Assembly: GCF_019263745.1 (NCBI RefSeq) | Contig: NZ_CP077107.1 | Coordinates: 930,001 to 994,000, forward strand | Length of the DNA: 64,000 nucleotides | Direction of reading: 5' to 3' | DNA from: Methanospirillum hungatei | Lineage (GTDB): Archaea > Halobacteriota > Methanomicrobia > Methanomicrobiales > Methanospirillaceae | Shown: one piece after another, positions 1 to 64,000 of the stretch | Layout: the number at the start of each line of letters is the position of its first letter | How positions within the stretch are numbered: the stretch's first letter is position 1 | Notes under the pieces: model-generated | The model's input: the letters and a program-made list of their open reading frames with translations, nothing else | What the model was told of the DNA's origin: nothing | Database searches by the model: none | Made by a program: the position numbers and the translations under genes

Positions 1-840
1 ACAATCTTCTATACTGCACCTACAGCAATCCGGATGTTTATGCGGATAGGCGAACAATGGCCAGATAAATACAACCTGAGCTCGCTTCGGATAATCGGCT
101 CAGTCGGTGAACCGCTCAATCCGGAAGCTTTTGAGTGGTACTACCGGGTCATTGGCAGAAACAAGTGCCCGGTCCTGGATACCTGGTGGCAGACAGAAAC
201 CGGTATGCACATGATAACCACACCACTGGGTGAACCCATGAAACCAGGATTTGCCGGAGTTCCAATCCCTGGAGTTGTTGCAGATGTTGTTGACAAGCAG
301 GGAAACCCGGTCCCACCCAGACAGGGAGGACTCCTTGTCATAAAAGAACCCTGGCCATCCATGATGAGAACCGTCTATAAGAATGAAGAACGGTACCAGC
401 AATACTGGAACCAGATCAAAAACTGGTATACTGTCGGAGATCTTGCAGTGAAAGATGAAGACGGGTATATCATGGTCCTTGGCAGATCTGACGACATCAT
501 CATCGTCTCCGGACATAACCTTGGAACAGCAGAAGTGGAATCAGCACTGGTCGCCCATGAAGCAGTTGCAGAAGCTGCCGTAATCGGTGTGCCAGATGAT
601 CTGAAAGGACAGGCAGTAAAGGCATTTGTCATCCTTAGACAAGGGTATGAACCAAGCCAGAAACTGGTTTCAGAACTGACGTACCACGTGCGAATGACAA
701 TCGGTCCGATAGCCATGCCTTCCGGAATAGAGTTCATGGATAAATTACCAAAGACACGAAGCGGAAAGATCATGAGACGAGTATTAAAAGCAAAAGAGAT
801 GGGAGTAGATCCTGGAGACATATCAACTCTTGAGGAATAA
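1..840 (+). CDS. acs: Acetyl-CoA synthetase, AMP-forming (C-terminal part)
   Basis: This is the 3' part of a gene whose start lies left of the window; the frame is open from base 1. The enzyme makes acetyl-CoA from acetate, ATP and CoA in the cytoplasm. The 279 visible residues carry the adenylation motifs in order: [11 protein letters not shown], the DTWWQTETG core, [11 protein letters not shown] followed by [13 protein letters not shown] of the hinge region, and near the C-terminus [11 protein letters not shown] with the catalytic, acetylatable lysine. The TWWQTETG form favours acetyl-CoA synthetase over other acyl-CoA ligases. In hydrogenotrophic methanogens it would supply acetyl-CoA for biosynthesis. 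No gene follows closely on the same strand. Confidence 0.95.
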
Positions 841-1041
841 GTATACCATTTTCATCTCCCACACCTTTTTTCCCAACCATCAGAATTCACAAGAATCCAG
901 GTTCATCCATTCATCACTCATAAGACATAATTCTTTGAAAAGATACTAATACATATGAGAATGAAGTAGTAATTCCAGGAATAGTATTCAAAGAATCTAT
1001 AATACACCAATCAGGCTCTGACTGGTATATCCCCCAATACC

Positions 1042-2958
1042 ATGACATATCCTACTGTACATACCCCGATTTTCGTTCTTTATGTTGATGATGAAGAATT
1101 TCTTCATGAACCAACGAAATTATTCCTTGAGAAGTTTCAGGATATTATCCTTGATACAGTAAAATCCGGACCAGAAGCTCTGGAGCTTTTAGAGAAAAAA
1201 AGATATGATGCCATTGTTGCCGATTATTCAATGGCCGGGATGGATGGAATAGAGCTCTTAAAGAGGATTCGTTCTTCAGGAAACCGGATACCATTTATTA
1301 TCTTCACCGGAAGAGGAAGAGAAGAAGTTGTTATTGATGCCCTCAACTCCGGGGCTGATTTTTACCTGCAAAAAGGCCGTGACGTAAAGGCTCAATATAC
1401 AGAACTCCATGCCAAAATATGTCAGGCTGTTCGGCAGAGACGAATAGAAGAAGAATTACGATTAAGTGAAGAACGACTTCGGCTCTCGCTCATGGCAACA
1501 AACCAGGGACTATGGGATGTTGATATTAAGACCGGTAATATTTCAGCAAATGAAGAGTACTACCATCTGTTCGGATACGAACCCGGAGAAGTTGACGTAT
1601 CATATGACTGGTGGCTTTCCACGGTGCACCCCGATGACAGGACGTTAATGAAGCAGGCTTACCATGATTATCTTACTGGGAAAAACGAAGCATACTCAAT
1701 AGAATACCGTTTTCGCACAAAACAGGGTTCATGGAAATGGATTCTTTCCAGAGGAAAAATTATCTCCTATGATGGAAGCGGCAAACCTGTCCGGATGATA
1801 GGAACCCATATCGATATTTCAGACCAAAAAAACCTGATTGAGCAGTTACAAACCAGTGAAAAACGGTTCAGACTTGTTCTTGAGACACTCCCTATCGGCT
1901 TATGGCTCGCTGATGAAAAAGGGCAACTTTTGTTTGGAAATCCTGCAGGTCAGAAGATATGGGCTGCTCATCCCCAGGTTGGACAAGACGAATATGGCAT
2001 CTTTAAAGGCTGGAAACTACCAGACCATGAGGAGATCAAACCAAATGAATGGGCGTTAGGCTATGCAGTGAATGAAGGGAAAACAACGAGTGAAGAATTA
2101 TTAGAGATAGAAGCATTTGATGGATCCCATAAAATCATTAAAAACTGGGCAGTTCCAATCAGGGATTCTCATGATACCATCGTTGGTGCATTTGTTATTA
2201 ACCAGGATGTAACAGAGGAGCGGCTTGCAACCGAAGCACTCAAAAAGAGTGAAGAGCGGTTCCATCTGACCATGACGGCGGTCAACGAAGGATTATGGGA
2301 CTGGAATATCGCGAAAGGAAAAGTATACTTTTCACCCCAGTATTACCGGATGATTGGGTACGAACCAAATGAATTCACCGCTCAATATTCAAGTTGGGAA
2401 GAGAATATTCATCCGGACGATCGGAAAGATACAATTCATGCTCTCAATGATGCAATAGCTCATAAGGAAAACGGATTTCATATAAGATTCAGATTCAGGT
2501 GTAAAGATGGTTCGTACATCTGGATATTAGGAAGAGGGCAGGTTATCGAACGGGATTTGGAAGGAAATCCTATTCGGATAGTCGGAACTCACACAGACAT
2601 CACCAAGCAGGTGGCAGCTGAACAGAAACTTATTGAAAAACATGAGGAACTTCTCAAATCCTATAAACAGCTGGCTCAGTCTGAAGAAGAACTCAGACAA
2701 TCAGAAAAGGAACGGGCCATGGCACTTGAGCAGGTTCAGAAGAACTTTGCGGAGATGTCTATATTAAATGACGGGATTAGAAATCCGCTCACGGTTATTG
2801 CAGCACAGGTTGAAATATACTGCCCGAAAATTGCGGATATTGTCACCATTCAAATAAAAGAGATAGATGATCTGATAACCCAACTGGATCGCCGGTGGAT
2901 TCAGTCAGAAAAAGTTATTAATTATATTAGAAAACATCATGGGATCGAATACCAATAA
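1042..2958 (+). CDS. Receiver-PAS-PAS-PAS signalling protein with degenerate kinase end
   Basis: The 638-residue protein starts with a response-regulator receiver domain (about 8-130; acidic pair D16/D17, phosphoacceptor D61 in VADYSMAGMDG, lysine in LQKGRD). Three PAS domains follow (about 145-262, 272-392 and 402-520), the first and third of the PAS_3 type with WxW and HPDDR motifs. A coiled coil (about 525-575) leads into a HisKA-like helix (NDGIRNPLTVIAA). The position normally held by the phosphorylated histidine appears to be Asp, and no HATPase domain follows before the stop. It therefore probably works as a sensor or relay partner, not as an autonomous kinase. No signal peptide or membrane helix is seen, so it is likely cytoplasmic. 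The input signal is unknown. Confidence 0.85.
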   Translation: MTYPTVHTPIFVLYVDDEEFLHEPTKLFLEKFQDIILDTVKSGPEALELLEKKRYDAIVADYSMAGMDGIELLKRIRSSGNRIPFIIFTGRGREEVVIDALNSGADFYLQKGRDVKAQYTELHAKICQAVRQRRIEEELRLSEERLRLSLMATNQGLWDVDIKTGNISANEEYYHLFGYEPGEVDVSYDWWLSTVHPDDRTLMKQAYHDYLTGKNEAYSIEYRFRTKQGSWKWILSRGKIISYDGSGKPVRMIGTHIDISDQKNLIEQLQTSEKRFRLVLETLPIGLWLADEKGQLLFGNPAGQKIWAAHPQVGQDEYGIFKGWKLPDHEEIKPNEWALGYAVNEGKTTSEELLEIEAFDGSHKIIKNWAVPIRDSHDTIVGAFVINQDVTEERLATEALKKSEERFHLTMTAVNEGLWDWNIAKGKVYFSPQYYRMIGYEPNEFTAQYSSWEENIHPDDRKDTIHALNDAIAHKENGFHIRFRFRCKDGSYIWILGRGQVIERDLEGNPIRIVGTHTDITKQVAAEQKLIEKHEELLKSYKQLAQSEEELRQSEKERAMALEQVQKNFAEMSILNDGIRNPLTVIAAQVEIYCPKIADIVTIQIKEIDDLITQLDRRWIQSEKVINYIRKHHGIEYQ

Positions 2959-2961
2959 TCC

Positions 2962-3591
2962 TCATTTCATATCACGGATCTGCATCAGACCGGAATGGAA
3001 CTCTTCCAGGTACTCTTCCATATTGAGACTTCCTTCCTGAAACGGACAATCAAGTTCCATAATTTTATCAATAATATCCTTACTTGGGAGGATGAGATCA
3101 ATCTGAACTCCTGCCCGTTCCGATCCTTGAATAAACGCTTTTCGAAACGGACCTATACAATATGCAATCCGCCGTTTATAGACATCCCTGGTTTTTTTAA
3201 GATATCCGGCAACACGGTCGGTTTCTATTCTGAGAAAATCTTCCTGAATTTTCTGGTCTTTTACTTTCCCAAGCATGTAGTGATAATGTGCATACGGATA
3301 CATCGTCTCCAGCTCTGAGGGAAGAATGCCACAGGTTCCAAAAATTACGATATGATACTGCTCTGGACTGAGGACATCATCTATTATCTTTCTCATTATC
3401 CGATGACTTGGACTTGAGCTATATGGTTTTCGTACAGCACAGGGGATAAATATTGCAATGTCCCGGGGAGGAACATCATAATCATCGATGATATACCGGT
3501 ATGATTCTTCAAATTCCGGGAGATAAAAAGGTGGATCAGTCAAAACATTTTCTTTTGATTCATCCAGGTCATCTGATACCGAACGTTCCAT
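2962..3591 (-). CDS. DUF5591-domain protein related to archaeosine synthase
   Basis: This 209-residue protein converges with the upstream signalling gene, separated by 3 bases. It has the IFIPCAVRKPYSSSPSH stretch and the later FGTCGILPSELE and YCIGPFRKAF segments that resemble the DUF5591 region of ArcS, the enzyme that modifies preQ0 in archaeal tRNA to archaeosine. It lacks the long N-terminal transglycosylase-like part and the PUA domain of full ArcS, so it is a stand-alone domain. A link to tRNA modification is inferred from the family only. Function is otherwise unknown. Confidence 0.65.
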   Translation of the reverse strand: MERSVSDDLDESKENVLTDPPFYLPEFEESYRYIIDDYDVPPRDIAIFIPCAVRKPYSSSPSHRIMRKIIDDVLSPEQYHIVIFGTCGILPSELETMYPYAHYHYMLGKVKDQKIQEDFLRIETDRVAGYLKKTRDVYKRRIAYCIGPFRKAFIQGSERAGVQIDLILPSKDIIDKIMELDCPFQEGSLNMEEYLEEFHSGLMQIRDMK

Positions 3592-3720
3592 CTCCTATAC
3601 ATTATCATTTCAAATCAATAATGTCTATGAGAAGCATAGGTGTCTGGTGCGAAAAATGTCCCGAGAATAAATTTGAATGGTGCGATAAAACCATGTATCT
3701 TAAACACCAATATACCCTGT

Positions 3721-4299
3721 ATGAAGAGATTTTACATGATGGGTCTCATTCTAATGAATGTTTGTTTATTACAATCATCAGCAGATCTCCCCAACCAAAC
3801 GCCCAATACGTCAGTTCAATCACTATCAGAAAATAAGTCTCTTGAGGATACTGGAAGAATTACTCTTGATGAACCAGTTGCAGAAATGGTTGCATTTGTC
3901 GAAGAAGCAGTTACATATGCACGTGATAATAAAAAGGAAGATGTCCTTGCTGAATTTAGTAACCGGAATGGTTCATTCTTCAGAGGAAATCTCTACATCT
4001 ATGCCTATGATTTTGACGGAATCACCATTGCCCACCCCCTCCAAACCGAATTAATCGGAAAAAGCAGACTGGAAGAACTTGATGCAGGAAATGAGTATTT
4101 TATAAGAAATCTCCGGGATACTGCCTTGAATGGATCAGGATTTGTCGTTTTTCATTATGTGAATCCAGCACACAACAACTCCGTTGAAAAGAAACTTGGA
4201 TTTGTTAAAGCAGTGGATAATACCTGGTGGCTCGGCTCAGGGATATATGGTGAGAATGTCACCCTTCCGAAAGAGGTGCTTTCACATACCACTTGCTAA
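3721..4299 (+). CDS. Exported Cache-domain protein
   Basis: A longer frame opens at 3640, but the ATG at 3721 is preferred because it gives a classic signal peptide (MKRFYMMGLILMNVCLL). The mature part (about 165 residues) is a single Cache-type sensor fold: FVEEAVTYARDNKKEDVLAE, then FFRGNLYIYAYDFDGITIAH, and a final TWWLGSGIY. Cache domains bind small ligands such as amino or carboxylic acids outside the cell. Here the domain is not fused to a kinase or chemoreceptor and has no C-terminal membrane helix, so it is probably a free or anchored extracytoplasmic ligand-binding protein. Its partner is not evident from the neighbours. Confidence 0.75.
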   Translation: MKRFYMMGLILMNVCLLQSSADLPNQTPNTSVQSLSENKSLEDTGRITLDEPVAEMVAFVEEAVTYARDNKKEDVLAEFSNRNGSFFRGNLYIYAYDFDGITIAHPLQTELIGKSRLEELDAGNEYFIRNLRDTALNGSGFVVFHYVNPAHNNSVEKKLGFVKAVDNTWWLGSGIYGENVTLPKEVLSHTTC

Positions 4300-4426
4300 A
4301 TACTCCTTTTTTGAAAAATTCGTAATTCATCGAAATTGAATCAGTAATAATTCATTTTTTTTCAACACATGAGAGGCAGGGATCTGTCACGAAATATCCG
4401 GATTTTATCAACCAATAGGTTTCATC

Positions 4427-4451
4427 ATTGTTAAACCAACTGATTAACAAT
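4427..4451. promoter_or_regulatory. Operator-like inverted repeat upstream of the chelate-transport operon
   Basis: ATTGTTAA at 4427-4434 and TTAACAAT at 4444-4451 form a perfect 8-bp inverted repeat with a 9-base spacer. An AT-rich TATA-like stretch (about 4453-4472) follows, and the first transport gene starts at 4597. The placement suggests a repressor or metal-regulator site. No regulator has been identified. Confidence 0.4.
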
Positions 4452-4596
4452 ACCAAATAATTAAATTTTTTACATCTATCCACGAACCCCTTTTGACTCA
4501 TCATTGTCATTGATCCGGAAAGAATGAATTCTATAAAGAAAAATCCGGACTCAAGCCATGTGAGGAGAAATGTATCGGTATTACTGGAGAACCCGA

Positions 4597-5712
4597 ATGA
4601 AACGATTTGGAATATTTTTCATATACGTAATTCTTGGAGCATTACTCCTTGGATTGCCATGCTGTGCAGAAGAGGCCGCAAAAACACGAACCCTTACCGA
4701 CATGGCAGGTAATGTTGTAGAGATACCTGAAAACATTGAGCGGGTTGCATTTTTTGGTGGACCAATCGGTCAGGTCCCCTATATCCTTGGAGTCCAGGAT
4801 ACCATTGTTGCAACATCCATCGGAAGCAAGAATTCTCAGCTTCTGAATATTATGGATGATAACCTGAAGAATATCCCCGCAGCACGACAGACAAACGGGA
4901 TCATCAATATTGAGGAGTTAATTAAATCAGAACCACAGTTTGTTCTTGCCGGTGATGTTGATGGTGCAATCGTTGAAAAACAGACCACAATTCCGGTAGT
5001 ATACTTCTTTGAGAACTCTGAAGGTACCGCAGAACAGACAAAAGCAGAAGTCGCTTTTATCGGTTCAATCTATGGAAAAGATGATCGGGCACAGAAATAT
5101 GCTAACTATCTTGACTCTATGCTGTCACTGGTAAAATCCCGTATCGGGGACATTCCACTTTCTGAACAGAAGGTTCTTTTCAACGGATATGATGCAAATC
5201 ACCTCATCACCTATGGTGGGGACAGTTACATGCAGGAACGTATCGAAGCCGCCGGTCTGAAGAATGCAGCACAGGAAGTGAATACCTCTGGTGTCAGACC
5301 AGGAATTCATGCAGGCCTTGATGAAATTTCCATGGAACAGGTCCTGAAGTGGAACCCTGACATTCTTGTAATCGATACCGGATCCCCTGAAGATGTATAC
5401 AATGATCCAAAGTGGGCCAGTGTTAAGGCAGTTCAGAACCGTCAGGTATACCGGCTTCCAAATGGTGTGTTTGTGTGGAACCGCCCGACTGCAGAATCAG
5501 CAGTGCTCCATCCACTATGGATGGCTAAGATAGCATACCCAGAGAGATTTAATGACATTGACATGCATGATGAAGTCAAAAAATTCTACCAGGAGATCTT
5601 CTCTTATGAATTAACCGACGAGCAGGTCGATAAGATCCTCTCTGGTGAATTTGCATCTGCAATCAGTGCAGGAAAAGGACAGACAAACCAGACGAACATG
5701 GGAAATAAGTAA
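4597..5712 (+). CDS. ABC transporter substrate-binding protein, iron-chelate/corrinoid type
   Basis: The frame is open from ATG 4570, but ATG 4597 is chosen: it has GGAGA seven bases upstream and starts directly with a signal peptide (MKRFGIFFIYVILGALLLG, then CCAEEA). The 371-residue product has the Peripla_BP_2 fold. TLTDMAGNVVEIPENIERV opens lobe one, ITYGGDSYMQERIEAAGL and WNPDILVIDTG lie in lobe two, and the C-terminus ends in a Gln/Asn-rich tail. It would capture a metal chelate or corrinoid outside the membrane and hand it to the FecCD permease encoded 71 bases downstream. First gene of a five-gene operon. The exact ligand cannot be read from sequence. Confidence 0.85.
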   Translation: MKRFGIFFIYVILGALLLGLPCCAEEAAKTRTLTDMAGNVVEIPENIERVAFFGGPIGQVPYILGVQDTIVATSIGSKNSQLLNIMDDNLKNIPAARQTNGIINIEELIKSEPQFVLAGDVDGAIVEKQTTIPVVYFFENSEGTAEQTKAEVAFIGSIYGKDDRAQKYANYLDSMLSLVKSRIGDIPLSEQKVLFNGYDANHLITYGGDSYMQERIEAAGLKNAAQEVNTSGVRPGIHAGLDEISMEQVLKWNPDILVIDTGSPEDVYNDPKWASVKAVQNRQVYRLPNGVFVWNRPTAESAVLHPLWMAKIAYPERFNDIDMHDEVKKFYQEIFSYELTDEQVDKILSGEFASAISAGKGQTNQTNMGNK

Positions 5713-5783
5713 TCCCTGATGGATCTACCTTTTCTTTTTTTGGATACCGGACTCTGTCCGCGTCCACCTCAAGAGCAAATGTC

Positions 5784-6827
5784 ATGTCACAACATCCGAA
5801 ACGTAAGGAATTCTGGGGAAAACGAAATTATTCAGTCTTAAGAATAACACTCATATTACTGCTTGCCTTCACCACGTTGATCTCCCTTATGGTTGGCAGA
5901 TTTGAGGTTCCGCCATTTGATGTGATAGCAGCCATCTTTTCAGGTATTATTCCCTGTCAGGATCTCTCTCCCACGGTCAAAAGTGTAATCGTTGATGTCA
6001 GGCTCCCAAGAGTTCTTGCCGTCATTATTGTCGGTGCTGCATTATCTGTTGCAGGTGCTGCCTTTCAGGGATTATTCCGAAATCCGCTGGTTTCCCCGGA
6101 TATCCTGGGAGTATCTGCCGGGGCCGGATTTGGTGCAGCCCTTGCCCTGCTTCTCACAGAAAACATCTTTATCACACAATTATTTGCATTTTTACTGGGT
6201 ATTTTTGCCGTTGGGCTCGCATATCTTATCAGCCGGGTTTACAAAGTGAGCTCAACCCTAACCCTCGTCCTTGCAGGAATCGTGGTCGCAGCACTCTTTC
6301 AGGCACTCACATCACTTGTGAAATATGTGGCCGATCCCCTGAACAAACTGCCTGCAATCGTGTTCTGGCTCATGGGATCATTTAACCACATCTCAAATTC
6401 TGACCTTCTTGTTGCCGGACCACTTCTTCTCGGTGGGCTTTTGATCCTGTACCTGATCAGATGGAGAATTAATGTCCTGTCCATGGGTGATGAAGATGCC
6501 CGGGCACTTGGTGTAGACATTAAACAGCAAAAGGCAATTATTATTGTATCCGCCACCGTCATTTCTGCAGCAGCAGTATCAATCTGCGGTATTGTCGGAT
6601 GGATTGGCCTTGTAATTCCCCATGTTGGTCGTCTTCTTGTTGGACCGGATCACAAGCTTCTCATCCCTATTGTAGCACTCGTCGGTGCATCATACCTGCT
6701 TATCGTAGATACCGTTGCACGAACAATCACCGTCACAGAAATTCCGATCGGTATAATTACCGCCCTTGTCGGAGCACCGGTCTTTGCATATCTTCTCCGC
6801 AGAACACAGACGGGGTGGAAACAATGA
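5784..6827 (+). CDS. FecCD-family ABC transporter permease
   Basis: The 347 residues are strongly hydrophobic with about ten predicted membrane segments, as usual for the BtuC/FecCD/FhuB family. Family landmarks are visible: VRLPRVLAVIIVGAALSVAG, GLFRNPLVSPDILGVSAGAG, GWIGLVIPHVGRLLVGPDH (the loop that touches the ATPase) and the terminal EIPIGIITALVGAPVFAYLL. It forms the membrane channel for the chelate delivered by the preceding binding protein. Its stop overlaps the ATPase start (ATGA at 6824-6827), so the two are translationally coupled. Confidence 0.92.
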   Translation: MSQHPKRKEFWGKRNYSVLRITLILLLAFTTLISLMVGRFEVPPFDVIAAIFSGIIPCQDLSPTVKSVIVDVRLPRVLAVIIVGAALSVAGAAFQGLFRNPLVSPDILGVSAGAGFGAALALLLTENIFITQLFAFLLGIFAVGLAYLISRVYKVSSTLTLVLAGIVVAALFQALTSLVKYVADPLNKLPAIVFWLMGSFNHISNSDLLVAGPLLLGGLLILYLIRWRINVLSMGDEDARALGVDIKQQKAIIIVSATVISAAAVSICGIVGWIGLVIPHVGRLLVGPDHKLLIPIVALVGASYLLIVDTVARTITVTEIPIGIITALVGAPVFAYLLRRTQTGWKQ

Positions 6828-7615
6828 ATCATCCCTTGCTTATCAGGGATCTTACCTTTCGTTATAACCACAAGGATCCTGAACCGGTTTTTTCAAGTGT
6901 ATCCCTCCATTTATCAGAGGGAGAGATCTTCTGCCTGATAGGACCGAATGGAACAGGAAAGTCCACCCTTATAAAATGTATTGCAGGTCTCCTTTCTTAT
7001 GAATCAGGGGAAGTGCTCATTGAAGGAAATAACCTTCAATCGTTGACCCCGTCTCAGTCAGCCAGAATAATTGGATATGTACCTCAGTCTCATATCCCAT
7101 CATTTCCCTTTCCGGTTCGTGACGTCGTGGTAATGGGACGTTCGCCTCATTTAGGTCCGCTCTCTTCTCCAACCCTTGCAGATATGCAGGTTGCAGATGA
7201 TGCAATGGATACTGTTGGAATAGCTCATCTTGCAGATAGACCCTGCACTGATATCAGCGGTGGTGAATACCAATTGGTCCTGATAGCACGAGCATTGACC
7301 CAGATGCCAAGAATTTTACTCCTTGATGAGCCGACATCACACCTGGATCTTGGAAACCAGATGAAAATTTTGAGGACAATTGCCCGTCTGAGTGAACAGG
7401 GACTGACAATTCTCATGGCAACTCATTTTCCAGATCATGCCTTTTTATTGTCCGGGCGGGTCGGAGTAATGATGAGACAAGGACTAACCAGGATTGGTAA
7501 GGCAGAGACCGTCATCACAGAAGATTCCATGAAAGAGGCATATGATGCAAGAGTATCTATCATGACCATACCAGGAAATGACGGACGAAAAATCTGTGTG
7601 CCTCTTTTATCCTAA
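6824..7615 (+). CDS. ABC transporter ATP-binding protein, FecE/BtuD type
   Basis: The frame is open far upstream, but ATG 6824, overlapping the permease stop, gives the normal 263-residue length. Walker A is GPNGTGKST, the Q-loop YVPQSH, the signature ISGGEYQLV (Ile in place of Leu), Walker B ILLLDEPTSHLD and the switch histidine MATHFPDH. It powers the FecCD permease. The C-terminal part (ETVITEDSMKEAYDARVSI) matches the usual tail of this subfamily. Third gene of the operon; a methyltransferase gene follows after 30 bases. Confidence 0.92.
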   Translation: MNHPLLIRDLTFRYNHKDPEPVFSSVSLHLSEGEIFCLIGPNGTGKSTLIKCIAGLLSYESGEVLIEGNNLQSLTPSQSARIIGYVPQSHIPSFPFPVRDVVVMGRSPHLGPLSSPTLADMQVADDAMDTVGIAHLADRPCTDISGGEYQLVLIARALTQMPRILLLDEPTSHLDLGNQMKILRTIARLSEQGLTILMATHFPDHAFLLSGRVGVMMRQGLTRIGKAETVITEDSMKEAYDARVSIMTIPGNDGRKICVPLLS

Positions 7616-7645
7616 AAAAAGACTCACATCATCAAAGATGAAAAA

Positions 7646-8323
7646 ATGAACGAATTACATCAGACAGAACAGAAATCAGGGAGCGATTGTGAAAAGTACG
7701 ACCCAATGGATGAACAAAAAGCACGGGCTTTTGATAAAACCGCATCCACCATCTTTGCTCCAATTTATCCGGTAATTGCAGACCAGATTCTTGAAAGGAC
7801 ACAAATTCGGAATGGGACCGCTCTTGATGCAGGATGTGGACCTGCTCATCTGTCAATGGCCCTGGCACAAGCATCGGATCTTCGAATCTATGCTTTTGAT
7901 ACATCCCCGATGATGCTTCAGATTGCGTATGAACACATCACAGATGCAGGACTTGTCAGAAAAATTGTCCCGGTTCTTGGAGATATCCATGATCTTCCCT
8001 TTGAAGATGGAACAATAGATCTTGTTGTCAGTCGTGGTTCCTGGTTCTTCTGGGAGGATCTGCAGGGTGCTTTTCGTGAAATTTATCGCGTTCTTTCACC
8101 CGGAGGAGTAACATACATCGGAGGAGGGTTTGGCAACTCAGCTCTGAAAGAAGCAATTCATACCGCAATGGCAGAAAGAGATCCTGAATTCTCCAAAGGG
8201 GTTTCTAACCGGATGATGAGAAATAATCCTGACCGGATTAGAGAAGAACTTGAAAAGGCAGAGATCCGTTCCTATGAACTGATTCAGGACGACTCAGGAT
8301 TCTGGCTTATGATGAGAAAATAA
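7646..8323 (+). CDS. Class I SAM-dependent methyltransferase
   Basis: The 225-residue protein has the Rossmann methyltransferase core: motif I ALDAGCGPAHLSMAL, motif II region YAFDTSPMMLQIA, an acidic GDIHDLPFEDGTIDLVVSR (motif III/IV) and LSPGGVTYIGGGF (motif V). It is of the UbiE/Methyltransf_11 type. It lies between the ABC ATPase and the radical SAM gene (10 bases before the latter), so it probably acts on the imported compound or on a chelator. A methyltransferase is also present in the second chelate operon of this window (56416-57231), which supports a real functional link. The substrate is unknown. Confidence 0.85.
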   Translation: MNELHQTEQKSGSDCEKYDPMDEQKARAFDKTASTIFAPIYPVIADQILERTQIRNGTALDAGCGPAHLSMALAQASDLRIYAFDTSPMMLQIAYEHITDAGLVRKIVPVLGDIHDLPFEDGTIDLVVSRGSWFFWEDLQGAFREIYRVLSPGGVTYIGGGFGNSALKEAIHTAMAERDPEFSKGVSNRMMRNNPDRIREELEKAEIRSYELIQDDSGFWLMMRK

Positions 8324-8333
8324 AGGAGAACTT

Positions 8334-10070
8334 ATGACAACCTGTTCAGTATGTGAGATGCAGTGTGAAATCCAGGAGAACCGGTCTGGATCCTGCGGCA
8401 TGTATACCTGTCATGATGGTCAGATTCATGAACGGTTTCCAAATTCATACCTTATTGAGTATCCGGTAAGTATTGAGACGATCCCGTTTCTACACTTTTA
8501 TCCTAAAAATAAATTCTTACAGGTCAGCACGGTTGGTTGTAATTTCAGATGTGTCGGGTGTGTATCAGATCTCCTGACACGGACAGCAGCAGAATTTACT
8601 CCGTCTCTGATGAACACGTCACCAAAAGACGTGGTTACCCGTGCTGTCAACGAGAAATGTAAGGGAATAGTCTTTGCACTCAATGATCCAACGGTGTCAT
8701 TTCCAACCTTTCTTGGTCTGGCAGATCAGGCGAAAAAAGCTGGACTCCTGATCGGATGCTCAACAAATGGATATTTCACCGAAGAGTCATTATCCCAGAT
8801 GATACCGGTTGTTGATGCAGTTGCTGTCGGGATTAAAGGATGTGATGATGCCGCCTACCACACATGTGGAGTGAGATCATCAGAACCGGTGTTCAGAAAT
8901 ATCAAAAAACTGGTGGATTCAGGCATCCATGTCGAAGTGACCGTGGTGTATGAAAAAGGATCTGAAGAAGATCTGGTAAAGACGGTAAAGCGTGTTGTAA
9001 AAATCAGCCCGGAGATCCCCATTCTGGTTATGAGATTTATTCCCTTTGGTCCTGCTGATCTGGCCCTTGAACCAGGCATCCGTGCATCTGAAGAGATGTG
9101 TGACAAATTGCGGGAATATGCCCGATATGTTTATCTGTTTAATTCTCCGGGTTCGTCATATCTTCAGACCAGGTGCCCGGAATGTGGTCAGGTCATTGTA
9201 CGACGGGAATTTTATGGCCCGATGGGTGCCAGGGTAATCGACAAATCCACACAATGGACCTGTTCCTGTGGATGTACCATACCACATACTGGCACGATTG
9301 CACAGGAAACATACCAGGAAGAGGGTATGATGGGAGGGTATCGGCCCACTCGTGCTCTTGAGATAATCAAGGCAATTACCACTTGTCTTGATATTCAGGA
9401 TGAAAAAACAAGTGCAAAGGTCTGGATGGATTTTATATCCCAAAATTATATCGACATACTCCACAAGAAGATCCAGAAGATTGAAACGTTCTATGAGGTC
9501 ATTGCACATCTGGCAGAGATTACCGGAACAGTCCACAAAGGTGCTCAGCTCATCTCGTATATTCAAGATCGGACAGCATACATCTCATCCCTGGTGCAGA
9601 ATAAAAAAAGACCACGAGTTCTGTATGTCATGGGAACACCGCTCTTTCTCTTAAATGAAGACCGGTTTGAAAACGCAATGGTCAGAGCAGCCGGAGGTGA
9701 ACCGGTTAACATAAATCTACCCCGGAAAGGAAAACCTGGGATCATGGTGGATCCGGCGTTTATCAACCAGCTGAATCCGGATGTAATCATGGTATCTGGA
9801 TTCCTGGCAACTCCTGTTGAGGATATGTATGCAATCTGTGAGGAACAGGGTATTGATGTGAATGCAGTCCGAAACCACAGGATCCATCTTATGCCCCCAT
9901 CATGGGATTTTGGCAGCCCACGGTTTGTACTAGGTCTTTTCTACCTGGTCAGTGTGCTCCACCCAGACTGTACTGTTGATATTGAGAAAGAAGCAGAGCA
10001 GTTTTACCAGCAGTTCTATCACATGTCATATGCTGAAGCGAAACCAAACAGGTCCTTTTTCCGGGCCTGA
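8334..10070 (+). CDS. Radical SAM enzyme fused to a periplasmic-binding-like domain
   Basis: A fusion of 578 residues. The N-terminal 30 residues hold a Cys cluster (CSVCEMQCE, SCGMYTC) as in PflA/AmmeMemoRadiSam-like activases. The radical SAM motif CNFRCVGC follows near residue 65 and would bind a 4Fe-4S cluster. A zinc-ribbon-like part (CPECGQ ... CSCGC, about 280-320) closes the enzyme part. From about residue 415 (RPRVLYVMGTPLFLLNED, then LNPDVIMVSGFLATPVEDM) the sequence resembles a BtuF/FepB-type binding-protein fold. No signal peptide is present, so this fold would be cytoplasmic and may hold the imported ligand for the radical reaction. It is the last gene of the transport operon. 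The reaction is not known. Confidence 0.75.
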   Translation: MTTCSVCEMQCEIQENRSGSCGMYTCHDGQIHERFPNSYLIEYPVSIETIPFLHFYPKNKFLQVSTVGCNFRCVGCVSDLLTRTAAEFTPSLMNTSPKDVVTRAVNEKCKGIVFALNDPTVSFPTFLGLADQAKKAGLLIGCSTNGYFTEESLSQMIPVVDAVAVGIKGCDDAAYHTCGVRSSEPVFRNIKKLVDSGIHVEVTVVYEKGSEEDLVKTVKRVVKISPEIPILVMRFIPFGPADLALEPGIRASEEMCDKLREYARYVYLFNSPGSSYLQTRCPECGQVIVRREFYGPMGARVIDKSTQWTCSCGCTIPHTGTIAQETYQEEGMMGGYRPTRALEIIKAITTCLDIQDEKTSAKVWMDFISQNYIDILHKKIQKIETFYEVIAHLAEITGTVHKGAQLISYIQDRTAYISSLVQNKKRPRVLYVMGTPLFLLNEDRFENAMVRAAGGEPVNINLPRKGKPGIMVDPAFINQLNPDVIMVSGFLATPVEDMYAICEEQGIDVNAVRNHRIHLMPPSWDFGSPRFVLGLFYLVSVLHPDCTVDIEKEAEQFYQQFYHMSYAEAKPNRSFFRA

Positions 10071-10131
10071 CTCTTATTTTTATAACCGCTCAACCGGCAA
10101 CCCTTTGGCATATTGAATCATATTATGTTTT

Positions 10132-10689
10132 ATGAGCCGAAAATTGGTTTTATTCATTTCAGGTCTGCTTATTATCAGTCTGATATCTACTGGAAGTGCA
10201 GACATGACCACCCTTCCCCAGGTACAGCTTCCCCTAGCTCCGCCTGCACAAGAAGCACCATTTGACGATGATGAATTCTTTGATCGGGCAAACACAACCA
10301 TATACACAATCTGTAATGGGCAAACCCTCCCGGTTGGGAAGATGAATACTGCCGTTCATGACTCCCTGGCCGGAACTTATTACACTCTTATCAGGATGAA
10401 TATCAGTCAGGAACAGTACCCACAGGCAGAAGAGATCCTATCATTCCTATCCTATACCCTGACACTCTCAGAAAAATACCAGGACTATGAATCAGAGCAG
10501 AATAAATTCTCTCCGGTGGATATGGGTATTACCCCTTATGAAGATCTGGTGCCCTGGTACGATGCAGCAGCCGGAGTCTGGAAGAAGATCTCCAAAGAGT
10601 TTCCGGGTGCAAAGATGTATGGTATGCCCTCTTCAATCGGACCGAAAAACTGGACATTAGGGGAATTTCCAGTTGTAGGAACATCATAA
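10132..10689 (+). CDS. Small exported protein of unknown function, paralogue of 17093-17638
   Basis: The 185-residue protein begins with a signal peptide (MSRKLVLFISGLLIISLIS, cut near TGSA). The mature part has a Pro-rich lead (LPLAPPAQEAPFDDDEFFD), a CNGQTLPVG segment, and helices with YTLIRMNISQEQYPQAEEIL and LSYTLTLSEKYQDYE. The minus-strand protein at 17093-17638 shares the same plan (APPAQ, DDD.FF, CNG, ISYTLS, GAVKIWDTIS against AAGVWKKIS), so the two form a paralogous family. No known domain was recognised. It lies 61 bases after the radical SAM gene but may be a separate unit. Confidence 0.7.
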   Translation: MSRKLVLFISGLLIISLISTGSADMTTLPQVQLPLAPPAQEAPFDDDEFFDRANTTIYTICNGQTLPVGKMNTAVHDSLAGTYYTLIRMNISQEQYPQAEEILSFLSYTLTLSEKYQDYESEQNKFSPVDMGITPYEDLVPWYDAAAGVWKKISKEFPGAKMYGMPSSIGPKNWTLGEFPVVGTS

Positions 10690-10710
10690 TAGAAATCCAT
10701 CCTTTTTTGC

Positions 10711-10725
10711 CCATCTTCGAGATGG
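10711..10725. terminator. Possible bidirectional terminator hairpin
   Basis: CCATCT-TCG-AGATGG is a 6-bp stem with a 3-base loop between two convergent genes (ends at 10689 and 10783). It follows a T-rich run at 10702-10707. Short, so only suggestive. Confidence 0.35.
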
Positions 10726-10782
10726 AATGTTGGATTATATCACATTGTTAAAAAAAGAGAACGATGAGATTGTTTTTTCCTA

Positions 10783-13077
10783 TCAAAGATGCTGAACAAA
10801 ATACCGCATCATCGTCTTCAGATAATAAGGATCATAATTCAGATCATGATTCATATTTGAAAATACCATGATCTCATACTTTTTCCCTGCTGATTCAAGA
10901 CTATCAGCCAGCTGCATGGTCATAGACGGATGAACATTATCATCCATATCTCCAGTCATGAGAAGGAGATTGCCTTTCAGGTTATCGGCTTTCACCGCAG
11001 CAGCCTGATCAGCATAAGATCCGGTCACCGGGTACCCCTGATACTTTTCTCCCCAGAATGATCCATACAGACGACAGTCATGATCCCCTGATGCAGCAAC
11101 TCCCACCTTGAAAAAGTCAGGATAGGTGAGCATTGCCTGGGCTGCCATATATCCTCCGGCAGATTTTCCATATATTCCAATCCGGCTGATGTCCATATAC
11201 GGATACCTGGATACAAGTTGTTTCAGGCCTGCAATATGATCAGGAAGCCCACAGTCTGCCAGATTTCCATAACTTACATCATGGAAGGATTTTGATCGGT
11301 ATGCTGTTCCCAGACCATCCATGGTGACAACAACATACCCAAGTTCAGAGAGCATCTGACAGGTCCAGTAAATCTTTGAGTTCCAACTCAGATCTGCCGG
11401 ATATCCGGTTGCGGTCACAATGGTATAGGGTCCGGGATATACAACGTCAATGACCGGATACTTCTTTGTATTATCAAAATTCGTAGGTTTGAACAAGAGT
11501 CCGTATATTTCTGTTTTTCCATCCCGTGCAGTCATCGTTATTCGTTCTGCAGGAGACCAGCCAGTTCGTCTGAGATCTGAATCATCTGCTGATGCCAGGT
11601 GCATCACCTGTGTACCATTCATCGAACGAAGGACAGTAACCGTTGGAAGATCAGCTCTTGAATAGGCATCGATAAAACAGGAGAGATCCGGAGCTATGGA
11701 GATGGCATGATCTGCCTGTCCGGGAGTGAGCAGTTTCAGGTCATTTCCATCAAGCTGAACCCGGTACAGATATCGATAATACGGATTCCCCCCCTCTTTT
11801 CCTGAACCGGTAAAGTAAATATGTCCATTCGTTTCATCAACCGCAAGAATCTCTCTGACCACCCAGGGCCCGGAGGTTATCTGATTCTTCAGTGTTCCAT
11901 CCGGGTTATACCGGTACAGATGTCCCCACCCGTCACGTTCTGAAAACCAGATAATCTCTCCATTCTTCAGGACTGCAACATTCGGACGGTCAGCATATTG
12001 CAGATTTGACTCGATATACGATTTTCCAGTCTCATGAAGGAGTTCTCTGACAACCCCGGTCTGTGCATTTCCAGACAAGAGACGAAGCATCTTCTCGCCC
12101 CGTTCAATAAAAAGCATGTAGGTCGTATTTCCGGATTGATCCCACCATTGCAGAAGATTTGTATCGGTATCCATCATACTGACTTCTGGCTGGGACCGGT
12201 AGTTCATGAAGATCTCCTGCTTTGTCCTGGTATCAATGATCACCGGTTCATACTGAGGGATCTGCGCATCTCCCGGATAGGCATACCGATAAGAGTAGAG
12301 GACCGGGCGTTTACCAATATCCGGAGTATCCTGAATTAGCCAGAGAGGACTCACATTCCGTTGATCAACTTTGTAGGTTGCGATTTTTGTTGAGTCAGGT
12401 GACCAGACAAGGTAGGGAGAAGGAGTCTGATTCAACCTTGATTCAGATACCGGGTACCTGACCGTATCTGAACGTTTTCCATAGAAATAGTTCTCGGTTC
12501 CGTTAACAGTCAGAAATTCTTTCAAACCGGTTCTGATATCATACAACCAGAGATTGCTCTCGTTTACATAAGCAATATGGGACTTGTCAGGTGAGAGAAC
12601 ACCAGATATTACATCGGCAGGAACAGAGTATTGTGAAACCCGGCTGGTTTTGACATCACAATTCCATCTGGAACCAAAAGCCGAAAATGAAAATGTCTGC
12701 TCATCTGGAGACAATTCCATATCCTGAATAGGAAGCCGGGATGGATGAATCTCTTTTCCTGTTGCCTGCGCCAGAGCCGGGGCAAACCGGACAGTATCCA
12801 GAAGTCTCTTTTTTACTCCTTGTGAGACATTGACAATATAAAACATCGTCGTATCCCGGCTATTGTCAGAATACCAGAATGCATCAGATCGTACCCAGTG
12901 TGGCTGTATTGAGGCATGATATATGTGTGAAACTGCGTTATCCGGATAAAAAAACTCGGCCATCTTAATTTCATGTTGAGGGACCGGATTATTGGTGTCT
13001 CGTGCCGAGACTGGGGTAAAAACCAGGGCTATGATGAGAAATAATAATAGAAATGTTCGGGGATATCGAAATGCCAT
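10783..13077 (-). CDS. Secreted S9 family (dipeptidyl-peptidase IV-like) serine peptidase
   Basis: The 764-residue protein starts with a signal peptide (RTFLLLFLIIALVFTPVSA). Residues of about 60-500 form a DPP IV-type beta-propeller (repeated units such as LSPDEQTFSFSA, WSPDSTKIATYKV). The last 200 residues are an alpha/beta-hydrolase. The nucleophile serine lies in GIYGKSAGGYMA (GxSxGG), the acid in MTGDMDDNVHP and the histidine in NMNHDLNYD. Length and domain order match DPP IV/S9B enzymes, which remove dipeptides from peptide N-termini. The signal peptide places it outside the cytoplasm. It is transcribed alone, converging with the preceding exported-protein gene. Confidence 0.88.
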   Translation of the reverse strand: MAFRYPRTFLLLFLIIALVFTPVSARDTNNPVPQHEIKMAEFFYPDNAVSHIYHASIQPHWVRSDAFWYSDNSRDTTMFYIVNVSQGVKKRLLDTVRFAPALAQATGKEIHPSRLPIQDMELSPDEQTFSFSAFGSRWNCDVKTSRVSQYSVPADVISGVLSPDKSHIAYVNESNLWLYDIRTGLKEFLTVNGTENYFYGKRSDTVRYPVSESRLNQTPSPYLVWSPDSTKIATYKVDQRNVSPLWLIQDTPDIGKRPVLYSYRYAYPGDAQIPQYEPVIIDTRTKQEIFMNYRSQPEVSMMDTDTNLLQWWDQSGNTTYMLFIERGEKMLRLLSGNAQTGVVRELLHETGKSYIESNLQYADRPNVAVLKNGEIIWFSERDGWGHLYRYNPDGTLKNQITSGPWVVREILAVDETNGHIYFTGSGKEGGNPYYRYLYRVQLDGNDLKLLTPGQADHAISIAPDLSCFIDAYSRADLPTVTVLRSMNGTQVMHLASADDSDLRRTGWSPAERITMTARDGKTEIYGLLFKPTNFDNTKKYPVIDVVYPGPYTIVTATGYPADLSWNSKIYWTCQMLSELGYVVVTMDGLGTAYRSKSFHDVSYGNLADCGLPDHIAGLKQLVSRYPYMDISRIGIYGKSAGGYMAAQAMLTYPDFFKVGVAASGDHDCRLYGSFWGEKYQGYPVTGSYADQAAAVKADNLKGNLLLMTGDMDDNVHPSMTMQLADSLESAGKKYEIMVFSNMNHDLNYDPYYLKTMMRYFVQHL

Positions 13078-13204
13078 AAAAAAGGAGGGAGAGAATAAGG
13101 TAAATAGATGACTATGGACATCCAGGAAGGTGCCAGGACTATCACAAAAGTAGGGAATATGAAAGATACAGTCGATCTACGGCTCAAAAAAAGGAGTGTT
13201 TCGC

Positions 13205-14152
13205 TTAAGAAGATTCAGAACCATACTTTCCGGTACATGGCATAATGGTCACCGAACTCTTTGGGATCTCTTTTTCCAGCGAATTTTTTATCCGATAAAT
13301 GACTGACTGGACCTCGGAGAGTTTTTTCTCACCATCAAATTCGAGAAAGAGTTCAATATAAATGAAGTTCCCACACCGCCTAGAGCGGACTCCATGAAAT
13401 GCCTGATAATCATCAAAAAAATCTGCAAGTGAACGAACGACAACTAATTGCAGTTCTTCTTCAATGGTGCGGTCAAGGAGATCCGGAAGAGAGGTCGAGA
13501 TAGTTCGGTATCCGGACAGAAGAAATGAACCGATGACGATAAATGAGGCTATTGGGTCGATATATATCGCCCATTCATGTTCCTCTAAGAAAACGACCAG
13601 AATCAACGCAACAAGAACAATAAGGTCAGTAATTGCTTTGGTCTTAAAAAGGGTGATCTGAGCTTCTAATACAGGAGAATATTCCATTTTCGCAATGTGA
13701 ACCTTCTCTCTCCACAAAACCACATTCACTAAAACCCCAATGACCAGCACCACCATTGCAACGATGGTAACCTCTTCATGAAGCATATGGGGATTGAGCA
13801 GTTTAAAGATAGTCAGACCAAATACCAGGGCAAGAGAGAGGATCATCACTGCTCCGGTTACTATGCTCGTAAGGGTCTCAAATTTCCCCATGCCGTAATC
13901 ATACGACGCATTGGATCCTCCTTCAGACATCTTTTTCAGAGCAACCCAGGAGAAAAAGGTTGAAAGGATTTCATTTCCTTTTTTAATTACATCGGTGTAA
14001 AGGGTTACCGATCCAGATAAAATAGCCAGGATTAAGGAAGGAACCCAGAATATTGAATCAATTACGAGACTTTTAAAAATTACACGCTCTTTTATATGCT
14101 GCATGTACGTCTCTGATTTGGGATTGTCTTCACTTGATATGACGTGACTCAT
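13205..14152 (-). CDS. Cation diffusion facilitator family protein with altered metal site
   Basis: The 315 residues show about six membrane segments and a C-terminal cytoplasmic domain (LFLEFDGEKKLSEVQSVI) as in CDF transporters, which exchange divalent metal ions for protons. The family's intramembrane sites (HxxxD pairs in helices 2 and 5) are not standard here. Helix 2 reads LYTDVIKKGNEIL, where the usual His is Lys and the second Asp is Glu. Helix 5 reads TKAITDLIVL with Lys where His or Asp is common. It may therefore transport another ion or have lost zinc transport. It is divergent from the DUF1538 operon, sharing the 14153-14341 spacer. Confidence 0.75.
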   Translation of the reverse strand: MSHVISSEDNPKSETYMQHIKERVIFKSLVIDSIFWVPSLILAILSGSVTLYTDVIKKGNEILSTFFSWVALKKMSEGGSNASYDYGMGKFETLTSIVTGAVMILSLALVFGLTIFKLLNPHMLHEEVTIVAMVVLVIGVLVNVVLWREKVHIAKMEYSPVLEAQITLFKTKAITDLIVLVALILVVFLEEHEWAIYIDPIASFIVIGSFLLSGYRTISTSLPDLLDRTIEEELQLVVVRSLADFFDDYQAFHGVRSRRCGNFIYIELFLEFDGEKKLSEVQSVIYRIKNSLEKEIPKSSVTIMPCTGKYGSESS

Positions 14153-14341
14153 GTGCTCATAGTTCTATGTCATATACATACAAAAAATAGTCTTTCAGAT
14201 AGAAGGTCAGATCCTGAAAGATAAAAATAATAAATCGGATGTAAATACTATACCTGATAGAATCCAGAAATAATCCAAAAGATCCTGAGTTATAAAAATC
14301 AGATATGCATACAATTTCAGTATCCAAAGACCTTACAAACC

Positions 14342-15034
14342 ATGATGAGTGACTTTATTGGAATTGTCCGAGAGGTAACACAAGCTATTGTTCCAATTGT
14401 TACCCTCATCTTTCTTATTATGTTCTTTTTACCAGGCAACACTCCAGAGTTAATGGCCCAGTTCCTTATTGGAAGTATCATGGTTGTGCTGGGAATTACT
14501 TTGTTTCTTCTGGGGGTAGAGGTAGGTCTTCTTCCCATGGGAGAAGCTATCGGAACTGCAATTCCCCGGTCAGGATCAATATTCCTTGTTATTCTCATTG
14601 CCTTTCTGTTTGGAGTACTGGCAACAATTGCAGAACCGGATGTCAGAGTTCTTGCAATGATGATTCAATCGGTTACAGATGGGGGAATGGATAAAACATC
14701 ATTAATCCTGGTAATTGCGATTGGGGTCGGATTTTTTGTTGCCACGGCAATGGTTCGTATTATATATAATATTCCAATTGCGTATCTATTCGCAATAGGA
14801 TATGGAGCAGTCATTCTCCTTTCACTTTTTACTTCACCAGAATATGTTCCGATAGCATTTGATGCAGGAGGAGTGACCACCGGTCCTATCACCGTTCCAT
14901 TTATTCTTTCCCTTGGAATTGGTATCACCTCGACGCTTGGGAACAGGACTGCCCTTTCCGATGGATTCGGGCTGATAGGCCTTGCATCTATTGGTCCTAT
15001 ACTCGGAGTAATGCTGGCAGGAGCACTGGTATGA
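14342..15034 (+). CDS. DUF1538 membrane protein (first of pair)
   Basis: A polytopic membrane protein of 230 residues with seven or so hydrophobic segments. It carries DUF1538 landmarks: FLLGVEVGLLPMGEAIG, GVLATIAEPDVRVLA and FDAGGVTTGPITVPFILSLG. The family is thought to transport an unknown solute or ion. Its stop overlaps the start of the second DUF1538 gene (15031), which in turn overlaps a P-II gene, so three products are translationally coupled. Alternative start at 14345 (second Met). The two halves are likely to assemble into one transporter, since other DUF1538 proteins are twice this length. Confidence 0.85.
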   Translation: MMSDFIGIVREVTQAIVPIVTLIFLIMFFLPGNTPELMAQFLIGSIMVVLGITLFLLGVEVGLLPMGEAIGTAIPRSGSIFLVILIAFLFGVLATIAEPDVRVLAMMIQSVTDGGMDKTSLILVIAIGVGFFVATAMVRIIYNIPIAYLFAIGYGAVILLSLFTSPEYVPIAFDAGGVTTGPITVPFILSLGIGITSTLGNRTALSDGFGLIGLASIGPILGVMLAGALV

Positions 15035-15762
15035 TTTATTTACCAATAGCTGACGGGCTTGATCATGTAATTATAGATGTACTGCAGGCACTGACTCCTC
15101 TTGTTATATTTTTCATCATTTTTCAGATTCTGTCATTAAAACTGCCACGAGAATACGTGATTAATCTTTTTAAGGGTATTATTATCACCCTCATTGGAAT
15201 GATTCTCTTTTTCCAGGGAGTTAAAATTGCATTTTTACCTATTGGACAGCGGATGGGTGAATACTTTGGAACCCTTGAACATTTGTGGATCCTGATTCCT
15301 TTTGGATTTTTGATGGGTTTTTTAACAACATTTGCAGAACCAGCAGTCAGGGTCCTTTGTCACCAGGTTGAAAAATCATCAAGTGGATACATCAGAGGAA
15401 GCCTGATTTTGTATGCACTCTCATTCGGGGTTGCAATATCTGTAAGTATTGGAATGGCACGAATTATTTACAAAATTCCCTTTCTTCCTCTTGTTATCGG
15501 TGGGTATCTACTGGCACTTATGCTCATGAGGTTCTCGGATACAGAATTTATTTCAATAGCATTTGATTCAGGTGGAGTTGCAACCGGACCGATGGCAGTC
15601 ACTTTTTTAATGGCGTTTGCAGTTGGCGTTTCAGATGTAATAGAAGGAAATAACCCCATTTTAGACGGATTTGGCATGATTGCCTTTATTGCACTGGCTC
15701 CAATTATCATGGTGCTGGTTCTTGGAATATTGTTTAAACAAAAATTAGAGGTACAACAATGA
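15031..15762 (+). CDS. DUF1538 membrane protein (second of pair)
   Basis: The 243-residue membrane protein is homologous to its upstream partner. LFFQGVKIAFLPIGQRMG, FLTTFAEPAVRVL and FDSGGVATGPMAVTFLMAFA repeat the same motifs in the same order. This internal homology suggests that the pair represents a split form of a duplicated transporter with pseudo-twofold symmetry. It overlaps the preceding gene by 4 bases and the following P-II gene by 4 bases (ATGA at 15759-15762). Confidence 0.85.
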   Translation: MIYLPIADGLDHVIIDVLQALTPLVIFFIIFQILSLKLPREYVINLFKGIIITLIGMILFFQGVKIAFLPIGQRMGEYFGTLEHLWILIPFGFLMGFLTTFAEPAVRVLCHQVEKSSSGYIRGSLILYALSFGVAISVSIGMARIIYKIPFLPLVIGGYLLALMLMRFSDTEFISIAFDSGGVATGPMAVTFLMAFAVGVSDVIEGNNPILDGFGMIAFIALAPIIMVLVLGILFKQKLEVQQ

Positions 15763-16097
15763 TATGCGAAGGTTGTAAGGATTTGATCGTAACGATTGTA
15801 AAAAAGGGCTGGTCTGAACGGGTGATAACCGCATCAAGAAAAGCAGGAGCTGAAGGAGGAACGGTGTTAATGGGAAGAGGAACGGGCATTCATGAAATGC
15901 AATCAATACTAGGACTTCCTATTGAACCAGAAAAAGAAGTGATTCTGACCATCGTCGAACCTGAACAAACAGATGAAATACTTTTAGCGATTGAAAAAGC
16001 AGCTCAATTAGATACACCAGGCATGGGTATTGCCTTTGTTATCAGCCTGAACAAAATTGTAGGCAGGGTTCATATGTTTTCTCAGGATAAAGAGTAG
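15759..16097 (+). CDS. P-II family signalling protein linked to DUF1538
   Basis: The 112-residue protein has the P-II core: DLIVTIVKKGWSERVI (strand 1 and helix A), the T-loop region AEGGTVLMGRGTG, then EKEVILTIVEPEQTDEIL (B-loop area) and a C-terminal GMGIAFVISLNKIVG. P-II trimers sense ATP/ADP and metabolites and bind target membrane proteins. The T-loop is short and lacks the uridylylated Tyr motif of GlnB/GlnK, so it belongs to a divergent P-II branch. Translational coupling to two DUF1538 membrane proteins suggests that it gates that transporter, as GlnK gates AmtB. The target is inferred from context only. Confidence 0.82.
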   Translation: MICEGCKDLIVTIVKKGWSERVITASRKAGAEGGTVLMGRGTGIHEMQSILGLPIEPEKEVILTIVEPEQTDEILLAIEKAAQLDTPGMGIAFVISLNKIVGRVHMFSQDKE

Positions 16098-16104
16098 AAA
16101 AAAG

Positions 16105-16119
16105 CCCTGATAACCAGGG
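16105..16119. terminator. Short hairpin between convergent genes
   Basis: CCCTG-ATAAC-CAGGG lies between the ends of the P-II gene (16097) and the stress-protein gene (16124). The preceding A-run would give a U-run for the minus-strand transcript. A weak terminator candidate. Confidence 0.35.
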
Positions 16120-16123
16120 AATA

Positions 16124-16981
16124 TTATGAATTTTGCCTTTTTAATATGAGTAATGGTTTTTTCGCATTCCTTGCAACAGCTGCAGTCGTCCCCCCGATAA
16201 AACTTTGTACTATCCCCTGTTTTCCGGTTGATTTCATGGCAATCAAGGATATATCCTCCTGCATCGAGAACGTGAGGATCTCATCAGCAGCATCACCTGT
16301 CCGAATCACGGATGTAATATCACTATCTTTTCGGTGTTGTTCAATCGTATGAAGAGCACCTTTTGCAGATTCAACTTCTTTCTGAACTTCCTCATCCGAA
16401 TCTCCGGTGGTGACTGCATGGAAAAGAACTACCGAAGAGCTGACTTCATAGATGTCAGGTAAGAGATTTTCAATTGGCGGCTCTGTAAAATCGGTACATA
16501 TCATCACCCTGGACAAGAGATCAGGACATGGATATCTCTGAATCGGATTGTGGGTATCTTTTGTTTCGGGTGGATGAACAAGGAGAAGATCCTGCTTCCC
16601 ATATCGTATAATATCCCAGGCAGTACTACCAAGAAGAAGTGTCTCAATAACTCCCCGTCCACGTCTGCCCATCATAATAAGAGAGACACATTCACGGTCA
16701 GCTATCCGGAGAATAGCCTCTGATATTTCTCCTCCGGCGATCTCCTCGACGATTATTTTTATTTTTGACCTGGGCATTTCGATGGTTTCTTTTACTTTCT
16801 CAAGACGAAGACGGGCATAATCAGTCTCCGGGTTTTCACGATCTTCTGAATTTACAAGATACAAACTTCGGGTTACATGAACCAGAAGAATCTCCCGGAT
16901 TCGAGGGATTTTTTCCAGGCATTTGACGATATAATATGAATCATCTGAAAAATCAAAGGGGATGAGAACTTTTGTAAACAT
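16124..16981 (-). CDS. Tandem universal stress protein (UspA-type)
   Basis: The 285 residues form two Usp domains. Domain 1 (about 1-145) starts MFTKVLIPFDFSDDS and has the nucleotide loop MGRRGRGVIETLLLGSTA. Domain 2 (about 155-285) starts RVMICTDFTEPP and ends with KSTGKQGIVQSFIGGTTAA followed by KKPLLIL. Both fit the G2xG9xG(S/T) ATP-binding pattern, so it probably binds ATP. It is a soluble stress-associated protein, converging with the DUF1538/P-II operon. Confidence 0.88.
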   Translation of the reverse strand: MFTKVLIPFDFSDDSYYIVKCLEKIPRIREILLVHVTRSLYLVNSEDRENPETDYARLRLEKVKETIEMPRSKIKIIVEEIAGGEISEAILRIADRECVSLIMMGRRGRGVIETLLLGSTAWDIIRYGKQDLLLVHPPETKDTHNPIQRYPCPDLLSRVMICTDFTEPPIENLLPDIYEVSSSVVLFHAVTTGDSDEEVQKEVESAKGALHTIEQHRKDSDITSVIRTGDAADEILTFSMQEDISLIAMKSTGKQGIVQSFIGGTTAAVARNAKKPLLILKRQNS

Positions 16982-17092
16982 ATGACATACTCCTTGGAAT
17001 ATACTGATATCAGGTTCAATGGGTTTTCGTTCAGGAGTATATAAGGTTTTATGAAAAAAAGGAGAGCATAGTGGAGTTACCCTAGAGAAAAA

Positions 17093-17638
17093 TCAGACTT
17101 TTTTGGGAGGCATTTTATACATAACTGCATCAGGGTATTGAGTAGAGATTGTATCCCAAATTTTTACTGCACCATTGTAATATGCTGTAGCCCAATTATA
17201 AGCAGCCATCCCGTCAATTACCGGTGAATCTTTCTCCCAATCTTTTTCATACGTATTATAGAAATCCATTACACTCAGAGTGTATGAAATAAATGTCATG
17301 ACATTTTCTGCCTCAGCATGCCTTTCCTGACTCACTTTCATCCGGACCATTTTATAATATCTATCTTCCAGTGAATCAAATGCCATAATGTTACTTTTAC
17401 CAACAGCAAGTTCTTTTCCATTGCACAAATTATGTATTGTTTCATTTGCAAGAGAAAAGAACGAATCATCATCATATGGTGGTGACTGTGCTGGTGGAGC
17501 AAACATGATATCTACTTCCAGCTTGTACGACTTCGGAATGGCTGAGGAACCATCGATAATTTCACCCGATACAATAGTAATTCCTCCTGCAATCAAGGTC
17601 ACCATGAGGAAGCAGATGAGAATGAAAAATTGTCTCAT
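17093..17638 (-). CDS. Small exported protein of unknown function, paralogue of 10132-10689
   Basis: The 181-residue protein has a signal peptide (MRQFFILICFLMVTLIAGG). Its mature part repeats the plan of 10132-10689: MFAPPAQSPPYDDDSFFSL, NLCNGKELAVGKSN, YYKMVRMKVSQERHAEAENV, FISYTLSVMDFYNTYE and GAVKIWDTISTQYPDAVMY. The single conserved Cys in the CNG segment and the APPAQ/DDD motif define an apparently unnamed family. No enzymatic motif is seen. It is transcribed alone. Confidence 0.7.
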   Translation of the reverse strand: MRQFFILICFLMVTLIAGGITIVSGEIIDGSSAIPKSYKLEVDIMFAPPAQSPPYDDDSFFSLANETIHNLCNGKELAVGKSNIMAFDSLEDRYYKMVRMKVSQERHAEAENVMTFISYTLSVMDFYNTYEKDWEKDSPVIDGMAAYNWATAYYNGAVKIWDTISTQYPDAVMYKMPPKKV

Positions 17639-17860
17639 ATAGTTTACATTCAGGTTTATGCTATTATTAGTTGTGTTTTTTTCCTGACCATGATAATTGA
17701 ATTACTATAAGGTGATATCCATTCTGGTATGTTTCATCCAAAAATTTTCTAGATAAATAATCCAAATTTATCCCTAACTGCTCTATTATAAGCAAAAATA
17801 TGTATAAAAAAAAGTATACCGACCGATTTAAAATTATTATGTTTTATAGTGCCCGACATA

Positions 17861-17905
17861 AGGTTTTAGAATAATCGAAGTGAAACGGAAGTTATTCTAA
17901 AACCT
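17861..17905. repeat. 45-bp stem-loop, copy 1 (14-bp arms, 17-base loop)
   Basis: A perfect 14-bp inverted repeat (AGGTTTTAGAATAA at 17861-17874 against 17892-17905) encloses a 17-base loop. Weaker pairing continues outside (AGTGCC at 17849 and GGACACT at 17906-17912). A near-identical structure with the same arm and loop lengths lies at 41896-41940, at the end of a truncated IS1634-type transposase. It is probably the scar or end of a mobile element. It sits in the 17639-18054 spacer, which otherwise holds no gene. Confidence 0.6.
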
Positions 17906-18054
17906 GGACACTAAAAACACTTCATAGTTTAAGTACATCTTTCTATATTATTCCAGAAAGATTGGCATTATACTATAATAATAAAGAAAAATGAATTTGT
18001 AAATCCTGAAATAATACCTGACGCTTTATGTATGATGAACGGAATTCGGGAAAA

Positions 18055-18561
18055 ATGAAGAATATAATACTCATCGGCCTGCCAGGAGCCGGAAAAAGTA
18101 CCCTTGGGGTCATCCTTGCAAAAACCCTGGGGATGCATTTTATTGATACCGACATTGTGATACAGGAACACACAGGAAGACTCCTGCAATCAATAATAGA
18201 TGAAAAAGGGACGGAGTTTTTCCTGAAAAAAGAGGAAGAATCTATCCTTTCTCTCAATCTATGCAATACGGTCATTGCTACCGGCGGGAGTGTTATCTAT
18301 GGAGCCCAGGCAATGGAGCATCTGAAATCCGGTGGTATTATTGTATTTTTGAGTATTTCCTATAATGAAATGGTCAAGAGATTAAATAATATTAAAACAC
18401 GGGGGATTGTCTTGTTTCCCGGCCAGACTCTTCGCGATGTATATGATCAGAGAATTCCTTTGTATGAAAAATATGCAGATATTCGGATTGATTGTTCGAA
18501 TGATCCATTTGAGCATATTGTTGAAAAAGTCGTTGATAGTATCCATGAAAAAAGTAGCTAG
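18055..18561 (+). CDS. Shikimate kinase-like P-loop kinase (bacterial AroK type)
   Basis: ATG 18055 is chosen over an in-frame ATG at 18028 because it begins directly with the P-loop strand [16 protein letters not shown]. The 168 residues hold the AroK features: Walker [24 protein letters not shown] (substrate Asp), FFLKKEEESIL, VIATGGSVIY (GG loop) and the lid arginine region around NNIKTRGI. Most methanogens use a GHMP-type shikimate kinase, so this bacterial-type protein may be an acquired paralogue or act on another small alcohol. It lies 120 bases upstream of the AAA-ATPase gene and was duplicated together with it. Confidence 0.8.
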   Translation: MKNIILIGLPGAGKSTLGVILAKTLGMHFIDTDIVIQEHTGRLLQSIIDEKGTEFFLKKEEESILSLNLCNTVIATGGSVIYGAQAMEHLKSGGIIVFLSISYNEMVKRLNNIKTRGIVLFPGQTLRDVYDQRIPLYEKYADIRIDCSNDPFEHIVEKVVDSIHEKSS

Positions 18562-18681
18562 AATTAGCGAAAAAGATACTGGAAAATATAATCAAAACAG
18601 GTATCATAATACAAAACATATATACATATATCTCTCGTCGAATTACAAAACCAGAATAATCTTTTCTGACCATTCACAATC

Positions 18682-20253
18682 ATGACCATGATGCATCTCA
18701 AAAAACTTCCCATCGGTATTCAGTCATTTTCAGAGATAATTACCGGAGGATATGCATATGTTGACAAAACCCCCTTCATTGCAGAACTTGTGAATGGAGG
18801 GAAATACTATTTTTTATCCCGACCAAGGCGTTTTGGCAAAAGCCTGCTTATTGATACAATAGATTGTGCTTTTTCCGGTAGAAAAGAGCTTTTTTCCGGA
18901 CTGTTCCTGGACTCACCTGAATCTGGGTGGGATTTTTCGATGCAGTATCCGGTAATCAGAATTAGCCTTGCACAGCGTATCAATTCTACAGCAGTGGATC
19001 TATGTAATTATATCAGCCATATAATCATCCGTGAAGCAAAAAAGTTTGATTATGAAATTTTCCAATCTTACTCTCCGGGTTTTCAACTAGACGATCTAAT
19101 CAGGCATATCTATCAAACAACGGGAAAACAGGTCGTTCTTCTCATTGATGAATATGATAAACCTATTCTGGATTCGATTGAGGAACCAATAATAGCTGGA
19201 ACCTTAAGAGATGAATTAAAGAGTTTTTATGGTGTTATTAAGGATCTGGATCCATATCTAAAATTTGTATTTATGACCGGTGTCTCCAAATTTGCAAAGA
19301 CGGGTATTTTCTCTGGTCTGAATAATCTTGATGACATCACCATTGATACACGGTATTCGGCATTATGTGGGTATACCCAGACAGACCTTGAGACCGTTTT
19401 TGCCGGTTATCTTAAAGATTTTTATCCAAATGAAGTCAGAGACTGGTATAATGGATATTCGTGGACAGGTGAATCAGTTTACAATCCTTTTGACATCCTG
19501 CTTCTCTTTTCGAAAAAAACCTTCAGACCCTATTGGTTTGAAACCGGAACGCCTACATTTCTTATTAAACTCTGGCAGTCAAAACCCCGTCTTCCGGCAG
19601 AATATGACGGACTCATCGCCGGTGATGATCTCCTGGGATCATTTGATCCAGAACAAATCCGGACTGAAACACTCCTTTTCCAGGCAGGATACCTGACTAT
19701 CAGATCCTTTGTCAGTAACCCGTATGAGGGGACGTGGTATACTCTCGGGTTTCCAAACCGGGAGGTTAGAGAATCATTTAACCGACAGATACTCACTCTT
19801 ATTCAGGATAATAATGAGCAGATTCCAGCCCCGACTATCAGAAACATTCTGGAATCAGGCGACACAGATGTATTACGTGATCTTTTTCATTCTTTTTTTG
19901 CATCCATATCTTCGGATAATTATCGGAAAAATCAGATTTCCGGATTTGAAGGATATTATGCAAGTGTGGTTTATACATACTTTGCAAGTCTTGGATACGA
20001 GGTTATTCCTGAAGATACTACGAATAAAGGAAGAATTGACCTGACCGTCAAAACAAGGAGCGGTATCTGGATCTTTGAATTTAAGGTTATGGGAATTGAT
20101 GGATCCGGAGAAAAAAGTCCGCTTGCACAGATTCGGGACCGGAAATATGCAGAGAAATATGCCTGTGAATCCAAAAAGATTTATGAGATAGGAATTGTCT
20201 TCAATCCGGAGACACGGAATATTGAGAGATGGGAAGTTGGAGTAAAAGAATAG
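18682..20253 (+). CDS. AAA-ATPase-like / PD-(D/E)XK nuclease protein, copy A
   Basis: The 523 residues follow the PF09820-PF08011 plan. The N-terminal ATPase has the opening LKKLPIGIQSFSEI, the P-loop SRPRRFGKSLLID (about 50-60) and Walker B VVLLIDEYDKP (about 152-162), followed by TGVSKFAKTGIFSGLNNL. The C-terminal PD-(D/E)XK fold has EVIPEDTTNKGRIDLTV and WIFEFKVMG (E...D...ExK). The family is common in multicopy form in anaerobes, and its function is unsettled, with defence or mobile-element roles proposed. The central segment (codons about 92-198) differs strongly from copy B, although both ends are nearly identical. Alternative starts exist at the next Met codons. Confidence 0.85.
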   Translation: MTMMHLKKLPIGIQSFSEIITGGYAYVDKTPFIAELVNGGKYYFLSRPRRFGKSLLIDTIDCAFSGRKELFSGLFLDSPESGWDFSMQYPVIRISLAQRINSTAVDLCNYISHIIIREAKKFDYEIFQSYSPGFQLDDLIRHIYQTTGKQVVLLIDEYDKPILDSIEEPIIAGTLRDELKSFYGVIKDLDPYLKFVFMTGVSKFAKTGIFSGLNNLDDITIDTRYSALCGYTQTDLETVFAGYLKDFYPNEVRDWYNGYSWTGESVYNPFDILLLFSKKTFRPYWFETGTPTFLIKLWQSKPRLPAEYDGLIAGDDLLGSFDPEQIRTETLLFQAGYLTIRSFVSNPYEGTWYTLGFPNREVRESFNRQILTLIQDNNEQIPAPTIRNILESGDTDVLRDLFHSFFASISSDNYRKNQISGFEGYYASVVYTYFASLGYEVIPEDTTNKGRIDLTVKTRSGIWIFEFKVMGIDGSGEKSPLAQIRDRKYAEKYACESKKIYEIGIVFNPETRNIERWEVGVKE

Positions 20254-20443
20254 AGATAAAGTTTAGGATTTTATCTTTTCTGAAGACTATTAACTTAGTA
20301 TACTATCAGGATTCCTGGAAATATCTAACCCAAAAAAACAAACAGAAATGCGAGCACTATTATCTAATTAGGGTCATTTAATATGAACAGAATAATGAGA
20401 TATATCACTTAATGTTATTTAAACTACATATCCATGACACAAG

Positions 20444-20655
20444 TTTAATCCCAAACTATTCTATTGGTTAGGGAATAATCTCTATTTAATCATTTCTAAC
20501 GCTCCATCTAGATTTAAACCCAATTCTCTCAATCAATTTATTGGGCAATATTAGGGATTAATAAAAAAACAAATTTACCATTAATTAACCAGATTGTTAA
20601 AAGATGACCCAATCAAAGAAATTATTCCCTGTAGACAGAATAGTTTGGGTTTAAT
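20444..20655. mobile_element. MITE-like palindromic element
   Basis: About 212 bp bounded by imperfect inverted repeats of nearly 38 bp. The outer arms share CCCAAACTATTCT (20450-20462) and its complement at 20637-20649. The inner arms share AGGGAATAAT (about 20470-20479) and its complement near 20620-20630. No ORF lies inside. It occupies the 20254-20994 gap between the duplicated genes; the rest of that gap is AT-rich, with only a weak 68-codon minus-strand frame (20682-20888) that I do not support as a gene. Confidence 0.5.
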
Positions 20656-20994
20656 ATGCAAATCTTGCCTTTTTTTTAAATCTAAAAGTAAATTATATTT
20701 CCTATGAAAATCCGTATGGTTCTTAGAAATACCCCTGTAAAATAATTATTTGATAAATCATAAAATATCAGGATCTGGTGCTTTAATAAGAATGCCGCTT
20801 TTGCAATTATTTCTAGAAGTTGGTCTAATGATACTTCCTTGGGTACCATTACCTTATTCATTGTTTGAACCTTCTTCCTTGGAAACAATGGATCATCATA
20901 GTACTCGTTATTTTTAATAATAAAAAAAAATGAATTTGTAAATCCTGAAATATTACCCTGACACTTTATGTATGATGAACGAAATTAGGGAAAA

Positions 20995-21501
20995 ATGAAG
21001 AATATAATACTCATCGGTCTGCCAGGAGCCGGAAAAAGTACTCTTGGAGTCATCCTTGCAAAAACCCTGGGGATGCATTTTATTGATACCGACATTGTGA
21101 TACAGGAACACACAGGAAGACTCCTGTAATCAATAATAGATGAAAAAGGCACGGAGTTTTTCCTGAAAAAAGAGGAAGAATCTATCCTTTCTCTCAATCT
21201 ATGCAATACGGTCATTGCTACCGGCGGGAGTGTTATCTATGGAGCCCAGGCAATGGAGCATCTGAAATCCGGTGGTATTATTGTATTTTTGAGTATTTCC
21301 TATAATGAAATGGTCAAGAGATTAAATAATATTAAAACACGGGGGATTGTCTTGTTTCCCGGCCAGACTCTTCGCGATGTATATGATCAGAGAATTCCTT
21401 TGTATGAAAAATATGCAGATATTCGGATTGATTGTTCGAATGATCCATTTGAGCATATTGTTGAAAAAGTCGTTGATAGTATCCAGGAAAAAAGTAGCTA
21501 G
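20995..21501 (+). pseudogene. Shikimate kinase-like gene, second copy with premature stop
   Basis: This is the duplicate of 18055-18561 and is nearly identical, but a C-to-T change turns a CAA codon into TAA at 21127-21129 (codon 45). The P-loop half is thereby cut off. An internal ATG at 21253 could restart the C-terminal half, but that part lacks the P-loop and could not be an active kinase. The rest of the frame is still open, so the mutation is recent. The intact copy upstream probably supplies the function. Confidence 0.9.
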
Positions 21502-21621
21502 AATTAGCGAAAAAGATACTGGAAAGTATAATCAAAACAGGTATCATAATACAAAACATATATACATATATCTCTCGTCGAATTACAAAACCAGAATAAT
21601 CTTTTCTAACCATCCACAATC

Positions 21622-23202
21622 ATGACCATGATGCATCTCAAAAAACTTCCCATCGGTATTCAGTCATTTTCAGAGATAATTACCGGAGGATATGCATATG
21701 TTGACAAAACCCCCTTCATTGCAGAACTTGTGGATGGAGGGAAATATTATTTTTTATCCCGACCAAGGCGTTTTGGCAAAAGCCTGCTTATTGATACAAT
21801 AGATTGTGCTTTTTCCGGTAGAAAAGAACTTTTTTCCGGACTGTTCCTGGACTCACCTGAATCCGGGTGGGATTTTTCGATGCAGTATCCGGTATTACGA
21901 ATAGATTTTGCCGGAGGTTCTCTCAGATCAGTTTCTGATATTAAAGAGAGGATTGGAAAATTGTTGGATTCATGGGAGAAAACATATGATCTGGAAAAGA
22001 CTTCTGGTTCCATTGGAGACCGGTTATTATCGCAGGTTCCACAAATTTTTCAAAAAACTTCCAGTCAGGTCGTAATTCTTGTGGATGAGTATGACAAACC
22101 AATCCTTGACAATCTGGAAGATCCCACTCTGGTTTTAGAATTACGAGATCACCTGAAAGATTTTTATGGAGCAATAAAACCTCTTGATAAATATCTGAAA
22201 TTTGTTCTTCTCACCGGTGTCTCCAAGTTTGCAAAGACTGGTATTTTTTCAGGTCTGAATAATCTTGATGATATCACCATTGATACACGATATTCGGCTT
22301 TATGTGGGTATACCCAGACAGATCTTGAGACCGTTTTTGCCGGTTATCTTAAAGATTTTAATCCGAATGAAGTCAGAGACTGGTATAATGGATATTCGTG
22401 GACAGGTGAATCAGTTTACAATCCTTTTGACATCCTGCTTCTCTTTTCGAAAAAAACCTTCAGACCCTATTGGTTTGAAACCGGAACGCCTACATTTCTT
22501 ATTAAACTCTGGCAGTCAAAACCCCGACTTCCGGCAGAATATGACGGACTCATCGCCGGTGATGATCTCCTGGGATCATTTGATCCAGAACAAATCCGGA
22601 CTGAAACACTCCTTTTCCAGGCAGGATACCTGACTATCAGATCCTTTGTCAGTAACCCTTATGAGGGGACGTGGTATACTCTCGGGTTTCCAAACCGGGA
22701 GGTTAGAGAATCATTTAACCGACAGATACTCACTCTTATTCAGGATAATAATGAGCAGATTCCAGCCCCGACTATCAGAAACATTCTGGAATCAGGCGAC
22801 ACAGATGTATTACGTGATCTTTTTCATTCTTTTTTTGCATCCATTCCTTCGGACAATTATCGAAAAAATCAGATTTCCGGATTTGAAGGATATTATGCAA
22901 GTGTGGTTTATACATACTTTGCAAGTCTTGGATACGAGGTTATTCCTGAAGATACTACGAATAAAGGAAGAATTGACCTGACTGTCAAAACAAGGAGCAG
23001 TATCTGGATCTTTGAATTTAAGGTTATGGGAATTGATGCATCCGGAGAAAAAAGCCCGCTTGCACAGATTCGGGACCGGAAATATGCAGAGAAATATGCC
23101 TGTGAATCAAAAAAGATTTATGAGATAGGAATTGTCTTCAATCCGGAGACACGGAATATTGAGAGATGGGAAGTTGGAATAAAAGAATCTGCTGATGAAT
23201 GA
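21622..23202 (+). CDS. AAA-ATPase-like / PD-(D/E)XK nuclease protein, copy B
   Basis: The 526 residues have the same plan as copy A: LKKLPIGIQSFSEI, the SRPRRFGKSLLID P-loop, Walker B VVILVDEYDKP, TGVSKFAKTG and the C-terminal nuclease motif RIDLTVKTRS ... WIFEFKVMG. Codons about 92-197 (IDFAGGSLRSVSDIKERIGK through DPTLVLELRDHLKDFYGAIK) are only distantly related to copy A, whereas flanking DNA is nearly identical. That pattern points to recombination with a third homologue. Both copies look functional. Confidence 0.85.
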   Translation: MTMMHLKKLPIGIQSFSEIITGGYAYVDKTPFIAELVDGGKYYFLSRPRRFGKSLLIDTIDCAFSGRKELFSGLFLDSPESGWDFSMQYPVLRIDFAGGSLRSVSDIKERIGKLLDSWEKTYDLEKTSGSIGDRLLSQVPQIFQKTSSQVVILVDEYDKPILDNLEDPTLVLELRDHLKDFYGAIKPLDKYLKFVLLTGVSKFAKTGIFSGLNNLDDITIDTRYSALCGYTQTDLETVFAGYLKDFNPNEVRDWYNGYSWTGESVYNPFDILLLFSKKTFRPYWFETGTPTFLIKLWQSKPRLPAEYDGLIAGDDLLGSFDPEQIRTETLLFQAGYLTIRSFVSNPYEGTWYTLGFPNREVRESFNRQILTLIQDNNEQIPAPTIRNILESGDTDVLRDLFHSFFASIPSDNYRKNQISGFEGYYASVVYTYFASLGYEVIPEDTTNKGRIDLTVKTRSSIWIFEFKVMGIDASGEKSPLAQIRDRKYAEKYACESKKIYEIGIVFNPETRNIERWEVGIKESADE

Positions 23203-23248
23203 GCACTGATATACAACGGAATTAATTTTCAAATTTTGGGCTTTCTGA

Positions 23249-23707
23249 TTATCCGGTGATTATTTCTTTCCTATAAATAATCGCGGTGAAAAGACATCCA
23301 TCCCGATCATCGATGAGATCAAGAGCGGACCAATGTTCAAACGCCCTCTTAATTCCTGAACCAAGACCACGATACGGAAGTAGTCCTTTCGCAATAAACG
23401 AGGCCAGAACCGGGTTTCTGATATTTGAGTTTCCTTTCCGAATCTTCTCAACGGTGAGGTTATTCGGGAGGTTGCCCGGGCTGATTATCTCAATTCGGTT
23501 GTCAAAGATAAAAATCCGTATTGGGGCACTTATCAGATAATCCCGGTGCACAAGAGCATTAACCAGGAGCTCTTCAAACACGACAGGAGGAATTTCAGGT
23601 ATTCCTGGAGTATTAACACCTCTTCCAGCCTGAATTTTGTGAAGGTTTCGCATAAAAGATACCTGAATAATCCCACATTCCTTATTTGAATGAGGATCAT
23701 CATACAT
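23249..23707 (-). pseudogene. C-terminal remnant of a COG2865-type (AlbA/HATPase_c_4) regulator
   Basis: The 152 codons match only the C-terminal ATP-binding part of COG2865 proteins: FEELLVNALVHRDYLISAPI, IEIISPGNLPNNLTVEKI, NIRNPVLASFIAKGLL and YRGLGSGIKRAFE. The N-terminal AlbA/Schlafen-like DNA-binding domain (usually about 200 residues) is absent. The frame begins at an arbitrary ATG at 23707. I infer that the 5' half has been deleted. Such proteins are often near toxin-antitoxin or Fic genes, as here. Confidence 0.65.
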
Positions 23708-23882
23708 TATCCTGTTCCCGGGACATTTTTCTCAGCATCTCCCTTCCTATCGATGAGTTCTTATTTATCGAGAACCTATCTTCATCATATAAAGGCATCG
23801 CCTTTTGTAGGTATCAGATCCCATCTCCATGATCCACAACCCTGTTTGTTGGTATCTGGTGACCCACAAAACTCCACCATAT

Positions 23883-24992
23883 ATGAGAGCTGAACCCTTT
23901 ATCCCAGACCCGCTTCCTCCATTAGATATTGACTGGATTCGTCATATTCCTCTGATTGGATCGGCAAACGCTGCTCTCGCCAGGTTTGACGGATTACTCC
24001 GGAGTATACAAAACCCGGATCTCTTGCTCACTCCGCTCATTACTCAGGAGGCAGTGATATCCTCCCGTATTGAGGGGACACAGGCAACAATGAGAGACCT
24101 GTTAATTTTTGAAGCAGGGAAATCCGCCGTATCAAATGAAAAAAGGCAGGATATCAGGGAGGTAATGAATTATCAGAAAGCCCTGAGTCATGCACAGGAG
24201 CAGATGATGACAGGGCATCTTTCCTGGGATCTCATTCTATCTCTTCATGAGATTCTTCTGGACGGAGTGCGGGGAAGTTCATTTGGCGGAAGTGTCCGGT
24301 CCATTCAGAACTACATCGGCCCGATTGGGGCTCCTATTGAAAAAGCAACCTATATCCCACCCCCACCTGATCTCCTCCCCGAAATGATTCATAACTGGGA
24401 GGATTACCTGCTTGGACCAGAAAAAGATGTTCTCGTCCAGCTTGCAGTTCTCAAAGGACAATTTGAAATTATACATCCATTTTGTGACGGGAACGGCAGG
24501 ATTGGAAGGATGATTGTACCACTCTTTCTCATGGAAAAAGACCTTCTTTCATATCCTTCATTCTACATTAGTGCGTATTTTGACCGAACGAGGGAAGAAT
24601 ACTATAACCGGTTATTGCATATCTCACAATCCGGAGATCTCAATGGATGGATATCCTATTTTCTCTATGCTATCCGGGACCAGGCATTCATAAACATCAC
24701 CCGTTCATCGCAGATCGTAGCCCTCTACGATGAGATGAAAAATATAATTCCACAGGTTATCAGATCTCAATATTCAATCGCTGTTATAGATACACTCTTT
24801 CAAAGACCAATTGTGTCTTCTTCAGATTTTATTGAGATATCACAAATCCCCCCTGAATCCGGAAAGAGAATCCTTCTCAAGCTTCGGGATGCAGGTATTA
24901 TTGAGATAATCCAGGAAGGAAAAGGAAGAAATCCGTCTATCTACCAATTCGCAAAACTGGTTCAAATTGTTGAGAATGAGACCTCTTTATGA
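23883..24992 (+). CDS. Fic family protein (AMP transferase type)
   Basis: A frame is open from 23829, but ATG 23883 (MRAEPFIPDPLPPLDIDW) gives the usual Fic start and a 369-residue protein. The N-terminal inhibitory helix has the (S/T)xxxEG motif in VISSRIEGTQATMRDLL, which marks a self-inhibited Fic protein. The catalytic motif IIHPFCDGNGRIGRM matches HPFxxGNGRxxR, and a flap is provided by upstream residues. The C-terminal 90 residues form a winged-helix-like domain (SSDFIEISQIPPESGKRILL). It probably transfers AMP to a hydroxyl of a target protein. Target and regulation are unknown. Confidence 0.88.
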   Translation: MRAEPFIPDPLPPLDIDWIRHIPLIGSANAALARFDGLLRSIQNPDLLLTPLITQEAVISSRIEGTQATMRDLLIFEAGKSAVSNEKRQDIREVMNYQKALSHAQEQMMTGHLSWDLILSLHEILLDGVRGSSFGGSVRSIQNYIGPIGAPIEKATYIPPPPDLLPEMIHNWEDYLLGPEKDVLVQLAVLKGQFEIIHPFCDGNGRIGRMIVPLFLMEKDLLSYPSFYISAYFDRTREEYYNRLLHISQSGDLNGWISYFLYAIRDQAFINITRSSQIVALYDEMKNIIPQVIRSQYSIAVIDTLFQRPIVSSSDFIEISQIPPESGKRILLKLRDAGIIEIIQEGKGRNPSIYQFAKLVQIVENETSL

Positions 24993-25219
24993 AAAAAGAA
25001 CAGAATATATCCGTATCAGCAATTTCCGAATAGTTACCTCACAGTTCAATTCACTACTCTTGAAGATGCTGGTCAGATACTCATTAACCGTTGGTATGGA
25101 TACGGTGAATAAGGAGAACCCGAAAGAGTGGAGTGTTAGAAAATGATTCATCCGGAATTTCATAAGCACGATGAATTAACAGTTTACTCTCAAATTATGT
25201 ATCCGAACGGTATGAGAAG

Positions 25220-25509
25220 TTACAATCTGCCATACTTTTTATGTGCTTTTTCAATGGTCATAATGTCCAGGATTTTCACAATCATCTTATTAGAATCAAT
25301 CCGGTAAAATTAGGTGTATTGCCTGGAAATATGAAGTCGATATAATTGATAATCCCCAGAAAGATGTAATAATTCTTTATCTCCATCTATACAAGGATAG
25401 GGGTTATTTCTGAGTGATTGTAGTTTTTCTGAGATTATCCTTTGAGTTTTTTCAGGAGTGAATGGAGAAAAGAAAGTGCTGACTTTTCAATGAGGATTCT
25501 ATGACTCAA
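25220..25509 (-). pseudogene. RelE/ParE-type toxin, decayed by frameshifts
   Basis: Reading the minus strand from a TTG at 25509, which overlaps the antitoxin stop, three frames together rebuild a RelE-like chain: RILIEKSALSFLHSL, then PEKTQRIISEKLQSLRNNP and GDYQLYRLHISRQYT, then YRIDSNKMIVKILDIMTIEK ending KKYGRL at 25220. The length (about 95 codons) is normal for RelE. At least two frameshifts interrupt it, near 25460 and near 25310. The toxin is therefore probably dead while its antitoxin gene remains open. Confidence 0.75.
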
Positions 25510-25690
25510 AGGTCATCTTTACAAATTCTCCTTCATCCTCCTTCTTTTTCATATCTTCCATCAAACGGTTTTTGTTTTCCAAGTCAACCATATGTGAAAG
25601 AAGATCATCAAAAGTCTGATTTGATTCTTTTAATTCCACTATTTCATCCCATACGGATTGCGATACTGGTATTTGTTTAATCGCGATCAT
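25499..25690 (-). CDS. Orphan antitoxin of a RelE-type pair
   Basis: A 63-residue protein (MIAIKQIPVSQSVWDEIVE ...) with a likely ribbon-helix-helix or VapB-like start and a charged C-terminus (MKKKEDEGEFVKMTFES). Its stop overlaps the start region of the decayed RelE-like gene downstream on the same strand, which is the normal antitoxin-toxin order. The toxin relic identifies its role; the antitoxin fold itself is inferred. It may survive as a neutral remnant or as an autorepressor. Confidence 0.6.
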   Translation of the reverse strand: MIAIKQIPVSQSVWDEIVELKESNQTFDDLLSHMVDLENKNRLMEDMKKKEDEGEFVKMTFES

Positions 25691-26089
25691 ATATTCAATC
25701 CCTCCTTTATGATGAGTTACTGTAACATTATTCCGATATTATCATCGTTTTGCCTGAAAGACATTTTGAGAATCAATAAAATTATTACTACTTTATCAAT
25801 TTCTACTCATATCATCATTTCTGTAAAACCTGAATTCGAACCAGGTTCACTATTTTAAAAATAATAAGATGAAAATTAAAAATATTTTTCACTAATTGTC
25901 AAAATCTAAAAGCCATATGTACACAAAGCTCAATATACTCATGTGAGCATATTCATCCCTTCTCCATCGACCTTTGGTATGCCCCCAGTACAAAATTCGA
26001 ACCATCGCCATAAACTACTCACCTAACCCCCCACTTTCACACTTGCACCCTTGTGCAGGGGAAATAACGGAGTTTAAAACATACAAGAA
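25691..26089. other. Non-coding spacer
   Basis: About 400 bases with no supported gene. The left half is AT-rich and would hold the antitoxin promoter; the right half has a weak TGCAC-CCTT-GTGCA hairpin near 26044-26057. Nothing else was recognised. Confidence 0.5.
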
Positions 26090-26545
26090 GAAACAGTAAC
26101 CGAGCGGGGCATTCAGCTTGCAAAGGACGGGAAGAGGGATGAGGCCAGGGAGATATTCAGAAATGCCATCGATGAAATACCTTTTGATGCAGCATTATGG
26201 TGTAAATATGCGACCATATTTTTAAATGAAGAAAAGTATGGAGAGGCATTTCCTGAATTTTTCGAAAGCGATAAATCTCTCTCCGGGCTTTCATGGTCCT
26301 TACCTCGCCGGGTTGTGCCTTTCCGGCATTAGACTTCAGGAGGATGCTCTTCGGTTGTATGACCGGGCATTGTAGGTAATTCCGAATGATGATGAGATCT
26401 GGTTCAACAAAGCCTGTAGTCTTATGGAGATGGGAAGAATTCCGGAAGCGATTGCTGGGTTTATGTATTGCGGATTCATCCCCTGGATTCCGGGGCATTC
26501 ATTAATTGCCGTAATCTCATGGATAGATATGACGGCCGGATGATG
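26090..26545 (+). pseudogene. Decayed TPR-repeat protein fragment
   Basis: Two frames carry TPR-like helices. The first reads ERGIQLAKDGKRDEAREIF, AIDEIPFDAALWCKYATIFL and NEEKYGEAFPEFFES. After a frameshift near 26290 the second reads GFHGPYLAGLCLSGI, RLQEDALRLYDRAL, a TAG stop, and VIPNDDEIWFNKACSLMEMG, RIPEAIAGF. The start codon is not visible, so the 5' part is missing too. It lies just left of the CRISPR array and has no evident function. Confidence 0.65.
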
Positions 26546-26594
26546 ATGGACAGGTTGAGGTTATCAAGAAAAGTGATCCTTGGTATAGGACCAG

Positions 26595-27694
26595 GTTTCA
26601 ATCCTACATTAGTCAACTTTGAACCTGCCTCGTAATGGTCAACTGCTGCACGGTTCGAGAGGTTTCAATCCTACTTTAGTCAACTTTGAACTCACATCAC
26701 TGACAGATAAAGCGATAAAAATCAACGAGTTTCAATCCTACTTTAGTCAACTTTGAACTTCATCTTCAGTATCTACATTAAATAAGATATCAATGTTTCA
26801 ATCCTACTTTAGTCAACTTTGAACCTGAACCAAATTCAACTCCAACATTTGCTGCAATTGCAGGTTTCAATCCTACTTTAGTCAACTTTGAACCATCATT
26901 CAACCGTCACGGAAAACACGGGGCTGCTCCGTTTCAATCCTACTTTAGTCAACTTTGAACCAAGTATGGATATTCCTTCTGTAACTCCGACCATCTTGTT
27001 TCAATCCTACTTTAGTCAACTTTGAACCACACATGTGAACACACATAATATCCAGTTTGATAGTTTCAATCCTACTTTAGTCAACTTTGAACTTCCCTTG
27101 TGCGTCTGTAATAGTTGTTATTACACTTTTGTTTCAATCCTACTTTAGTCAACTTTGAACCTGGGTTCGCAGCGGCCACAAACCTGGCCTGTATTGTTTC
27201 AATCCTACTTTAGTCAACTTTGAACTAAAACGCGACGGAACCGGAACCATTGCGGATGTAAGTTTCAATCCTACTTTAGTCAACTTTGAACCACGACGTG
27301 ACGTTCATGCTGCAGGGAGCTAAAACAGTTTCAATCCTACTTTAGTCAACTTTGAACACGACATGGGCAATGAGTATACCCAGTGGTCGTATGAGTGTTT
27401 CAATCCTACTTTAGTCAACTTTGAACTCTTAGATAGATCCCGAAAACAGTTCAATCTACATTGTTTCAATCCTACTTTAGTCAACTTTGAACACTTCCGG
27501 GGATGCAGGTCGGCACCTGCACGGCTATCGAGTTTCAATCCTACTTTAGTCAACTTTGAACACCTGCAGCAGTTCGAGATCCATACGGTCGAGTAATTGT
27601 TTCAATCCTACTTTAGTCAACTTTGAACCAGGATCCGGGAGTCCGACGCCAGGCGGCTGTTACGGTTTCAATCCTACTTTAGTCAACTTTGAAC
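26595..27694 (-). CRISPR. Type I-B CRISPR array, 17 repeats and 16 spacers
   Basis: Seventeen 30-bp repeats start at 26595, 26662, 26729, 26795, 26864, 26931, 26998, 27063, 27131, 27196, 27262, 27328, 27397, 27463, 27532, 27599 and 27665. Spacers are 35-39 bases. On the plus strand the repeat begins GTTTCAATCC and ends CAACTTTGAAC. On the minus strand it ends in ATTGAAAC, the usual 8-base crRNA 5' handle of type I-A/I-B systems. The only variant repeat is the leftmost (one base, at about 26608), as expected for the old end. Transcription is therefore read as right to left, from a leader next to cas2. Confidence 0.97.
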
Positions 27695-27804
27695 ACAGCC
27701 CGAAATATTCATCAATTTCATTATTGAAGTAAAATTTAGGGGCTAATTTGAACATGTTGTCGTTGATCAAAGATAATGTTATTGGAATATAAAGATCCAC
27801 GACG
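27695..27804 (-). promoter_or_regulatory. Probable CRISPR leader
   Basis: The 110 AT-rich bases between the cas2 stop and the newest repeat should hold the leader and array promoter, judged by repeat orientation and by the degenerate repeat at the opposite end. No promoter element was assigned with certainty. Confidence 0.5.
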
Positions 27805-28068
27805 TTAAATAATCTGGCAAAACTCCGATATGTCTTTTCCAATTGATTCAATCGCTACTACATTATCATGAGGAAGGATATAAATCCTTACTGTATCTTC
27901 ATCATCCACGACAATAGATTTAAGACCACTCTTCATCCTTGCAAATTGTCCTTTGGTGATTTCTCCTTCAAAAACTGAATTTTGAACCCTGTATAAATAT
28001 TTCCTTAAATATGCACACACTTTTGCGACCCGATCAACATTGATATCATATACCACAATAACAAACAT
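27805..28068 (-). CDS. cas2: CRISPR-associated endoribonuclease Cas2
   Basis: Cas2 joins Cas1 to integrate new spacers. ATG 28068 (MFVIVVYDINVDRVAKV) is preferred because Cas2 proteins start with this strand and the conserved D of VVYDI; an upstream in-frame ATG (28083) overlaps the cas1 stop. The 87 residues include LRKYLYRVQNSVFEGEIT and SIVVDDEDTVRIY, the ferredoxin-like fold of the family. It is the last gene of cas4-cas1-cas2 and directly precedes the leader. Confidence 0.93.
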   Translation of the reverse strand: MFVIVVYDINVDRVAKVCAYLRKYLYRVQNSVFEGEITKGQFARMKSGLKSIVVDDEDTVRIYILPHDNVVAIESIGKDISEFCQII

Positions 28069-28073
28069 GATAA

Positions 28074-29153
28074 TTACCACCATATTTCAAATGGTTCATA
28101 TTTTTTAAGGCCCAGTAGGTGTTTTACAATTTTGATACACTCAAGATACATAAGTCGCTTATAAGAAACTTTCCGGTGAAGAGAACGGTGTTTTATCGTT
28201 GTTTGAAGTCTTGACTCATATTCTTCAAGAAACAATCTTCGGCCATTTTCATTTAATAGACAGGAACCAATATTTTGATTAAAGTCATCTGCAGATATCA
28301 TTTTCTTATTTACAAGTTTGAAAATTGAACGATCCACAATTAAAGGTTTAAATATCTCAGCAATGTCAAGAGCAAGAGAGAATCTGCGCTCACTAGGTTC
28401 ATGAAGAAAAGAAATGGTAGGATCTAGCTGGGTATGATAAAGTGCAGTAATGATTTCACCATAAACCAAAGAATTTCCAAAACTAATCATAGCATTCATG
28501 GGATTTTGAGGTGGCCTGCGCGTCCTTTCTTTGAATGAAAATTCACTCGGCATAATTGCATCGAATGTAGAATAATATAGTAGTCTGATATTACCTTCAA
28601 GAGCCATTAATTCATTTATCGAACTCATATGTTCGATTTCATCAATCCTCTCTTTAATAGAAGAGAGAATAGGGCTGATTTCCCTTCCTTGTCTCTCATA
28701 ATACCGAATATTCGTTAAAATGTTTGCAGCACTCCCCTTGACGAAAAGTTTTGCAAGATAAAGACGCTCATTTGAATTTGCATAATGAAGAGCTTGTTTA
28801 ACATGCAAATCTCCAGATAATAAGGTTTCTTTTGGATATATTGTTGATAGATATTGCCCATAATAACTGAAAATATGAGTAGGAATTTGTTTTTTTGCCA
28901 GTAGACCTATCGCTCCAGATGTGAGTGAGATCCTCCCGTAAAGAAATATTGCATCAATCTGTTCAATAGGAAGAGCCTTTTTTTCATATTCTGGTTTTGT
29001 TGATTCGTCATCCAGTTCACAAAAAGACTCAATTGTATCATCTTCAAGAATAAAATCCTCATTTGAATTAGCAGGCTCTTTTTTAGCTATAAAATAAAGA
29101 GTATCGTGTTTTCTAATCAATTCCCCATTTTTAATTAAATAGAAATTCCTCAT
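28074..29153 (-). CDS. cas1: CRISPR-associated integrase Cas1 (type I-B)
   Basis: ATG 29153 (MRNFYLIKNGELIRK) is chosen; an in-frame ATG at 29168 overlaps cas4 more deeply. The 359-residue enzyme has the beta-sandwich start, the helical region with LMALEGNIRLLYY (catalytic Glu), SFGNSLVYGEIITALYHTQL and LHEPSERRFSLALDIAEIFK (His and Asp/Glu metal ligands). An acidic insertion (about residues 35-65, EDFILEDDTIESFCELDDES) is longer than in many Cas1 proteins. With Cas2 it inserts new spacers at the leader end. Confidence 0.95.
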   Translation of the reverse strand: MRNFYLIKNGELIRKHDTLYFIAKKEPANSNEDFILEDDTIESFCELDDESTKPEYEKKALPIEQIDAIFLYGRISLTSGAIGLLAKKQIPTHIFSYYGQYLSTIYPKETLLSGDLHVKQALHYANSNERLYLAKLFVKGSAANILTNIRYYERQGREISPILSSIKERIDEIEHMSSINELMALEGNIRLLYYSTFDAIMPSEFSFKERTRRPPQNPMNAMISFGNSLVYGEIITALYHTQLDPTISFLHEPSERRFSLALDIAEIFKPLIVDRSIFKLVNKKMISADDFNQNIGSCLLNENGRRLFLEEYESRLQTTIKHRSLHRKVSYKRLMYLECIKIVKHLLGLKKYEPFEIWW

Positions 29154-29155
29154 TT

Positions 29156-29671
29156 TTACACCCAACAAAATTCAAAATATGCACATTTAGAACATGGACG
29201 AATCTTTTTTGGAATTGGTACCGATGATTGATGAACAATTTTTTCAATTTTTAAGATTATTTCAGGAATGAGCATTTCATCTTGGTCATTGAGCATTACC
29301 TTTTCTTGTGTTTTATGTGTTGGATAATTAATAATTCCTTCTACGGGCCATATTTCAAGAATGTGATGAAAATACCAAAGATAGTACATGAGTTGCAGCC
29401 GATGGACATCTACAAGATTATACTCTTTTTTCACTTCATGAATAACTAGAGTATCTCCCTTTTTTACAAAATCAAGAGCAATTTTATCATGAATAATTAT
29501 CTCTTTCTGCTCTCTCTTATATGAATCTTCATGAATTATTCTTCCAATTATTACATCATCTGAATTATCTTCCATTCTAATATAATGTGCAAATAACCAC
29601 AATTTTGTATGACATATTGCATAATACTGAATTTCAGTTCCTGATGGAAGATAACCATTGACAAGATCCAT
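29156..29671 (-). CDS. cas4: CRISPR-associated exonuclease Cas4
   Basis: The 171 residues match short RecB-like Cas4 proteins. The four iron-sulphur Cys are C20 and C160, C163, C169 (the end CSKCAYFEFCWV). The nuclease core has GRIIHE, IALDFVKKGDTLVIHEVKKE (D...ExK) and the RLQLMYYLW helix (QxxxY region). Cas4 trims and orients prespacers for Cas1-Cas2. It overlaps or abuts cas1 and is the first gene of the adaptation operon. Confidence 0.92.
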   Translation of the reverse strand: MDLVNGYLPSGTEIQYYAICHTKLWLFAHYIRMEDNSDDVIIGRIIHEDSYKREQKEIIIHDKIALDFVKKGDTLVIHEVKKEYNLVDVHRLQLMYYLWYFHHILEIWPVEGIINYPTHKTQEKVMLNDQDEMLIPEIILKIEKIVHQSSVPIPKKIRPCSKCAYFEFCWV

Positions 29672-29722
29672 GAAACAATTAATTCGAAAGATTAATTTAA
29701 TTTTACGAATTTACAATAATGT
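29672..29722. promoter_or_regulatory. Divergent promoter of the two cas operons
   Basis: The 51-base AT-rich gap separates cas4 (minus) from cas8b (plus). TTAATTTAATTTTA (about 29692-29705) is a plausible TATA-box region for either direction. The short length means that the two operons share control sequence. Confidence 0.45.
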
Positions 29723-31129
29723 ATGAATCCAATGCTGAAGTCATCATTTGGTGGTTATCAGCAGCAAAGTCCAGAACACTCTTTTAATACAACAGAAGAT
29801 CCGTTCGTCACAGCAGGAATTATTGCAATAGAGATTTTGTGTGGTAAATCATTTGAAAAATGTTCAAATGAGGATCTAGCAAAAGCGGTGGATATTTTAT
29901 TAGAATGGTATATGACTCCCGCCTGGACAAAAGAACTCTATTCTATCTTTCCTAATAGTAAATATGTAAATGCTTCTCTAAAAGATAAGAAAGGAGCATC
30001 AAAGAGTTTTCTTTTGAATCTGATTTCAGAAGTAGTAACTCCATCAAAAAAATTCGATAAAATATGTCAATTTTGCGGAAAGCCTTCTGATGATACCTTT
30101 TATGCGAAAACAGAAATACCACTCGCAGGATCATCACTTTTTTCAAATTTTTTTCCCTCTTTCCAGGATGGTATTAATGTTTGTCCCAGATGTGTTTTAG
30201 CGATACAATTCGCTCCTCTAATCTGCTATAAAGCTGGAGGAAAGCCTTGTCTGATTAGCTCTGGAAATAGTAAAATAATATATGAATATGGTAAAGAAAT
30301 AATCACAACTTTAAAATCACGGTTAACTTCAGGAGAATTTTTTGACAAAGAAAAATCAGGATTATTTTCTGAAGATTTTAAAAATCCAGAAAATGCATTA
30401 TTTAATCTTGCCTATAAATTCGGCTCTAAATACGTAATTGAAGGTATATGTTCAAAAGATGAATCTATCGTATTATATCATCTTGATAACTATAATCAGA
30501 ACCCAAGAGGAATAGCAATTTATCACCTTCCTTCAAATGTATTTTCATTTGTTTCCTCTGTAATGAATTCCCCACAATATAAAAAAAACTGGTACACCCT
30601 TCTTTCAAGGTATTATTCTCTTAAAAATCAACAAAAAGACTCTCTTCCAATTTGGAAAACGAGTAAAAACCGGATTCATACATCTCTATTGGCTAATACA
30701 AGTATCATCTGGGCATTCAAAGATGATCAATCTAAAACATCAATTCTTCCATGGGATTTAGTTGAAGAATATTGTAAAAAGGTACGATTTATGAACCAAC
30801 AAAGAATTAACGACATCAAATTCTGTGCTGACCAGATAGCAGAAACAATCCGTTTAAAAAACAATAAAAAACGAGTAAACGCAATTGTTTCATCAAAAAC
30901 CAGTGAAGAGTTTAGAAACCAGATTCGTCTTTCAATGGTAGATTGGCAGAAATTAGGAAAAACAGAACCAATGATTGATTTTGATCAATTTACTAGAGTA
31001 ATAATTCCTGGAGATTACCGTGGTTGGACTGAAGTCCGTGATCTTATTGTAGTGAGGTTGTACGAACAACTCCATGATATATTAGCAAAAGATAGTGAAC
31101 AAGAGATTGAATCAAATTCTGAGGAATAA
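29723..31129 (+). CDS. cas8b: Type I-B Cascade large subunit Cas8b (Cst1-like, CXXC-CXXC)
   Basis: The 468-residue protein carries the paired zinc motifs of Cst1-type large subunits: C115/C118 (ICQFCGKP) and C154/C157 (VCPRCVLA). The N-terminal part is helical, and the C-terminal half is basic (VRFMNQQRINDIKF, RLKNNKKRVNAIV). It precedes cas7, as usual in the I-B Tneap arrangement. The large subunit recognises the PAM and helps recruit Cas3. Assignment rests on the Cys motifs, length and gene order. Confidence 0.85.
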   Translation: MNPMLKSSFGGYQQQSPEHSFNTTEDPFVTAGIIAIEILCGKSFEKCSNEDLAKAVDILLEWYMTPAWTKELYSIFPNSKYVNASLKDKKGASKSFLLNLISEVVTPSKKFDKICQFCGKPSDDTFYAKTEIPLAGSSLFSNFFPSFQDGINVCPRCVLAIQFAPLICYKAGGKPCLISSGNSKIIYEYGKEIITTLKSRLTSGEFFDKEKSGLFSEDFKNPENALFNLAYKFGSKYVIEGICSKDESIVLYHLDNYNQNPRGIAIYHLPSNVFSFVSSVMNSPQYKKNWYTLLSRYYSLKNQQKDSLPIWKTSKNRIHTSLLANTSIIWAFKDDQSKTSILPWDLVEEYCKKVRFMNQQRINDIKFCADQIAETIRLKNNKKRVNAIVSSKTSEEFRNQIRLSMVDWQKLGKTEPMIDFDQFTRVIIPGDYRGWTEVRDLIVVRLYEQLHDILAKDSEQEIESNSEE

Positions 31130-31132
31130 TAA

Positions 31133-32167
31133 ATGAAAACAATTGTAGGAACATATCTTATAAATGCACCATTTTCTGCCCTAAATAATAAAGGGATTGA
31201 TACAAGATCAGGAAATGAAAACGAGGTCGCAACAAAAACCATTCAGTCACCTGAAGGAAGAAGGCCATATGTATCAGCTCAAGCACTCAGGTTCTGGTGG
31301 AGAAATGTCCTTGAACAAAAATACTCTTGGGAATGTTCCCCTGTGAATAAAATTGGGGACAATCAAGCCATAACATTCGCTGATCCTCTCGTATATCCCG
31401 ATGATGATTTGTTCGGTTATATGTCAGCAAGAAAAGTAGAGATCGAAGGTAAGAAAAAAACCCAAAATGTCACAGTCACTCGTGTATCTCCTTTAAAATG
31501 TTCTCCACTTATTGGCCTGCCCATATCGCCAAACTCTGATTTTGGTGTAATGAATCGAAAATTTGAAGGCAATCCAGTTCTTTTTAATCATCAATTCTAC
31601 AGTAATATTCTCAAAGGGATTTTTGCCCTAGACATCGATTCAGCCGGAACATTTACTGCAATTGATAAACCAGGAAGTAAAAATTTATCAGATGACTTGA
31701 TAAGAGAATATGACTCTCAAAATTTAAGAATAGGTTCAGAGAATAAATTCCGTCTTAATGATGACATACGAATAAAAAGAATTCTGGATACTATTTCTGC
31801 TTTAAAATACCTCTCCGGAGGGGCAATGCAAACACTCCACCACACCGATGTCACTCCAAAAGCAATTATTCTCAGTGCAGTAAATAGCGGAAATAACATT
31901 TTCATGGATGTATTTCCCCACAACAACTACGAAGATGGACTAATAAACCTTGATGCACTCACGGAAGTGCTCACAGATTATAAGGATGATCTCCTTACGG
32001 GAGTATATATCGGATGGTTCAGCGGATTTGGAACTGAAAAAGATAAAGAATTGCAACATTATAAACCTCCTGCGGGGATACAATTAACATTATCTTCTCC
32101 TGCTCAGGCTATTGATCTCTTTACCAAAGAGCTGTTAGAGAATTCGGAGAAACTTCTCTCTTCATAA
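31133..32167 (+). CDS. cas7: Type I-B Cascade backbone protein Cas7 (Cst2/DevR-like)
   Basis: The 344 residues start with KTIVGTYLINAPFSALNNKG and contain PYVSAQALRFWWRNVLE, typical of the Cst2/DevR Cas7 group. Its RAMP fold would bind the crRNA spacer along the Cascade backbone. VTRVSPLKCSPLIGLPI and LKYLSGGAMQTLHHTDVTPK are further conserved blocks. It lies 3 bases after cas8b and 2 bases before cas5, so all are co-transcribed. Confidence 0.92.
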   Translation: MKTIVGTYLINAPFSALNNKGIDTRSGNENEVATKTIQSPEGRRPYVSAQALRFWWRNVLEQKYSWECSPVNKIGDNQAITFADPLVYPDDDLFGYMSARKVEIEGKKKTQNVTVTRVSPLKCSPLIGLPISPNSDFGVMNRKFEGNPVLFNHQFYSNILKGIFALDIDSAGTFTAIDKPGSKNLSDDLIREYDSQNLRIGSENKFRLNDDIRIKRILDTISALKYLSGGAMQTLHHTDVTPKAIILSAVNSGNNIFMDVFPHNNYEDGLINLDALTEVLTDYKDDLLTGVYIGWFSGFGTEKDKELQHYKPPAGIQLTLSSPAQAIDLFTKELLENSEKLLSS

Positions 32168-32169
32168 TA

Positions 32170-32823
32170 ATGGAACTCCTCCGCGTTGAAATAACCGCAT
32201 TGACCGCATCATTTCGATATCCAATGTTTATTGTAGGATATCACCCAACTTACTCAGTTCCCCCAGTATCCACAATACTTGGTCTATTATCAGCGGCAAA
32301 AGGAGATACAGTATCACCAAATTCTCTTAGGATAGGATATGATTTTTACGCTGATGGAAAAGGTTCAGATTTGGAGAAAATCTATGAATATGGAGGGGGA
32401 ACAAATACTAAACCGGTTCATTTCCAGAAGAGTAACATCATAACTCGTGAATTCCTCTTCAACTGTACCCTTAACCTTTATCTTGATGACTTCAAATTTG
32501 AATATTACCTGAAACATCCTAATTATCCATTGGTTCTTGGAAGACAAGCTGATCTAGCATATGTTCGCAAAATCTCTCGAATAAATCTCGAAGAGACTGA
32601 AGACGTCACCCTCTCGAACACCATGATTCCCTTTGATGGTACCATTCCGGGTCAGGTAGTCTCACTTCCAACATTTTTTACTGATGAATCAACAAGAAAA
32701 CCACAAGATGTCAGAACATTTTTAATTTTAGACTCTCCTCAGTCAATTCCATATGGATTATATGATCCAGAACGAAATTGTGGTGTATACCTGCATGATT
32801 ACACAAATCCTCGCAAAAAGTAA
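32170..32823 (+). CDS. cas5: Type I-B Cascade subunit Cas5
   Basis: The 217-residue RAMP protein begins with LLRVEITALTASFRYPMF and continues with YSVPPVSTILGLLSAAKG, the standard Cas5 start in which the loop and helix hold the crRNA 5' handle. PNYPLVLGRQADLAYV is the second conserved block. It overlaps the start of cas3 by 29 bases. Confidence 0.92.
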   Translation: MELLRVEITALTASFRYPMFIVGYHPTYSVPPVSTILGLLSAAKGDTVSPNSLRIGYDFYADGKGSDLEKIYEYGGGTNTKPVHFQKSNIITREFLFNCTLNLYLDDFKFEYYLKHPNYPLVLGRQADLAYVRKISRINLEETEDVTLSNTMIPFDGTIPGQVVSLPTFFTDESTRKPQDVRTFLILDSPQSIPYGLYDPERNCGVYLHDYTNPRKK

Positions 32824-35023
32824 TGGGGAAACACTTGTTGAACATACCCTATCCTGTCTGAATATTTATCAACAATTAATTGATATTTTTCCGGATCTCG
32901 ATAAATATACGGATTTTATTTCATTTTATGAAGTCGTCTTCCAGGCTTTGTTTCTCCACGATGTAGGAAAATCATCTGAAGAATTTCAAAAATACCTCAA
33001 AGGACTACCTAATGAATGGAACCATTATCGACATGAGATATTATCGACTCCTTTTGTAAATCTTTTAAACATTAAAGAAAGTGAACGGGACATCATCAAA
33101 ACCCTCGTATTAACTCACCATAAAGATCTTGATGGACTAATCCCCTATTCTGAAACCCTCGATTATCTTGGTAAGCCATTTTCTGAACATATGAAATCTA
33201 TTGTTGTCCATCAGGAAGAGATTAATATTTTTTTTGATGAATTGTTCAATTGCATCACATATTTCAGTGATCATAACCTTAAAATAACATCATTTTCGGA
33301 ACAAAAACACTTTACCAACGATGATTGGGAAGATACTCTGATCGGTCTAAGTCAATCTCTACGCAAAAACGAGAAATTTAAAAACTGGTTTTTTCGTATC
33401 GGCATTATGGGTAAGGGTATGATTAATGCTTCTGATTACCTTGCATCAGGAGGGATTAAGGAAATACTTAAACCATTACCCTCTTTGGAGGAAGTCTATA
33501 CGTTCAAAAAAAGAACCTCAATACAAGAAAAATGCCTTAATCTAATCGGTAACGCAATTCTCATCTCACCAACAGGTTCAGGAAAGACTGAAGCAGCTCT
33601 TTTTTGGGCAACAAATAACCTTAATCAAACAAAAGGTAATAGAATTTTTTTTACTCTGCCGTACACTGCAAGTATTAATGCTTTGTATATTCGTTTAAGG
33701 AAGAAATTTCATCCCTGGTATCAATCAGAGGACTTTATTTCATTACTTCATGGTCGAGCAGGGTATTTTCTTTCTCAAATGTATGAAGATCAAAAAACAT
33801 CACTCCACTTAGCAAAAATATCCCACCAGATTTGTAGCCCATATAAAATAATGACACCCTTTCAGGCAATTCGACATTTTTTCTCTCTTAAAGGGTATGA
33901 AATGGGACTACTCGAAATGTATCAGGGTATCTTTATTTTTGATGAAATTCACTCTTATGAACCACGAACTGTTGCACTTATTCTAGGTATGTGTTCATTC
34001 CTAAAAAATAAACTCGATGCAAAGATACTTCTCATGTCTGCAACTCTTCCCTCTTTTATAAGCTCGATGTTTCAAAAGGATCTGGATATCAACCAAATTA
34101 TAACGATGGAAAAAAACGAGCAGAATGAATATTTACGACATAGGTGTTTCATACTAGATGGAACTATTCTTGATAATCTTTCATATATTAAGGCGGCCAT
34201 TCAGAGAAAAAAACGAGTATTGGTTGTGTGTAACACAGTCAAACAAGCTCAGATCGTTTATAATGAACTATATTCTCCTCATATTAATTCTGCTCTTCTT
34301 CACTCTAAATTTATTCTGAAAGACAGGGAAGAAATAGAAAACATAATAATTACCGGAGAAATAACGGAAGATGAAAACCCACCTCTCCAATTACTTGTCG
34401 GAACACAGACTGTAGAAGTCTCTCTTGATATTGATTATGATATATGTTTTACGGAACCCGCCCCTATTGATGCTCTGATTCAACGATTTGGAAGAGTAAA
34501 TCGAAAAAAAGAAAAGGGGATTTGTCCAGTATATGTTTTTAGACAGGGAAGTGATTCAGACAAATTTATCTACAATCCTGAAAAGGTCCAAAAAACTCTT
34601 TCTGTCCTATCAGAGATTGAATATCTTCATGAATGGGAATTACAAAGGATTGTTGACTGTGTATACTCTGATGGATTCGGAGAAAAACAGGAAGAATTTG
34701 AAAATACATATCATATGTTTACCGATGTCCTAAATGAAATAGTTCCCCTTAAGAATTATGATCGAAAGGAGTCAGATTTTTTTAAACTATTTGATTCTAT
34801 CGAGGTTATCCCCAATAAATTTTTAACAGAAGTTAAAATGGCAGTTGAAGAGGGTAATTTTTTTGAAATAATGAAATATACTCTACCTTTATCCAAAGGT
34901 CAGTTTTACAGGTTAAAAATTGAAGGAAGAGTATCTAATGAATCAGAATATCTATTTATTGACGCTAAATATGATTCACACCTTGGTTTGATACTCTCCG
35001 CCAGTGATAGTTCAATAATATAA
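32795..35023 (+). CDS. cas3: CRISPR-associated nuclease-helicase Cas3
   Basis: The frame is open from 32753, but ATG 32795 (MITQILAKSNGETLVEHT) places the HD domain at the expected start; the product is 742 residues. HD nuclease ligands are H17 (VEHT), H55-D56 (LFLHDVGKSS) and further His in LTHHKD. The helicase follows: Walker A SPTGSGKTEAA, DEIH box IFDEIHSYEP, motif III LMSATLP, motif V region TQTVEVSLDIDYD and motif VI QRFGRVNRK. It degrades target DNA recruited by Cascade. It converges with cas6, 6 bases away. Confidence 0.95.
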   Translation: MITQILAKSNGETLVEHTLSCLNIYQQLIDIFPDLDKYTDFISFYEVVFQALFLHDVGKSSEEFQKYLKGLPNEWNHYRHEILSTPFVNLLNIKESERDIIKTLVLTHHKDLDGLIPYSETLDYLGKPFSEHMKSIVVHQEEINIFFDELFNCITYFSDHNLKITSFSEQKHFTNDDWEDTLIGLSQSLRKNEKFKNWFFRIGIMGKGMINASDYLASGGIKEILKPLPSLEEVYTFKKRTSIQEKCLNLIGNAILISPTGSGKTEAALFWATNNLNQTKGNRIFFTLPYTASINALYIRLRKKFHPWYQSEDFISLLHGRAGYFLSQMYEDQKTSLHLAKISHQICSPYKIMTPFQAIRHFFSLKGYEMGLLEMYQGIFIFDEIHSYEPRTVALILGMCSFLKNKLDAKILLMSATLPSFISSMFQKDLDINQIITMEKNEQNEYLRHRCFILDGTILDNLSYIKAAIQRKKRVLVVCNTVKQAQIVYNELYSPHINSALLHSKFILKDREEIENIIITGEITEDENPPLQLLVGTQTVEVSLDIDYDICFTEPAPIDALIQRFGRVNRKKEKGICPVYVFRQGSDSDKFIYNPEKVQKTLSVLSEIEYLHEWELQRIVDCVYSDGFGEKQEEFENTYHMFTDVLNEIVPLKNYDRKESDFFKLFDSIEVIPNKFLTEVKMAVEEGNFFEIMKYTLPLSKGQFYRLKIEGRVSNESEYLFIDAKYDSHLGLILSASDSSII

Positions 35024-35029
35024 TTTCAT

Positions 35030-35797
35030 CTAATTCTGGTGATCTTTAATAATTGGATTAACAAATCCAAATCCCATACTATTTCGTTCTCCAAAACCTG
35101 CATCAAGGCCAAAATTAATAATTTTTTTCTGAATCGCTGTTAATGTGCTCCATTCAAATGACCAAATACTCGCAGCAAACCCATAACTCTTACCATCAAT
35201 AATTAGTCGTGAATGGACCATCTTCTTATAGTAATATTTCTCAAAAAGTTCTATATTATCGATTTCGGTCCCATAAAAATCATTATATTTTTTTATAAGA
35301 TTTTCCGTAAGCTGTTTTATAAAAGTAGAAAAAGGGACATTTGGACGCCAATAAATATAGCGAGGTTTACGCTCTATTTCTGGAATATCATAGAGATCAT
35401 AATTATATTCAGGAATTCTGAGAATTATAGGAGTATTTACCACAATCCGGAATGGAAATGAATGAATTTCTAAATTTAGTTGTTTAAGATCTGAAAGATA
35501 GTACTCACAATCTCCAATGTGAATAAGCGAATTTAATCGTTTTTCTAATGTTTTATAAACTGACTCACCTAGTTGAATTCCAGGAGTGGCAAAAATTATC
35601 TTTAAAATTTCATCTTTTCTCTGGTTTTGATAAGGAAACATATTTGAATATGAAAAGGGTTTATATCCCCGTTTATCATGTATGCCTGTGTATCCTGAGT
35701 CTTTGATGATTGAATAGATAAATCCCTGCAATTTATGATATTCAAGAGATATATTTTTTTGATCTTGTTTATTCTTAAGTTCAAGTATTATTCTCAT
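35030..35797 (-). CDS. cas6: CRISPR RNA-processing endoribonuclease Cas6
   Basis: The 255-residue protein has the two RAMP folds of Cas6 and the C-terminal glycine-rich loop GFGERNSMGFGFV. The N-terminal part includes YHKLQGFIYSII, in which His is a candidate catalytic residue. It cuts the precursor within each repeat, leaving the ATTGAAAC handle. It is placed on the opposite strand from cas3, which is an uncommon but known separation from the Cascade operon. Confidence 0.92.
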   Translation of the reverse strand: MRIILELKNKQDQKNISLEYHKLQGFIYSIIKDSGYTGIHDKRGYKPFSYSNMFPYQNQRKDEILKIIFATPGIQLGESVYKTLEKRLNSLIHIGDCEYYLSDLKQLNLEIHSFPFRIVVNTPIILRIPEYNYDLYDIPEIERKPRYIYWRPNVPFSTFIKQLTENLIKKYNDFYGTEIDNIELFEKYYYKKMVHSRLIIDGKSYGFAASIWSFEWSTLTAIQKKIINFGLDAGFGERNSMGFGFVNPIIKDHQN

Positions 35798-35904
35798 TCT
35801 CTTTGAATATTTGGTTGTTTAACTAGTAAAATCATCTGAAAAATATTTATTTTTTAGCTCTTCGTCAGTTTCAGTTGGTATGATGTTGTTCGGATGAAGA
35901 AATT

Positions 35905-36673
35905 ATGACTATTGCTGAAGAATTATTTCGTCCAGCCCTTCATCTCACGACTCCTTGGATAATCTCATCTTTAAAATTTAATGAAGCAGAATGAAGACTA
36001 GATATTTGGGTTGATTTTTCTGAAAGTTCAAAGTTTGCATGCCCTTAATGTAATACTTTAGATTATCCTATTCATGTTACAAAAACGCGGACCTGGCGCC
36101 ATTTAGATTTTTTCGAACACCAAACATATCTTCATGGTAGGATCCCTTGGATAATTTGTTCAAAATGCGGTGTTAGAGAAGTAAATGTTCCTTGGGTGAG
36201 AGAAAAAAGTGGATTCACACTTTTTATATAGGCGATATTGGTTCTATTAGCACAAACAATGCAAATATCTCAAATCGCAAAAAACTTGGATTTCGTGATA
36301 AGCGAGTTTGGACAGTTATTACCCACTATGTAGAAGAGGAAATGGAAAAACTGATTTTTGTAACAATACTTCTGTTGGAGTTGATGAAACTTCACGAAGA
36401 AAAGGGCATGAAAATATCTCAGTTTTTGCGGATCTATATTCTGGGCGATTCATTCCCGGATTTATCCTGGGTAAAGGTAGTAAAAACACTTAAAAGCCAC
36501 TGGGATGGGATTATTACGAATTTTTCTAAACAGCATAAAATGGTCTATAAGAGGGTCTTTATAGTTTGATTCAAGCCTTGAAAAGAAATGCAAGAGGATA
36601 CCGTAATGATGAGAATTTTATGACGATGATCTACTTGAGACATGGCCAACTTAAATTTGACATACCCACTTGA
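35905..36673 (+). pseudogene. ISL3-family transposase relic
   Basis: Starting at ATG 35905, the sequence has the ISL3 zinc-finger and helix-turn-helix start: RTWRHLDFFEHQTYLHGRI, CSKCGVREVNVPWVREKSG. In-frame stops occur at 35992 (TGA), 36046 (TAA) and in LFI*AIL. Frameshifts lead to RVWTVITHYVEEEMEK, then VGVDETSRRKGHENISVF, and finally ALKRNARGYRNDENFMTMIY ending DIPT at 36673. The total is about 770 bp against about 1.2 kb for a full gene, so internal sequence is also deleted. No terminal inverted repeats were recognised. Confidence 0.85.
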
Positions 36674-36689
36674 AACGACAAAGAGCCGA

Positions 36690-36790
36690 AGAAGTCATGT
36701 ATGCCTAGGAAACAACTTCTATCTATCAGATATTATACAAGTTATCAATAATATTTAGAAAGGAAAAAAAACATCAGCACCCATATAGAG
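36690..36790 (+). pseudogene. HepT/MNT gene fragment
   Basis: About 100 bases resemble the MntA-HepT junction at 42462-42540 (shared GTATGCCTAGG, AACAACT, CTATCTATC.GATATTAT, AATAATATT) and then jump to a match of the later part of hepT (AAAACATCAGCACCCATATA against 42628-42647). It is an internally deleted relic without coding capacity, directly behind the ISL3 relic. Confidence 0.65.
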
Positions 36791-36858
36791 TCATATATCA
36801 CTTGTAATCCACATGGGTAAGTAGATATCTATTATAACTAATAATCCTAAAGTAATGT

Positions 36859-39198
36859 ATGACCGATAAAAAACGAATATCGTCTACACATGGAGTAAGT
36901 TATAAAAATATTATTCGAATTCTTTTATTGCTTGTAATTCTTTCTTTTTGGTTTATTTCACCTTGTTCTGCTGGTTCGATCTCTGGTGTTTTTGAGGATT
37001 CAGAGATTATTAAAACACTCAAGAATGATTGTGGGTTTGGATTTTCTGTTTACAAAGAAGATTTAATGACTGAAGTGTTACATTCAGATCCAGATCTCCG
37101 GAACCAGTTAGTGAGTTTAAACAAAGAAATTAAAGATTATCATTCAGTCGTTAATACAGAGCTTCCCAAATTTGATACCTCTCTTATGGACAGCACTGAT
37201 GATGTCGGTTCTGTCAAGAAGGTTTCTGAATGGATATGCAACGGGCAGGATTTTTTTGCAAAGTTCCTGCCCCCAACTCCATTAAAAGCGGCATGTTATG
37301 TTCAGGAATTGATTGATCGGAGCGAACAAGTCCGTGATACGTTAATTATCCCTTCCTATGCTGAAGAACTGTACAACCTCTATGTTTCCGAAAGAAAAGG
37401 TGGAAATGAGCCGGTTAATGCTCTGGATTATTCAATCGGTCAAGTAAGAGGAGGATACAATATTTTCACCTCGCAAGATGCATATAAAGGATTAACGAAT
37501 GAGGAAGTGGCAAAAAAAGTCAGAGATAAATTTGAAAACCGGTATCAGTACGAATTAATGGTTTCATTAAAGAAAGATCTTACGAATAATAAAGATGAAT
37601 ACATAAAACAGATTCGGAATAAATATCGGGATCCTCTCAATAAATTCACCGTAATATATAACGAGCGATATTTCTCATGCCAACAGAATTTTGATTCACT
37701 CAATTCTGATATTTCTCAATTAGAGAATGATATAAACACATATAACCTGGAATTAGAAGGAATATGTGAAGAATATCAGAATGAACTTGAAAGTGAACTG
37801 ACATCACTCGAATCTGATTTGAATACTATTATTTCCGAAAGTGAATTAATGGTTTGTGATGTTTCGAATACAGAATCACAAAATCAGGATGGATTTACAT
37901 CGCTTCGTGTAAAACTCCAGGAGGTAAAAGACCATCTGGTTCAGCTGTCTTCAACATTACCACCTGATGATACCTGTCCGGTACCCTGTAAGGATGGTGA
38001 ATATCGAAATAAGAAGACACAAAAATGTGAAAAATTGTGTTCTGACGGTTCAATCCCTGAATCGGATGGTTCATGTCCGGTCAAAGAATGTAACGGTGGT
38101 TTAGTATATGACAGTACATCTGACTCCTGTGTATGCCCTGATGGAACAACACCTGACGAACGGGGGAAATGTTGCAAAAATTCAGAATTTCTTAATTCAT
38201 TTGGGGAATGTGAGTCCAAATGTGATGAATTTACCCAGAAATGGGATGACACGAAGGAAGAATGTGTAGACAAATTATGTCCGGATGGAAATCCAGTCCC
38301 ACCAGGCGGGTGCCTGCCAACGTGTAATGATGATGAATACTGGGATAGCGAATCTTGCGTAAAAAAATGCCAGACCGGCGGACTTGTATACGATAAAGAA
38401 ACAGACGGGTGTGTACCGCCTCAGTGTGGTTCAAAAAAGTACTGGAACACGAATACTGAAAGATGTGAATGCACAAGCGAGTATACCGAAGATAGTTCAG
38501 GAAATTGTATTGCTGATCCCCCTGTTGAAAATAACCCAGACTTAATATCAGAATTTATTACCGAAATTGATCAGCTTCAAACAACAAAAGATACCACAAA
38601 AGTAGAATCTACTCCAACGAGCACGATGATCAATGGATTAACTTCTATTGAAATCTTCGGGATCCTTCTTACGTATAACGATAGTGATGGATTATACCAC
38701 GGAAGTAAAGATGGGCATAATGTTGAGTTTGATCCAACATCATTCATAATTGAAGACGTAACTGCCGGGGGAGAGATGGATGTTTCAAAAAGTGACATAT
38801 TATATCCAGAAACTGGAGATACTTCAGAAAACAATTATGAACCATCAGAAAATACTAACAGAGATGATGTAGATGAACCGGTGTATCAGGAACCAGAAGA
38901 AGAGTATGAAAATGAGGACCCCACTAATTCTGAACCTGAAGTAGAACCTCAAGAACCGGATAATTCTAATGTAGAAGAGGAGACTCCCTCAACAGTAGAA
39001 GGCCCAACATGTGATCATCCATATTACTGCGATGAATCACTCTGGCCTGATATTAGCTCATCGGAGAGTTATGTATGGACCGTCATCAATGGACAAACCG
39101 GAATCGCAATATGGAATTCACAAACCGAAACTTCGAGATACTATGTATGGGTTCCAGGAGGATGGGTTCAGACGACTCGAGAAGGAGATGCAGTTTAA
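36859..39198 (+). CDS. Large exported Cys-rich protein of unknown function
   Basis: The 779 residues start with a membrane-targeting segment (IIRILLLLVILSFWFISPC, cleavage likely near CSAGS). Residues of about 40-370 are helical and charged, with coiled-coil stretches (QLENDINTYNLELEG, ELESELTSLESDLNT). Residues of about 372-550 hold repeated Cys modules of the form C-x-DG-x-P-x-x-x-G-x-C (CPDGTTPDERGKCC, CSDGSIPESDGSC, CTSEYTEDSSGNC), resembling trypsin-inhibitor-like or EGF-like surface domains. An acidic Pro/Glu linker (YQEPEEEYENEDP) precedes a small C-terminal domain (YVWTVINGQTGIAIWNSQ). No membrane anchor is visible at the end. It may be a cell-surface or sheath-associated protein. Function is unknown. 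Confidence 0.7.
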   Translation: MTDKKRISSTHGVSYKNIIRILLLLVILSFWFISPCSAGSISGVFEDSEIIKTLKNDCGFGFSVYKEDLMTEVLHSDPDLRNQLVSLNKEIKDYHSVVNTELPKFDTSLMDSTDDVGSVKKVSEWICNGQDFFAKFLPPTPLKAACYVQELIDRSEQVRDTLIIPSYAEELYNLYVSERKGGNEPVNALDYSIGQVRGGYNIFTSQDAYKGLTNEEVAKKVRDKFENRYQYELMVSLKKDLTNNKDEYIKQIRNKYRDPLNKFTVIYNERYFSCQQNFDSLNSDISQLENDINTYNLELEGICEEYQNELESELTSLESDLNTIISESELMVCDVSNTESQNQDGFTSLRVKLQEVKDHLVQLSSTLPPDDTCPVPCKDGEYRNKKTQKCEKLCSDGSIPESDGSCPVKECNGGLVYDSTSDSCVCPDGTTPDERGKCCKNSEFLNSFGECESKCDEFTQKWDDTKEECVDKLCPDGNPVPPGGCLPTCNDDEYWDSESCVKKCQTGGLVYDKETDGCVPPQCGSKKYWNTNTERCECTSEYTEDSSGNCIADPPVENNPDLISEFITEIDQLQTTKDTTKVESTPTSTMINGLTSIEIFGILLTYNDSDGLYHGSKDGHNVEFDPTSFIIEDVTAGGEMDVSKSDILYPETGDTSENNYEPSENTNRDDVDEPVYQEPEEEYENEDPTNSEPEVEPQEPDNSNVEEETPSTVEGPTCDHPYYCDESLWPDISSSESYVWTVINGQTGIAIWNSQTETSRYYVWVPGGWVQTTREGDAV

Positions 39199-39230
39199 CA
39201 GGGGAGTCAGTGAGACTCCTTAGTTTTAAA

Positions 39231-39390
39231 TTTTCTCCAAGCACCAAAAACCTTGTGTACAAGATAGGTATCCGGATTACATTCCGTCGCAATCACTCAT
39301 TACTCTCCAAAAAAGAATCCAGGTCAAAAAACGGATCAGTACAAATCGTTTCAGAGATCTGGTCCGGACCAACCTGCATCACCTGAGTTT
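39231..39390. repeat. Duplicated 160-bp junction fragment (copy of 39949-40108)
   Basis: Matches 39949-40108 with only about four mismatches at a fixed offset of 718 bases. On the minus strand it encodes the last residues of the ATPase (GPDQISETICTDPFFDLDSF ending SNE) and the first about 20 residues of its partner. It cannot be functional alone. It fills most of the 39199-39552 gap. Confidence 0.85.
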
Positions 39391-39458
39391 TTTTCAGCGT
39401 TCGGCTCATTGCAGAAGCATACCAATAAAAAAAATTTCGTTTGGTTAAACCACTAAAA

Positions 39459-39500
39459 ACAAAGCAGCCTTCTTCCTGGGCCAGTCCCGGATCATTCCCC
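39459..39500 (-). repeat. Fragment copied from the end of the 43025-43333 gene
   Basis: Forty-two bases match 43045-43086 with about two mismatches and on the minus strand read GMIRDWPRKKAALF, against GMIRDWPKKKAALF in the intact gene. It lies next to the 39231-39390 duplicate, so this short gap joins pieces from two different loci. Confidence 0.7.
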
Positions 39501-39552
39501 AAACCACCATACATTATTTTTACCCGTATATGGAATTGAACATTTGACCTGT

Positions 39553-40014
39553 TTAAATATTATCGGTTATCCATTTTTTCAACGTTCTCATTTCATGGTC
39601 CTTTTGGACCAGAGAATGAATGAATTTTTGAAATCCGTTTTTTTCTTCATAATGAGGTATTGAATGAAGGCTATTCGGATCCCGGGGAAGGCCAAACTCA
39701 CTCGGATCCATCTTATTGGCTTTTGCCCGCTTATAAAACCAATCCTCAAGTCTTGGAGAGATTTGAATGATATATGAACCATTTTTCATCTCCATTAATG
39801 TCAAATCGCCACATCCTTCAATAATATTTACTGAAGATAAAATACCTGGTTGATTACTATCGGGATCTTCATCGATCATACCAATGGTTCCGGGATTATT
39901 CACAACGAAATTAATGACTTTCCCTTTATTTCCCTGATGATTGCATTTTTTTCTCCAAGCACCAAAAACCTTGTGTACAAGATAGGTATCCGGATTACAT
40001 TCCGTCGCAATCAC
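39553..40014 (-). CDS. Partner protein of the adjacent ATPase (Toprim-like motif)
   Basis: This 153-residue protein is translated from a GTG (40014) that overlaps the ATPase stop (GTGA), so it is coupled to it. It starts IATECNPDTYLVHKVFGAW and has IGMIDEDPDS in the middle. A conserved Glu followed by a DxD motif is the layout of Toprim-type nuclease domains (inference; no clear family match was recognised). The C-terminal half is basic and helical. ATPases of this type are often paired with a nuclease in defence modules such as OLD/Gabija or Septu, but this pair is not a clear match to any of them. Confidence 0.55.
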   Translation of the reverse strand: MIATECNPDTYLVHKVFGAWRKKCNHQGNKGKVINFVVNNPGTIGMIDEDPDSNQPGILSSVNIIEGCGDLTLMEMKNGSYIIQISPRLEDWFYKRAKANKMDPSEFGLPRDPNSLHSIPHYEEKNGFQKFIHSLVQKDHEMRTLKKWITDNI

Positions 40015-41132
40015 TCATTACTCTCCAAAAAAGAATCCAGGTCAAAAAACGGATCAGTACAAATCATTTCAGAGATCTGGTCCGGACCAAGCTGTATCAC
40101 CTGGGTTTCTCCATCTTTTCGTATAACAATATTGACTGCAATATCTTCCTTTCTGACTTTCTCAATCAATGTGGAAAGGAGATATTGGTTATGAGTAACA
40201 ATGAAAAACTGATTACTCGAATCAAGCCAGATTTGCTCGGCAAGGAATTTTGTATAATAGGGAAATGTATGAGATTCAGGCTCTTCAAAAATAAGTGTTG
40301 CATTCTTTTGAGAAGCTATTGCTACCGTGTAAAAAGCAACATGTCGTAAGGTATCTGAAGAAATTCGGTATGGATAGGTATAGACGATATTGTCCTCTTC
40401 CTGCTGGAATTCAAACTTATTTTCTCCAGGTTTGAGAACAAATTTAAATTCATTGGATGAAAAGAGTTCCTTCATAATTTCCAAACATTTTTTATCGTAC
40501 ATGACAACGGAAAAGAGGTTTTGTCCAAATGGTGACTTGAGCGGAGCATTTGAAGAATCCGGGAATTCATACAGATCAACAAATTTGTAAAAAAAGATTG
40601 AATTTAACCCTGGAACACTGTTTATTTCATTTTTAATATTCCCGGATGAACTCATTATTGATACTTCTCTTCCGTCACATGATTTCTCGATCTCATCTTC
40701 ATCCTTGCCTTCACAATGAATTACCTTGCATTCATCGCCATTCATGGTGATAATAACATTCTGAATGTGGGAATTGGTAATTGAGTTAGAAGACTCACGA
40801 ATAGAGATTGAAACAGGATTATCAATCTGATATTTAAAAAAGAGATTTTGCATCTTCTCAAACCTGACATATGAGAATATTCCCGGTATTTGATGAACTC
40901 CATATGATTTTTGTTTTTCCGGAGGATATGAGGGAAAACCTGAACAATCGTTTAATAAGTGTGATTTATTTTTTTTATAGTCACTCTGACCGCACCAGCT
41001 TAATATCCCCAAAGCCTCCAAAATATTTGATTTACCAGTATTTGGTTCTCCAAGAAATATGTTTACCTTCCTGCATTTGAGACCCAGTTTTTTAATTGAT
41101 TTAAAATTCTCTATTGACAAATTAGATATCAT
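40011..41132 (-). CDS. SMC/ABC-like ATPase (AAA_15/AAA_21), possible defence ATPase
   Basis: The 373-residue protein starts ISNLSIENFKSIKKLGLKCR, followed by Walker A FLGEPNTGKSNILEAL. The C-terminal half has the helix RISSDTLRHVAFYTVAIAS, Walker B LIFEEPESHTFPYY and FFIVTHNQYLLSTLIEK (switch His). This is the head-only ABC ATPase architecture of OLD and RloA-type proteins, with a short insert in place of a long coiled coil. No nuclease domain is fused to it; the next gene (39553-40014) may supply it. The last 50 bp are duplicated at 39231-39390. Confidence 0.8.
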   Translation of the reverse strand: MISNLSIENFKSIKKLGLKCRKVNIFLGEPNTGKSNILEALGILSWCGQSDYKKNKSHLLNDCSGFPSYPPEKQKSYGVHQIPGIFSYVRFEKMQNLFFKYQIDNPVSISIRESSNSITNSHIQNVIITMNGDECKVIHCEGKDEDEIEKSCDGREVSIMSSSGNIKNEINSVPGLNSIFFYKFVDLYEFPDSSNAPLKSPFGQNLFSVVMYDKKCLEIMKELFSSNEFKFVLKPGENKFEFQQEEDNIVYTYPYRISSDTLRHVAFYTVAIASQKNATLIFEEPESHTFPYYTKFLAEQIWLDSSNQFFIVTHNQYLLSTLIEKVRKEDIAVNIVIRKDGETQVIQLGPDQISEMICTDPFFDLDSFLESNE

Positions 41133-41396
41133 ATCTCAAGTTTCACCATCTGGACATTGTTAACATATTCTAATAGATAATTCATATAGGGCCTTTCAGG
41201 ATTAATACTTCATTCCATGTATGCCGTCATGCCATACCATAGTATGATAAAAGATAAGAATTTTTCAGGGTTAGACTCATTGCAGTTCCCACTCCACACC
41301 CTCCATAAAAAAGTCAAATAATTTATGAAAACCGTTCATCGCCCAATATATAAAATCTTACATATATATCTCAGAATATAATATTAACTAAGGAGA
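41133..41396. other. Non-coding spacer between divergent genes
   Basis: AT-rich spacer between the ATPase pair and the transposase relic. CATATATATCTC near 41361 could be a TATA box and AAGGAG at 41390-41395 a ribosome site for the transposase. No other feature was found. Confidence 0.4.
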
Positions 41397-41942
41397 ATGT
41401 CATGTCGACACACTTCTGCAAGTAAGCGGACTGCCAAACCGGCCCAGGTAACCCGGACCAAACAATCCTTTGACGATCAATTGCGACGAATCTCTGATGA
41501 AAAGGAGGATAATTCACTCATCATTCCTTTCTCCCTCCTCGTAATTGCTTCATACCTCAACCGCCTTCATTTCAAGGAAATCATCAACGAAAGACTACGC
41601 TGGGATCCTGCCCAATGGAAATACAGCCCCAGGGTTCTGGCTCAAATCATGGTTCTTTCAGTTTTTGTCCCTTCCAGAAAAAAGGTCGCCCTTTCCTGTA
41701 TCCATGAAGCCTTCGTGGGTATCGACCTGACCTATCTCGTTGGCGAGGAGATTGATCCTGAAACTCTCAATGATGATCTTTTTGGTCAGCTTCTTGACCG
41801 GATGTACGAATATGGGTGTTCTACTCTGTATCGCTCGATATCATTGACCGTTCGAACAACGTTTGACCTTCCTCAAAATTATAGTCCCATGAAAAAGGTT
41901 TTAGAATATTATCAGTCATACGGAGGATATTCTAAATCCTGA
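41397..41942 (+). pseudogene. IS1634-type transposase, 3'-truncated (DUF4277 part only)
   Basis: The 181 codons cover the N-terminal DUF4277 region of IS1634-family transposases: LVIASYLNRLHFKEIINERL, YSPRVLAQIMVLSVFVPSRK, DLTYLVGEEIDPETLNDDLF and GQLLDRMYEYG. Full proteins have about 500-600 residues including the DDE core, so most of the gene is missing. The coding sequence stops in a stem-loop (41896-41940) that matches one at 17861-17905. The element is therefore dead and its right end rearranged. Confidence 0.85.
41896..41940. repeat. 45-bp stem-loop, copy 2
   Basis: AGGTTTTAGAATAT at 41896-41909 pairs with 41927-41940 with one mismatch, enclosing a 17-base loop. Arm and loop lengths equal those of copy 1, and the outer bases (AGTCCC before, GATCACT after) also resemble it. 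It lies at the truncated end of the transposase. Confidence 0.6.
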
Positions 41943-42194
41943 TCACTGAAAGAACTTCATTGTATGTACTAACTATCTGGTCTAATCCAGAAAGTCATAT
42001 GTTATATTATATACATATTTATATTTGAAAGAATTATCGATAAAATTTGATTGTGCGTTTTTGTAGAAAAACAGTCCTGAAGGGACGCCAGATTAAAGAA
42101 TGCGATTATATAGGATAAATCCATGTGTAAAAACAAATACATCAATACATGCATATAACCAAATAATAGCACAGTTGATATTTGATTGTAAATT

Positions 42195-42479
42195 ATGGAT
42201 CCTCTCGCCCTTCTTCGCATACACGAACCAGAACTTAAGCAAAGGTTCGGAGTTGAAAAAATCGGAATTTTCGGTTCTTTTGTTCATTGTAATGAACGAG
42301 AGGATAGCGATGTCGATGTCCTGGTAACATTTGAGAAAGGAAAAAAAACATTTGACAATTTCATGGGAATAAAATTTTACCTTGAAGAAATATTTCATCG
42401 AAAGGTGGATCTTGTCACAGTAGATGCTTTAAAACCACTCATCCGTGATCCAATACTAAAAGAAGTCGTGTATGCCTAG
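42195..42479 (+). CDS. mntA: MntA-type nucleotidyltransferase antitoxin
   Basis: The 94-residue protein has the minimal nucleotidyltransferase core: FGVEKIGIFGSFVHCNERED followed by SDVDVLVTFEKG, which together form the GSx10DxD active site. VDLVTVDALKPLIRD is the later strand and helix. MntA proteins attach AMP to a Tyr of the HepT toxin to neutralise it. The stop overlaps the hepT start by 8 bases, the usual antitoxin-first order. Confidence 0.9.
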   Translation: MDPLALLRIHEPELKQRFGVEKIGIFGSFVHCNEREDSDVDVLVTFEKGKKTFDNFMGIKFYLEEIFHRKVDLVTVDALKPLIRDPILKEVVYA

Positions 42480-42816
42480 GGAACAACTACTCTATCTATC
42501 GGATATTATGCAGGCCATTAATAATATTCAGAAATATGTAGGAGATAATTCATTTGAAGATTTTTCAAACGACCAAATGAGAATTGATGCTGTTATCCGT
42601 AATTTTGAAATTATTGGAGAAGCGACAAAAAGCATCAGCACTCATATAAAGGAACAGTTTCCGAAAACAGACTGGAAGTCAATAGCGGGATTTCGTGATA
42701 TTCTTATTCATGGGTATTTTGGAATTGATACAGAAATACTATGGGATGTAATCGAAAACAAGCTTCCGGAATTAAAGGAAGAAATTAACCAGATCATTAA
42801 CTCAAAAAATTATTAG
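42472..42816 (+). CDS. hepT: HepT-like ribonuclease toxin (DUF86)
   Basis: The 114-residue all-helical protein has the HepT RNase motif Rx4HxY in FRDILIHGYFGID near residue 85-95, the Tyr of which is the AMP target. NFEIIGEATKSISTHIKEQF is the conserved central helix. It probably cuts RNA when released by MntA. A decayed fragment of a similar pair lies at 36690-36790. Confidence 0.9.
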   Translation: MPREQLLYLSDIMQAINNIQKYVGDNSFEDFSNDQMRIDAVIRNFEIIGEATKSISTHIKEQFPKTDWKSIAGFRDILIHGYFGIDTEILWDVIENKLPELKEEINQIINSKNY

Positions 42817-43024
42817 GAGATGATCTACCAGAAAATCTCCTTAATAAAGGGCGAAAGAACGCTGGTTTAAAGGATAAAATCGCTCATTCAAATTTTAATA
42901 TTAAACCATCAATTCTCTGGAATATTTCATTCAAAAGCTTTTTCAGAGAGTTTTAATGAAGGTACCTTGTTTTAAATCGTAAATATAATTGTTAATTTTG
43001 GCCTGACTTTTTTCACCAAATTTT

Positions 43025-43333
43025 TTATCTCTCCTCCCGGATAAACAAAGCAGCCTTCTTCTTCGGCCAGTCCCGGATCATTCCCCTGACCTGTTTTACC
43101 AAAACCGTATACTTTCCCGAGATAACAATCCGGTTACCAGACTCCGAAAGTTCCAGGTCCGGAAGAAAAAGACCATTGAGAACCAGGACAAAATCACCGG
43201 TCGGAATAGTCCGAATCACCCCATGACCATCCAGGATAACCTCGATCTCTCCGGTTTCACCCGGACGAAGCCGTCCGACCTTCTCATACCTGACAGAAGG
43301 TCTCGGACGTTCTGACACAATTACGAATTTCAT
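43025..43333 (-). CDS. Small element-encoded protein of unknown function
   Basis: A frame is open to 43450, but ATG 43333, 4 bases after the primase stop, gives a 102-residue product (MKFVIVSERPRPSVRYEKVG). Its predicted beta-rich body includes GEIEVILDGHGVIRTIPTGD and KYTVLVKQVRGMIRDWPKK. It may be an OB-fold or PIN-like accessory factor, but no family was recognised. It is the last gene of the primase operon. A copy of its 3' end is scattered at 39459-39500. Confidence 0.55.
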   Translation of the reverse strand: MKFVIVSERPRPSVRYEKVGRLRPGETGEIEVILDGHGVIRTIPTGDFVLVLNGLFLPDLELSESGNRIVISGKYTVLVKQVRGMIRDWPKKKAALFIREER

Positions 43334-43337
43334 CAGA

Positions 43338-46300
43338 TTACACCCGCATTCGTCCCTGTTCCCGGGCATAACAGAGATCACAGATACCAGTCTTTGTCTC
43401 ATGATCATACCACGAAACTCCTCCGTGCCCACAGATTTTGCACCGGCCATAGTCCTTATCAGCCCGAATCATACCTGAAACATTGACCATTCCCGGAAGT
43501 GTCACATATGACAGACTGACCCGAGCAACCGCCTTTGAATAACACCTCTGACAGATGACATGAGAAACCTCCCCTTCTTCTTTCATTCTACCAGAAATTT
43601 TCTCAGTGTACAAAACCCATTTTCCTCCACAGACATCACAAGGACCAGTTCTAATACCAGGCAACAGAGCAAAACCTTCTGGATCAACAGCAGAGAGAGG
43701 AAGCATCAAATGTTCTCTCGAATCAGGCGGGAAATCATCCGGGAGATGAGGAGAGGTACATATCTCCCGACCGGTGATTTTCAGAACCGATTCAGAAATC
43801 ACGGGTGATACTTGTGTTGATGACTCTTCAGAACTCTCTTGGGCGGGAGCACAATCCGCAGAAGTATGAGAACCATCAGGCATTGGTCTCCCATATACAC
43901 ACTCATTCTCCCGTCCTAAGGGAGAATTAAAAAAATTAATTTTATTATCAGGAGTATTTTCAGATTCTGCGTTCACATCAACCTCACCGGATAGGGCGGA
44001 ACTTCCCGTCCCCTGAAGTTCTGCTCCCGCCTTCCCGCTCTCCGGTCCATCATCACCATCCGGATCAGTATCCTGATTCTTATCAGAAGTATGAGAAGTA
44101 TCAAGCCAGCATCCACTCCCGGAGATCCAGTTTTGGTACACCTCATCATCCCAGACAAAACACATGCACCGTCTTCTGGTTCGGCCTTCGTCATCAACAC
44201 TGGTCCGGTCAAGAAATGAAATTGCCGGACATTTCTCCAGCAGACCTGAATAACTCTTTCCATAACTATTGTACCCACAGATCTGTTTTCTGATGGTTTG
44301 TTCTGCTGTTCCGGTAACCTTTGAGAGTTCTGCAACCGTCCATTCCTGTTTGCCACTTCGAAAGACCTTGATAAGGGCTGATTCACTTCTGGTCAGTTTC
44401 GTAATCTGTCCACCAGACTCGCCATTGAGTGCCGCATACATCCTGCTGGCATACTCAAAATCATCAATATTTGCATAAATCACAGTAAATCCGTCTGTTT
44501 CAACCCGTTCACGCTGGAACTGATGAAGACATGCAATTGATTTGATCAGATCAAGAAGCATTCCCGGATTTCTTCTGTTGGTTGATGAGGAGAACCGGAT
44601 ATTTCTCGCATAAGGAATCACAACATACACCGGTGACAAAAGTTCCCATATCTGTTGGCAAATGAGGACCTCATCAGTGGTGATGGCTGCATCATCCGGA
44701 AGACATTCGGCACAGGCAAGCTCTCGTGCAAGCACTTTTTCATCCTGTTCACGACTATCATCAATCCAGCAGGTCAGCATACGATTCCACACCTGGTCAT
44801 CACCAGTTCCCTCCATCTTTGCAACCCACCAGACACACCGTTCCGGAATAATACAAACCTGCCCTTTCCGGTCCTTATTTACCGTCCTGTACACAAACGG
44901 CTTTTGAAAAGAGGTCGTCACTCCTTTCAGAGTCTCCTGCATGGTTTCAGATAAAGAAACATCATCCAGACAGATTGCAGTCCCTGCCCTGAGATCTTCC
45001 ACATAAAATAGGGCTTTGTCACTCATCCGCCCATCAAGACGGGAGTGAGGAGGAATATGCCGTATCATCGTGTCAAATGCATGGCTTTTTCCTTTTCCGG
45101 ACTCTCCGGTGACCAGGACATGAAGACCGTTTGAATTCACCACCGACCGGGAAGCAAACGACATAATCAGGCATTGAACAAGCACGGTATCTCCTTCATG
45201 ATCTTTGGCAAAAGAATTCAGGATGTACTCAACCGGACTTGTCGTCCTTAAAATTTCTAATGCAGTCTCTGCATATTTCGTCATTTCAGAAGGAGAATCA
45301 GCCTCCTCTGTCCGGTGAGAAAACTCGGGCCGATCTCCATAATACTCTGCCTTTGCCTGTGCACGATCCCGGGCAATCTGTTTCAGATGCTCCTCATAAT
45401 CTCGTTTTTTTCCGGAACGTGGGCCTTCAAACCTTTGCCTGAGTTCCTGCCACCGCTGTATTCCTCCTCCGCAGGAGTTATGGTGACATCCAGCAAAGAT
45501 CGCCCCGTTTTCAAACTGTATGGCATATGCTCCGTCCTTATGTGCAGATGAAAAGGGGCATTCATCAAAGATAAAGAGTCTTCCCCCGGAAAACTCCTTT
45601 TCCCGAAAGGAAATACCATGAATATGAAGCCATGAGCCAAGGTCAGGAATTGCTGTTCCTTTCTTCTTTTTTTCAGCAGATCTCCCTTCCATCGATGCTG
45701 GTGAAAGAAGTGATGATAGGGATATCAGGAGATCGGGCTGAACAATTCGAAGATCATCTGGAACGAAGAGAATCTCCGATCTTCTATGTGGACGCTCATT
45801 CGTTGAATCACCTTTCCGGGAGACTGTCCCATAGAGTTTCCATATCCGGGCAGCATTGGAAACAGAGGTATCCACATCTGATTGATCATCTGAAAAAAAG
45901 GCTGATAGCACGAATAGACAATTTTTTACCAGGATCAGACTTTCTGCATCGTTCGGAAGAGAGATCCGGTAGAGAAGATGGGCACCGTTTCCGGAATCTG
46001 CAACGATCGGATCAGGCCACCCCCGTTCAGACAAGAATTTTCTGATTCTGTTTGCCTTTCCAGCTGCCAGTTCATGTTCCGTTTCGGTTGAAGAGATCCC
46101 GGATAGACGCTTTGGATCAATGTCGATTGGAAACCATCGCCTTGTGATGATATCATCATCAGAAGTGGTCTTATCAGACAAACCAAGTCTCATCTCTATC
46201 CGGTTCGCCCTTCTGGCAAGCAGGTCAGGATTAATTTCATTGAGGGTTATGTATATTCCGGAGTATTCAGGATCGTTATCCAGGATTTGGACCTTTTCTG

Positions 46301-46427
46301 CAAGTTTTGCATAATCAGTGAAGTATCCGGATGAAATCCCGTGTTTTCGAAACGCCCTGACCTCTACAACCTGTCCGGGTGCATACAGGATCTCACAGGT
46401 CTGTCTGATGAAATCAGCACGAGACAT
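43338..46427 (-). CDS. Primase-helicase of an integrated element (AEP primase + ATPase)
   Basis: ATG 46427 (MSRADFIRQTCEILY) overlaps the upstream stop by 14 bases and gives 1029 residues. The N-terminal archaeo-eukaryotic primase-like domain has WFPIDIDPKR (metal-binding DxD), IVADSGNGAHLLYRI and DTSVSNAARIWKLYGT. A Cys/His zinc segment follows (ECPFSSAHKDG ... CHHNSC). The helicase-type ATPase has Walker A VTGESGKGKSHAFD and acidic ICLDDVS. A winged helix (WTVAELSKVTGTAEQTIRKQ) and two C-terminal zinc ribbons (CDVCGG ... CQRC; CKICGHGG ... CDLC) end the protein. It would replicate the element. A Ser/Glu/Asp-rich linker separates the parts. Confidence 0.82.
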   Translation of the reverse strand: MSRADFIRQTCEILYAPGQVVEVRAFRKHGISSGYFTDYAKLAEKVQILDNDPEYSGIYITLNEINPDLLARRANRIEMRLGLSDKTTSDDDIITRRWFPIDIDPKRLSGISSTETEHELAAGKANRIRKFLSERGWPDPIVADSGNGAHLLYRISLPNDAESLILVKNCLFVLSAFFSDDQSDVDTSVSNAARIWKLYGTVSRKGDSTNERPHRRSEILFVPDDLRIVQPDLLISLSSLLSPASMEGRSAEKKKKGTAIPDLGSWLHIHGISFREKEFSGGRLFIFDECPFSSAHKDGAYAIQFENGAIFAGCHHNSCGGGIQRWQELRQRFEGPRSGKKRDYEEHLKQIARDRAQAKAEYYGDRPEFSHRTEEADSPSEMTKYAETALEILRTTSPVEYILNSFAKDHEGDTVLVQCLIMSFASRSVVNSNGLHVLVTGESGKGKSHAFDTMIRHIPPHSRLDGRMSDKALFYVEDLRAGTAICLDDVSLSETMQETLKGVTTSFQKPFVYRTVNKDRKGQVCIIPERCVWWVAKMEGTGDDQVWNRMLTCWIDDSREQDEKVLARELACAECLPDDAAITTDEVLICQQIWELLSPVYVVIPYARNIRFSSSTNRRNPGMLLDLIKSIACLHQFQRERVETDGFTVIYANIDDFEYASRMYAALNGESGGQITKLTRSESALIKVFRSGKQEWTVAELSKVTGTAEQTIRKQICGYNSYGKSYSGLLEKCPAISFLDRTSVDDEGRTRRRCMCFVWDDEVYQNWISGSGCWLDTSHTSDKNQDTDPDGDDGPESGKAGAELQGTGSSALSGEVDVNAESENTPDNKINFFNSPLGRENECVYGRPMPDGSHTSADCAPAQESSEESSTQVSPVISESVLKITGREICTSPHLPDDFPPDSREHLMLPLSAVDPEGFALLPGIRTGPCDVCGGKWVLYTEKISGRMKEEGEVSHVICQRCYSKAVARVSLSYVTLPGMVNVSGMIRADKDYGRCKICGHGGVSWYDHETKTGICDLCYAREQGRMRV

Positions 46428-46719
46428 CTTCAATCTCCCGTAATACACCCGGGAACTCACAGGGGAGAGACCAGGCGGTTACATGACAGGGACTTTTTAA
46501 TTCGCAGCCCCATACAGGGAAATGGCGATTCATCACCGTGCCAATAACCCTTCTTCGTGATACCGAAGTTGCAGAAGAAAGACAAGGATACAGGTATGGA
46601 TTTCTGTGGATTTCATCTTCTATCTTCCGACGTGAAACCACGAAAGAGGGTTTTCTTGTAACCGAATATACGGCATACAATACCTCGTCTGACAATTCTG
46701 CCTTCATTCTTCCCTCCAT
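46414..46719 (-). CDS. Small basic protein in the primase operon
   Basis: ATG 46719 overlaps the stop of the upstream nuclease-like gene and is preferred over ATG 46764; the product is 101 residues. It reads MEGRMKAELSDEVLYAVYSV, then PSFVVSRRKIEDEIHRNP and SSATSVSRRRVIGTVMNRHF, suggestive of a winged-helix DNA-binding protein. The overlap with both neighbours implies translational coupling. No family was recognised. Confidence 0.55.
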   Translation of the reverse strand: MEGRMKAELSDEVLYAVYSVTRKPSFVVSRRKIEDEIHRNPYLYPCLSSATSVSRRRVIGTVMNRHFPVWGCELKSPCHVTAWSLPCEFPGVLREIEDVSC

Positions 46720-47051
46720 GTGATCAAGGATGCTCCACCTGGCTGGATCCTGTACCTGGTCCATCCTGGTCTTCGATAAATCCAGAACTGGATCTCACCA
46801 GGTGCAGAGCCGGATCGCACCATCTCTGACAAGGTGGCAATTTCCTGAGGAAAATGACTTGTCGTGAACCGTTTACTTGACCGGATAACGAGCCAGAGAG
46901 TCTGATTTTCCTTCCACCCGATGAGATCAAACCTACGATTATGACCAGTAATTTTTTCAGTAGAATAACCAGCTTTTTGAAGGGCAGTCATTGCTGCATA
47001 CTCTGCTGCTCTTCCCGACTGCCAGGTCGCAGTCATAGATGTGGCCTCCAT
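46704..47051 (-). CDS. Holliday-junction-resolvase-like PD-(D/E)XK protein, motif altered
   Basis: The 115 residues follow the small resolvase plan: GRAAEYAAMTALQKAGYS (helix with Glu), NRRFDLIGWKENQTLW (Asp) and LVIRSSKRFTTSHFP, where the usual (E/Q)xK appears as VIR. If the alignment is right, the catalytic Lys is Arg, and activity is doubtful. An alternative start is Met6 (47036). It is the first gene of the overlapping minus-strand operon leading to the primase. Confidence 0.6.
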   Translation of the reverse strand: MEATSMTATWQSGRAAEYAAMTALQKAGYSTEKITGHNRRFDLIGWKENQTLWLVIRSSKRFTTSHFPQEIATLSEMVRSGSAPGEIQFWIYRRPGWTRYRIQPGGASLITWREE

Positions 47052-47551
47052 CCGGAGTTGAAGAGAGGATAAAGTCCTTTACTCATGAGAACATATGTTA
47101 CGATTACCCCTGCTTTATTTCCGAAGCCTCCAAGCGATGAAAATGGGCGGGGGTATCCTCTTTTAATTGTGTGTTTATCGTTCACATAAATCACCAGGAT
47201 ACGTACTTTTTTGCAATCCGCGATTCTTTCAGATTTTTTCTGAAAACCCAGGATAGTACTTTCTTTAAAGCGAAATCTCCTATTCCCCTGAACGAACAAG
47301 GGTCTTACACAAATAACTAATTCGTAAATAAAAAGATACCTGATTGGTCTGAAACTTTTGTGTCATAAATGCATATAAAATACCGTATATGCATATCGTC
47401 TGATAATTCTGTGCTACATCGCGCTAAAAATAGTTATTTCGTATTACCCAGGAACGAGATAGTTTTCAGCAAAAAAAGTTTCGGGTATTTCATAGAATGA
47501 ATGGTAGAATTCTTCGTTCAGGGAAATTATTCAGAAAAAGATGTAGGTTTT
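47052..47551. promoter_or_regulatory. Operon upstream region with inverted repeat
   Basis: Five hundred bases without a supported gene between two minus-strand operons. ATGCATAT at 47369-47376 and ATATGCAT at 47387-47394 form a perfect 8-bp inverted repeat 10 bases apart and could be an operator of the element. An 88-codon frame (47033-47299) is not supported. Confidence 0.35.
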
Positions 47552-47752
47552 CTATCCGAATCGTCCAGATACTCCGATGATGTACAGATCACCCTCATCA
47601 TTCAGGTCATCATCTTTCCACACCGTCCGGATAATCTTCCTGGCTGGTTTCAGATACCTGATCCAGAGTATCAATGACGAGATGCCGGATGCAAGAGACA
47701 TAACAACTGAAACAAAACTGACTATCAATTCAATCGCCATCTTTTTCTCCAA
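47552..47752 (-). CDS. Small single-span membrane protein
   Basis: The 66-residue protein has one membrane segment (IELIVSFVSVVMSLASGISS) and a charged C-terminal half (KPARKIIRTVWKDDDLNDEG). It overlaps the end of the upstream exported-protein gene (47730-48290) by 23 bases, so the two are likely coupled. Function is unknown. Similar small membrane proteins occur in integrated archaeal elements. Confidence 0.5.
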   Translation of the reverse strand: MEKKMAIELIVSFVSVVMSLASGISSLILWIRYLKPARKIIRTVWKDDDLNDEGDLYIIGVSGRFG

Positions 47753-48290
47753 ATTGCATAAGTTCTGTAATATTCATTATTCCAGCTACATCTGAGGCAT
47801 GAGTGAGCGTCTGGTTTGAATCTCCTGAAAAGCTACGTGTCAGAATAATCCCTGAGCCATTTATCTCCATGAGATACCGTGAAATATCCTCCGGAGCAGG
47901 GATTCTTACCGAAGAATATTCTCCCTGTTGCATAAGACCCAGAACATAGGTTTCATGGGAACGTTTTGTCTGGTTGCCTTCATTATCAAAAATACACAAC
48001 CAGGGATCTTTGGAGGTTTGTTCCCGGACTGATGAATATTCATCAATCCCCATAGGACCTGCTGATTGTGCCACTACTTTTGCCTGGATCCGTTCTCCGG
48101 TAACCAATTCTCTGAAGATGGTAGCCGGATCGGTGGTAAAAAGGTCCTGTGTAAGAGATGTGCTCTTTCCAAGGACAGATGATGAGACCCATGATGCTCC
48201 GGAGCAGACAATAGAAGAAGAGACCGTATCAGCACAGACAAACCCAAAGACAAAGAGGGAACAAAAAAGAAAAACCACATATTGGTTCAT
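47730..48290 (-). CDS. Exported protein of unknown function
   Basis: A longer frame opens at 48374, but ATG 48290 is preferred: it has a strong GAGGTGA ribosome site just upstream and starts a signal peptide (MNQYVVFLFCSLFVFGFVC). The 186-residue product includes SSVREQTSKDPWLCIFDNEG and RYLMEINGSGIILTRSFSGD. No domain was recognised. It lies 19 bases after another element gene, in the same direction. Confidence 0.55.
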   Translation of the reverse strand: MNQYVVFLFCSLFVFGFVCADTVSSSIVCSGASWVSSSVLGKSTSLTQDLFTTDPATIFRELVTGERIQAKVVAQSAGPMGIDEYSSVREQTSKDPWLCIFDNEGNQTKRSHETYVLGLMQQGEYSSVRIPAPEDISRYLMEINGSGIILTRSFSGDSNQTLTHASDVAGIMNITELMQFGEKDGD

Positions 48291-48309
48291 TGTCACCTCA
48301 AAAAAAGGA

Positions 48310-48813
48310 TTAAGCCAGTTCAGGAATGGTATCTGCCCAGGTCTCAATCGTGTTCTGGATAGCCACCGATTCAAAACTCGTGATGGCTACCTTATCCCGT
48401 TTGAAAGTCACATTGAAGAGTTCTCCATCTGAAGAATGGCACTTGAGGGTTACATGAAATGAATCAGTAGAGCTGTCATGAGAACCGGAACCTCCCATGG
48501 CTGTTTCAATTGCCGAATTGCCAAGAATTGTTGCAATGTTTGTGTCAAATCCTGCAGCGGTCTTGGAACGGACAGATATCTTTCCTACCTGTTTTCCTTC
48601 TGTGTTCTCGTAGATGATTGTACCAGAATAATATTCAGAACTTTTTGATACTGCCGGAAGAGTGGACCCTCCGGAGACATAACTGGTACATCCCCAGGGA
48701 TTATCAGTGAGGATAGTATTGATGAGAGTGTTCAGGGTGTTTTTACTTGCAAACGGAGTGGCGAGTTTTCGCCCTACGTTCCGTGATACGGATTGTTCTT
48801 CAAAATCGGCCAT
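48310..48813 (-). CDS. Protein of unknown function, likely element-encoded
   Basis: ATG 48813 (MADFEEQSVSRNVGRKLA) is preferred to 48828. The 167-residue product is beta-rich in its middle (YYSGTIIYENTEGKQVGKIS, SFHVTLKCHSSDGELFNVTF) and has a Gly/Ser-rich GGSGSHDSSTDS loop. It has no signal peptide. It is the first of three closely spaced minus-strand genes. The fold suggests a structural or binding protein, but no family was recognised. Confidence 0.55.
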   Translation of the reverse strand: MADFEEQSVSRNVGRKLATPFASKNTLNTLINTILTDNPWGCTSYVSGGSTLPAVSKSSEYYSGTIIYENTEGKQVGKISVRSKTAAGFDTNIATILGNSAIETAMGGSGSHDSSTDSFHVTLKCHSSDGELFNVTFKRDKVAITSFESVAIQNTIETWADTIPELA

Positions 48814-49070
48814 AATTTTTCCTGTCACGTCCTGTGACAGAACAGAATCTGAATCTATGGATATACTCTTTTATCCGGGGGTAAAAACGTGAGAAATGCT
48901 GTGAGCGACGCTGTATTCGGGGATGTTTTCGCATCTGTCAAGGGTGAAATGATACAATGATGTGATTCGTTTTTGACAGAGGATACATCTCTCGTCTTTA
49001 TGGATTTTTCATTTCTTGTCACAGGTCGAACCATACTTTCATCATATTGTGAGAGATAAGTAATATACTT

Positions 49071-50495
49071 ATGTCTCACAATAAATTTATCAACCGGACT
49101 CATGAACTCACATTTCTTGAAGACCGGTTTCGTTCAAATAACTCTGAATTACTCATACTCTATGGAAGGAGACGGGTTGGAAAGACTGAACTTTTGATCC
49201 GCTTTTTAGAGGATAAAAAAGGAATATACATTCTGGCAACAACAGAATCAGAAAAGATTAACATCGGAATATTTGCTAAAGAAATTGCAGATTTCCTTGA
49301 TGATCCAAATTTTGCACTCATATCTTATCCATCATTTGAAGCACTCTGGACCAGTTTTCTATCACATCATCAGTTCCAGAAAATTGCCGAAACACAAAAG
49401 AAAATTCCTATAATACTCGACGAATTTCCATATCTTATCGAAAGAAACCGAACAATTCCATCCCAATTTCAGCGAATCTGGGATCTGCATATGCGGGATA
49501 GTCCGGTGATGCTCATTCTCTCCGGCTCCAGTATCAGTATTATGGAACAGGAGGTTCTTGGCTACAAAAGCCCGCTGTATGGGAGAAGAACCGGACAATG
49601 GCAGGTGGAACCATTATCTTTTGAGCATCTCAAGGAATTTCTTCCATGGTCTGGTGTTGATCTCGCTCAGGTATGGTTTATAACAGGAGGAATTCCTGCA
49701 TACCTTGAACTGTTTGATTCAACCATGGATTTCTGGTCAAATGTTTCCAGTCTTTTTCTCACCAAAGGTGCATACCTCACGATGGAAGCAGAATTGCTGC
49801 TTCAGTATGAATTCAGAGAGCCAGCAAATTATCTGACCATTCTTAAGGCAATTGCAGAGCGTCACACCTCACTTGGCGAGATCATTCAAGCATCCGGGCT
49901 TGATCGGAGTATGGTCTCGAAATACCTATCAGTTTTATTAAAACTTCATATTGTACGTGAGGAGTTGCCAGTTACCGCTACACCGGGGTCCAGAAAACGG
50001 AGGTACCGGATTTCAGATCCCTATCTCTCTTTCTGGTTCAGATTTGTGTATCCGGAGATGACCGCAATAGAAGCAAGGCAGACATCACAGGTTCTTAAGC
50101 GAATTAAGAATAACTTCCCCGGATTTTCTGGACCACTCTTTGAACTTCTGACTGAACATCTCATCAGGGAAAGAGTTCTTTTTCCGGATACCCCCATAAA
50201 CCAACTTGGAAGGTGGTGGCATAATGAAACGGAGATTGACCTTGTTGGTATTTCAGAAAGTGAAGACCTGATGATTTGTGTTGAGTGTAAGTGGACTGAT
50301 CTTTCCCAAAATGAGGCACATGTAATCCTCAAAAAACTGGAGGAGAAAAGTCAGATGGTCAGATGGAAGAATGAGAAAAGAAAGACCATCTATGCTCTGG
50401 TTGGGAAAAAAATTGCAGGAAAACGTGATATCAGGAAATCTGGATATGAGGTGTACGATCTTTCGGATATTGACCGGATTTTAGGATACCACTGA
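49071..50495 (+). CDS. Archaeal AAA+ ATPase with DUF234 nuclease-like domain
   Basis: The 474-residue protein is of the PF01637-DUF234 type. It starts FINRTHELTFLEDRF; Walker A is GRRRVGKTELLIRF, Walker B IPIILDEFPYLI and sensor 1 LILSGSSISIMEQ. A winged helix (SLGEIIQASGLDRSMVSKYL) is followed by the DUF234 domain with NETEIDLVGISE and MICVECKWTDLS, a PD-(D/E)XK layout (E-x-D ... ECK). Such proteins are abundant in archaea, and their role is not settled, with mobile-element or defence roles suggested. Confidence 0.88.
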   Translation: MSHNKFINRTHELTFLEDRFRSNNSELLILYGRRRVGKTELLIRFLEDKKGIYILATTESEKINIGIFAKEIADFLDDPNFALISYPSFEALWTSFLSHHQFQKIAETQKKIPIILDEFPYLIERNRTIPSQFQRIWDLHMRDSPVMLILSGSSISIMEQEVLGYKSPLYGRRTGQWQVEPLSFEHLKEFLPWSGVDLAQVWFITGGIPAYLELFDSTMDFWSNVSSLFLTKGAYLTMEAELLLQYEFREPANYLTILKAIAERHTSLGEIIQASGLDRSMVSKYLSVLLKLHIVREELPVTATPGSRKRRYRISDPYLSFWFRFVYPEMTAIEARQTSQVLKRIKNNFPGFSGPLFELLTEHLIRERVLFPDTPINQLGRWWHNETEIDLVGISESEDLMICVECKWTDLSQNEAHVILKKLEEKSQMVRWKNEKRKTIYALVGKKIAGKRDIRKSGYEVYDLSDIDRILGYH

Positions 50496-50584
50496 ATAGA
50501 ACAGGCGGATTGAAAAGAAGGTGATTTCTCTCAAATAATTTCTCTATGGAAAAAAATTATACCAAAAATGGGAATAACACTTTT

Positions 50585-50690
50585 TTAAACCACTTTTGAC
50601 ACATTTTTTCTCATAACGGTCATCATTCCAAAGTAGATCGTAATCACTCGAGCAAGGAGAAGACCTGATAAAAATCCTATGAAAGAACCG
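50585..50690 (-). pseudogene. 3'-end fragment of an MFS transporter gene
   Basis: About 100 bases match the end of the MFS gene at 59276-60478. The minus strand reads GLLLARVITIYFGMMTVMRK and ends NVSKVV, against GLLLALVITIYFGMMTVTRK ending KVPKVG. No upstream part of the gene is present. It lies in the 50496-50764 spacer. Confidence 0.75.
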
Positions 50691-50764
50691 GATCGTGTGG
50701 AATTGGAATCAAGTTTATAAACCATACACGAATAGCATTTAGGATCCAATAATAAAGAGAAATA

Positions 50765-51738
50765 ATGAAGCCGGAGATGACCATCAGACCAGACATATAT
50801 TCAGAAATAGAGCAGAATATCGATATCCTACATATCGAACCGGTTTGTAAGGGATACTCTGACGACAAGAAATATCTTCTTACGACAAAATCCGAAGAAA
50901 GATTTCTGCTTCGGATAACAGAAACTGATGATACCGAAGTACTGTCCGGAAGGAAAGAGATGTTCACCCTGATGAACAGACTCGCCAGATATTCATCTCT
51001 GGTTCCCCGTTCTCAGGCATGTTGGATCTCTCAGGATGCTCATTTCTGTATTATGATCCACGAGTATATGGAAGGTGATGATGGAGAAGCATCATTACAC
51101 AAGTATAGTTCAGATACCCAATATGAAATCGGATACCGTGCAGGAATTGAACTGAAAAAAATCCACCAACTTACAGCTCCTGCCACTCTTTCCTCATGGT
51201 ATGCCAGAAAAAAACAGAAGCACGAACGATACTGCGAGGTATGTAACCGGGAGCATATGGTCCCGCAAGAATTAGATTTGGAACCAGTTCATGCGTATAT
51301 TGCTGATAACATTCACCTGATGAAAGATGTCAGGCAGACATTTCAGCATGATGACTATCATCCTGCGAATCTGATAATAAATAATGGACAATTAACCGGT
51401 ATTATAGATTTTAACCGATATGACTGGGTGACCCCATTCACGATTTTTACAAACTGGCATATTTTTCCAGCAGAATTAGTATCCCATTCTCACGCGGTCA
51501 GATTGATGGGTATTTCATGAGAAATATCCCTCCGGATTTTTGGAAAAGATATGCTCTCTATAATGCAATGAGCATCGTCCCTTCTCTAGTCTGGTCGTCG
51601 CGAATGGCATGTAAGAAAGAATTCAGGGACGAACTAAAAAAAGCAATTATGTATATTAAAACCCTTATCGATGACCATCAAGGATTTACTTCAGCGATCC
51701 CACAATGGTACCATAATTCTGTCATTCATGAAAAATGA
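50765..51738 (+). pseudogene. Aminoglycoside phosphotransferase-like kinase, frameshifted
   Basis: Two frames together give one protein of the APH/ChoK-like family. The first (50765-51520) holds the N-lobe, the catalytic loop FQHDDYHPANLIINNGQ and the metal-binding GIIDFNRYDWVTP. It then runs to a stop after SHAVRLMGIS. The next frame reads FSRGQIDGYFM over the same bases and continues IPPDFWKRYALYNAMSIVPS to 51738, the normal C-terminal helices. A single-base change near 51485 explains both. It is either a pseudogene, a sequencing error or a coding frameshift. Substrates of archaeal members are unknown. Confidence 0.75.
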
Positions 51739-51992
51739 TGGAGTTGTCATCATTCTCTTCAACAGAAGATTTGATCCTGAATTGGTAATACCAGCAGTTT
51801 GACATCAATACTTATTGAAATGTTTTCCTCTGTCAATTTTTTTGAATACGTTTCAGATTTTAACCTGATTTTTCCATATTTTCAGGCTTTTTTTTGAATA
51901 CCAGTTTTTCTTGAAATTTTCTTCTGAAAATCCATAACATGATCCTTATTTAATGATCACTGAATATGAATAATCAGTAAATCTTTGATATC
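51739..51992. other. Non-coding spacer before the exporter operon
   Basis: AT-rich, with repeated TTTTTTGAATACSAGTTT-like segments (near 51838 and 51890) and no ORF. It should contain the promoter of the exporter genes. Confidence 0.35.
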
Positions 51993-52982
51993 ATGGTGGC
52001 TATTCAGACACAAAATCTGACAAAACAATTTGGATCCCTTACTGCAGTGAATTCTCTATCTTTAACGATCCATAAGGGTACAATTTTCGGGCTTCTCGGA
52101 CCTAACGGAGCCGGAAAAAGTACACTTCTTTCGATGCTTTGTACCATATTAAATCCGACATCCGGCACTGCTAAGGTCAATGGATTCGATATTCTCACTG
52201 AATCAGAAAAAGTCAGACAAAGTATAGGCATCGTGTTTCAGAGCATCAGTATCGATGACCGACTTACCGGCAGAGAAAATCTGAAATTTCATGCCATGCT
52301 CTATGATGTACCGGATGATAAAATTAAAGGGCGAATTGATGAAGTCCTTTCTCTTCTTGAACTCTCCGAACGGGCAGACGACCTTGTCAGGACATATTCT
52401 GGAGGAATGATACGTCGTCTTGAAATGGCACGGGGACTTCTTCATCATCCACATATCCTTTTTCTTGATGAACCTACCATTGGCCTCGATCCTCAGACCC
52501 GAGAACATATCTGGTCATATATTCAGGAATTAACACGAAAAAAGAAAGGAGATCTGACAGTCCTGCTTACCACCCACTACATGGATGAAGCAGATCTGCT
52601 CTGTGATGAAGTTGCAATTATTGATAAAGGGCAGGTTATCGTCCGGGATACACCCGGAAACCTGAAACAGGGTTTACAGGGCGAAAAAATAAGGATAAAA
52701 ATGAACTCTCCGGAGATTCTTGCATCACTACTATCAGGAAATCCCAGAATTTGCAAAGTCCTGATAGAATCCGGACTCCTTGAGGTACAGGTCATTCATA
52801 ATGGAAATATTGTTCAGGAGATCTTTGACATCGCCAGAGAATCTGGTATTGAGATAGAACATATCAGTATTCATGAACCCTCAATGCATGACGTCTTTTT
52901 ATACTACACAGGTGAAGAGATTCGAAAAGAAGAGGAGGATAATTTCACATCACAATACAGGAAAATGAGGAGGAGACGATGA
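51993..52982 (+). CDS. ABC exporter ATP-binding protein (DrrA type)
   Basis: The 329-residue ATPase is of the DrrA/CcmA type: AIQTQNLTKQFGSLTAV, Walker A GPNGAGKST, Q-loop IVFQSISIDDRLTGRENL, signature YSGGMIRRLEMARGL, Walker B LFLDEPTIGLDPQTREH and switch TTHYMDEAD. The C-terminal extension (about 230-329, ending HEPSMHDVFLYYTGEEIRK) is the DrrA regulatory part. It overlaps the permease by 4 bases. The pair exports a hydrophobic compound; the substrate is unknown. Confidence 0.9.
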   Translation: MVAIQTQNLTKQFGSLTAVNSLSLTIHKGTIFGLLGPNGAGKSTLLSMLCTILNPTSGTAKVNGFDILTESEKVRQSIGIVFQSISIDDRLTGRENLKFHAMLYDVPDDKIKGRIDEVLSLLELSERADDLVRTYSGGMIRRLEMARGLLHHPHILFLDEPTIGLDPQTREHIWSYIQELTRKKKGDLTVLLTTHYMDEADLLCDEVAIIDKGQVIVRDTPGNLKQGLQGEKIRIKMNSPEILASLLSGNPRICKVLIESGLLEVQVIHNGNIVQEIFDIARESGIEIEHISIHEPSMHDVFLYYTGEEIRKEEEDNFTSQYRKMRRRR

Positions 52983-53734
52983 ACAAGGAGATCAAAGCCA
53001 TATACACCATATGGCTTCGTGAAATGACAAAATTCTCCCGGGAACGAGTGAGTATTGCAAGTTCACTGGTTACACCGGTTCTCTGGCTTTTTGTATTTGG
53101 TGGAGGAATGGGAATCAATGTCCGGATGGGTATTATGGGTAATGGGTATTCGGCATTTATTTTTCCGGGAATCATCGGGATGACACTTCTGATGACCTCA
53201 ATCAGATCAGGAATATCCATCATATGGGATAGGGATTTTGGATTTTTAAAAGAGATCATGGTTGCTCCGATATCCCGTATCTCGATAGTACTGGGAAAGG
53301 CCCTTGGAGGAGCAACTACCGCAATTATTGAGGGAGTATTTATTCTCCTGCTCGCGTTTATTGTAGGTATACATCTGTCAATTATTCAGATTATCCTCGT
53401 AATTCCGGTTATGTTTTTGATCTCACTCGGGTATAACGGGTTTGGACTTGCTTTTGCATCGTCAATCCAGAGTTCTGAAGGTTTCCAGGGAATTATGGGA
53501 TTTATCATCATGCCCACCTTTTTTTTTAGTGGGGCATTATGGCCACTTACCAATGCTCCCGGATGGCTGAAAACAATCAGTTATTGTAACCCGTTAACCT
53601 ATGGGGTTGATGTTATGCGTCACATTATCCTGGGGGAGGGTCAGTTCCTGCTGCCTGCTGATATCCTGGTAATAATCTGTTTTGCTACAGGAACCCTGAT
53701 TCTTACCTCTCACTTCTTTTCAATAAAAAAATGA
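52979..53734 (+). CDS. ABC-2 type permease (DrrB type)
   Basis: The 251-residue protein has six membrane segments and the ABC-2 signature. It begins with a cytoplasmic amphipathic stretch (EIKAIYTIWLREMTKFSRER). Later come RDFGFLKEIMVAPISRISI, GFQGIMGFIIMPTFFFSGAL and the typical PLTYGVDVMRHIILG. It partners with the preceding ATPase. A secreted cysteine peptidase follows after 98 bases. Confidence 0.9.
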   Translation: MNKEIKAIYTIWLREMTKFSRERVSIASSLVTPVLWLFVFGGGMGINVRMGIMGNGYSAFIFPGIIGMTLLMTSIRSGISIIWDRDFGFLKEIMVAPISRISIVLGKALGGATTAIIEGVFILLLAFIVGIHLSIIQIILVIPVMFLISLGYNGFGLAFASSIQSSEGFQGIMGFIIMPTFFFSGALWPLTNAPGWLKTISYCNPLTYGVDVMRHIILGEGQFLLPADILVIICFATGTLILTSHFFSIKK

Positions 53735-53832
53735 ATCAGTATGGCTGAATATTTCTCTTTTTTAAAAAAATATGATCACCATTGAGAATAAAATTTCATA
53801 TTTTTAATATTCTTTGAGGATGAAAAAATACT

Positions 53833-55041
53833 ATGATAAATAAAAGCAGAATATATGGTGCCAGAAGGTTTCTCTTTACAGTTTTACTTCTTTTGATTAT
53901 TCCATTCTCAAATTCAGCATCCTGTCAGGTTTGTAATGGAGAAAATTTCACAATAGATTGCCTTATTCTAGGAGATATTGACGAAGATAACTTATCCTTT
54001 TTCCAAACCGTCGATCCAAAGGACATCGGAAGAGCTTTGGATATTAGCAGATACCCTTCGTTAGACAATAATTCATTCATGGCATCATTAATTTCCGATG
54101 ATTCAGGAAATGATGATGGCGCTGCTGTAATGAACCTTGAAACTGAAGGAGTTCTTGCCATGCAGGAGGCAAACAAAAATCAAAAGCGTTTTGAGGTTCC
54201 AGAAGATTTAATGAATATTCCCGCAGGATCTTTCAGTCATCTTGAGATGTTCAATTACACTCCTTCTGAATGGGACCAGACTGGTGGAATTGATGAACAT
54301 TGTGGAAATTGCTGGGTTTTTGCAGATACCGGAGCTCTGCAACTTGATATGGCCTATCACCAGAACATGACCGAACAACTATCAGTCCAGTATTTTACCT
54401 CTTCTTACCATAATGGAACCGGTATCTGGGCCTGTTGTGGTGGTTCGCCCATATGGTTTGCAGACTTTTATAACACTACCAAAAAAGCAATTCCCGTAAC
54501 CAATACCAATGCATCATTTATTGATAGCAAAAGCATTTGCGATAAGGGCGAATCTACCGCGATACATGCCTCATATATATCAACAACTCCCTATTACCCT
54601 ATAGAACAGATATCGGCCGAGATGATTAGTACCAACAGCAAGTATGAAGGAAGGGTAATTAAAAATGAGACCGCAATAAATTCAATTAAAGCTGCATTGC
54701 ATAGTGAGAAGGCAGTACTTATTGTCTATACACCAGACGACTGGAGCAAAATGATGAATTACTGGAAAAACCAGACCTCGGAAGAGATCTTTGTTCCCGA
54801 TTCTACCCCTGGTGCAACTCATAATGATGGAGGTCATGTAATGCTGATTCTCGGATATAATGATACAGACCCCAAGATGCGGTACTGGCAAATATTGAAC
54901 AGCTGGGGAGGGCCATATAATCACCCTGAAGGTATATTTAAACTTTCAATGGACCTAGATTATTCCCTACAGTGTCCTGATGGTGTCAATGCCTATGAAT
55001 TCTATGTCTTAAATGTGACGTATCCGGAGATCTCCACATAG
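53833..55041 (+). CDS. Secreted papain-family (C1A) cysteine peptidase
   Basis: The 402-residue protein has a signal peptide (FLFTVLLLLIIPFSNSASC). A propeptide-like region (to about residue 150) precedes the catalytic domain. The catalytic residues are C160 (CGNCWVFADTGALQLD), H335 (HNDGGHVMLILGYND) and N356 (WQILNSWGGPYN), and an oxyanion Gln is expected upstream of the Cys but is not obvious (TGGIDEHCGNCW). Other Cys (SICDKGE, WACCGGSP) could form disulphides. It would act outside the cell. The role of the peptidase in a methanogen and any link to the neighbouring exporter are unknown. Confidence 0.85.
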   Translation: MINKSRIYGARRFLFTVLLLLIIPFSNSASCQVCNGENFTIDCLILGDIDEDNLSFFQTVDPKDIGRALDISRYPSLDNNSFMASLISDDSGNDDGAAVMNLETEGVLAMQEANKNQKRFEVPEDLMNIPAGSFSHLEMFNYTPSEWDQTGGIDEHCGNCWVFADTGALQLDMAYHQNMTEQLSVQYFTSSYHNGTGIWACCGGSPIWFADFYNTTKKAIPVTNTNASFIDSKSICDKGESTAIHASYISTTPYYPIEQISAEMISTNSKYEGRVIKNETAINSIKAALHSEKAVLIVYTPDDWSKMMNYWKNQTSEEIFVPDSTPGATHNDGGHVMLILGYNDTDPKMRYWQILNSWGGPYNHPEGIFKLSMDLDYSLQCPDGVNAYEFYVLNVTYPEIST

Positions 55042-55318
55042 GGCTTAATATCAATCTTTTTTCTGGTATTGTTCAATTTTTCATCGCCAATTCTTATGTA
55101 TTTACATTATTTAACCATTTCAACAAATATTTTATAAAAAATTTATTCATTATAATCTCGTCATACTTTTTTTCATATTTACATACTTATGTGTGTTAAA
55201 AAAATAAATTCGCATAAATTATATGATATGAAACAAAATAGCACATAGTGATTTCTAAAAAAATAGCGGAATCACATAACTCATTTGGTGTATAATGAAA
55301 CTAAATTCATAATATTTA
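55042..55318. promoter_or_regulatory. Upstream region of the second chelate-transport operon
   Basis: AT-rich spacer. A second start for the binding-protein gene may exist: ATG 55295 has GGTG upstream, and its frame would read MKLNS, then a TAA at 55310-55312, then YLMPLLAFLV, that is, a full signal peptide if the stop were a sense codon. No clear operator was found. Confidence 0.35.
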
Positions 55319-56419
55319 ATGCCATTGTTGGCATTTCTCGTTATTGCATTATTGTTTCAGCCGATATATGCGGACGAATCATATCCGCGAACCATTACTG
55401 ACCTGGCAGGGCGAACAATTACCATTGAGAAACCCATTGAACGGATTATTACAAATAATCCGGATAACTCACGAATTGTAATCGCCCTTGGTGATGGAGA
55501 TAAACTGGTTGCATCAGATGAATGTACTGTTGAAACCGGTGGCTGTGTCTGTCCGATGGGTTCAAATAATGAAACACTCTGTGAAGCCTGTTGGCAGGGG
55601 GTTACTCCGGGTGGCCTTGATAACCTTCCGGTAACCAACACGCGGTATACGATGAACCAGGAGCAGATGGCATCTTTAAAACCGGATATTATCCTGATGT
55701 CTTCAGATAAAGAAGCAGACGAGGTCCAGGAACATGTTGGTGTCCCGGTATTTGTTGCAGCACCGGATTATTCTATCCAGGGAATGAAGAAGCATATCAC
55801 CGCAGTTGGTAGTGTTCTTGGAAAAGAAGCAGAAGCCAAAGACCTAAATTCATTCATTGACAGTGAAGTAAAGAAAGTCACCGACATCTCCAGTACTATC
55901 CCGGAAAACGAGAAGAAAAAAGTATATTTCGCAACCCGTGGGGCAATGAAAGGATTCTATGACGCAAAGGAAGGGAGAGACTTTACCCGGACTGATAATA
56001 AATACGACCCACTTGCACTTGCCGGTGGCCTTAACGTTGCCAAAGATGCTGCAGATGGGAATGTAAATGTCGGAATTGAACAGATTATTGCCTGGAATCC
56101 GGACGTAATTCTGGTCGCCTGCAGTTCACCTGAAGATTCCGGAGTAGATTTCATCCTGGATGCACCAGAACTTCAATCTATCACAGCGGTTAAGGAAGGA
56201 AAAGTCTACAATACCTTCTATCCAAACTGCCGGGGAAGCCCCCATGACCGAAACCTGATTAACATGTTCTATATTGGAAAACTTCTCTATCCAGAAAAAT
56301 TCAAAGACATTAACTTCGAAGCAGAGGGTAATGCAATTATGAAGGAATTCCTCGGTGTAGATGGTGTATTCTCCGAGTACATGGATTATCTGCAATTTCC
56401 AAATACCCAAAGCACATGA
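55319..56419 (+). CDS. ABC substrate-binding protein with Cys-rich segment
   Basis: The annotated start at ATG 55319 (MPLLAFLVIALLFQPIYA) gives a short signal peptide lacking basic residues; see the possible upstream start at 55295. The 366-residue protein is a Peripla_BP_2 type: RTITDLAGRTITIEKPIERI opens lobe one, LKPDIILMSSD and WNPDVILVACSSPED follow. An unusual Cys-rich stretch (ECTVETGGCVCPMG then ETLCEACWQG, about residues 60-98) has five Cys and could bind a metal or cluster. It is the first gene of the operon and overlaps the methyltransferase (56416). Confidence 0.85.
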   Translation: MPLLAFLVIALLFQPIYADESYPRTITDLAGRTITIEKPIERIITNNPDNSRIVIALGDGDKLVASDECTVETGGCVCPMGSNNETLCEACWQGVTPGGLDNLPVTNTRYTMNQEQMASLKPDIILMSSDKEADEVQEHVGVPVFVAAPDYSIQGMKKHITAVGSVLGKEAEAKDLNSFIDSEVKKVTDISSTIPENEKKKVYFATRGAMKGFYDAKEGRDFTRTDNKYDPLALAGGLNVAKDAADGNVNVGIEQIIAWNPDVILVACSSPEDSGVDFILDAPELQSITAVKEGKVYNTFYPNCRGSPHDRNLINMFYIGKLLYPEKFKDINFEAEGNAIMKEFLGVDGVFSEYMDYLQFPNTQST

Positions 56420-57231
56420 ACCCTATTATCAATTATAATGAACTCTGGCGTATTCTGCATCAAAGAAGACGAGCAGGAGGACAGGATTGGGACAAACGGG
56501 CCCATTCTTTTTTTAAAGCAGTGTCCGGAAACGATGAAGCAGAAAAAGTAATCCCTTCTCTTAACCTGACCGATTCTGATACAGTATTGGATATGGGAGC
56601 CGGAACAGGCAGATTTGCAGTCCCGATGGCCAAATACGCAGCCCATGTTACTGCTCTTGAGCCATCATCCGGAATGGCATCTTACCTTGAGAAAAGTATG
56701 GAAGAAGAAGGTCTTTCCAACTATACCCTCGTCAGGAAACGGTGGGAAGATGTGAAGATAGGTCAGGACATTCCAGTTCATGATGTCGTTTTTGCGTCAA
56801 ACTCACTCGGTTTTCCGGATTTGGCAGATGGCCTTAAAAAACTTGATGCAGCAGCCAGAAAAGCAGTACATATTCTCTGGTTTGCAGGTCCACAGCGACA
56901 TCCTATGGATCCTGAACTGAAAAAGCGTCTTGGAAGAGAGGAGGAAAGGGATTTCGGACCCGATTACATCTTTATTGCACAGGTTCTGCACGACATGGGA
57001 ATCTATGCAAATGTTGAGGTTCATCCCACCCGGACAGTACACAGATATGAAAATCTGGATGAAGCAGTCGCCTGGTGGGAAGAAAGGGGTGATATCAGCC
57101 CTGAAGAAAAACCAATCCTGAGAGAATTTTTATCTGAAAAATTAAACTGCACTGTTGATGGACACCCGGTCATGCAACGAAACGGATGGCGTGCCAGAAT
57201 ATGGTGGGAGAAGGAGAATCGTGCCGAATGA
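56416..57231 (+). CDS. SAM-dependent methyltransferase in the second chelate operon
   Basis: The 271-residue protein has motif I TVLDMGAGTGRFAVPMA, then VTALEPSSGMASYLEKSM and the motif IV region HDVVFASNSLGFPD. Its N-terminal helices (NYNELWRILHQRRRAGGQDW) and C-terminal end (NGWRARIWWEKENR) are longer than the core fold. The gene lies between the binding protein and the permease, overlapping both. A methyltransferase of a different sequence type is similarly placed in the first chelate operon. The substrate is unknown. Confidence 0.85.
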   Translation: MNPIINYNELWRILHQRRRAGGQDWDKRAHSFFKAVSGNDEAEKVIPSLNLTDSDTVLDMGAGTGRFAVPMAKYAAHVTALEPSSGMASYLEKSMEEEGLSNYTLVRKRWEDVKIGQDIPVHDVVFASNSLGFPDLADGLKKLDAAARKAVHILWFAGPQRHPMDPELKKRLGREEERDFGPDYIFIAQVLHDMGIYANVEVHPTRTVHRYENLDEAVAWWEERGDISPEEKPILREFLSEKLNCTVDGHPVMQRNGWRARIWWEKENRAE

Positions 57232-58346
57232 GTTCACCTTACGAACCTGTCTCTGAAGCAGCAAAGAATCACCGGCAGAAACGAAATCAAAAACTCATTG
57301 AAGTTAAAAAAGAGTACCGAAGATTATTAGGGAGAAAAATTGCTTTTCTCACTGGAATAGTTCTCCTCATCATTTTTGCTGTTGCCTATATTATTACTCT
57401 GGGTCCACTTGGGATTACTATTCCCCAGGTCTATGAAACACTTCTTGCACGGTATTTACCCGGATTTTTCAACATGGACACAGTATTTGAGCAGGTTGTC
57501 TGGAATATCCGGTTTCCACGAATCATAGGTGGCATTTTTGCAGGATTCGGATTTGGCATCTGTGGCTGTGTTATGCAAGCGGTTCTGAAAAATCCTCTTG
57601 CAAGTCCATTTACCCTTGGAATTTCTTCTGGAGCACATTTTGGTGTTGCCATTGCAGCAGTATTTGGGGTGGCAATTATTGGTGGAGAATATCTCCTGAT
57701 TGCAAACGCTTTTTTATTTGCCATGCTTTGTTCTCTTTTTATTGTATCTCTGGCAGCATTAAAGGGGGCAACTTCAGAAACCCTTATTCTCGCAGGAATT
57801 GCGGTGAATTACCTATTTTCATCACTTTCTCAGCTTATGGCTTACTTTGCCAATGATGAACAACTCCGGCTTATGTCACTCTGGGGGATGGGAGATCTTT
57901 CTGCCTTTTCCTGGAGTAAATTTGGCCTGTTTGTTGCGATATTTGTCATATGTACTCCCATCCTTCTATCAAAGGCCAGGGATTTGAACCTGATGACAAT
58001 CGGAGATGACTCAGCGCTCAGTCTTGGCGTGAATGCCAACCGTGTGAGAATGGTTACCATGATGATTTCATCTGTTCTCGTTGCTACAATCGTCTGTTTT
58101 ACTGGGACCATCGGATTTATCGGTCTAGTTGCTCCTCACATGGCCAGGATGCTTATCGGGACGGATCATCGTATTTTGATTCCAGCTTCTGGTATATTGG
58201 GTGCCTGTCTTCTTATCTGTGCAGACGCTGTCGCAATGAATATCATCGGACCTACTATCATTCCAACAGGAATAATGACTGCTCTACTTGGCGTACCGTT
58301 CTTCCTGTACCTGGTATTAAAAGGAAAAAGAAAGGAGTTCTGGTAA
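57228..58346 (+). CDS. FecCD-family ABC permease (second operon)
   Basis: A frame opens at 57186, but ATG 57228, overlapping the methyltransferase stop by 4 bases, is chosen. The 372-residue protein has a charged cytoplasmic N-terminus (SEAAKNHRQKRNQKLIEVKK) and about ten membrane helices. Family landmarks are RFPRIIGGIFAGFGFGICGC, VLKNPLASPFTLGISSGAH, GFIGLVAPHMARMLIGTDH and IPTGIMTALLGVPFFLYLV. It is the channel for the chelate bound by the preceding binding protein. Confidence 0.92.
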   Translation: MSSPYEPVSEAAKNHRQKRNQKLIEVKKEYRRLLGRKIAFLTGIVLLIIFAVAYIITLGPLGITIPQVYETLLARYLPGFFNMDTVFEQVVWNIRFPRIIGGIFAGFGFGICGCVMQAVLKNPLASPFTLGISSGAHFGVAIAAVFGVAIIGGEYLLIANAFLFAMLCSLFIVSLAALKGATSETLILAGIAVNYLFSSLSQLMAYFANDEQLRLMSLWGMGDLSAFSWSKFGLFVAIFVICTPILLSKARDLNLMTIGDDSALSLGVNANRVRMVTMMISSVLVATIVCFTGTIGFIGLVAPHMARMLIGTDHRILIPASGILGACLLICADAVAMNIIGPTIIPTGIMTALLGVPFFLYLVLKGKRKEFW

Positions 58347-59164
58347 TGAACATTAAACTCTCGGTTCAAAACCTGGAATTTGCCTATCAGTCTACACCGG
58401 TTTTTTCCGGGATGTGCATGGAAATTCCAAAGGGAAACCTGGTCTCAATTCTGGGACCGAATGGATCAGGAAAATCTACATTTATCAAGTGTGTAGACCG
58501 TATCTTAAACCCGAAAAAAGGGGATATTACTGTTGATGGTATAACAGTTTCATCATTTAACCGGAGGGATCTTGCAAAAAAGATATCATATGTCCCGCAA
58601 AGTTCGGTTCGGATCTTTCCACATTCAGTTTTTGATATGATCCTCATGGGTCGAAGACCTCACCTTGGTTGGGCAAGTTCTGGTGAAGATGAAGAACGAG
58701 TCTGGGATGTTATTTCCCTGCTGGGCCTTGAAGATATTGCACTTCATTCTTTTAACGAATTGTCCGGTGGACAACAACAAAAAGTCCTCATTGCCCGGGC
58801 CCTTGTGCAGGAGACGGACCTGATGCTCCTTGATGAACCAACATCCAATCTTGACATCTGGCATCAACTGGATGTTATGAGAATTGTTTCAGATCTTGTA
58901 GCGGAACAAGAAATCACAACGCTCATGGCAGTTCACGATCTCAATATGGCTTCACGGTTTTCCGACCTGATAATTCTTATGAAAAAGGGAAGTATTCATG
59001 CAGCAGGAAAACCTTGTGATGTTCTCACTTCTGAGAACATTGCTGAAGTGTACGGGGTAAAAGCTGATGTCCATTGTCATGATGGGGTGCCAGTGATAAT
59101 ACCGTATCAACAAATTCAGGGGAATGGGACGAGAAACACTCCTATTTTTTGTCATGCTACCTGA
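58346..59164 (+). CDS. ABC transporter ATP-binding protein (second operon)
   Basis: The start overlaps the permease stop by one base (TAATG). The 272-residue ATPase has Walker A GPNGSGKSTFIK, Q-loop YVPQSSVRIFPHS, signature LSGGQQQKVLIARAL, Walker B LMLLDEPTSNLD and switch MAVHDLNMAS. It resembles the FepC/BtuD type. The end of the gene closes a four-gene operon whose order (binding protein, methyltransferase, permease, ATPase) differs from the first operon only in the place of the methyltransferase. Confidence 0.92.
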   Translation: MNIKLSVQNLEFAYQSTPVFSGMCMEIPKGNLVSILGPNGSGKSTFIKCVDRILNPKKGDITVDGITVSSFNRRDLAKKISYVPQSSVRIFPHSVFDMILMGRRPHLGWASSGEDEERVWDVISLLGLEDIALHSFNELSGGQQQKVLIARALVQETDLMLLDEPTSNLDIWHQLDVMRIVSDLVAEQEITTLMAVHDLNMASRFSDLIILMKKGSIHAAGKPCDVLTSENIAEVYGVKADVHCHDGVPVIIPYQQIQGNGTRNTPIFCHAT

Positions 59165-59275
59165 TTCAGAGAAATTCTTTTATTTATATTGATTCGTGTA
59201 TCAACCGGCCTAATGAAAAGAGATATTCAATCAAAAAAAAAGGATATCTTGCCTTCAGGATAAACGTACGCTTTT

Positions 59276-60478
59276 TTATCCCACTTTTGGCACTTTTTTT
59301 CTCGTAACGGTCATCATCCCAAAGTAGATTGTAATCACTAGTGCAAGGAGAAGACCGGATAAAAAACCCATGCCATACCCGGATGCAGTAATTATCACTC
59401 CGGTCACAAATGGACCGGATGAATGCCCGATATCCATTATTGAAGACAATGCACCCATAGAGGCACCCATTTCTTCTTTCCGAGCAATATCGGCGATATA
59501 TTTTGTCGTTGCAACAGTTGAAAGTGACATTCCGAGTCCGGATGCAAGAGTGAGGATGAAGAGAAGGATAATTGTCGAACAGAATGGTATGAGAAAAACT
59601 GATACACCCAAAAGCATGAGACCTGCCATTATCTGGTACCGGGGATCTTTTTTATCTGCCATTTTTCCGAAAAACGGTTTTGTAAGAGCAATCGAGAGAA
59701 CTTGCACGGCGAAGAAGATCCCAATGAGATATGCCTCAAATCCCTGACTGACTAAGTAAACCGGAAAAAACGTCTCGAATGCTCCGAAAACAAAATACGT
59801 TCCCATGTCAACATAGGCTGTTGCCCGGAGCCGGGAGTCGGCCCAGAATATCTGAAGACTTTTCACAAACACGCCAAAGGTCAGTGCAACATCAATCCCT
59901 TTCTTATCTCCGGGAATTCTGAATATGAGCAGACAGACAATAAGTCCGGCGATGAATGCTGCCAGATACACACTCTGGTACCTGAAAATACCTGGTGTTA
60001 TTGCAAAAAATGAGATGAGCAGGCCACCGACCAGAGGAGCTAAGGTCCGGCCATAGAGTGTAGCAGATGAATACTGACCGATTCGTTCACCTTTCGTGAC
60101 AGAAAACCGTTCGGCTATGATTGCAGATATCACCGGCCCGAGAATCGCAGTAGCCATCCCATGAAAGAACCGGACCGGGATGAGCATGAGAGGATCTGCT
60201 ATGAAAAGATACAAAAGTGGAGCAGTCAGGAATACACCTCCGGCGAAAAGGAGCATACGTCTCCTCCCCAGACGATCTGAAATGACACCTACCGGGAAAC
60301 TGAGCAAAATTCCGGCAAGGGGTGATATTGCAGAGATCAGTCCGATAAGAGCGTCATTTGCTCCAAGAGAAGATGCATACAGAGGAAGAACAGGGTTTTT
60401 AGATATAGTAGTGGAGAATATTGCGAGAAATCCAATTACTGAAAGCTGGATGATGTATGCCCTATCGGTAAGACTCAT
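59276..60478 (-). CDS. Major facilitator superfamily transporter
   Basis: The 400-residue membrane protein has about twelve membrane helices. The MFS loop between helices 2 and 3 reads PVGVISDRLGRRRMLLFAGG, and a second loop in the C-terminal half reads PFFGKMADKKDPRYQIM. Other features are GMATAILGPVISAIIAERF and SLSTVATTKYIADIARKEEM. It is a general efflux-type carrier. A 100-bp fragment of its 3' end also lies at 50585-50690. It converges with the chelate operon. Its substrate is unknown. Confidence 0.88.
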   Translation of the reverse strand: MSLTDRAYIIQLSVIGFLAIFSTTISKNPVLPLYASSLGANDALIGLISAISPLAGILLSFPVGVISDRLGRRRMLLFAGGVFLTAPLLYLFIADPLMLIPVRFFHGMATAILGPVISAIIAERFSVTKGERIGQYSSATLYGRTLAPLVGGLLISFFAITPGIFRYQSVYLAAFIAGLIVCLLIFRIPGDKKGIDVALTFGVFVKSLQIFWADSRLRATAYVDMGTYFVFGAFETFFPVYLVSQGFEAYLIGIFFAVQVLSIALTKPFFGKMADKKDPRYQIMAGLMLLGVSVFLIPFCSTIILLFILTLASGLGMSLSTVATTKYIADIARKEEMGASMGALSSIMDIGHSSGPFVTGVIITASGYGMGFLSGLLLALVITIYFGMMTVTRKKVPKVG

Positions 60479-60931
60479 AGTATACTATGTAATAAATATT
60501 CATATAAACTATCACCGAAAATAAGTTTCTTTATCTTGGTATCAAAAATTATTCTGGCATCGGATAAGACTTCTTTTGAGAGCTGAGATTATGCATAGCA
60601 GAAGTAGCACAGTACAGAATACCCGAATGCACGTTAGTTTGTTCAACATAATATGCACATAAATTATGATAAAATTAAATTATTTTATGTTTTTAGCTGG
60701 ATGATTCATCATAGATTCTATATCTTACCCATAGTCACTCTTGAATCCTAGAAAAATAAGGCAATATCATAAAATCAATAAAAAAATCTTTTGGTTACAT
60801 CTTTAAAAATTTTATTTTTAAAAATATCTTACCTGACTATAATCTTAATTCAATATTATTAATAAAATTTCAAAAAATTTACATTTTAATAAATAATACA
60901 TTTTTTAAATAAATAACACCCATAATGAAAT
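60479..60931. promoter_or_regulatory. Long AT-rich spacer before the peptide/nickel ABC operon
   Basis: About 450 bases with no gene. GGTTACATCTTTAAAAAT (60793-60810) is roughly mirrored by TTTTTAAAAATATCTTACC (60814-60832), a weak inverted repeat. TTTAAATAAATAAC (60904-60917) is a candidate TATA region just before the start at 60932. Confidence 0.35.
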
Positions 60932-61885
60932 ATGCTACCGATAATTGAGATCTCAAACCTTACGATCTCATTTCACGGTGATGAATACTGTCTTACTGCA
61001 ATAGAAGACCTCACCCTGTCAATTTTCAAGGGTGAAACACTCGCCATAATCGGAGAGAGTGGAAGTGGGAAGTCCGTACTCGGACAGGCAATACTGTCAA
61101 TCCTTCCAGAATCTGCAGAGATTCAGGGTATAATTAATTACAGTGAAAAAAATCTCCTCATGGCAAGCGATTCTGAACTTGAATCAATTCGGGGCGGACT
61201 CATCGGCTGGGTTCCACAAAATCCGAAGATGGGGTTTAATCCATCCATGAAAATGTGGAAACAAATTGCAGAGTCCATGATAATCCACACTGATAGTAGC
61301 TGGTCTGAAGCAAAAAGGCAGGCTATTTCCTTACTTGAACGATTCAAAGTTCTTCCTGCAGATCAATGGGCAGATGCATACCCGGTTTCATATAGTGGCG
61401 GTATGCTCCAGAGAGCCATGGTAGCAATGGGAACCAGTGTTAATCCGGATGTTATCATCGCTGATGAACCCACGAAAGGAGTCGATCTCCTGAATAAATC
61501 TGGAATAACTGATTTGTTTCTGGAAATGAAAAACCGGGGGATAACCCAGATTTTAATCACCCATGACCTTGATTTTGCACGAGAACTAGCTGACCGGGTA
61601 GCAGTATTATATTGTGGACAAATTGTAGAGATTACAAGCAAAGAAATATTCTTCACCCATCCACGGCATCCCTACTCCCACGGTCTGTTACAATCTCTCC
61701 CTCAAAATGGTCTTTGTCCGATTCCTGGAAATGCACCGCCCATGCATATCGTTCATACCGGATGCAGATTCAAAGACCGCTGTTCTGATTCAAAAAAAGA
61801 ATGTAAAAATCCTGTCCCCTTCTTCTCAATGAATAAAGATTATGTCAGATGCTTCAACTATCATAACCGGGACCAGCCTTTGTAA
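60932..61885 (+). CDS. Peptide/nickel ABC transporter ATP-binding protein (OppD/NikD type)
   Basis: The 317-residue ATPase has the OppD-type plan: ISNLTISFHGDEYCLTAIED, Walker A GESGSGKSVLGQAI, Q-loop IGWVPQNPKMGFNPSMKMW, signature YSGGMLQRAMVAMG, Walker B VIIADEPTKGVDL and switch ITHDLDFARE. The C-terminal oligo_HPY end has the Cys cluster CRFKDRCSDSKKEC. It overlaps the next ATPase by 44 bases. Nickel, dipeptides or related ligands are possible substrates. Confidence 0.9.
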   Translation: MLPIIEISNLTISFHGDEYCLTAIEDLTLSIFKGETLAIIGESGSGKSVLGQAILSILPESAEIQGIINYSEKNLLMASDSELESIRGGLIGWVPQNPKMGFNPSMKMWKQIAESMIIHTDSSWSEAKRQAISLLERFKVLPADQWADAYPVSYSGGMLQRAMVAMGTSVNPDVIIADEPTKGVDLLNKSGITDLFLEMKNRGITQILITHDLDFARELADRVAVLYCGQIVEITSKEIFFTHPRHPYSHGLLQSLPQNGLCPIPGNAPPMHIVHTGCRFKDRCSDSKKECKNPVPFFSMNKDYVRCFNYHNRDQPL

Positions 61886-62762
61886 AACATATGAATCAGG
61901 CATATTCACCCGCCAAAGTACATATGCTGTTCGGGATGTGGATTTTTCCATCCAAAAAGGGGAAACCTATGTACTTGTAGGTGAAAGTGGAAGCGGTAAA
62001 ACAACGCTGGGAAAACTTCTCATTATGCTCATTCATCTCACCAGCGGGCATCTTTATTATAAAGGGACACAGGTGGACCCAAAACAAAAACAGGAATTGG
62101 GTTTATTTCGAAAGAAGATGCAGATTATCCCTCAGCACCCTGAAGATGCTCTTAATCCCCGGTGGAAAGTGAGTTATTCTGTTCTTGAACCATTCAGAAT
62201 TCATGATGATCTTGAGTTACATGGAACAAAAAAAGAACGATTAACAGAACTTCTGGATATGACCGGACTCAATCATGAGTATGCAAACAGGTATCCTCAT
62301 CAATTATCCGGAGGGGAACTTCAGCGGGCAGTTATAGCAAGAACACTTGCTTTAAAACCTGAATTCATCGTCTGTGATGAGCCTACATCCATGCTTGATG
62401 TATCAGTGCAGGCATCCATTATCCATCTTCTTCAAAGCATTCAGAAAAGAACACATGTTGCATTACTTTTTATAACTCATGACATCCGGATAGCATCTCT
62501 TATTGGTGACCGGATTGGGGTGATGTATCAGGGGCAGATCGTTGAAGAAGGAGAACATATCATGACCAAACCCTTGCATCCATACACCCGGTCATTATGT
62601 GGATGTGCATCTCCAAGACATCAGACCAATCCGAAAGCTGCTACGGGATGCCCATTTTATGCTGATTGTCCGGTTTCAGAAGAACGATGCAGAACACAGC
62701 CGCCACTGGTTTCATGGGAGAACCGAAAAATCAGATGCCACTTTCCAGAAAAATTGACATGA
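61842..62762 (+). CDS. Peptide/nickel ABC transporter ATP-binding protein (OppF/NikE type)
   Basis: The 306-residue protein is the second ATPase of the pair: Walker A GESGSGKTTLGKLL, Q-loop QIIPQHPEDALNPRW, signature LSGGELQRAVIARTL, Walker B FIVCDEPTSMLDVS and switch ITHDIRIASL. The C-terminal Cys cluster CPFYADCPVSEERC matches that of the partner. The start at 61842 lies inside the previous gene, giving tight coupling. It forms the heterodimeric motor with OppD. Confidence 0.9.
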   Translation: MSDASTIITGTSLCKTYESGIFTRQSTYAVRDVDFSIQKGETYVLVGESGSGKTTLGKLLIMLIHLTSGHLYYKGTQVDPKQKQELGLFRKKMQIIPQHPEDALNPRWKVSYSVLEPFRIHDDLELHGTKKERLTELLDMTGLNHEYANRYPHQLSGGELQRAVIARTLALKPEFIVCDEPTSMLDVSVQASIIHLLQSIQKRTHVALLFITHDIRIASLIGDRIGVMYQGQIVEEGEHIMTKPLHPYTRSLCGCASPRHQTNPKAATGCPFYADCPVSEERCRTQPPLVSWENRKIRCHFPEKLT

Positions 62763-62819
62763 AGTATTACTAAAATCAAATAAATATTATTATGTATGGC
62801 TTGTTACATACTCAGTTTT

Positions 62820-64000
62820 ATGGGGAAAATAGGTAAGTCATTCTTATTTTTCATGGTTGTATTGTCTCTCTGTCTGATCAGTACCATTGGAACAGCGGAG
62901 AACGTACTGACAGTTGCAGGACCCTGGGATCCAGCGGTAGATCCTCATGTTTCTGGGTATTCACTCCAGCGTCTTGGAGTTACAGAAACATTGGTAGATG
63001 TGGACCAGTCTGTTGGACTTATTCCAGGACTTGCTTCAAACTGGCAGGTTTCCGGGGATCAGTTAACATGGACATTTATCATTCGTGAGGGGGTTAAATT
63101 TCATGATGGTTCATTTGTAAATGCTCACACAGCGGAGAAATCTTTGGAAGATTCCTTGAAAAAGTCCAAGACATTTGCAAAAGTGCCGATCAAGGACATC
63201 ACTGCATTAAATGATAAAACCCTTGAAATTTCGTTAAATTCAGCATTTCCAGCACTTCCCGCTTATATGGCGAAAGGTGAAAGTGCAATACTCTCCGAAG
63301 CATGTCTTGCCCAGGGCGATATCACAAGCCCGGTAAGTACAGGACCATTCAAGTTTGTCTCTTTCTCGCCAAAAGAAGAGATGATAACCGCATCAAATCC
63401 AGATTACTGGGGGAAAAAGCCATCTGTTGATCAGGTCGTGTATATGACCGTCCCTGAAGCGGCAACCCGGTCATTGCTGCTCGAAAGTGGTGATGCAGAT
63501 ATTGTCCAGATTATGCCTGCCGATGTTACTGAATCATTTAAATCTAAATCTGGATTTACCGTTAAATCACAGCCCATTGCTCGTACCCGTGAAATTCTTT
63601 ATAATTGTGAGTCAGGCCCATTTGCAGACCAGACAGTCAGACAGGCAATAAATTATGCCATTGACCGACAGGCAATTGTGGATTATGTCATGGAAGGAGT
63701 AGGGTCACCTGCAGCAGGTATGTTCCCTCCAGATTTTTACTGGGCAAACAGTAATATTCAGCCATTTTCTTATGATCCGGAAAAGGCAAAAAGTATGCTA
63801 GAACAAGCAGGATGGAAAGATTCCGACGGTGATGGCATCCTTGATAAAAACCGCGAGAAGTTTTCAATCACCCTCGTCACATATCCGGAACGTGCTGAAC
63901 TACCACCGACTGCAGAGGTTATCCAGGATCAGCTGAAGGATATCGGTATTGAAGTTGAGATTGTCGTGGTGGACAATGATTCATCAACCGCTCTGCGAGA
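62820..64000 (+). CDS. Extracellular solute-binding protein, family 5 (runs off window)
   Basis: The 5' about 393 codons of a SBP_bac_5 protein, open to the end of the window. ATG 62820 starts a signal peptide (GKIGKSFLFFMVVLSLCLIS, then TIGTAEN); an in-frame ATG at 62796 is an alternative. AAATAAATATTATT (about 62778-62791) may be its own TATA box. The fold is shown by VLTVAGPWDPAVDPHVSGYS, GLIPGLASNWQVSGDQLTWT, REGVKFHDGSFVNAHTAEKS and VRQAINYAIDRQAIVDYVME. Position after OppD/OppF suggests nickel or peptide uptake. The permease genes would lie beyond the window. Confidence 0.88.
   Translation, partial: MGKIGKSFLFFMVVLSLCLISTIGTAENVLTVAGPWDPAVDPHVSGYSLQRLGVTETLVDVDQSVGLIPGLASNWQVSGDQLTWTFIIREGVKFHDGSFVNAHTAEKSLEDSLKKSKTFAKVPIKDITALNDKTLEISLNSAFPALPAYMAKGESAILSEACLAQGDITSPVSTGPFKFVSFSPKEEMITASNPDYWGKKPSVDQVVYMTVPEAATRSLLLESGDADIVQIMPADVTESFKSKSGFTVKSQPIARTREILYNCESGPFADQTVRQAINYAIDRQAIVDYVMEGVGSPAAGMFPPDFYWANSNIQPFSYDPEKAKSMLEQAGWKDSDGDGILDKNREKFSITLVTYPERAELPPTAEVIQDQLKDIGIEVEIVVVDNDSSTALR

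Follow-up and report, generated by a model that had tools for sequence, protein, structure and literature searches.

A conserved importer operon of Methanospirillum hungatei with a radical SAM enzyme fused to half a substrate-binding protein, a candidate molybdenum/tungsten assimilation cassette

Known systems and the importer operon of M. hungatei

MolABC (HI1470-1472) is a molybdate/tungstate importer of the BtuCD/FecCD class in which a FecCD-class permease works with a class III substrate-binding protein (SBP), MolA, that binds free molybdate/tungstate (PMC4031551). In Methanosarcinales, modABC has been reported to be under ModE control (PMC9765008), and the published ModE consensus is ATCGNTATATA-N6-TATATANCGAT (PMC545781). 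The operon described here has the same classes of permease and SBP as MolABC, but it also encodes a methyltransferase and a radical SAM enzyme, neither of which is part of MolABC as described (PMC4031551).

The window is a stretch of 64,000 nucleotides of M. hungatei DNA. ORF analysis of its positions 4597-10070 showed five tightly packed genes in the same direction. The first encodes a class III SBP (Peripla_BP_2, 4597..5712, + strand; PF01497, 83.5 bits) with a hydrophobic, lipobox-like N-terminal segment; a second in-frame ATG is present at 4570, and the start at 4597 is favoured by an M. hungatei locus that is 89% identical (L012). It is followed by a FecCD-type permease (5784..6827, +; PF01032, 301 bits over the full profile) and a FecCD/BtuD-type ABC ATPase of 263 aa (6824..7615, +; PF00005, 110 bits), whose genes overlap by 4 bp, by a class I SAM methyltransferase (7646..8323, +; Methyltransf_11 in Pfam, 83 bits), and by a radical SAM enzyme of 578 aa fused to half a class III SBP (8334..10070, +; Pfam, homologue alignment and AlphaFold model). 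With permease, ATPase and class III SBP contiguous in one operon, the transport genes form a FecCD/BtuCD-type ABC importer.

Among the matches listed, MolA (3psa) was, of the solved SBPs with a known ligand, the one nearest to the window SBP, with 79.8 bits by sequence and Z 29.4 by model fold. By this proximity, the archaeal SBP resembles a MolABC-type molybdate/tungstate binder. The transport genes fell short of the cut-offs for the corrinoid importer BtuFCD, both for the permease (239 of 461 and 206 of 334 bits) and for the ATPase (199 of 537 and 126 of 281 bits), and no BtuF match of the SBP was found in the equivalog comparison. BtuF was also absent among the 50 fold matches listed for the SBP model, which excludes nothing.

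The methyltransferase family carries the motifs SRGSxFFW and GGGFG (alignment of 23 sequences) and matches structure 3dlc with 319 bits. Upstream of the operon, a perfect inverted repeat, TTGTTAA-N9-TTAACAA (4428..4450, no strand assigned), is a possible operator and the only exact copy in the M. hungatei genome; no regulon could be assigned to it, and the reversed-pattern control was equally frequent at 2 mismatches. Scans for sigma-70 promoters and terminators gave no excess over shuffles.

The radical SAM/half-SBP fusion protein

The fusion protein begins with MTTCSVCEMQC and has no signal peptide, as the earlier note had stated. Its N-terminal Cys motif, C4-C7-C11-C21 (8343..8396, +), a putative metal site, is invariant in 32 homologues. 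The radical SAM barrel (8502..9161, +; PF04055, 48 bits for residues 65-220, and fold matches) contains the CX3CX2C motif formed by C69, C73 and C76, also invariant in the 32 homologues, and motif and barrel fold together place the protein in the radical SAM superfamily. A zinc-ribbon-like Cys region (C281, C284, C310, C312; 9174..9269, +) is conserved in the same homologues.

The alignment of residues 3-319 covers almost the full length of the model for the AmmeMemoRadiSam radical SAM enzyme (TIGR04337), Cys-rich ends included, but the score of 97.6 bits (cut-off 220) puts the fusion outside that family; unlike that enzyme, it carries a half-SBP and has an importer and a methyltransferase as neighbours. 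In the AlphaFold model (pLDDT 91.4, pTM 0.90), the barrel has the same fold as PflA (3c8f, Z 18.6) and NifB (6y1x, Z 16.1), a common fold that at 14-16% identity shows no common reaction. The window's genome also has, at 713721, a shorter paralogue that lacks the SBP part.

The C-terminal region is derived from an SBP over residues 337-572 (9342..10049, +; DSSP of the model, fold match and profile search). A Peripla_BP_2 match on residues 342-522 (32.7 bits, cut-off 27.5), covering profile positions 74-233 only, assigns it to the class III SBP sequence family. The match is not due to chance, since a profile built from 31 homologues found solved class III SBPs, 4hn9 included, with E 2e-16, and residues 341-567 of the model matched 4hn9 with Z 21.7 over 219 residues. 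According to DSSP of the model, the region holds the N-lobe helices, the spine helix and the complete C-lobe without the N-lobe sheet; residues 302-427 contain zero strands, against four N-lobe strands at this place in the model of the partner SBP. As the Rossmann-like N-lobe sheet of a two-lobe class III SBP is absent, the fused part amounts to roughly half a binding protein. It has lost the NRP/DRP motif found in the partner SBPs. The C-lobe is strongly conserved in the homologue alignment, including loops such as PPSWDFGSPRWILG.

Pfam, profile search and AlphaFold model therefore agree with the earlier proposal of a binding-protein domain fused to a radical SAM enzyme, and the fold search gave no sign of a C-terminus unrelated to binding proteins. 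The proposal needs correction in two respects: the domain has the class III SBP fold but starts near residue 337, not 415, and the suggested BtuF/FepB-type domain belongs to the SBP family but lacks the N-lobe sheet.

Distribution, ModE-type operator and Mo/W neighbourhood

The fusion is a conserved family, present in 33 of the 295 Halobacteriota genomes covered by these counts, and its gene usually follows the methyltransferase gene directly, with a FecCD importer close by. Of the 39 fusion genes, 30 have a permease or ATPase of the FecCD type within 9 kb, confirming the suspected tie to such importers, and 33 have the methyltransferase. A scan of genome contigs with a single protein as query turned up no more than one close relative and one ordinary SBP.

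In Methanosarcinaceae, the sequence TTATGTT-N6-AACATAWCG was observed upstream of the fusion operon in 13 of 13 genomes, which come from only four genera and are thus not independent. These genomes contain 43 distinct sites in total, and the reversed control pattern occurs 0 times in every one of them. Of the 30 sites not at the fusion operon, 15 precede modABC-type genes, 6 fmd/fwd, 2 modD-like genes, 5 S-layer genes and 2 others, so that molybdenum/tungsten (Mo/W) genes (modABC-type, formylmethanofuran dehydrogenase, modD-like) lie downstream of 23 of the 30. In this count NCBIfam supplied the names ModA, formylmethanofuran dehydrogenase subunit A and FwdD; FwdD and modD scored below the cut-offs. 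A DtxR- or NikR-type reading of the operator was rejected, as the sites elsewhere stand before Mo/W genes.

The operator has the outer bases and the N6 spacing of the ModE consensus (PMC545781) and in this likeness fits the ModE regulon of Methanosarcinales. Exactly one ModE-like gene is present in each of the 13 genomes; the HTH matches lie below the TIGR00637 cut-off, and a Mop domain above the cut-off was found in the one ModE checked. As they have a ModE-type operator in common with modABC and their genomes encode a ModE, the Methanosarcinaceae orthologues are assigned by sequence to a ModE regulon. The window's own operon is not: neither the operator at the operon nor a ModE match in the genome was found, and 0 of 4 Methanomicrobiales genomes had a ModE-like gene. 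In Methanospirillum, no palindrome was common to the upstream regions of Mo/W genes and the radical SAM loci.

Mo/W genes were found beside the fusion in loci L009, L043/L176, L045, L058, L059 and L076. Outside Methanosarcinaceae, about 6 of 22 loci have Mo/W genes beside the fusion, compared with 1-2 of 20 random windows, an excess that is weak when taken alone. In locus L058, modA, modB, modC, the methyltransferase and the fusion form one gene string in which modABC takes the place of FecCD, which speaks for Mo/W itself, and not only an imported organic chelate, as the substance handled. The window's genome has two paralogues between two modA-type genes, inside a Mo/W gene island with fwdDBAC, FmdE, MoeA, FdhD and XdhC; at the window's own operon, no Mo/W neighbour was found. 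In addition, the methyltransferase without the fusion occurs in Mo/W clusters (L197, L205 and L207), with a MOT1 molybdate transporter in L205 and a molybdopterin oxidoreductase and an FdhB-type subunit in L207.

Predicted role in Mo/W assimilation

Gene content, fusion, fold and conservation, together with the ModE-type operator and Mo/W neighbourhood of the relatives, were established by computation. The operator, the modABC string, the paralogue island, the fusion-free methyltransferase clusters and the proximity to MolA all point to Mo/W, and the explanation we favour, by a modest degree, is that the operon is a Mo/W assimilation cassette whose methyltransferase and radical SAM/half-SBP protein act on Mo/W or its ligand after import. 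The window's own copy presumably serves the same metal as its relatives. The extracytoplasmic SBP would capture Mo or W, as the oxyanion or a small complex, and FecCD and the ATPase would import it. In the cytoplasm, the two enzymes may work on the metal species that has come in or on a small organic molecule that binds it, and the half-SBP would presumably hold the Mo/W species close to the barrel, at the position of the N-lobe in a normal SBP. Radical and methyl chemistry may then build or tailor a cytosolic Mo/W ligand or, as a second choice, strip an imported chelate. The chemical remodelling after import proposed in the earlier note may take place. Against the Mo/W cassette count the window's own operon, for which neither a Mo/W operator nor a Mo/W neighbour was found in a genome with no ModE match, the weakness of the neighbour excess outside Methanosarcinaceae, the origin of the operator genomes from only four genera, and the loss of the NRP/DRP motif from the half-SBP.

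Bulky chelates are the usual cargo of importers made of FecCD and a class III SBP, and ModABC imports the free oxyanion. A clearly less probable alternative is that Mo/W enters bound in an organic chelate, such as a molybdophore, and that the methyltransferase and the fusion dismantle the ligand and free the metal, as an anaerobic counterpart of siderophore-opening enzymes. Such a role would suit the usual cargo of these importers, the Mo/W regulation, an enzyme carrying the C-lobe half of the importer's own SBP family, and the catecholate binders among the fold neighbours of the partner SBP, for example a CeuE homologue with azotochelin; against it are the ModABC importer of L058, the lack of a known chelate here, and MolA, which belongs to the same SBP group and takes the free oxyanions (PMC4031551).

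It is rather unlikely that the radical SAM enzyme modifies a protein, as a PflA-like activase or Mo/W-enzyme maturase, with the SBP half as a docking or structural part or a Mo/W sensor switch. PflA and NifB are the closest radical SAM folds, activases and a tungsten-oxidoreductase maturase are among the NCBIfam matches, none of which reaches its cut-off, and Mo/W enzymes lie near the fusion in several loci, but the enzyme travels with importers and not with one target enzyme, and the conservation of the C-lobe and its loops also argues against this role. Less likely still is that the operon takes up and remodels a corrinoid, heme or iron siderophore, a reading close to the earlier note, which had named a corrinoid, metallophore or similar. 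The operon architecture, an SBP fold common to BtuF, IsdE and CeuE and a weak CpaM (corrinoid protein-associated) match of the methyltransferase (42 bits, cut-off 180) speak for it; they are opposed by the ModE-type regulation in all Methanosarcinaceae genomes, the Mo/W neighbourhoods, and a fold score of the partner SBP of only about Z 21 with heme binders, below that with MolA.

In the literature searched, which is incomplete, neither a description of this fusion nor a radical SAM/half-SBP operon as a member of the ModE regulon was found, in agreement with the earlier view of the pathway as undescribed. An iron-sulfur/pyrite link (M. voltae proteomics, PMC9431491) was dropped, as no matching gene set was found.

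Methanogenesis from CO2 begins with a Mo/W enzyme, formylmethanofuran dehydrogenase, and to our knowledge little has been learned about how cells handle Mo/W on the way from import to cofactor insertion. The cassette would add two enzymes, tied to the ModE regulon, to this gap in Methanosarcinaceae and Methanomicrobiales. It is also an uncommon example of an enzyme into which half a transport binding protein has been recruited, and it turns a vague annotation of 'chelate import' into a prediction that can be tested in the genetically tractable Methanosarcina.

The importer operon and the fold of its radical SAM enzyme

In the window (G000:C1:930001-994000 of a 3.39-Mb, single-contig genome), five co-directional genes make up one operon encoding a substrate-binding protein (SBP, 4597-5712), a FecCD permease (5784-6827), an ATPase (6824-7615), a methyltransferase (7646-8323) and a 578-aa radical SAM enzyme (8334-10070). 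The nearest named locus, in Methanospirillum hungatei M59, shares 89% identity across the last gene product. In this enzyme, the Pfam domains Radical_SAM (residues 65-220) and Peripla_BP_2 (342-522, profile positions 74-233 only) each exceeded the cut-off; with the five-gene operon, this bears out the radical SAM/binding-protein fusion described in the earlier note. The SBP-like character proposed for the C-terminal 160 residues was also retained, but the SBP-derived part begins at about residue 337. Two related secreted-looking proteins are encoded at 10132-10689, immediately 3' of the operon, and at 17093-17638.

The AlphaFold model of the fusion, built on alignment A1 (32 homologues), had a pLDDT of 91.4 and a pTM of 0.90. 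Residues 341-567 resembled class III SBPs (4hn9, Z 21.7, rmsd 2.9 over 219; CeuE 4inp, Z 19.4; MolA 3psa, Z 18.8), residues 32-268 PflA (3c8f, Z 18.6) and residues 46-268 NifB (6y1x, Z 16.1). No beta strand was present between residues 302 and 427 of the model, whereas the modelled partner SBP, encoded first in the operon, has four N-lobe strands, indicating that the fusion is predicted to keep the spine helix and the complete C-lobe of an SBP and, of the N-lobe, helices only. Since class III SBPs hold their ligand between two lobes, the radical SAM barrel may take the place of the absent lobe.

For the partner SBP, MolA was the nearest solved relative among structures of known ligand, to which this ranking is limited, 4ovk and 4hn9 scoring higher; the ligand of MolA is molybdate/tungstate (PMC4031551). 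The operon would resemble a MolABC-type importer supplemented with enzymes, its SBP perhaps sharing the function of MolA. The BtuFCD equivalog cut-offs were not reached by the window importer, and the radical SAM part has a relative in TIGR04337 but, at 97.6, stays below the cut-off of 220.

Distribution of the cassette and its ModE-type control in relatives

At E <= 1e-60, 33 of the 295 Halobacteriota genomes sampled carry the fusion. Within 9 kb of the 39 fusion genes for which a neighbourhood was available, the methyltransferase was encoded in 33 cases (directly upstream in 28), an SBP in 28, an ATPase in 28 (one of them ModC-like, at locus L058), a FecCD permease in 25, permease or ATPase in 30, and all four partners in 21. 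Importer, methyltransferase and fusion form a conserved cassette, ordered SBP-methyltransferase-fusion-FecCD-ATPase in the 13 fusion-bearing genomes of family f8, identified as Methanosarcinaceae by inference from genome features including gene content. At L044 (248-2248), a 667-aa tandem double SBP adjoins the fusion, and no other SBP comes closer to the fused C-lobe than the first half of this protein (80 bits). Beside the cassette at L043 (11800-18000, G198), ORFs with repeated translations, among them VHPHACGEL, SSPRLWGT and FIPTLVGN, resemble what in-frame reading of a CRISPR array would give.

By upstream footprinting, a palindrome was detected about 30-65 bp ahead of the SBP start in most f8 operons. 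A genome-wide search for TTATGTT-N6-AACATAWCG with one mismatch allowed gave 43 distinct sites in the 13 f8 genomes, and the reversed control pattern gave 0 matches in all 13. The fusion operon carries one site per genome (13/13, from four genera and so not 13 independent cases). The other 30 sites precede modABC-type operons (15), S-layer genes (5), fmdE-F-A (4), fwdD-B (2), modD-like genes (2), an SBP/HmdB-like radical SAM/FecCD operon (1) and a Csa3/HFX_2341-like gene (1), a grouping made by judgement, with representatives checked by NCBIfam, where those of modD (nadC nearly as high) and FwdD fell below cut-off. Compared with the ModE consensus, ATCGNTATATA-N6-TATATANCGAT (PMC545781), the operator has the same outer bases and N6 spacing, but its inner bases differ. 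Exactly one ModE-like gene was found in each f8 genome and none in four Methanomicrobiales genomes; one inspected protein had a Mop domain above and a ModE HTH below cut-off. In Methanosarcinales, modABC is under ModE control (PMC9765008).

In the HmdB-like case (L129 4234-8001/L214 4234-8697, G207:C20), the operator is followed by the SBP, a radical SAM protein resembling BioB/HmdB (HmdB match at 151.7 bits against a cut-off of 320.9), FecCD permease and ATPase, so that this operon type also houses a radical SAM enzyme distinct from the fusion. An S-layer-type gene was preceded by the operator in 5/5 sampled g53 genomes (L114, L117, L121, L128, L132). The one-mismatch site at L118 (3645), 29 bp ahead of the Csa3/HFX_2341-like regulator gene, may be a chance match.

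Molybdenum/tungsten genes near the cassette

Molybdenum/tungsten (Mo/W) genes also neighbour the cassette in its relatives. In G121 (L058), modA-modB-modC-methyltransferase-fusion form a single co-directional string; near other fusions lie modA, modB and FmdE (L043/L176), FmdE, FwdD and FwdB (L045), MoeA and FwdA/B/D (L059), and FmdE and DUF364 (L076). Because 1-2 of 20 random 18-kb windows also have such genes, these neighbours in other lineages, taken alone, are only suggestive. The methyltransferase occurs in 52/295 genomes; fusion-free copies stand beside fwdDBAC (L197), with a MOT1 transporter, modABC, FmdE, FdhD and MoeA (L205), with FmdE, MoeA and FdhA/B-type genes (L207), or, at some loci (e.g. 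L199, L203), with no Mo/W neighbours. DUF364/DUF4213 ('putative heavy-metal chelation'; L009 2713-3630, L169 6483-7310, L197 4808-5749) and an O-methyltransferase are repeatedly found next to these importers where Mo/W genes cluster, which hints that DUF364 has a role in Mo/W handling.

Assignment and proposed function of the window operon

The window's operon shares about 45-53% identity with its relatives. Since the operon and its surroundings have neither a ModE-type operator nor Mo/W genes, and a genome search found no ModE in G000, the putative Mo/W assignment is drawn from homology and from two fusion paralogues in G000 (2540421, 2543854), flanked by two modA-type genes. Both lie in a Mo/W island of about 45 kb (G000:C1 about 2516-2561 kb; L168, L009, L169) with MoeA copies, two modA-type operons, fwdDBAC, two FmdE, two DUF364, XdhC, FdhD, two FecCD importers, four SBPs and the two fusions.

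The computation shows the conserved cassette and, in relatives, its ModE-type control and Mo/W neighbours; the mechanism proposed from these goes further. Mo/W would be imported as an oxyanion or small complex, the half-SBP would hold the imported species, and radical and methyl-transfer chemistry would act on a ligand for it. Stripping of an imported chelate is modestly disfavoured against building or tailoring of a cytosolic ligand, because ModABC can replace FecCD (L058) and the methyltransferase occurs without FecCD (L205). No description of the cassette was found in the literature searched, which took in few subscription papers. The cassette would then be a metal importer operon of known type with a potentially new enzyme step inside it.
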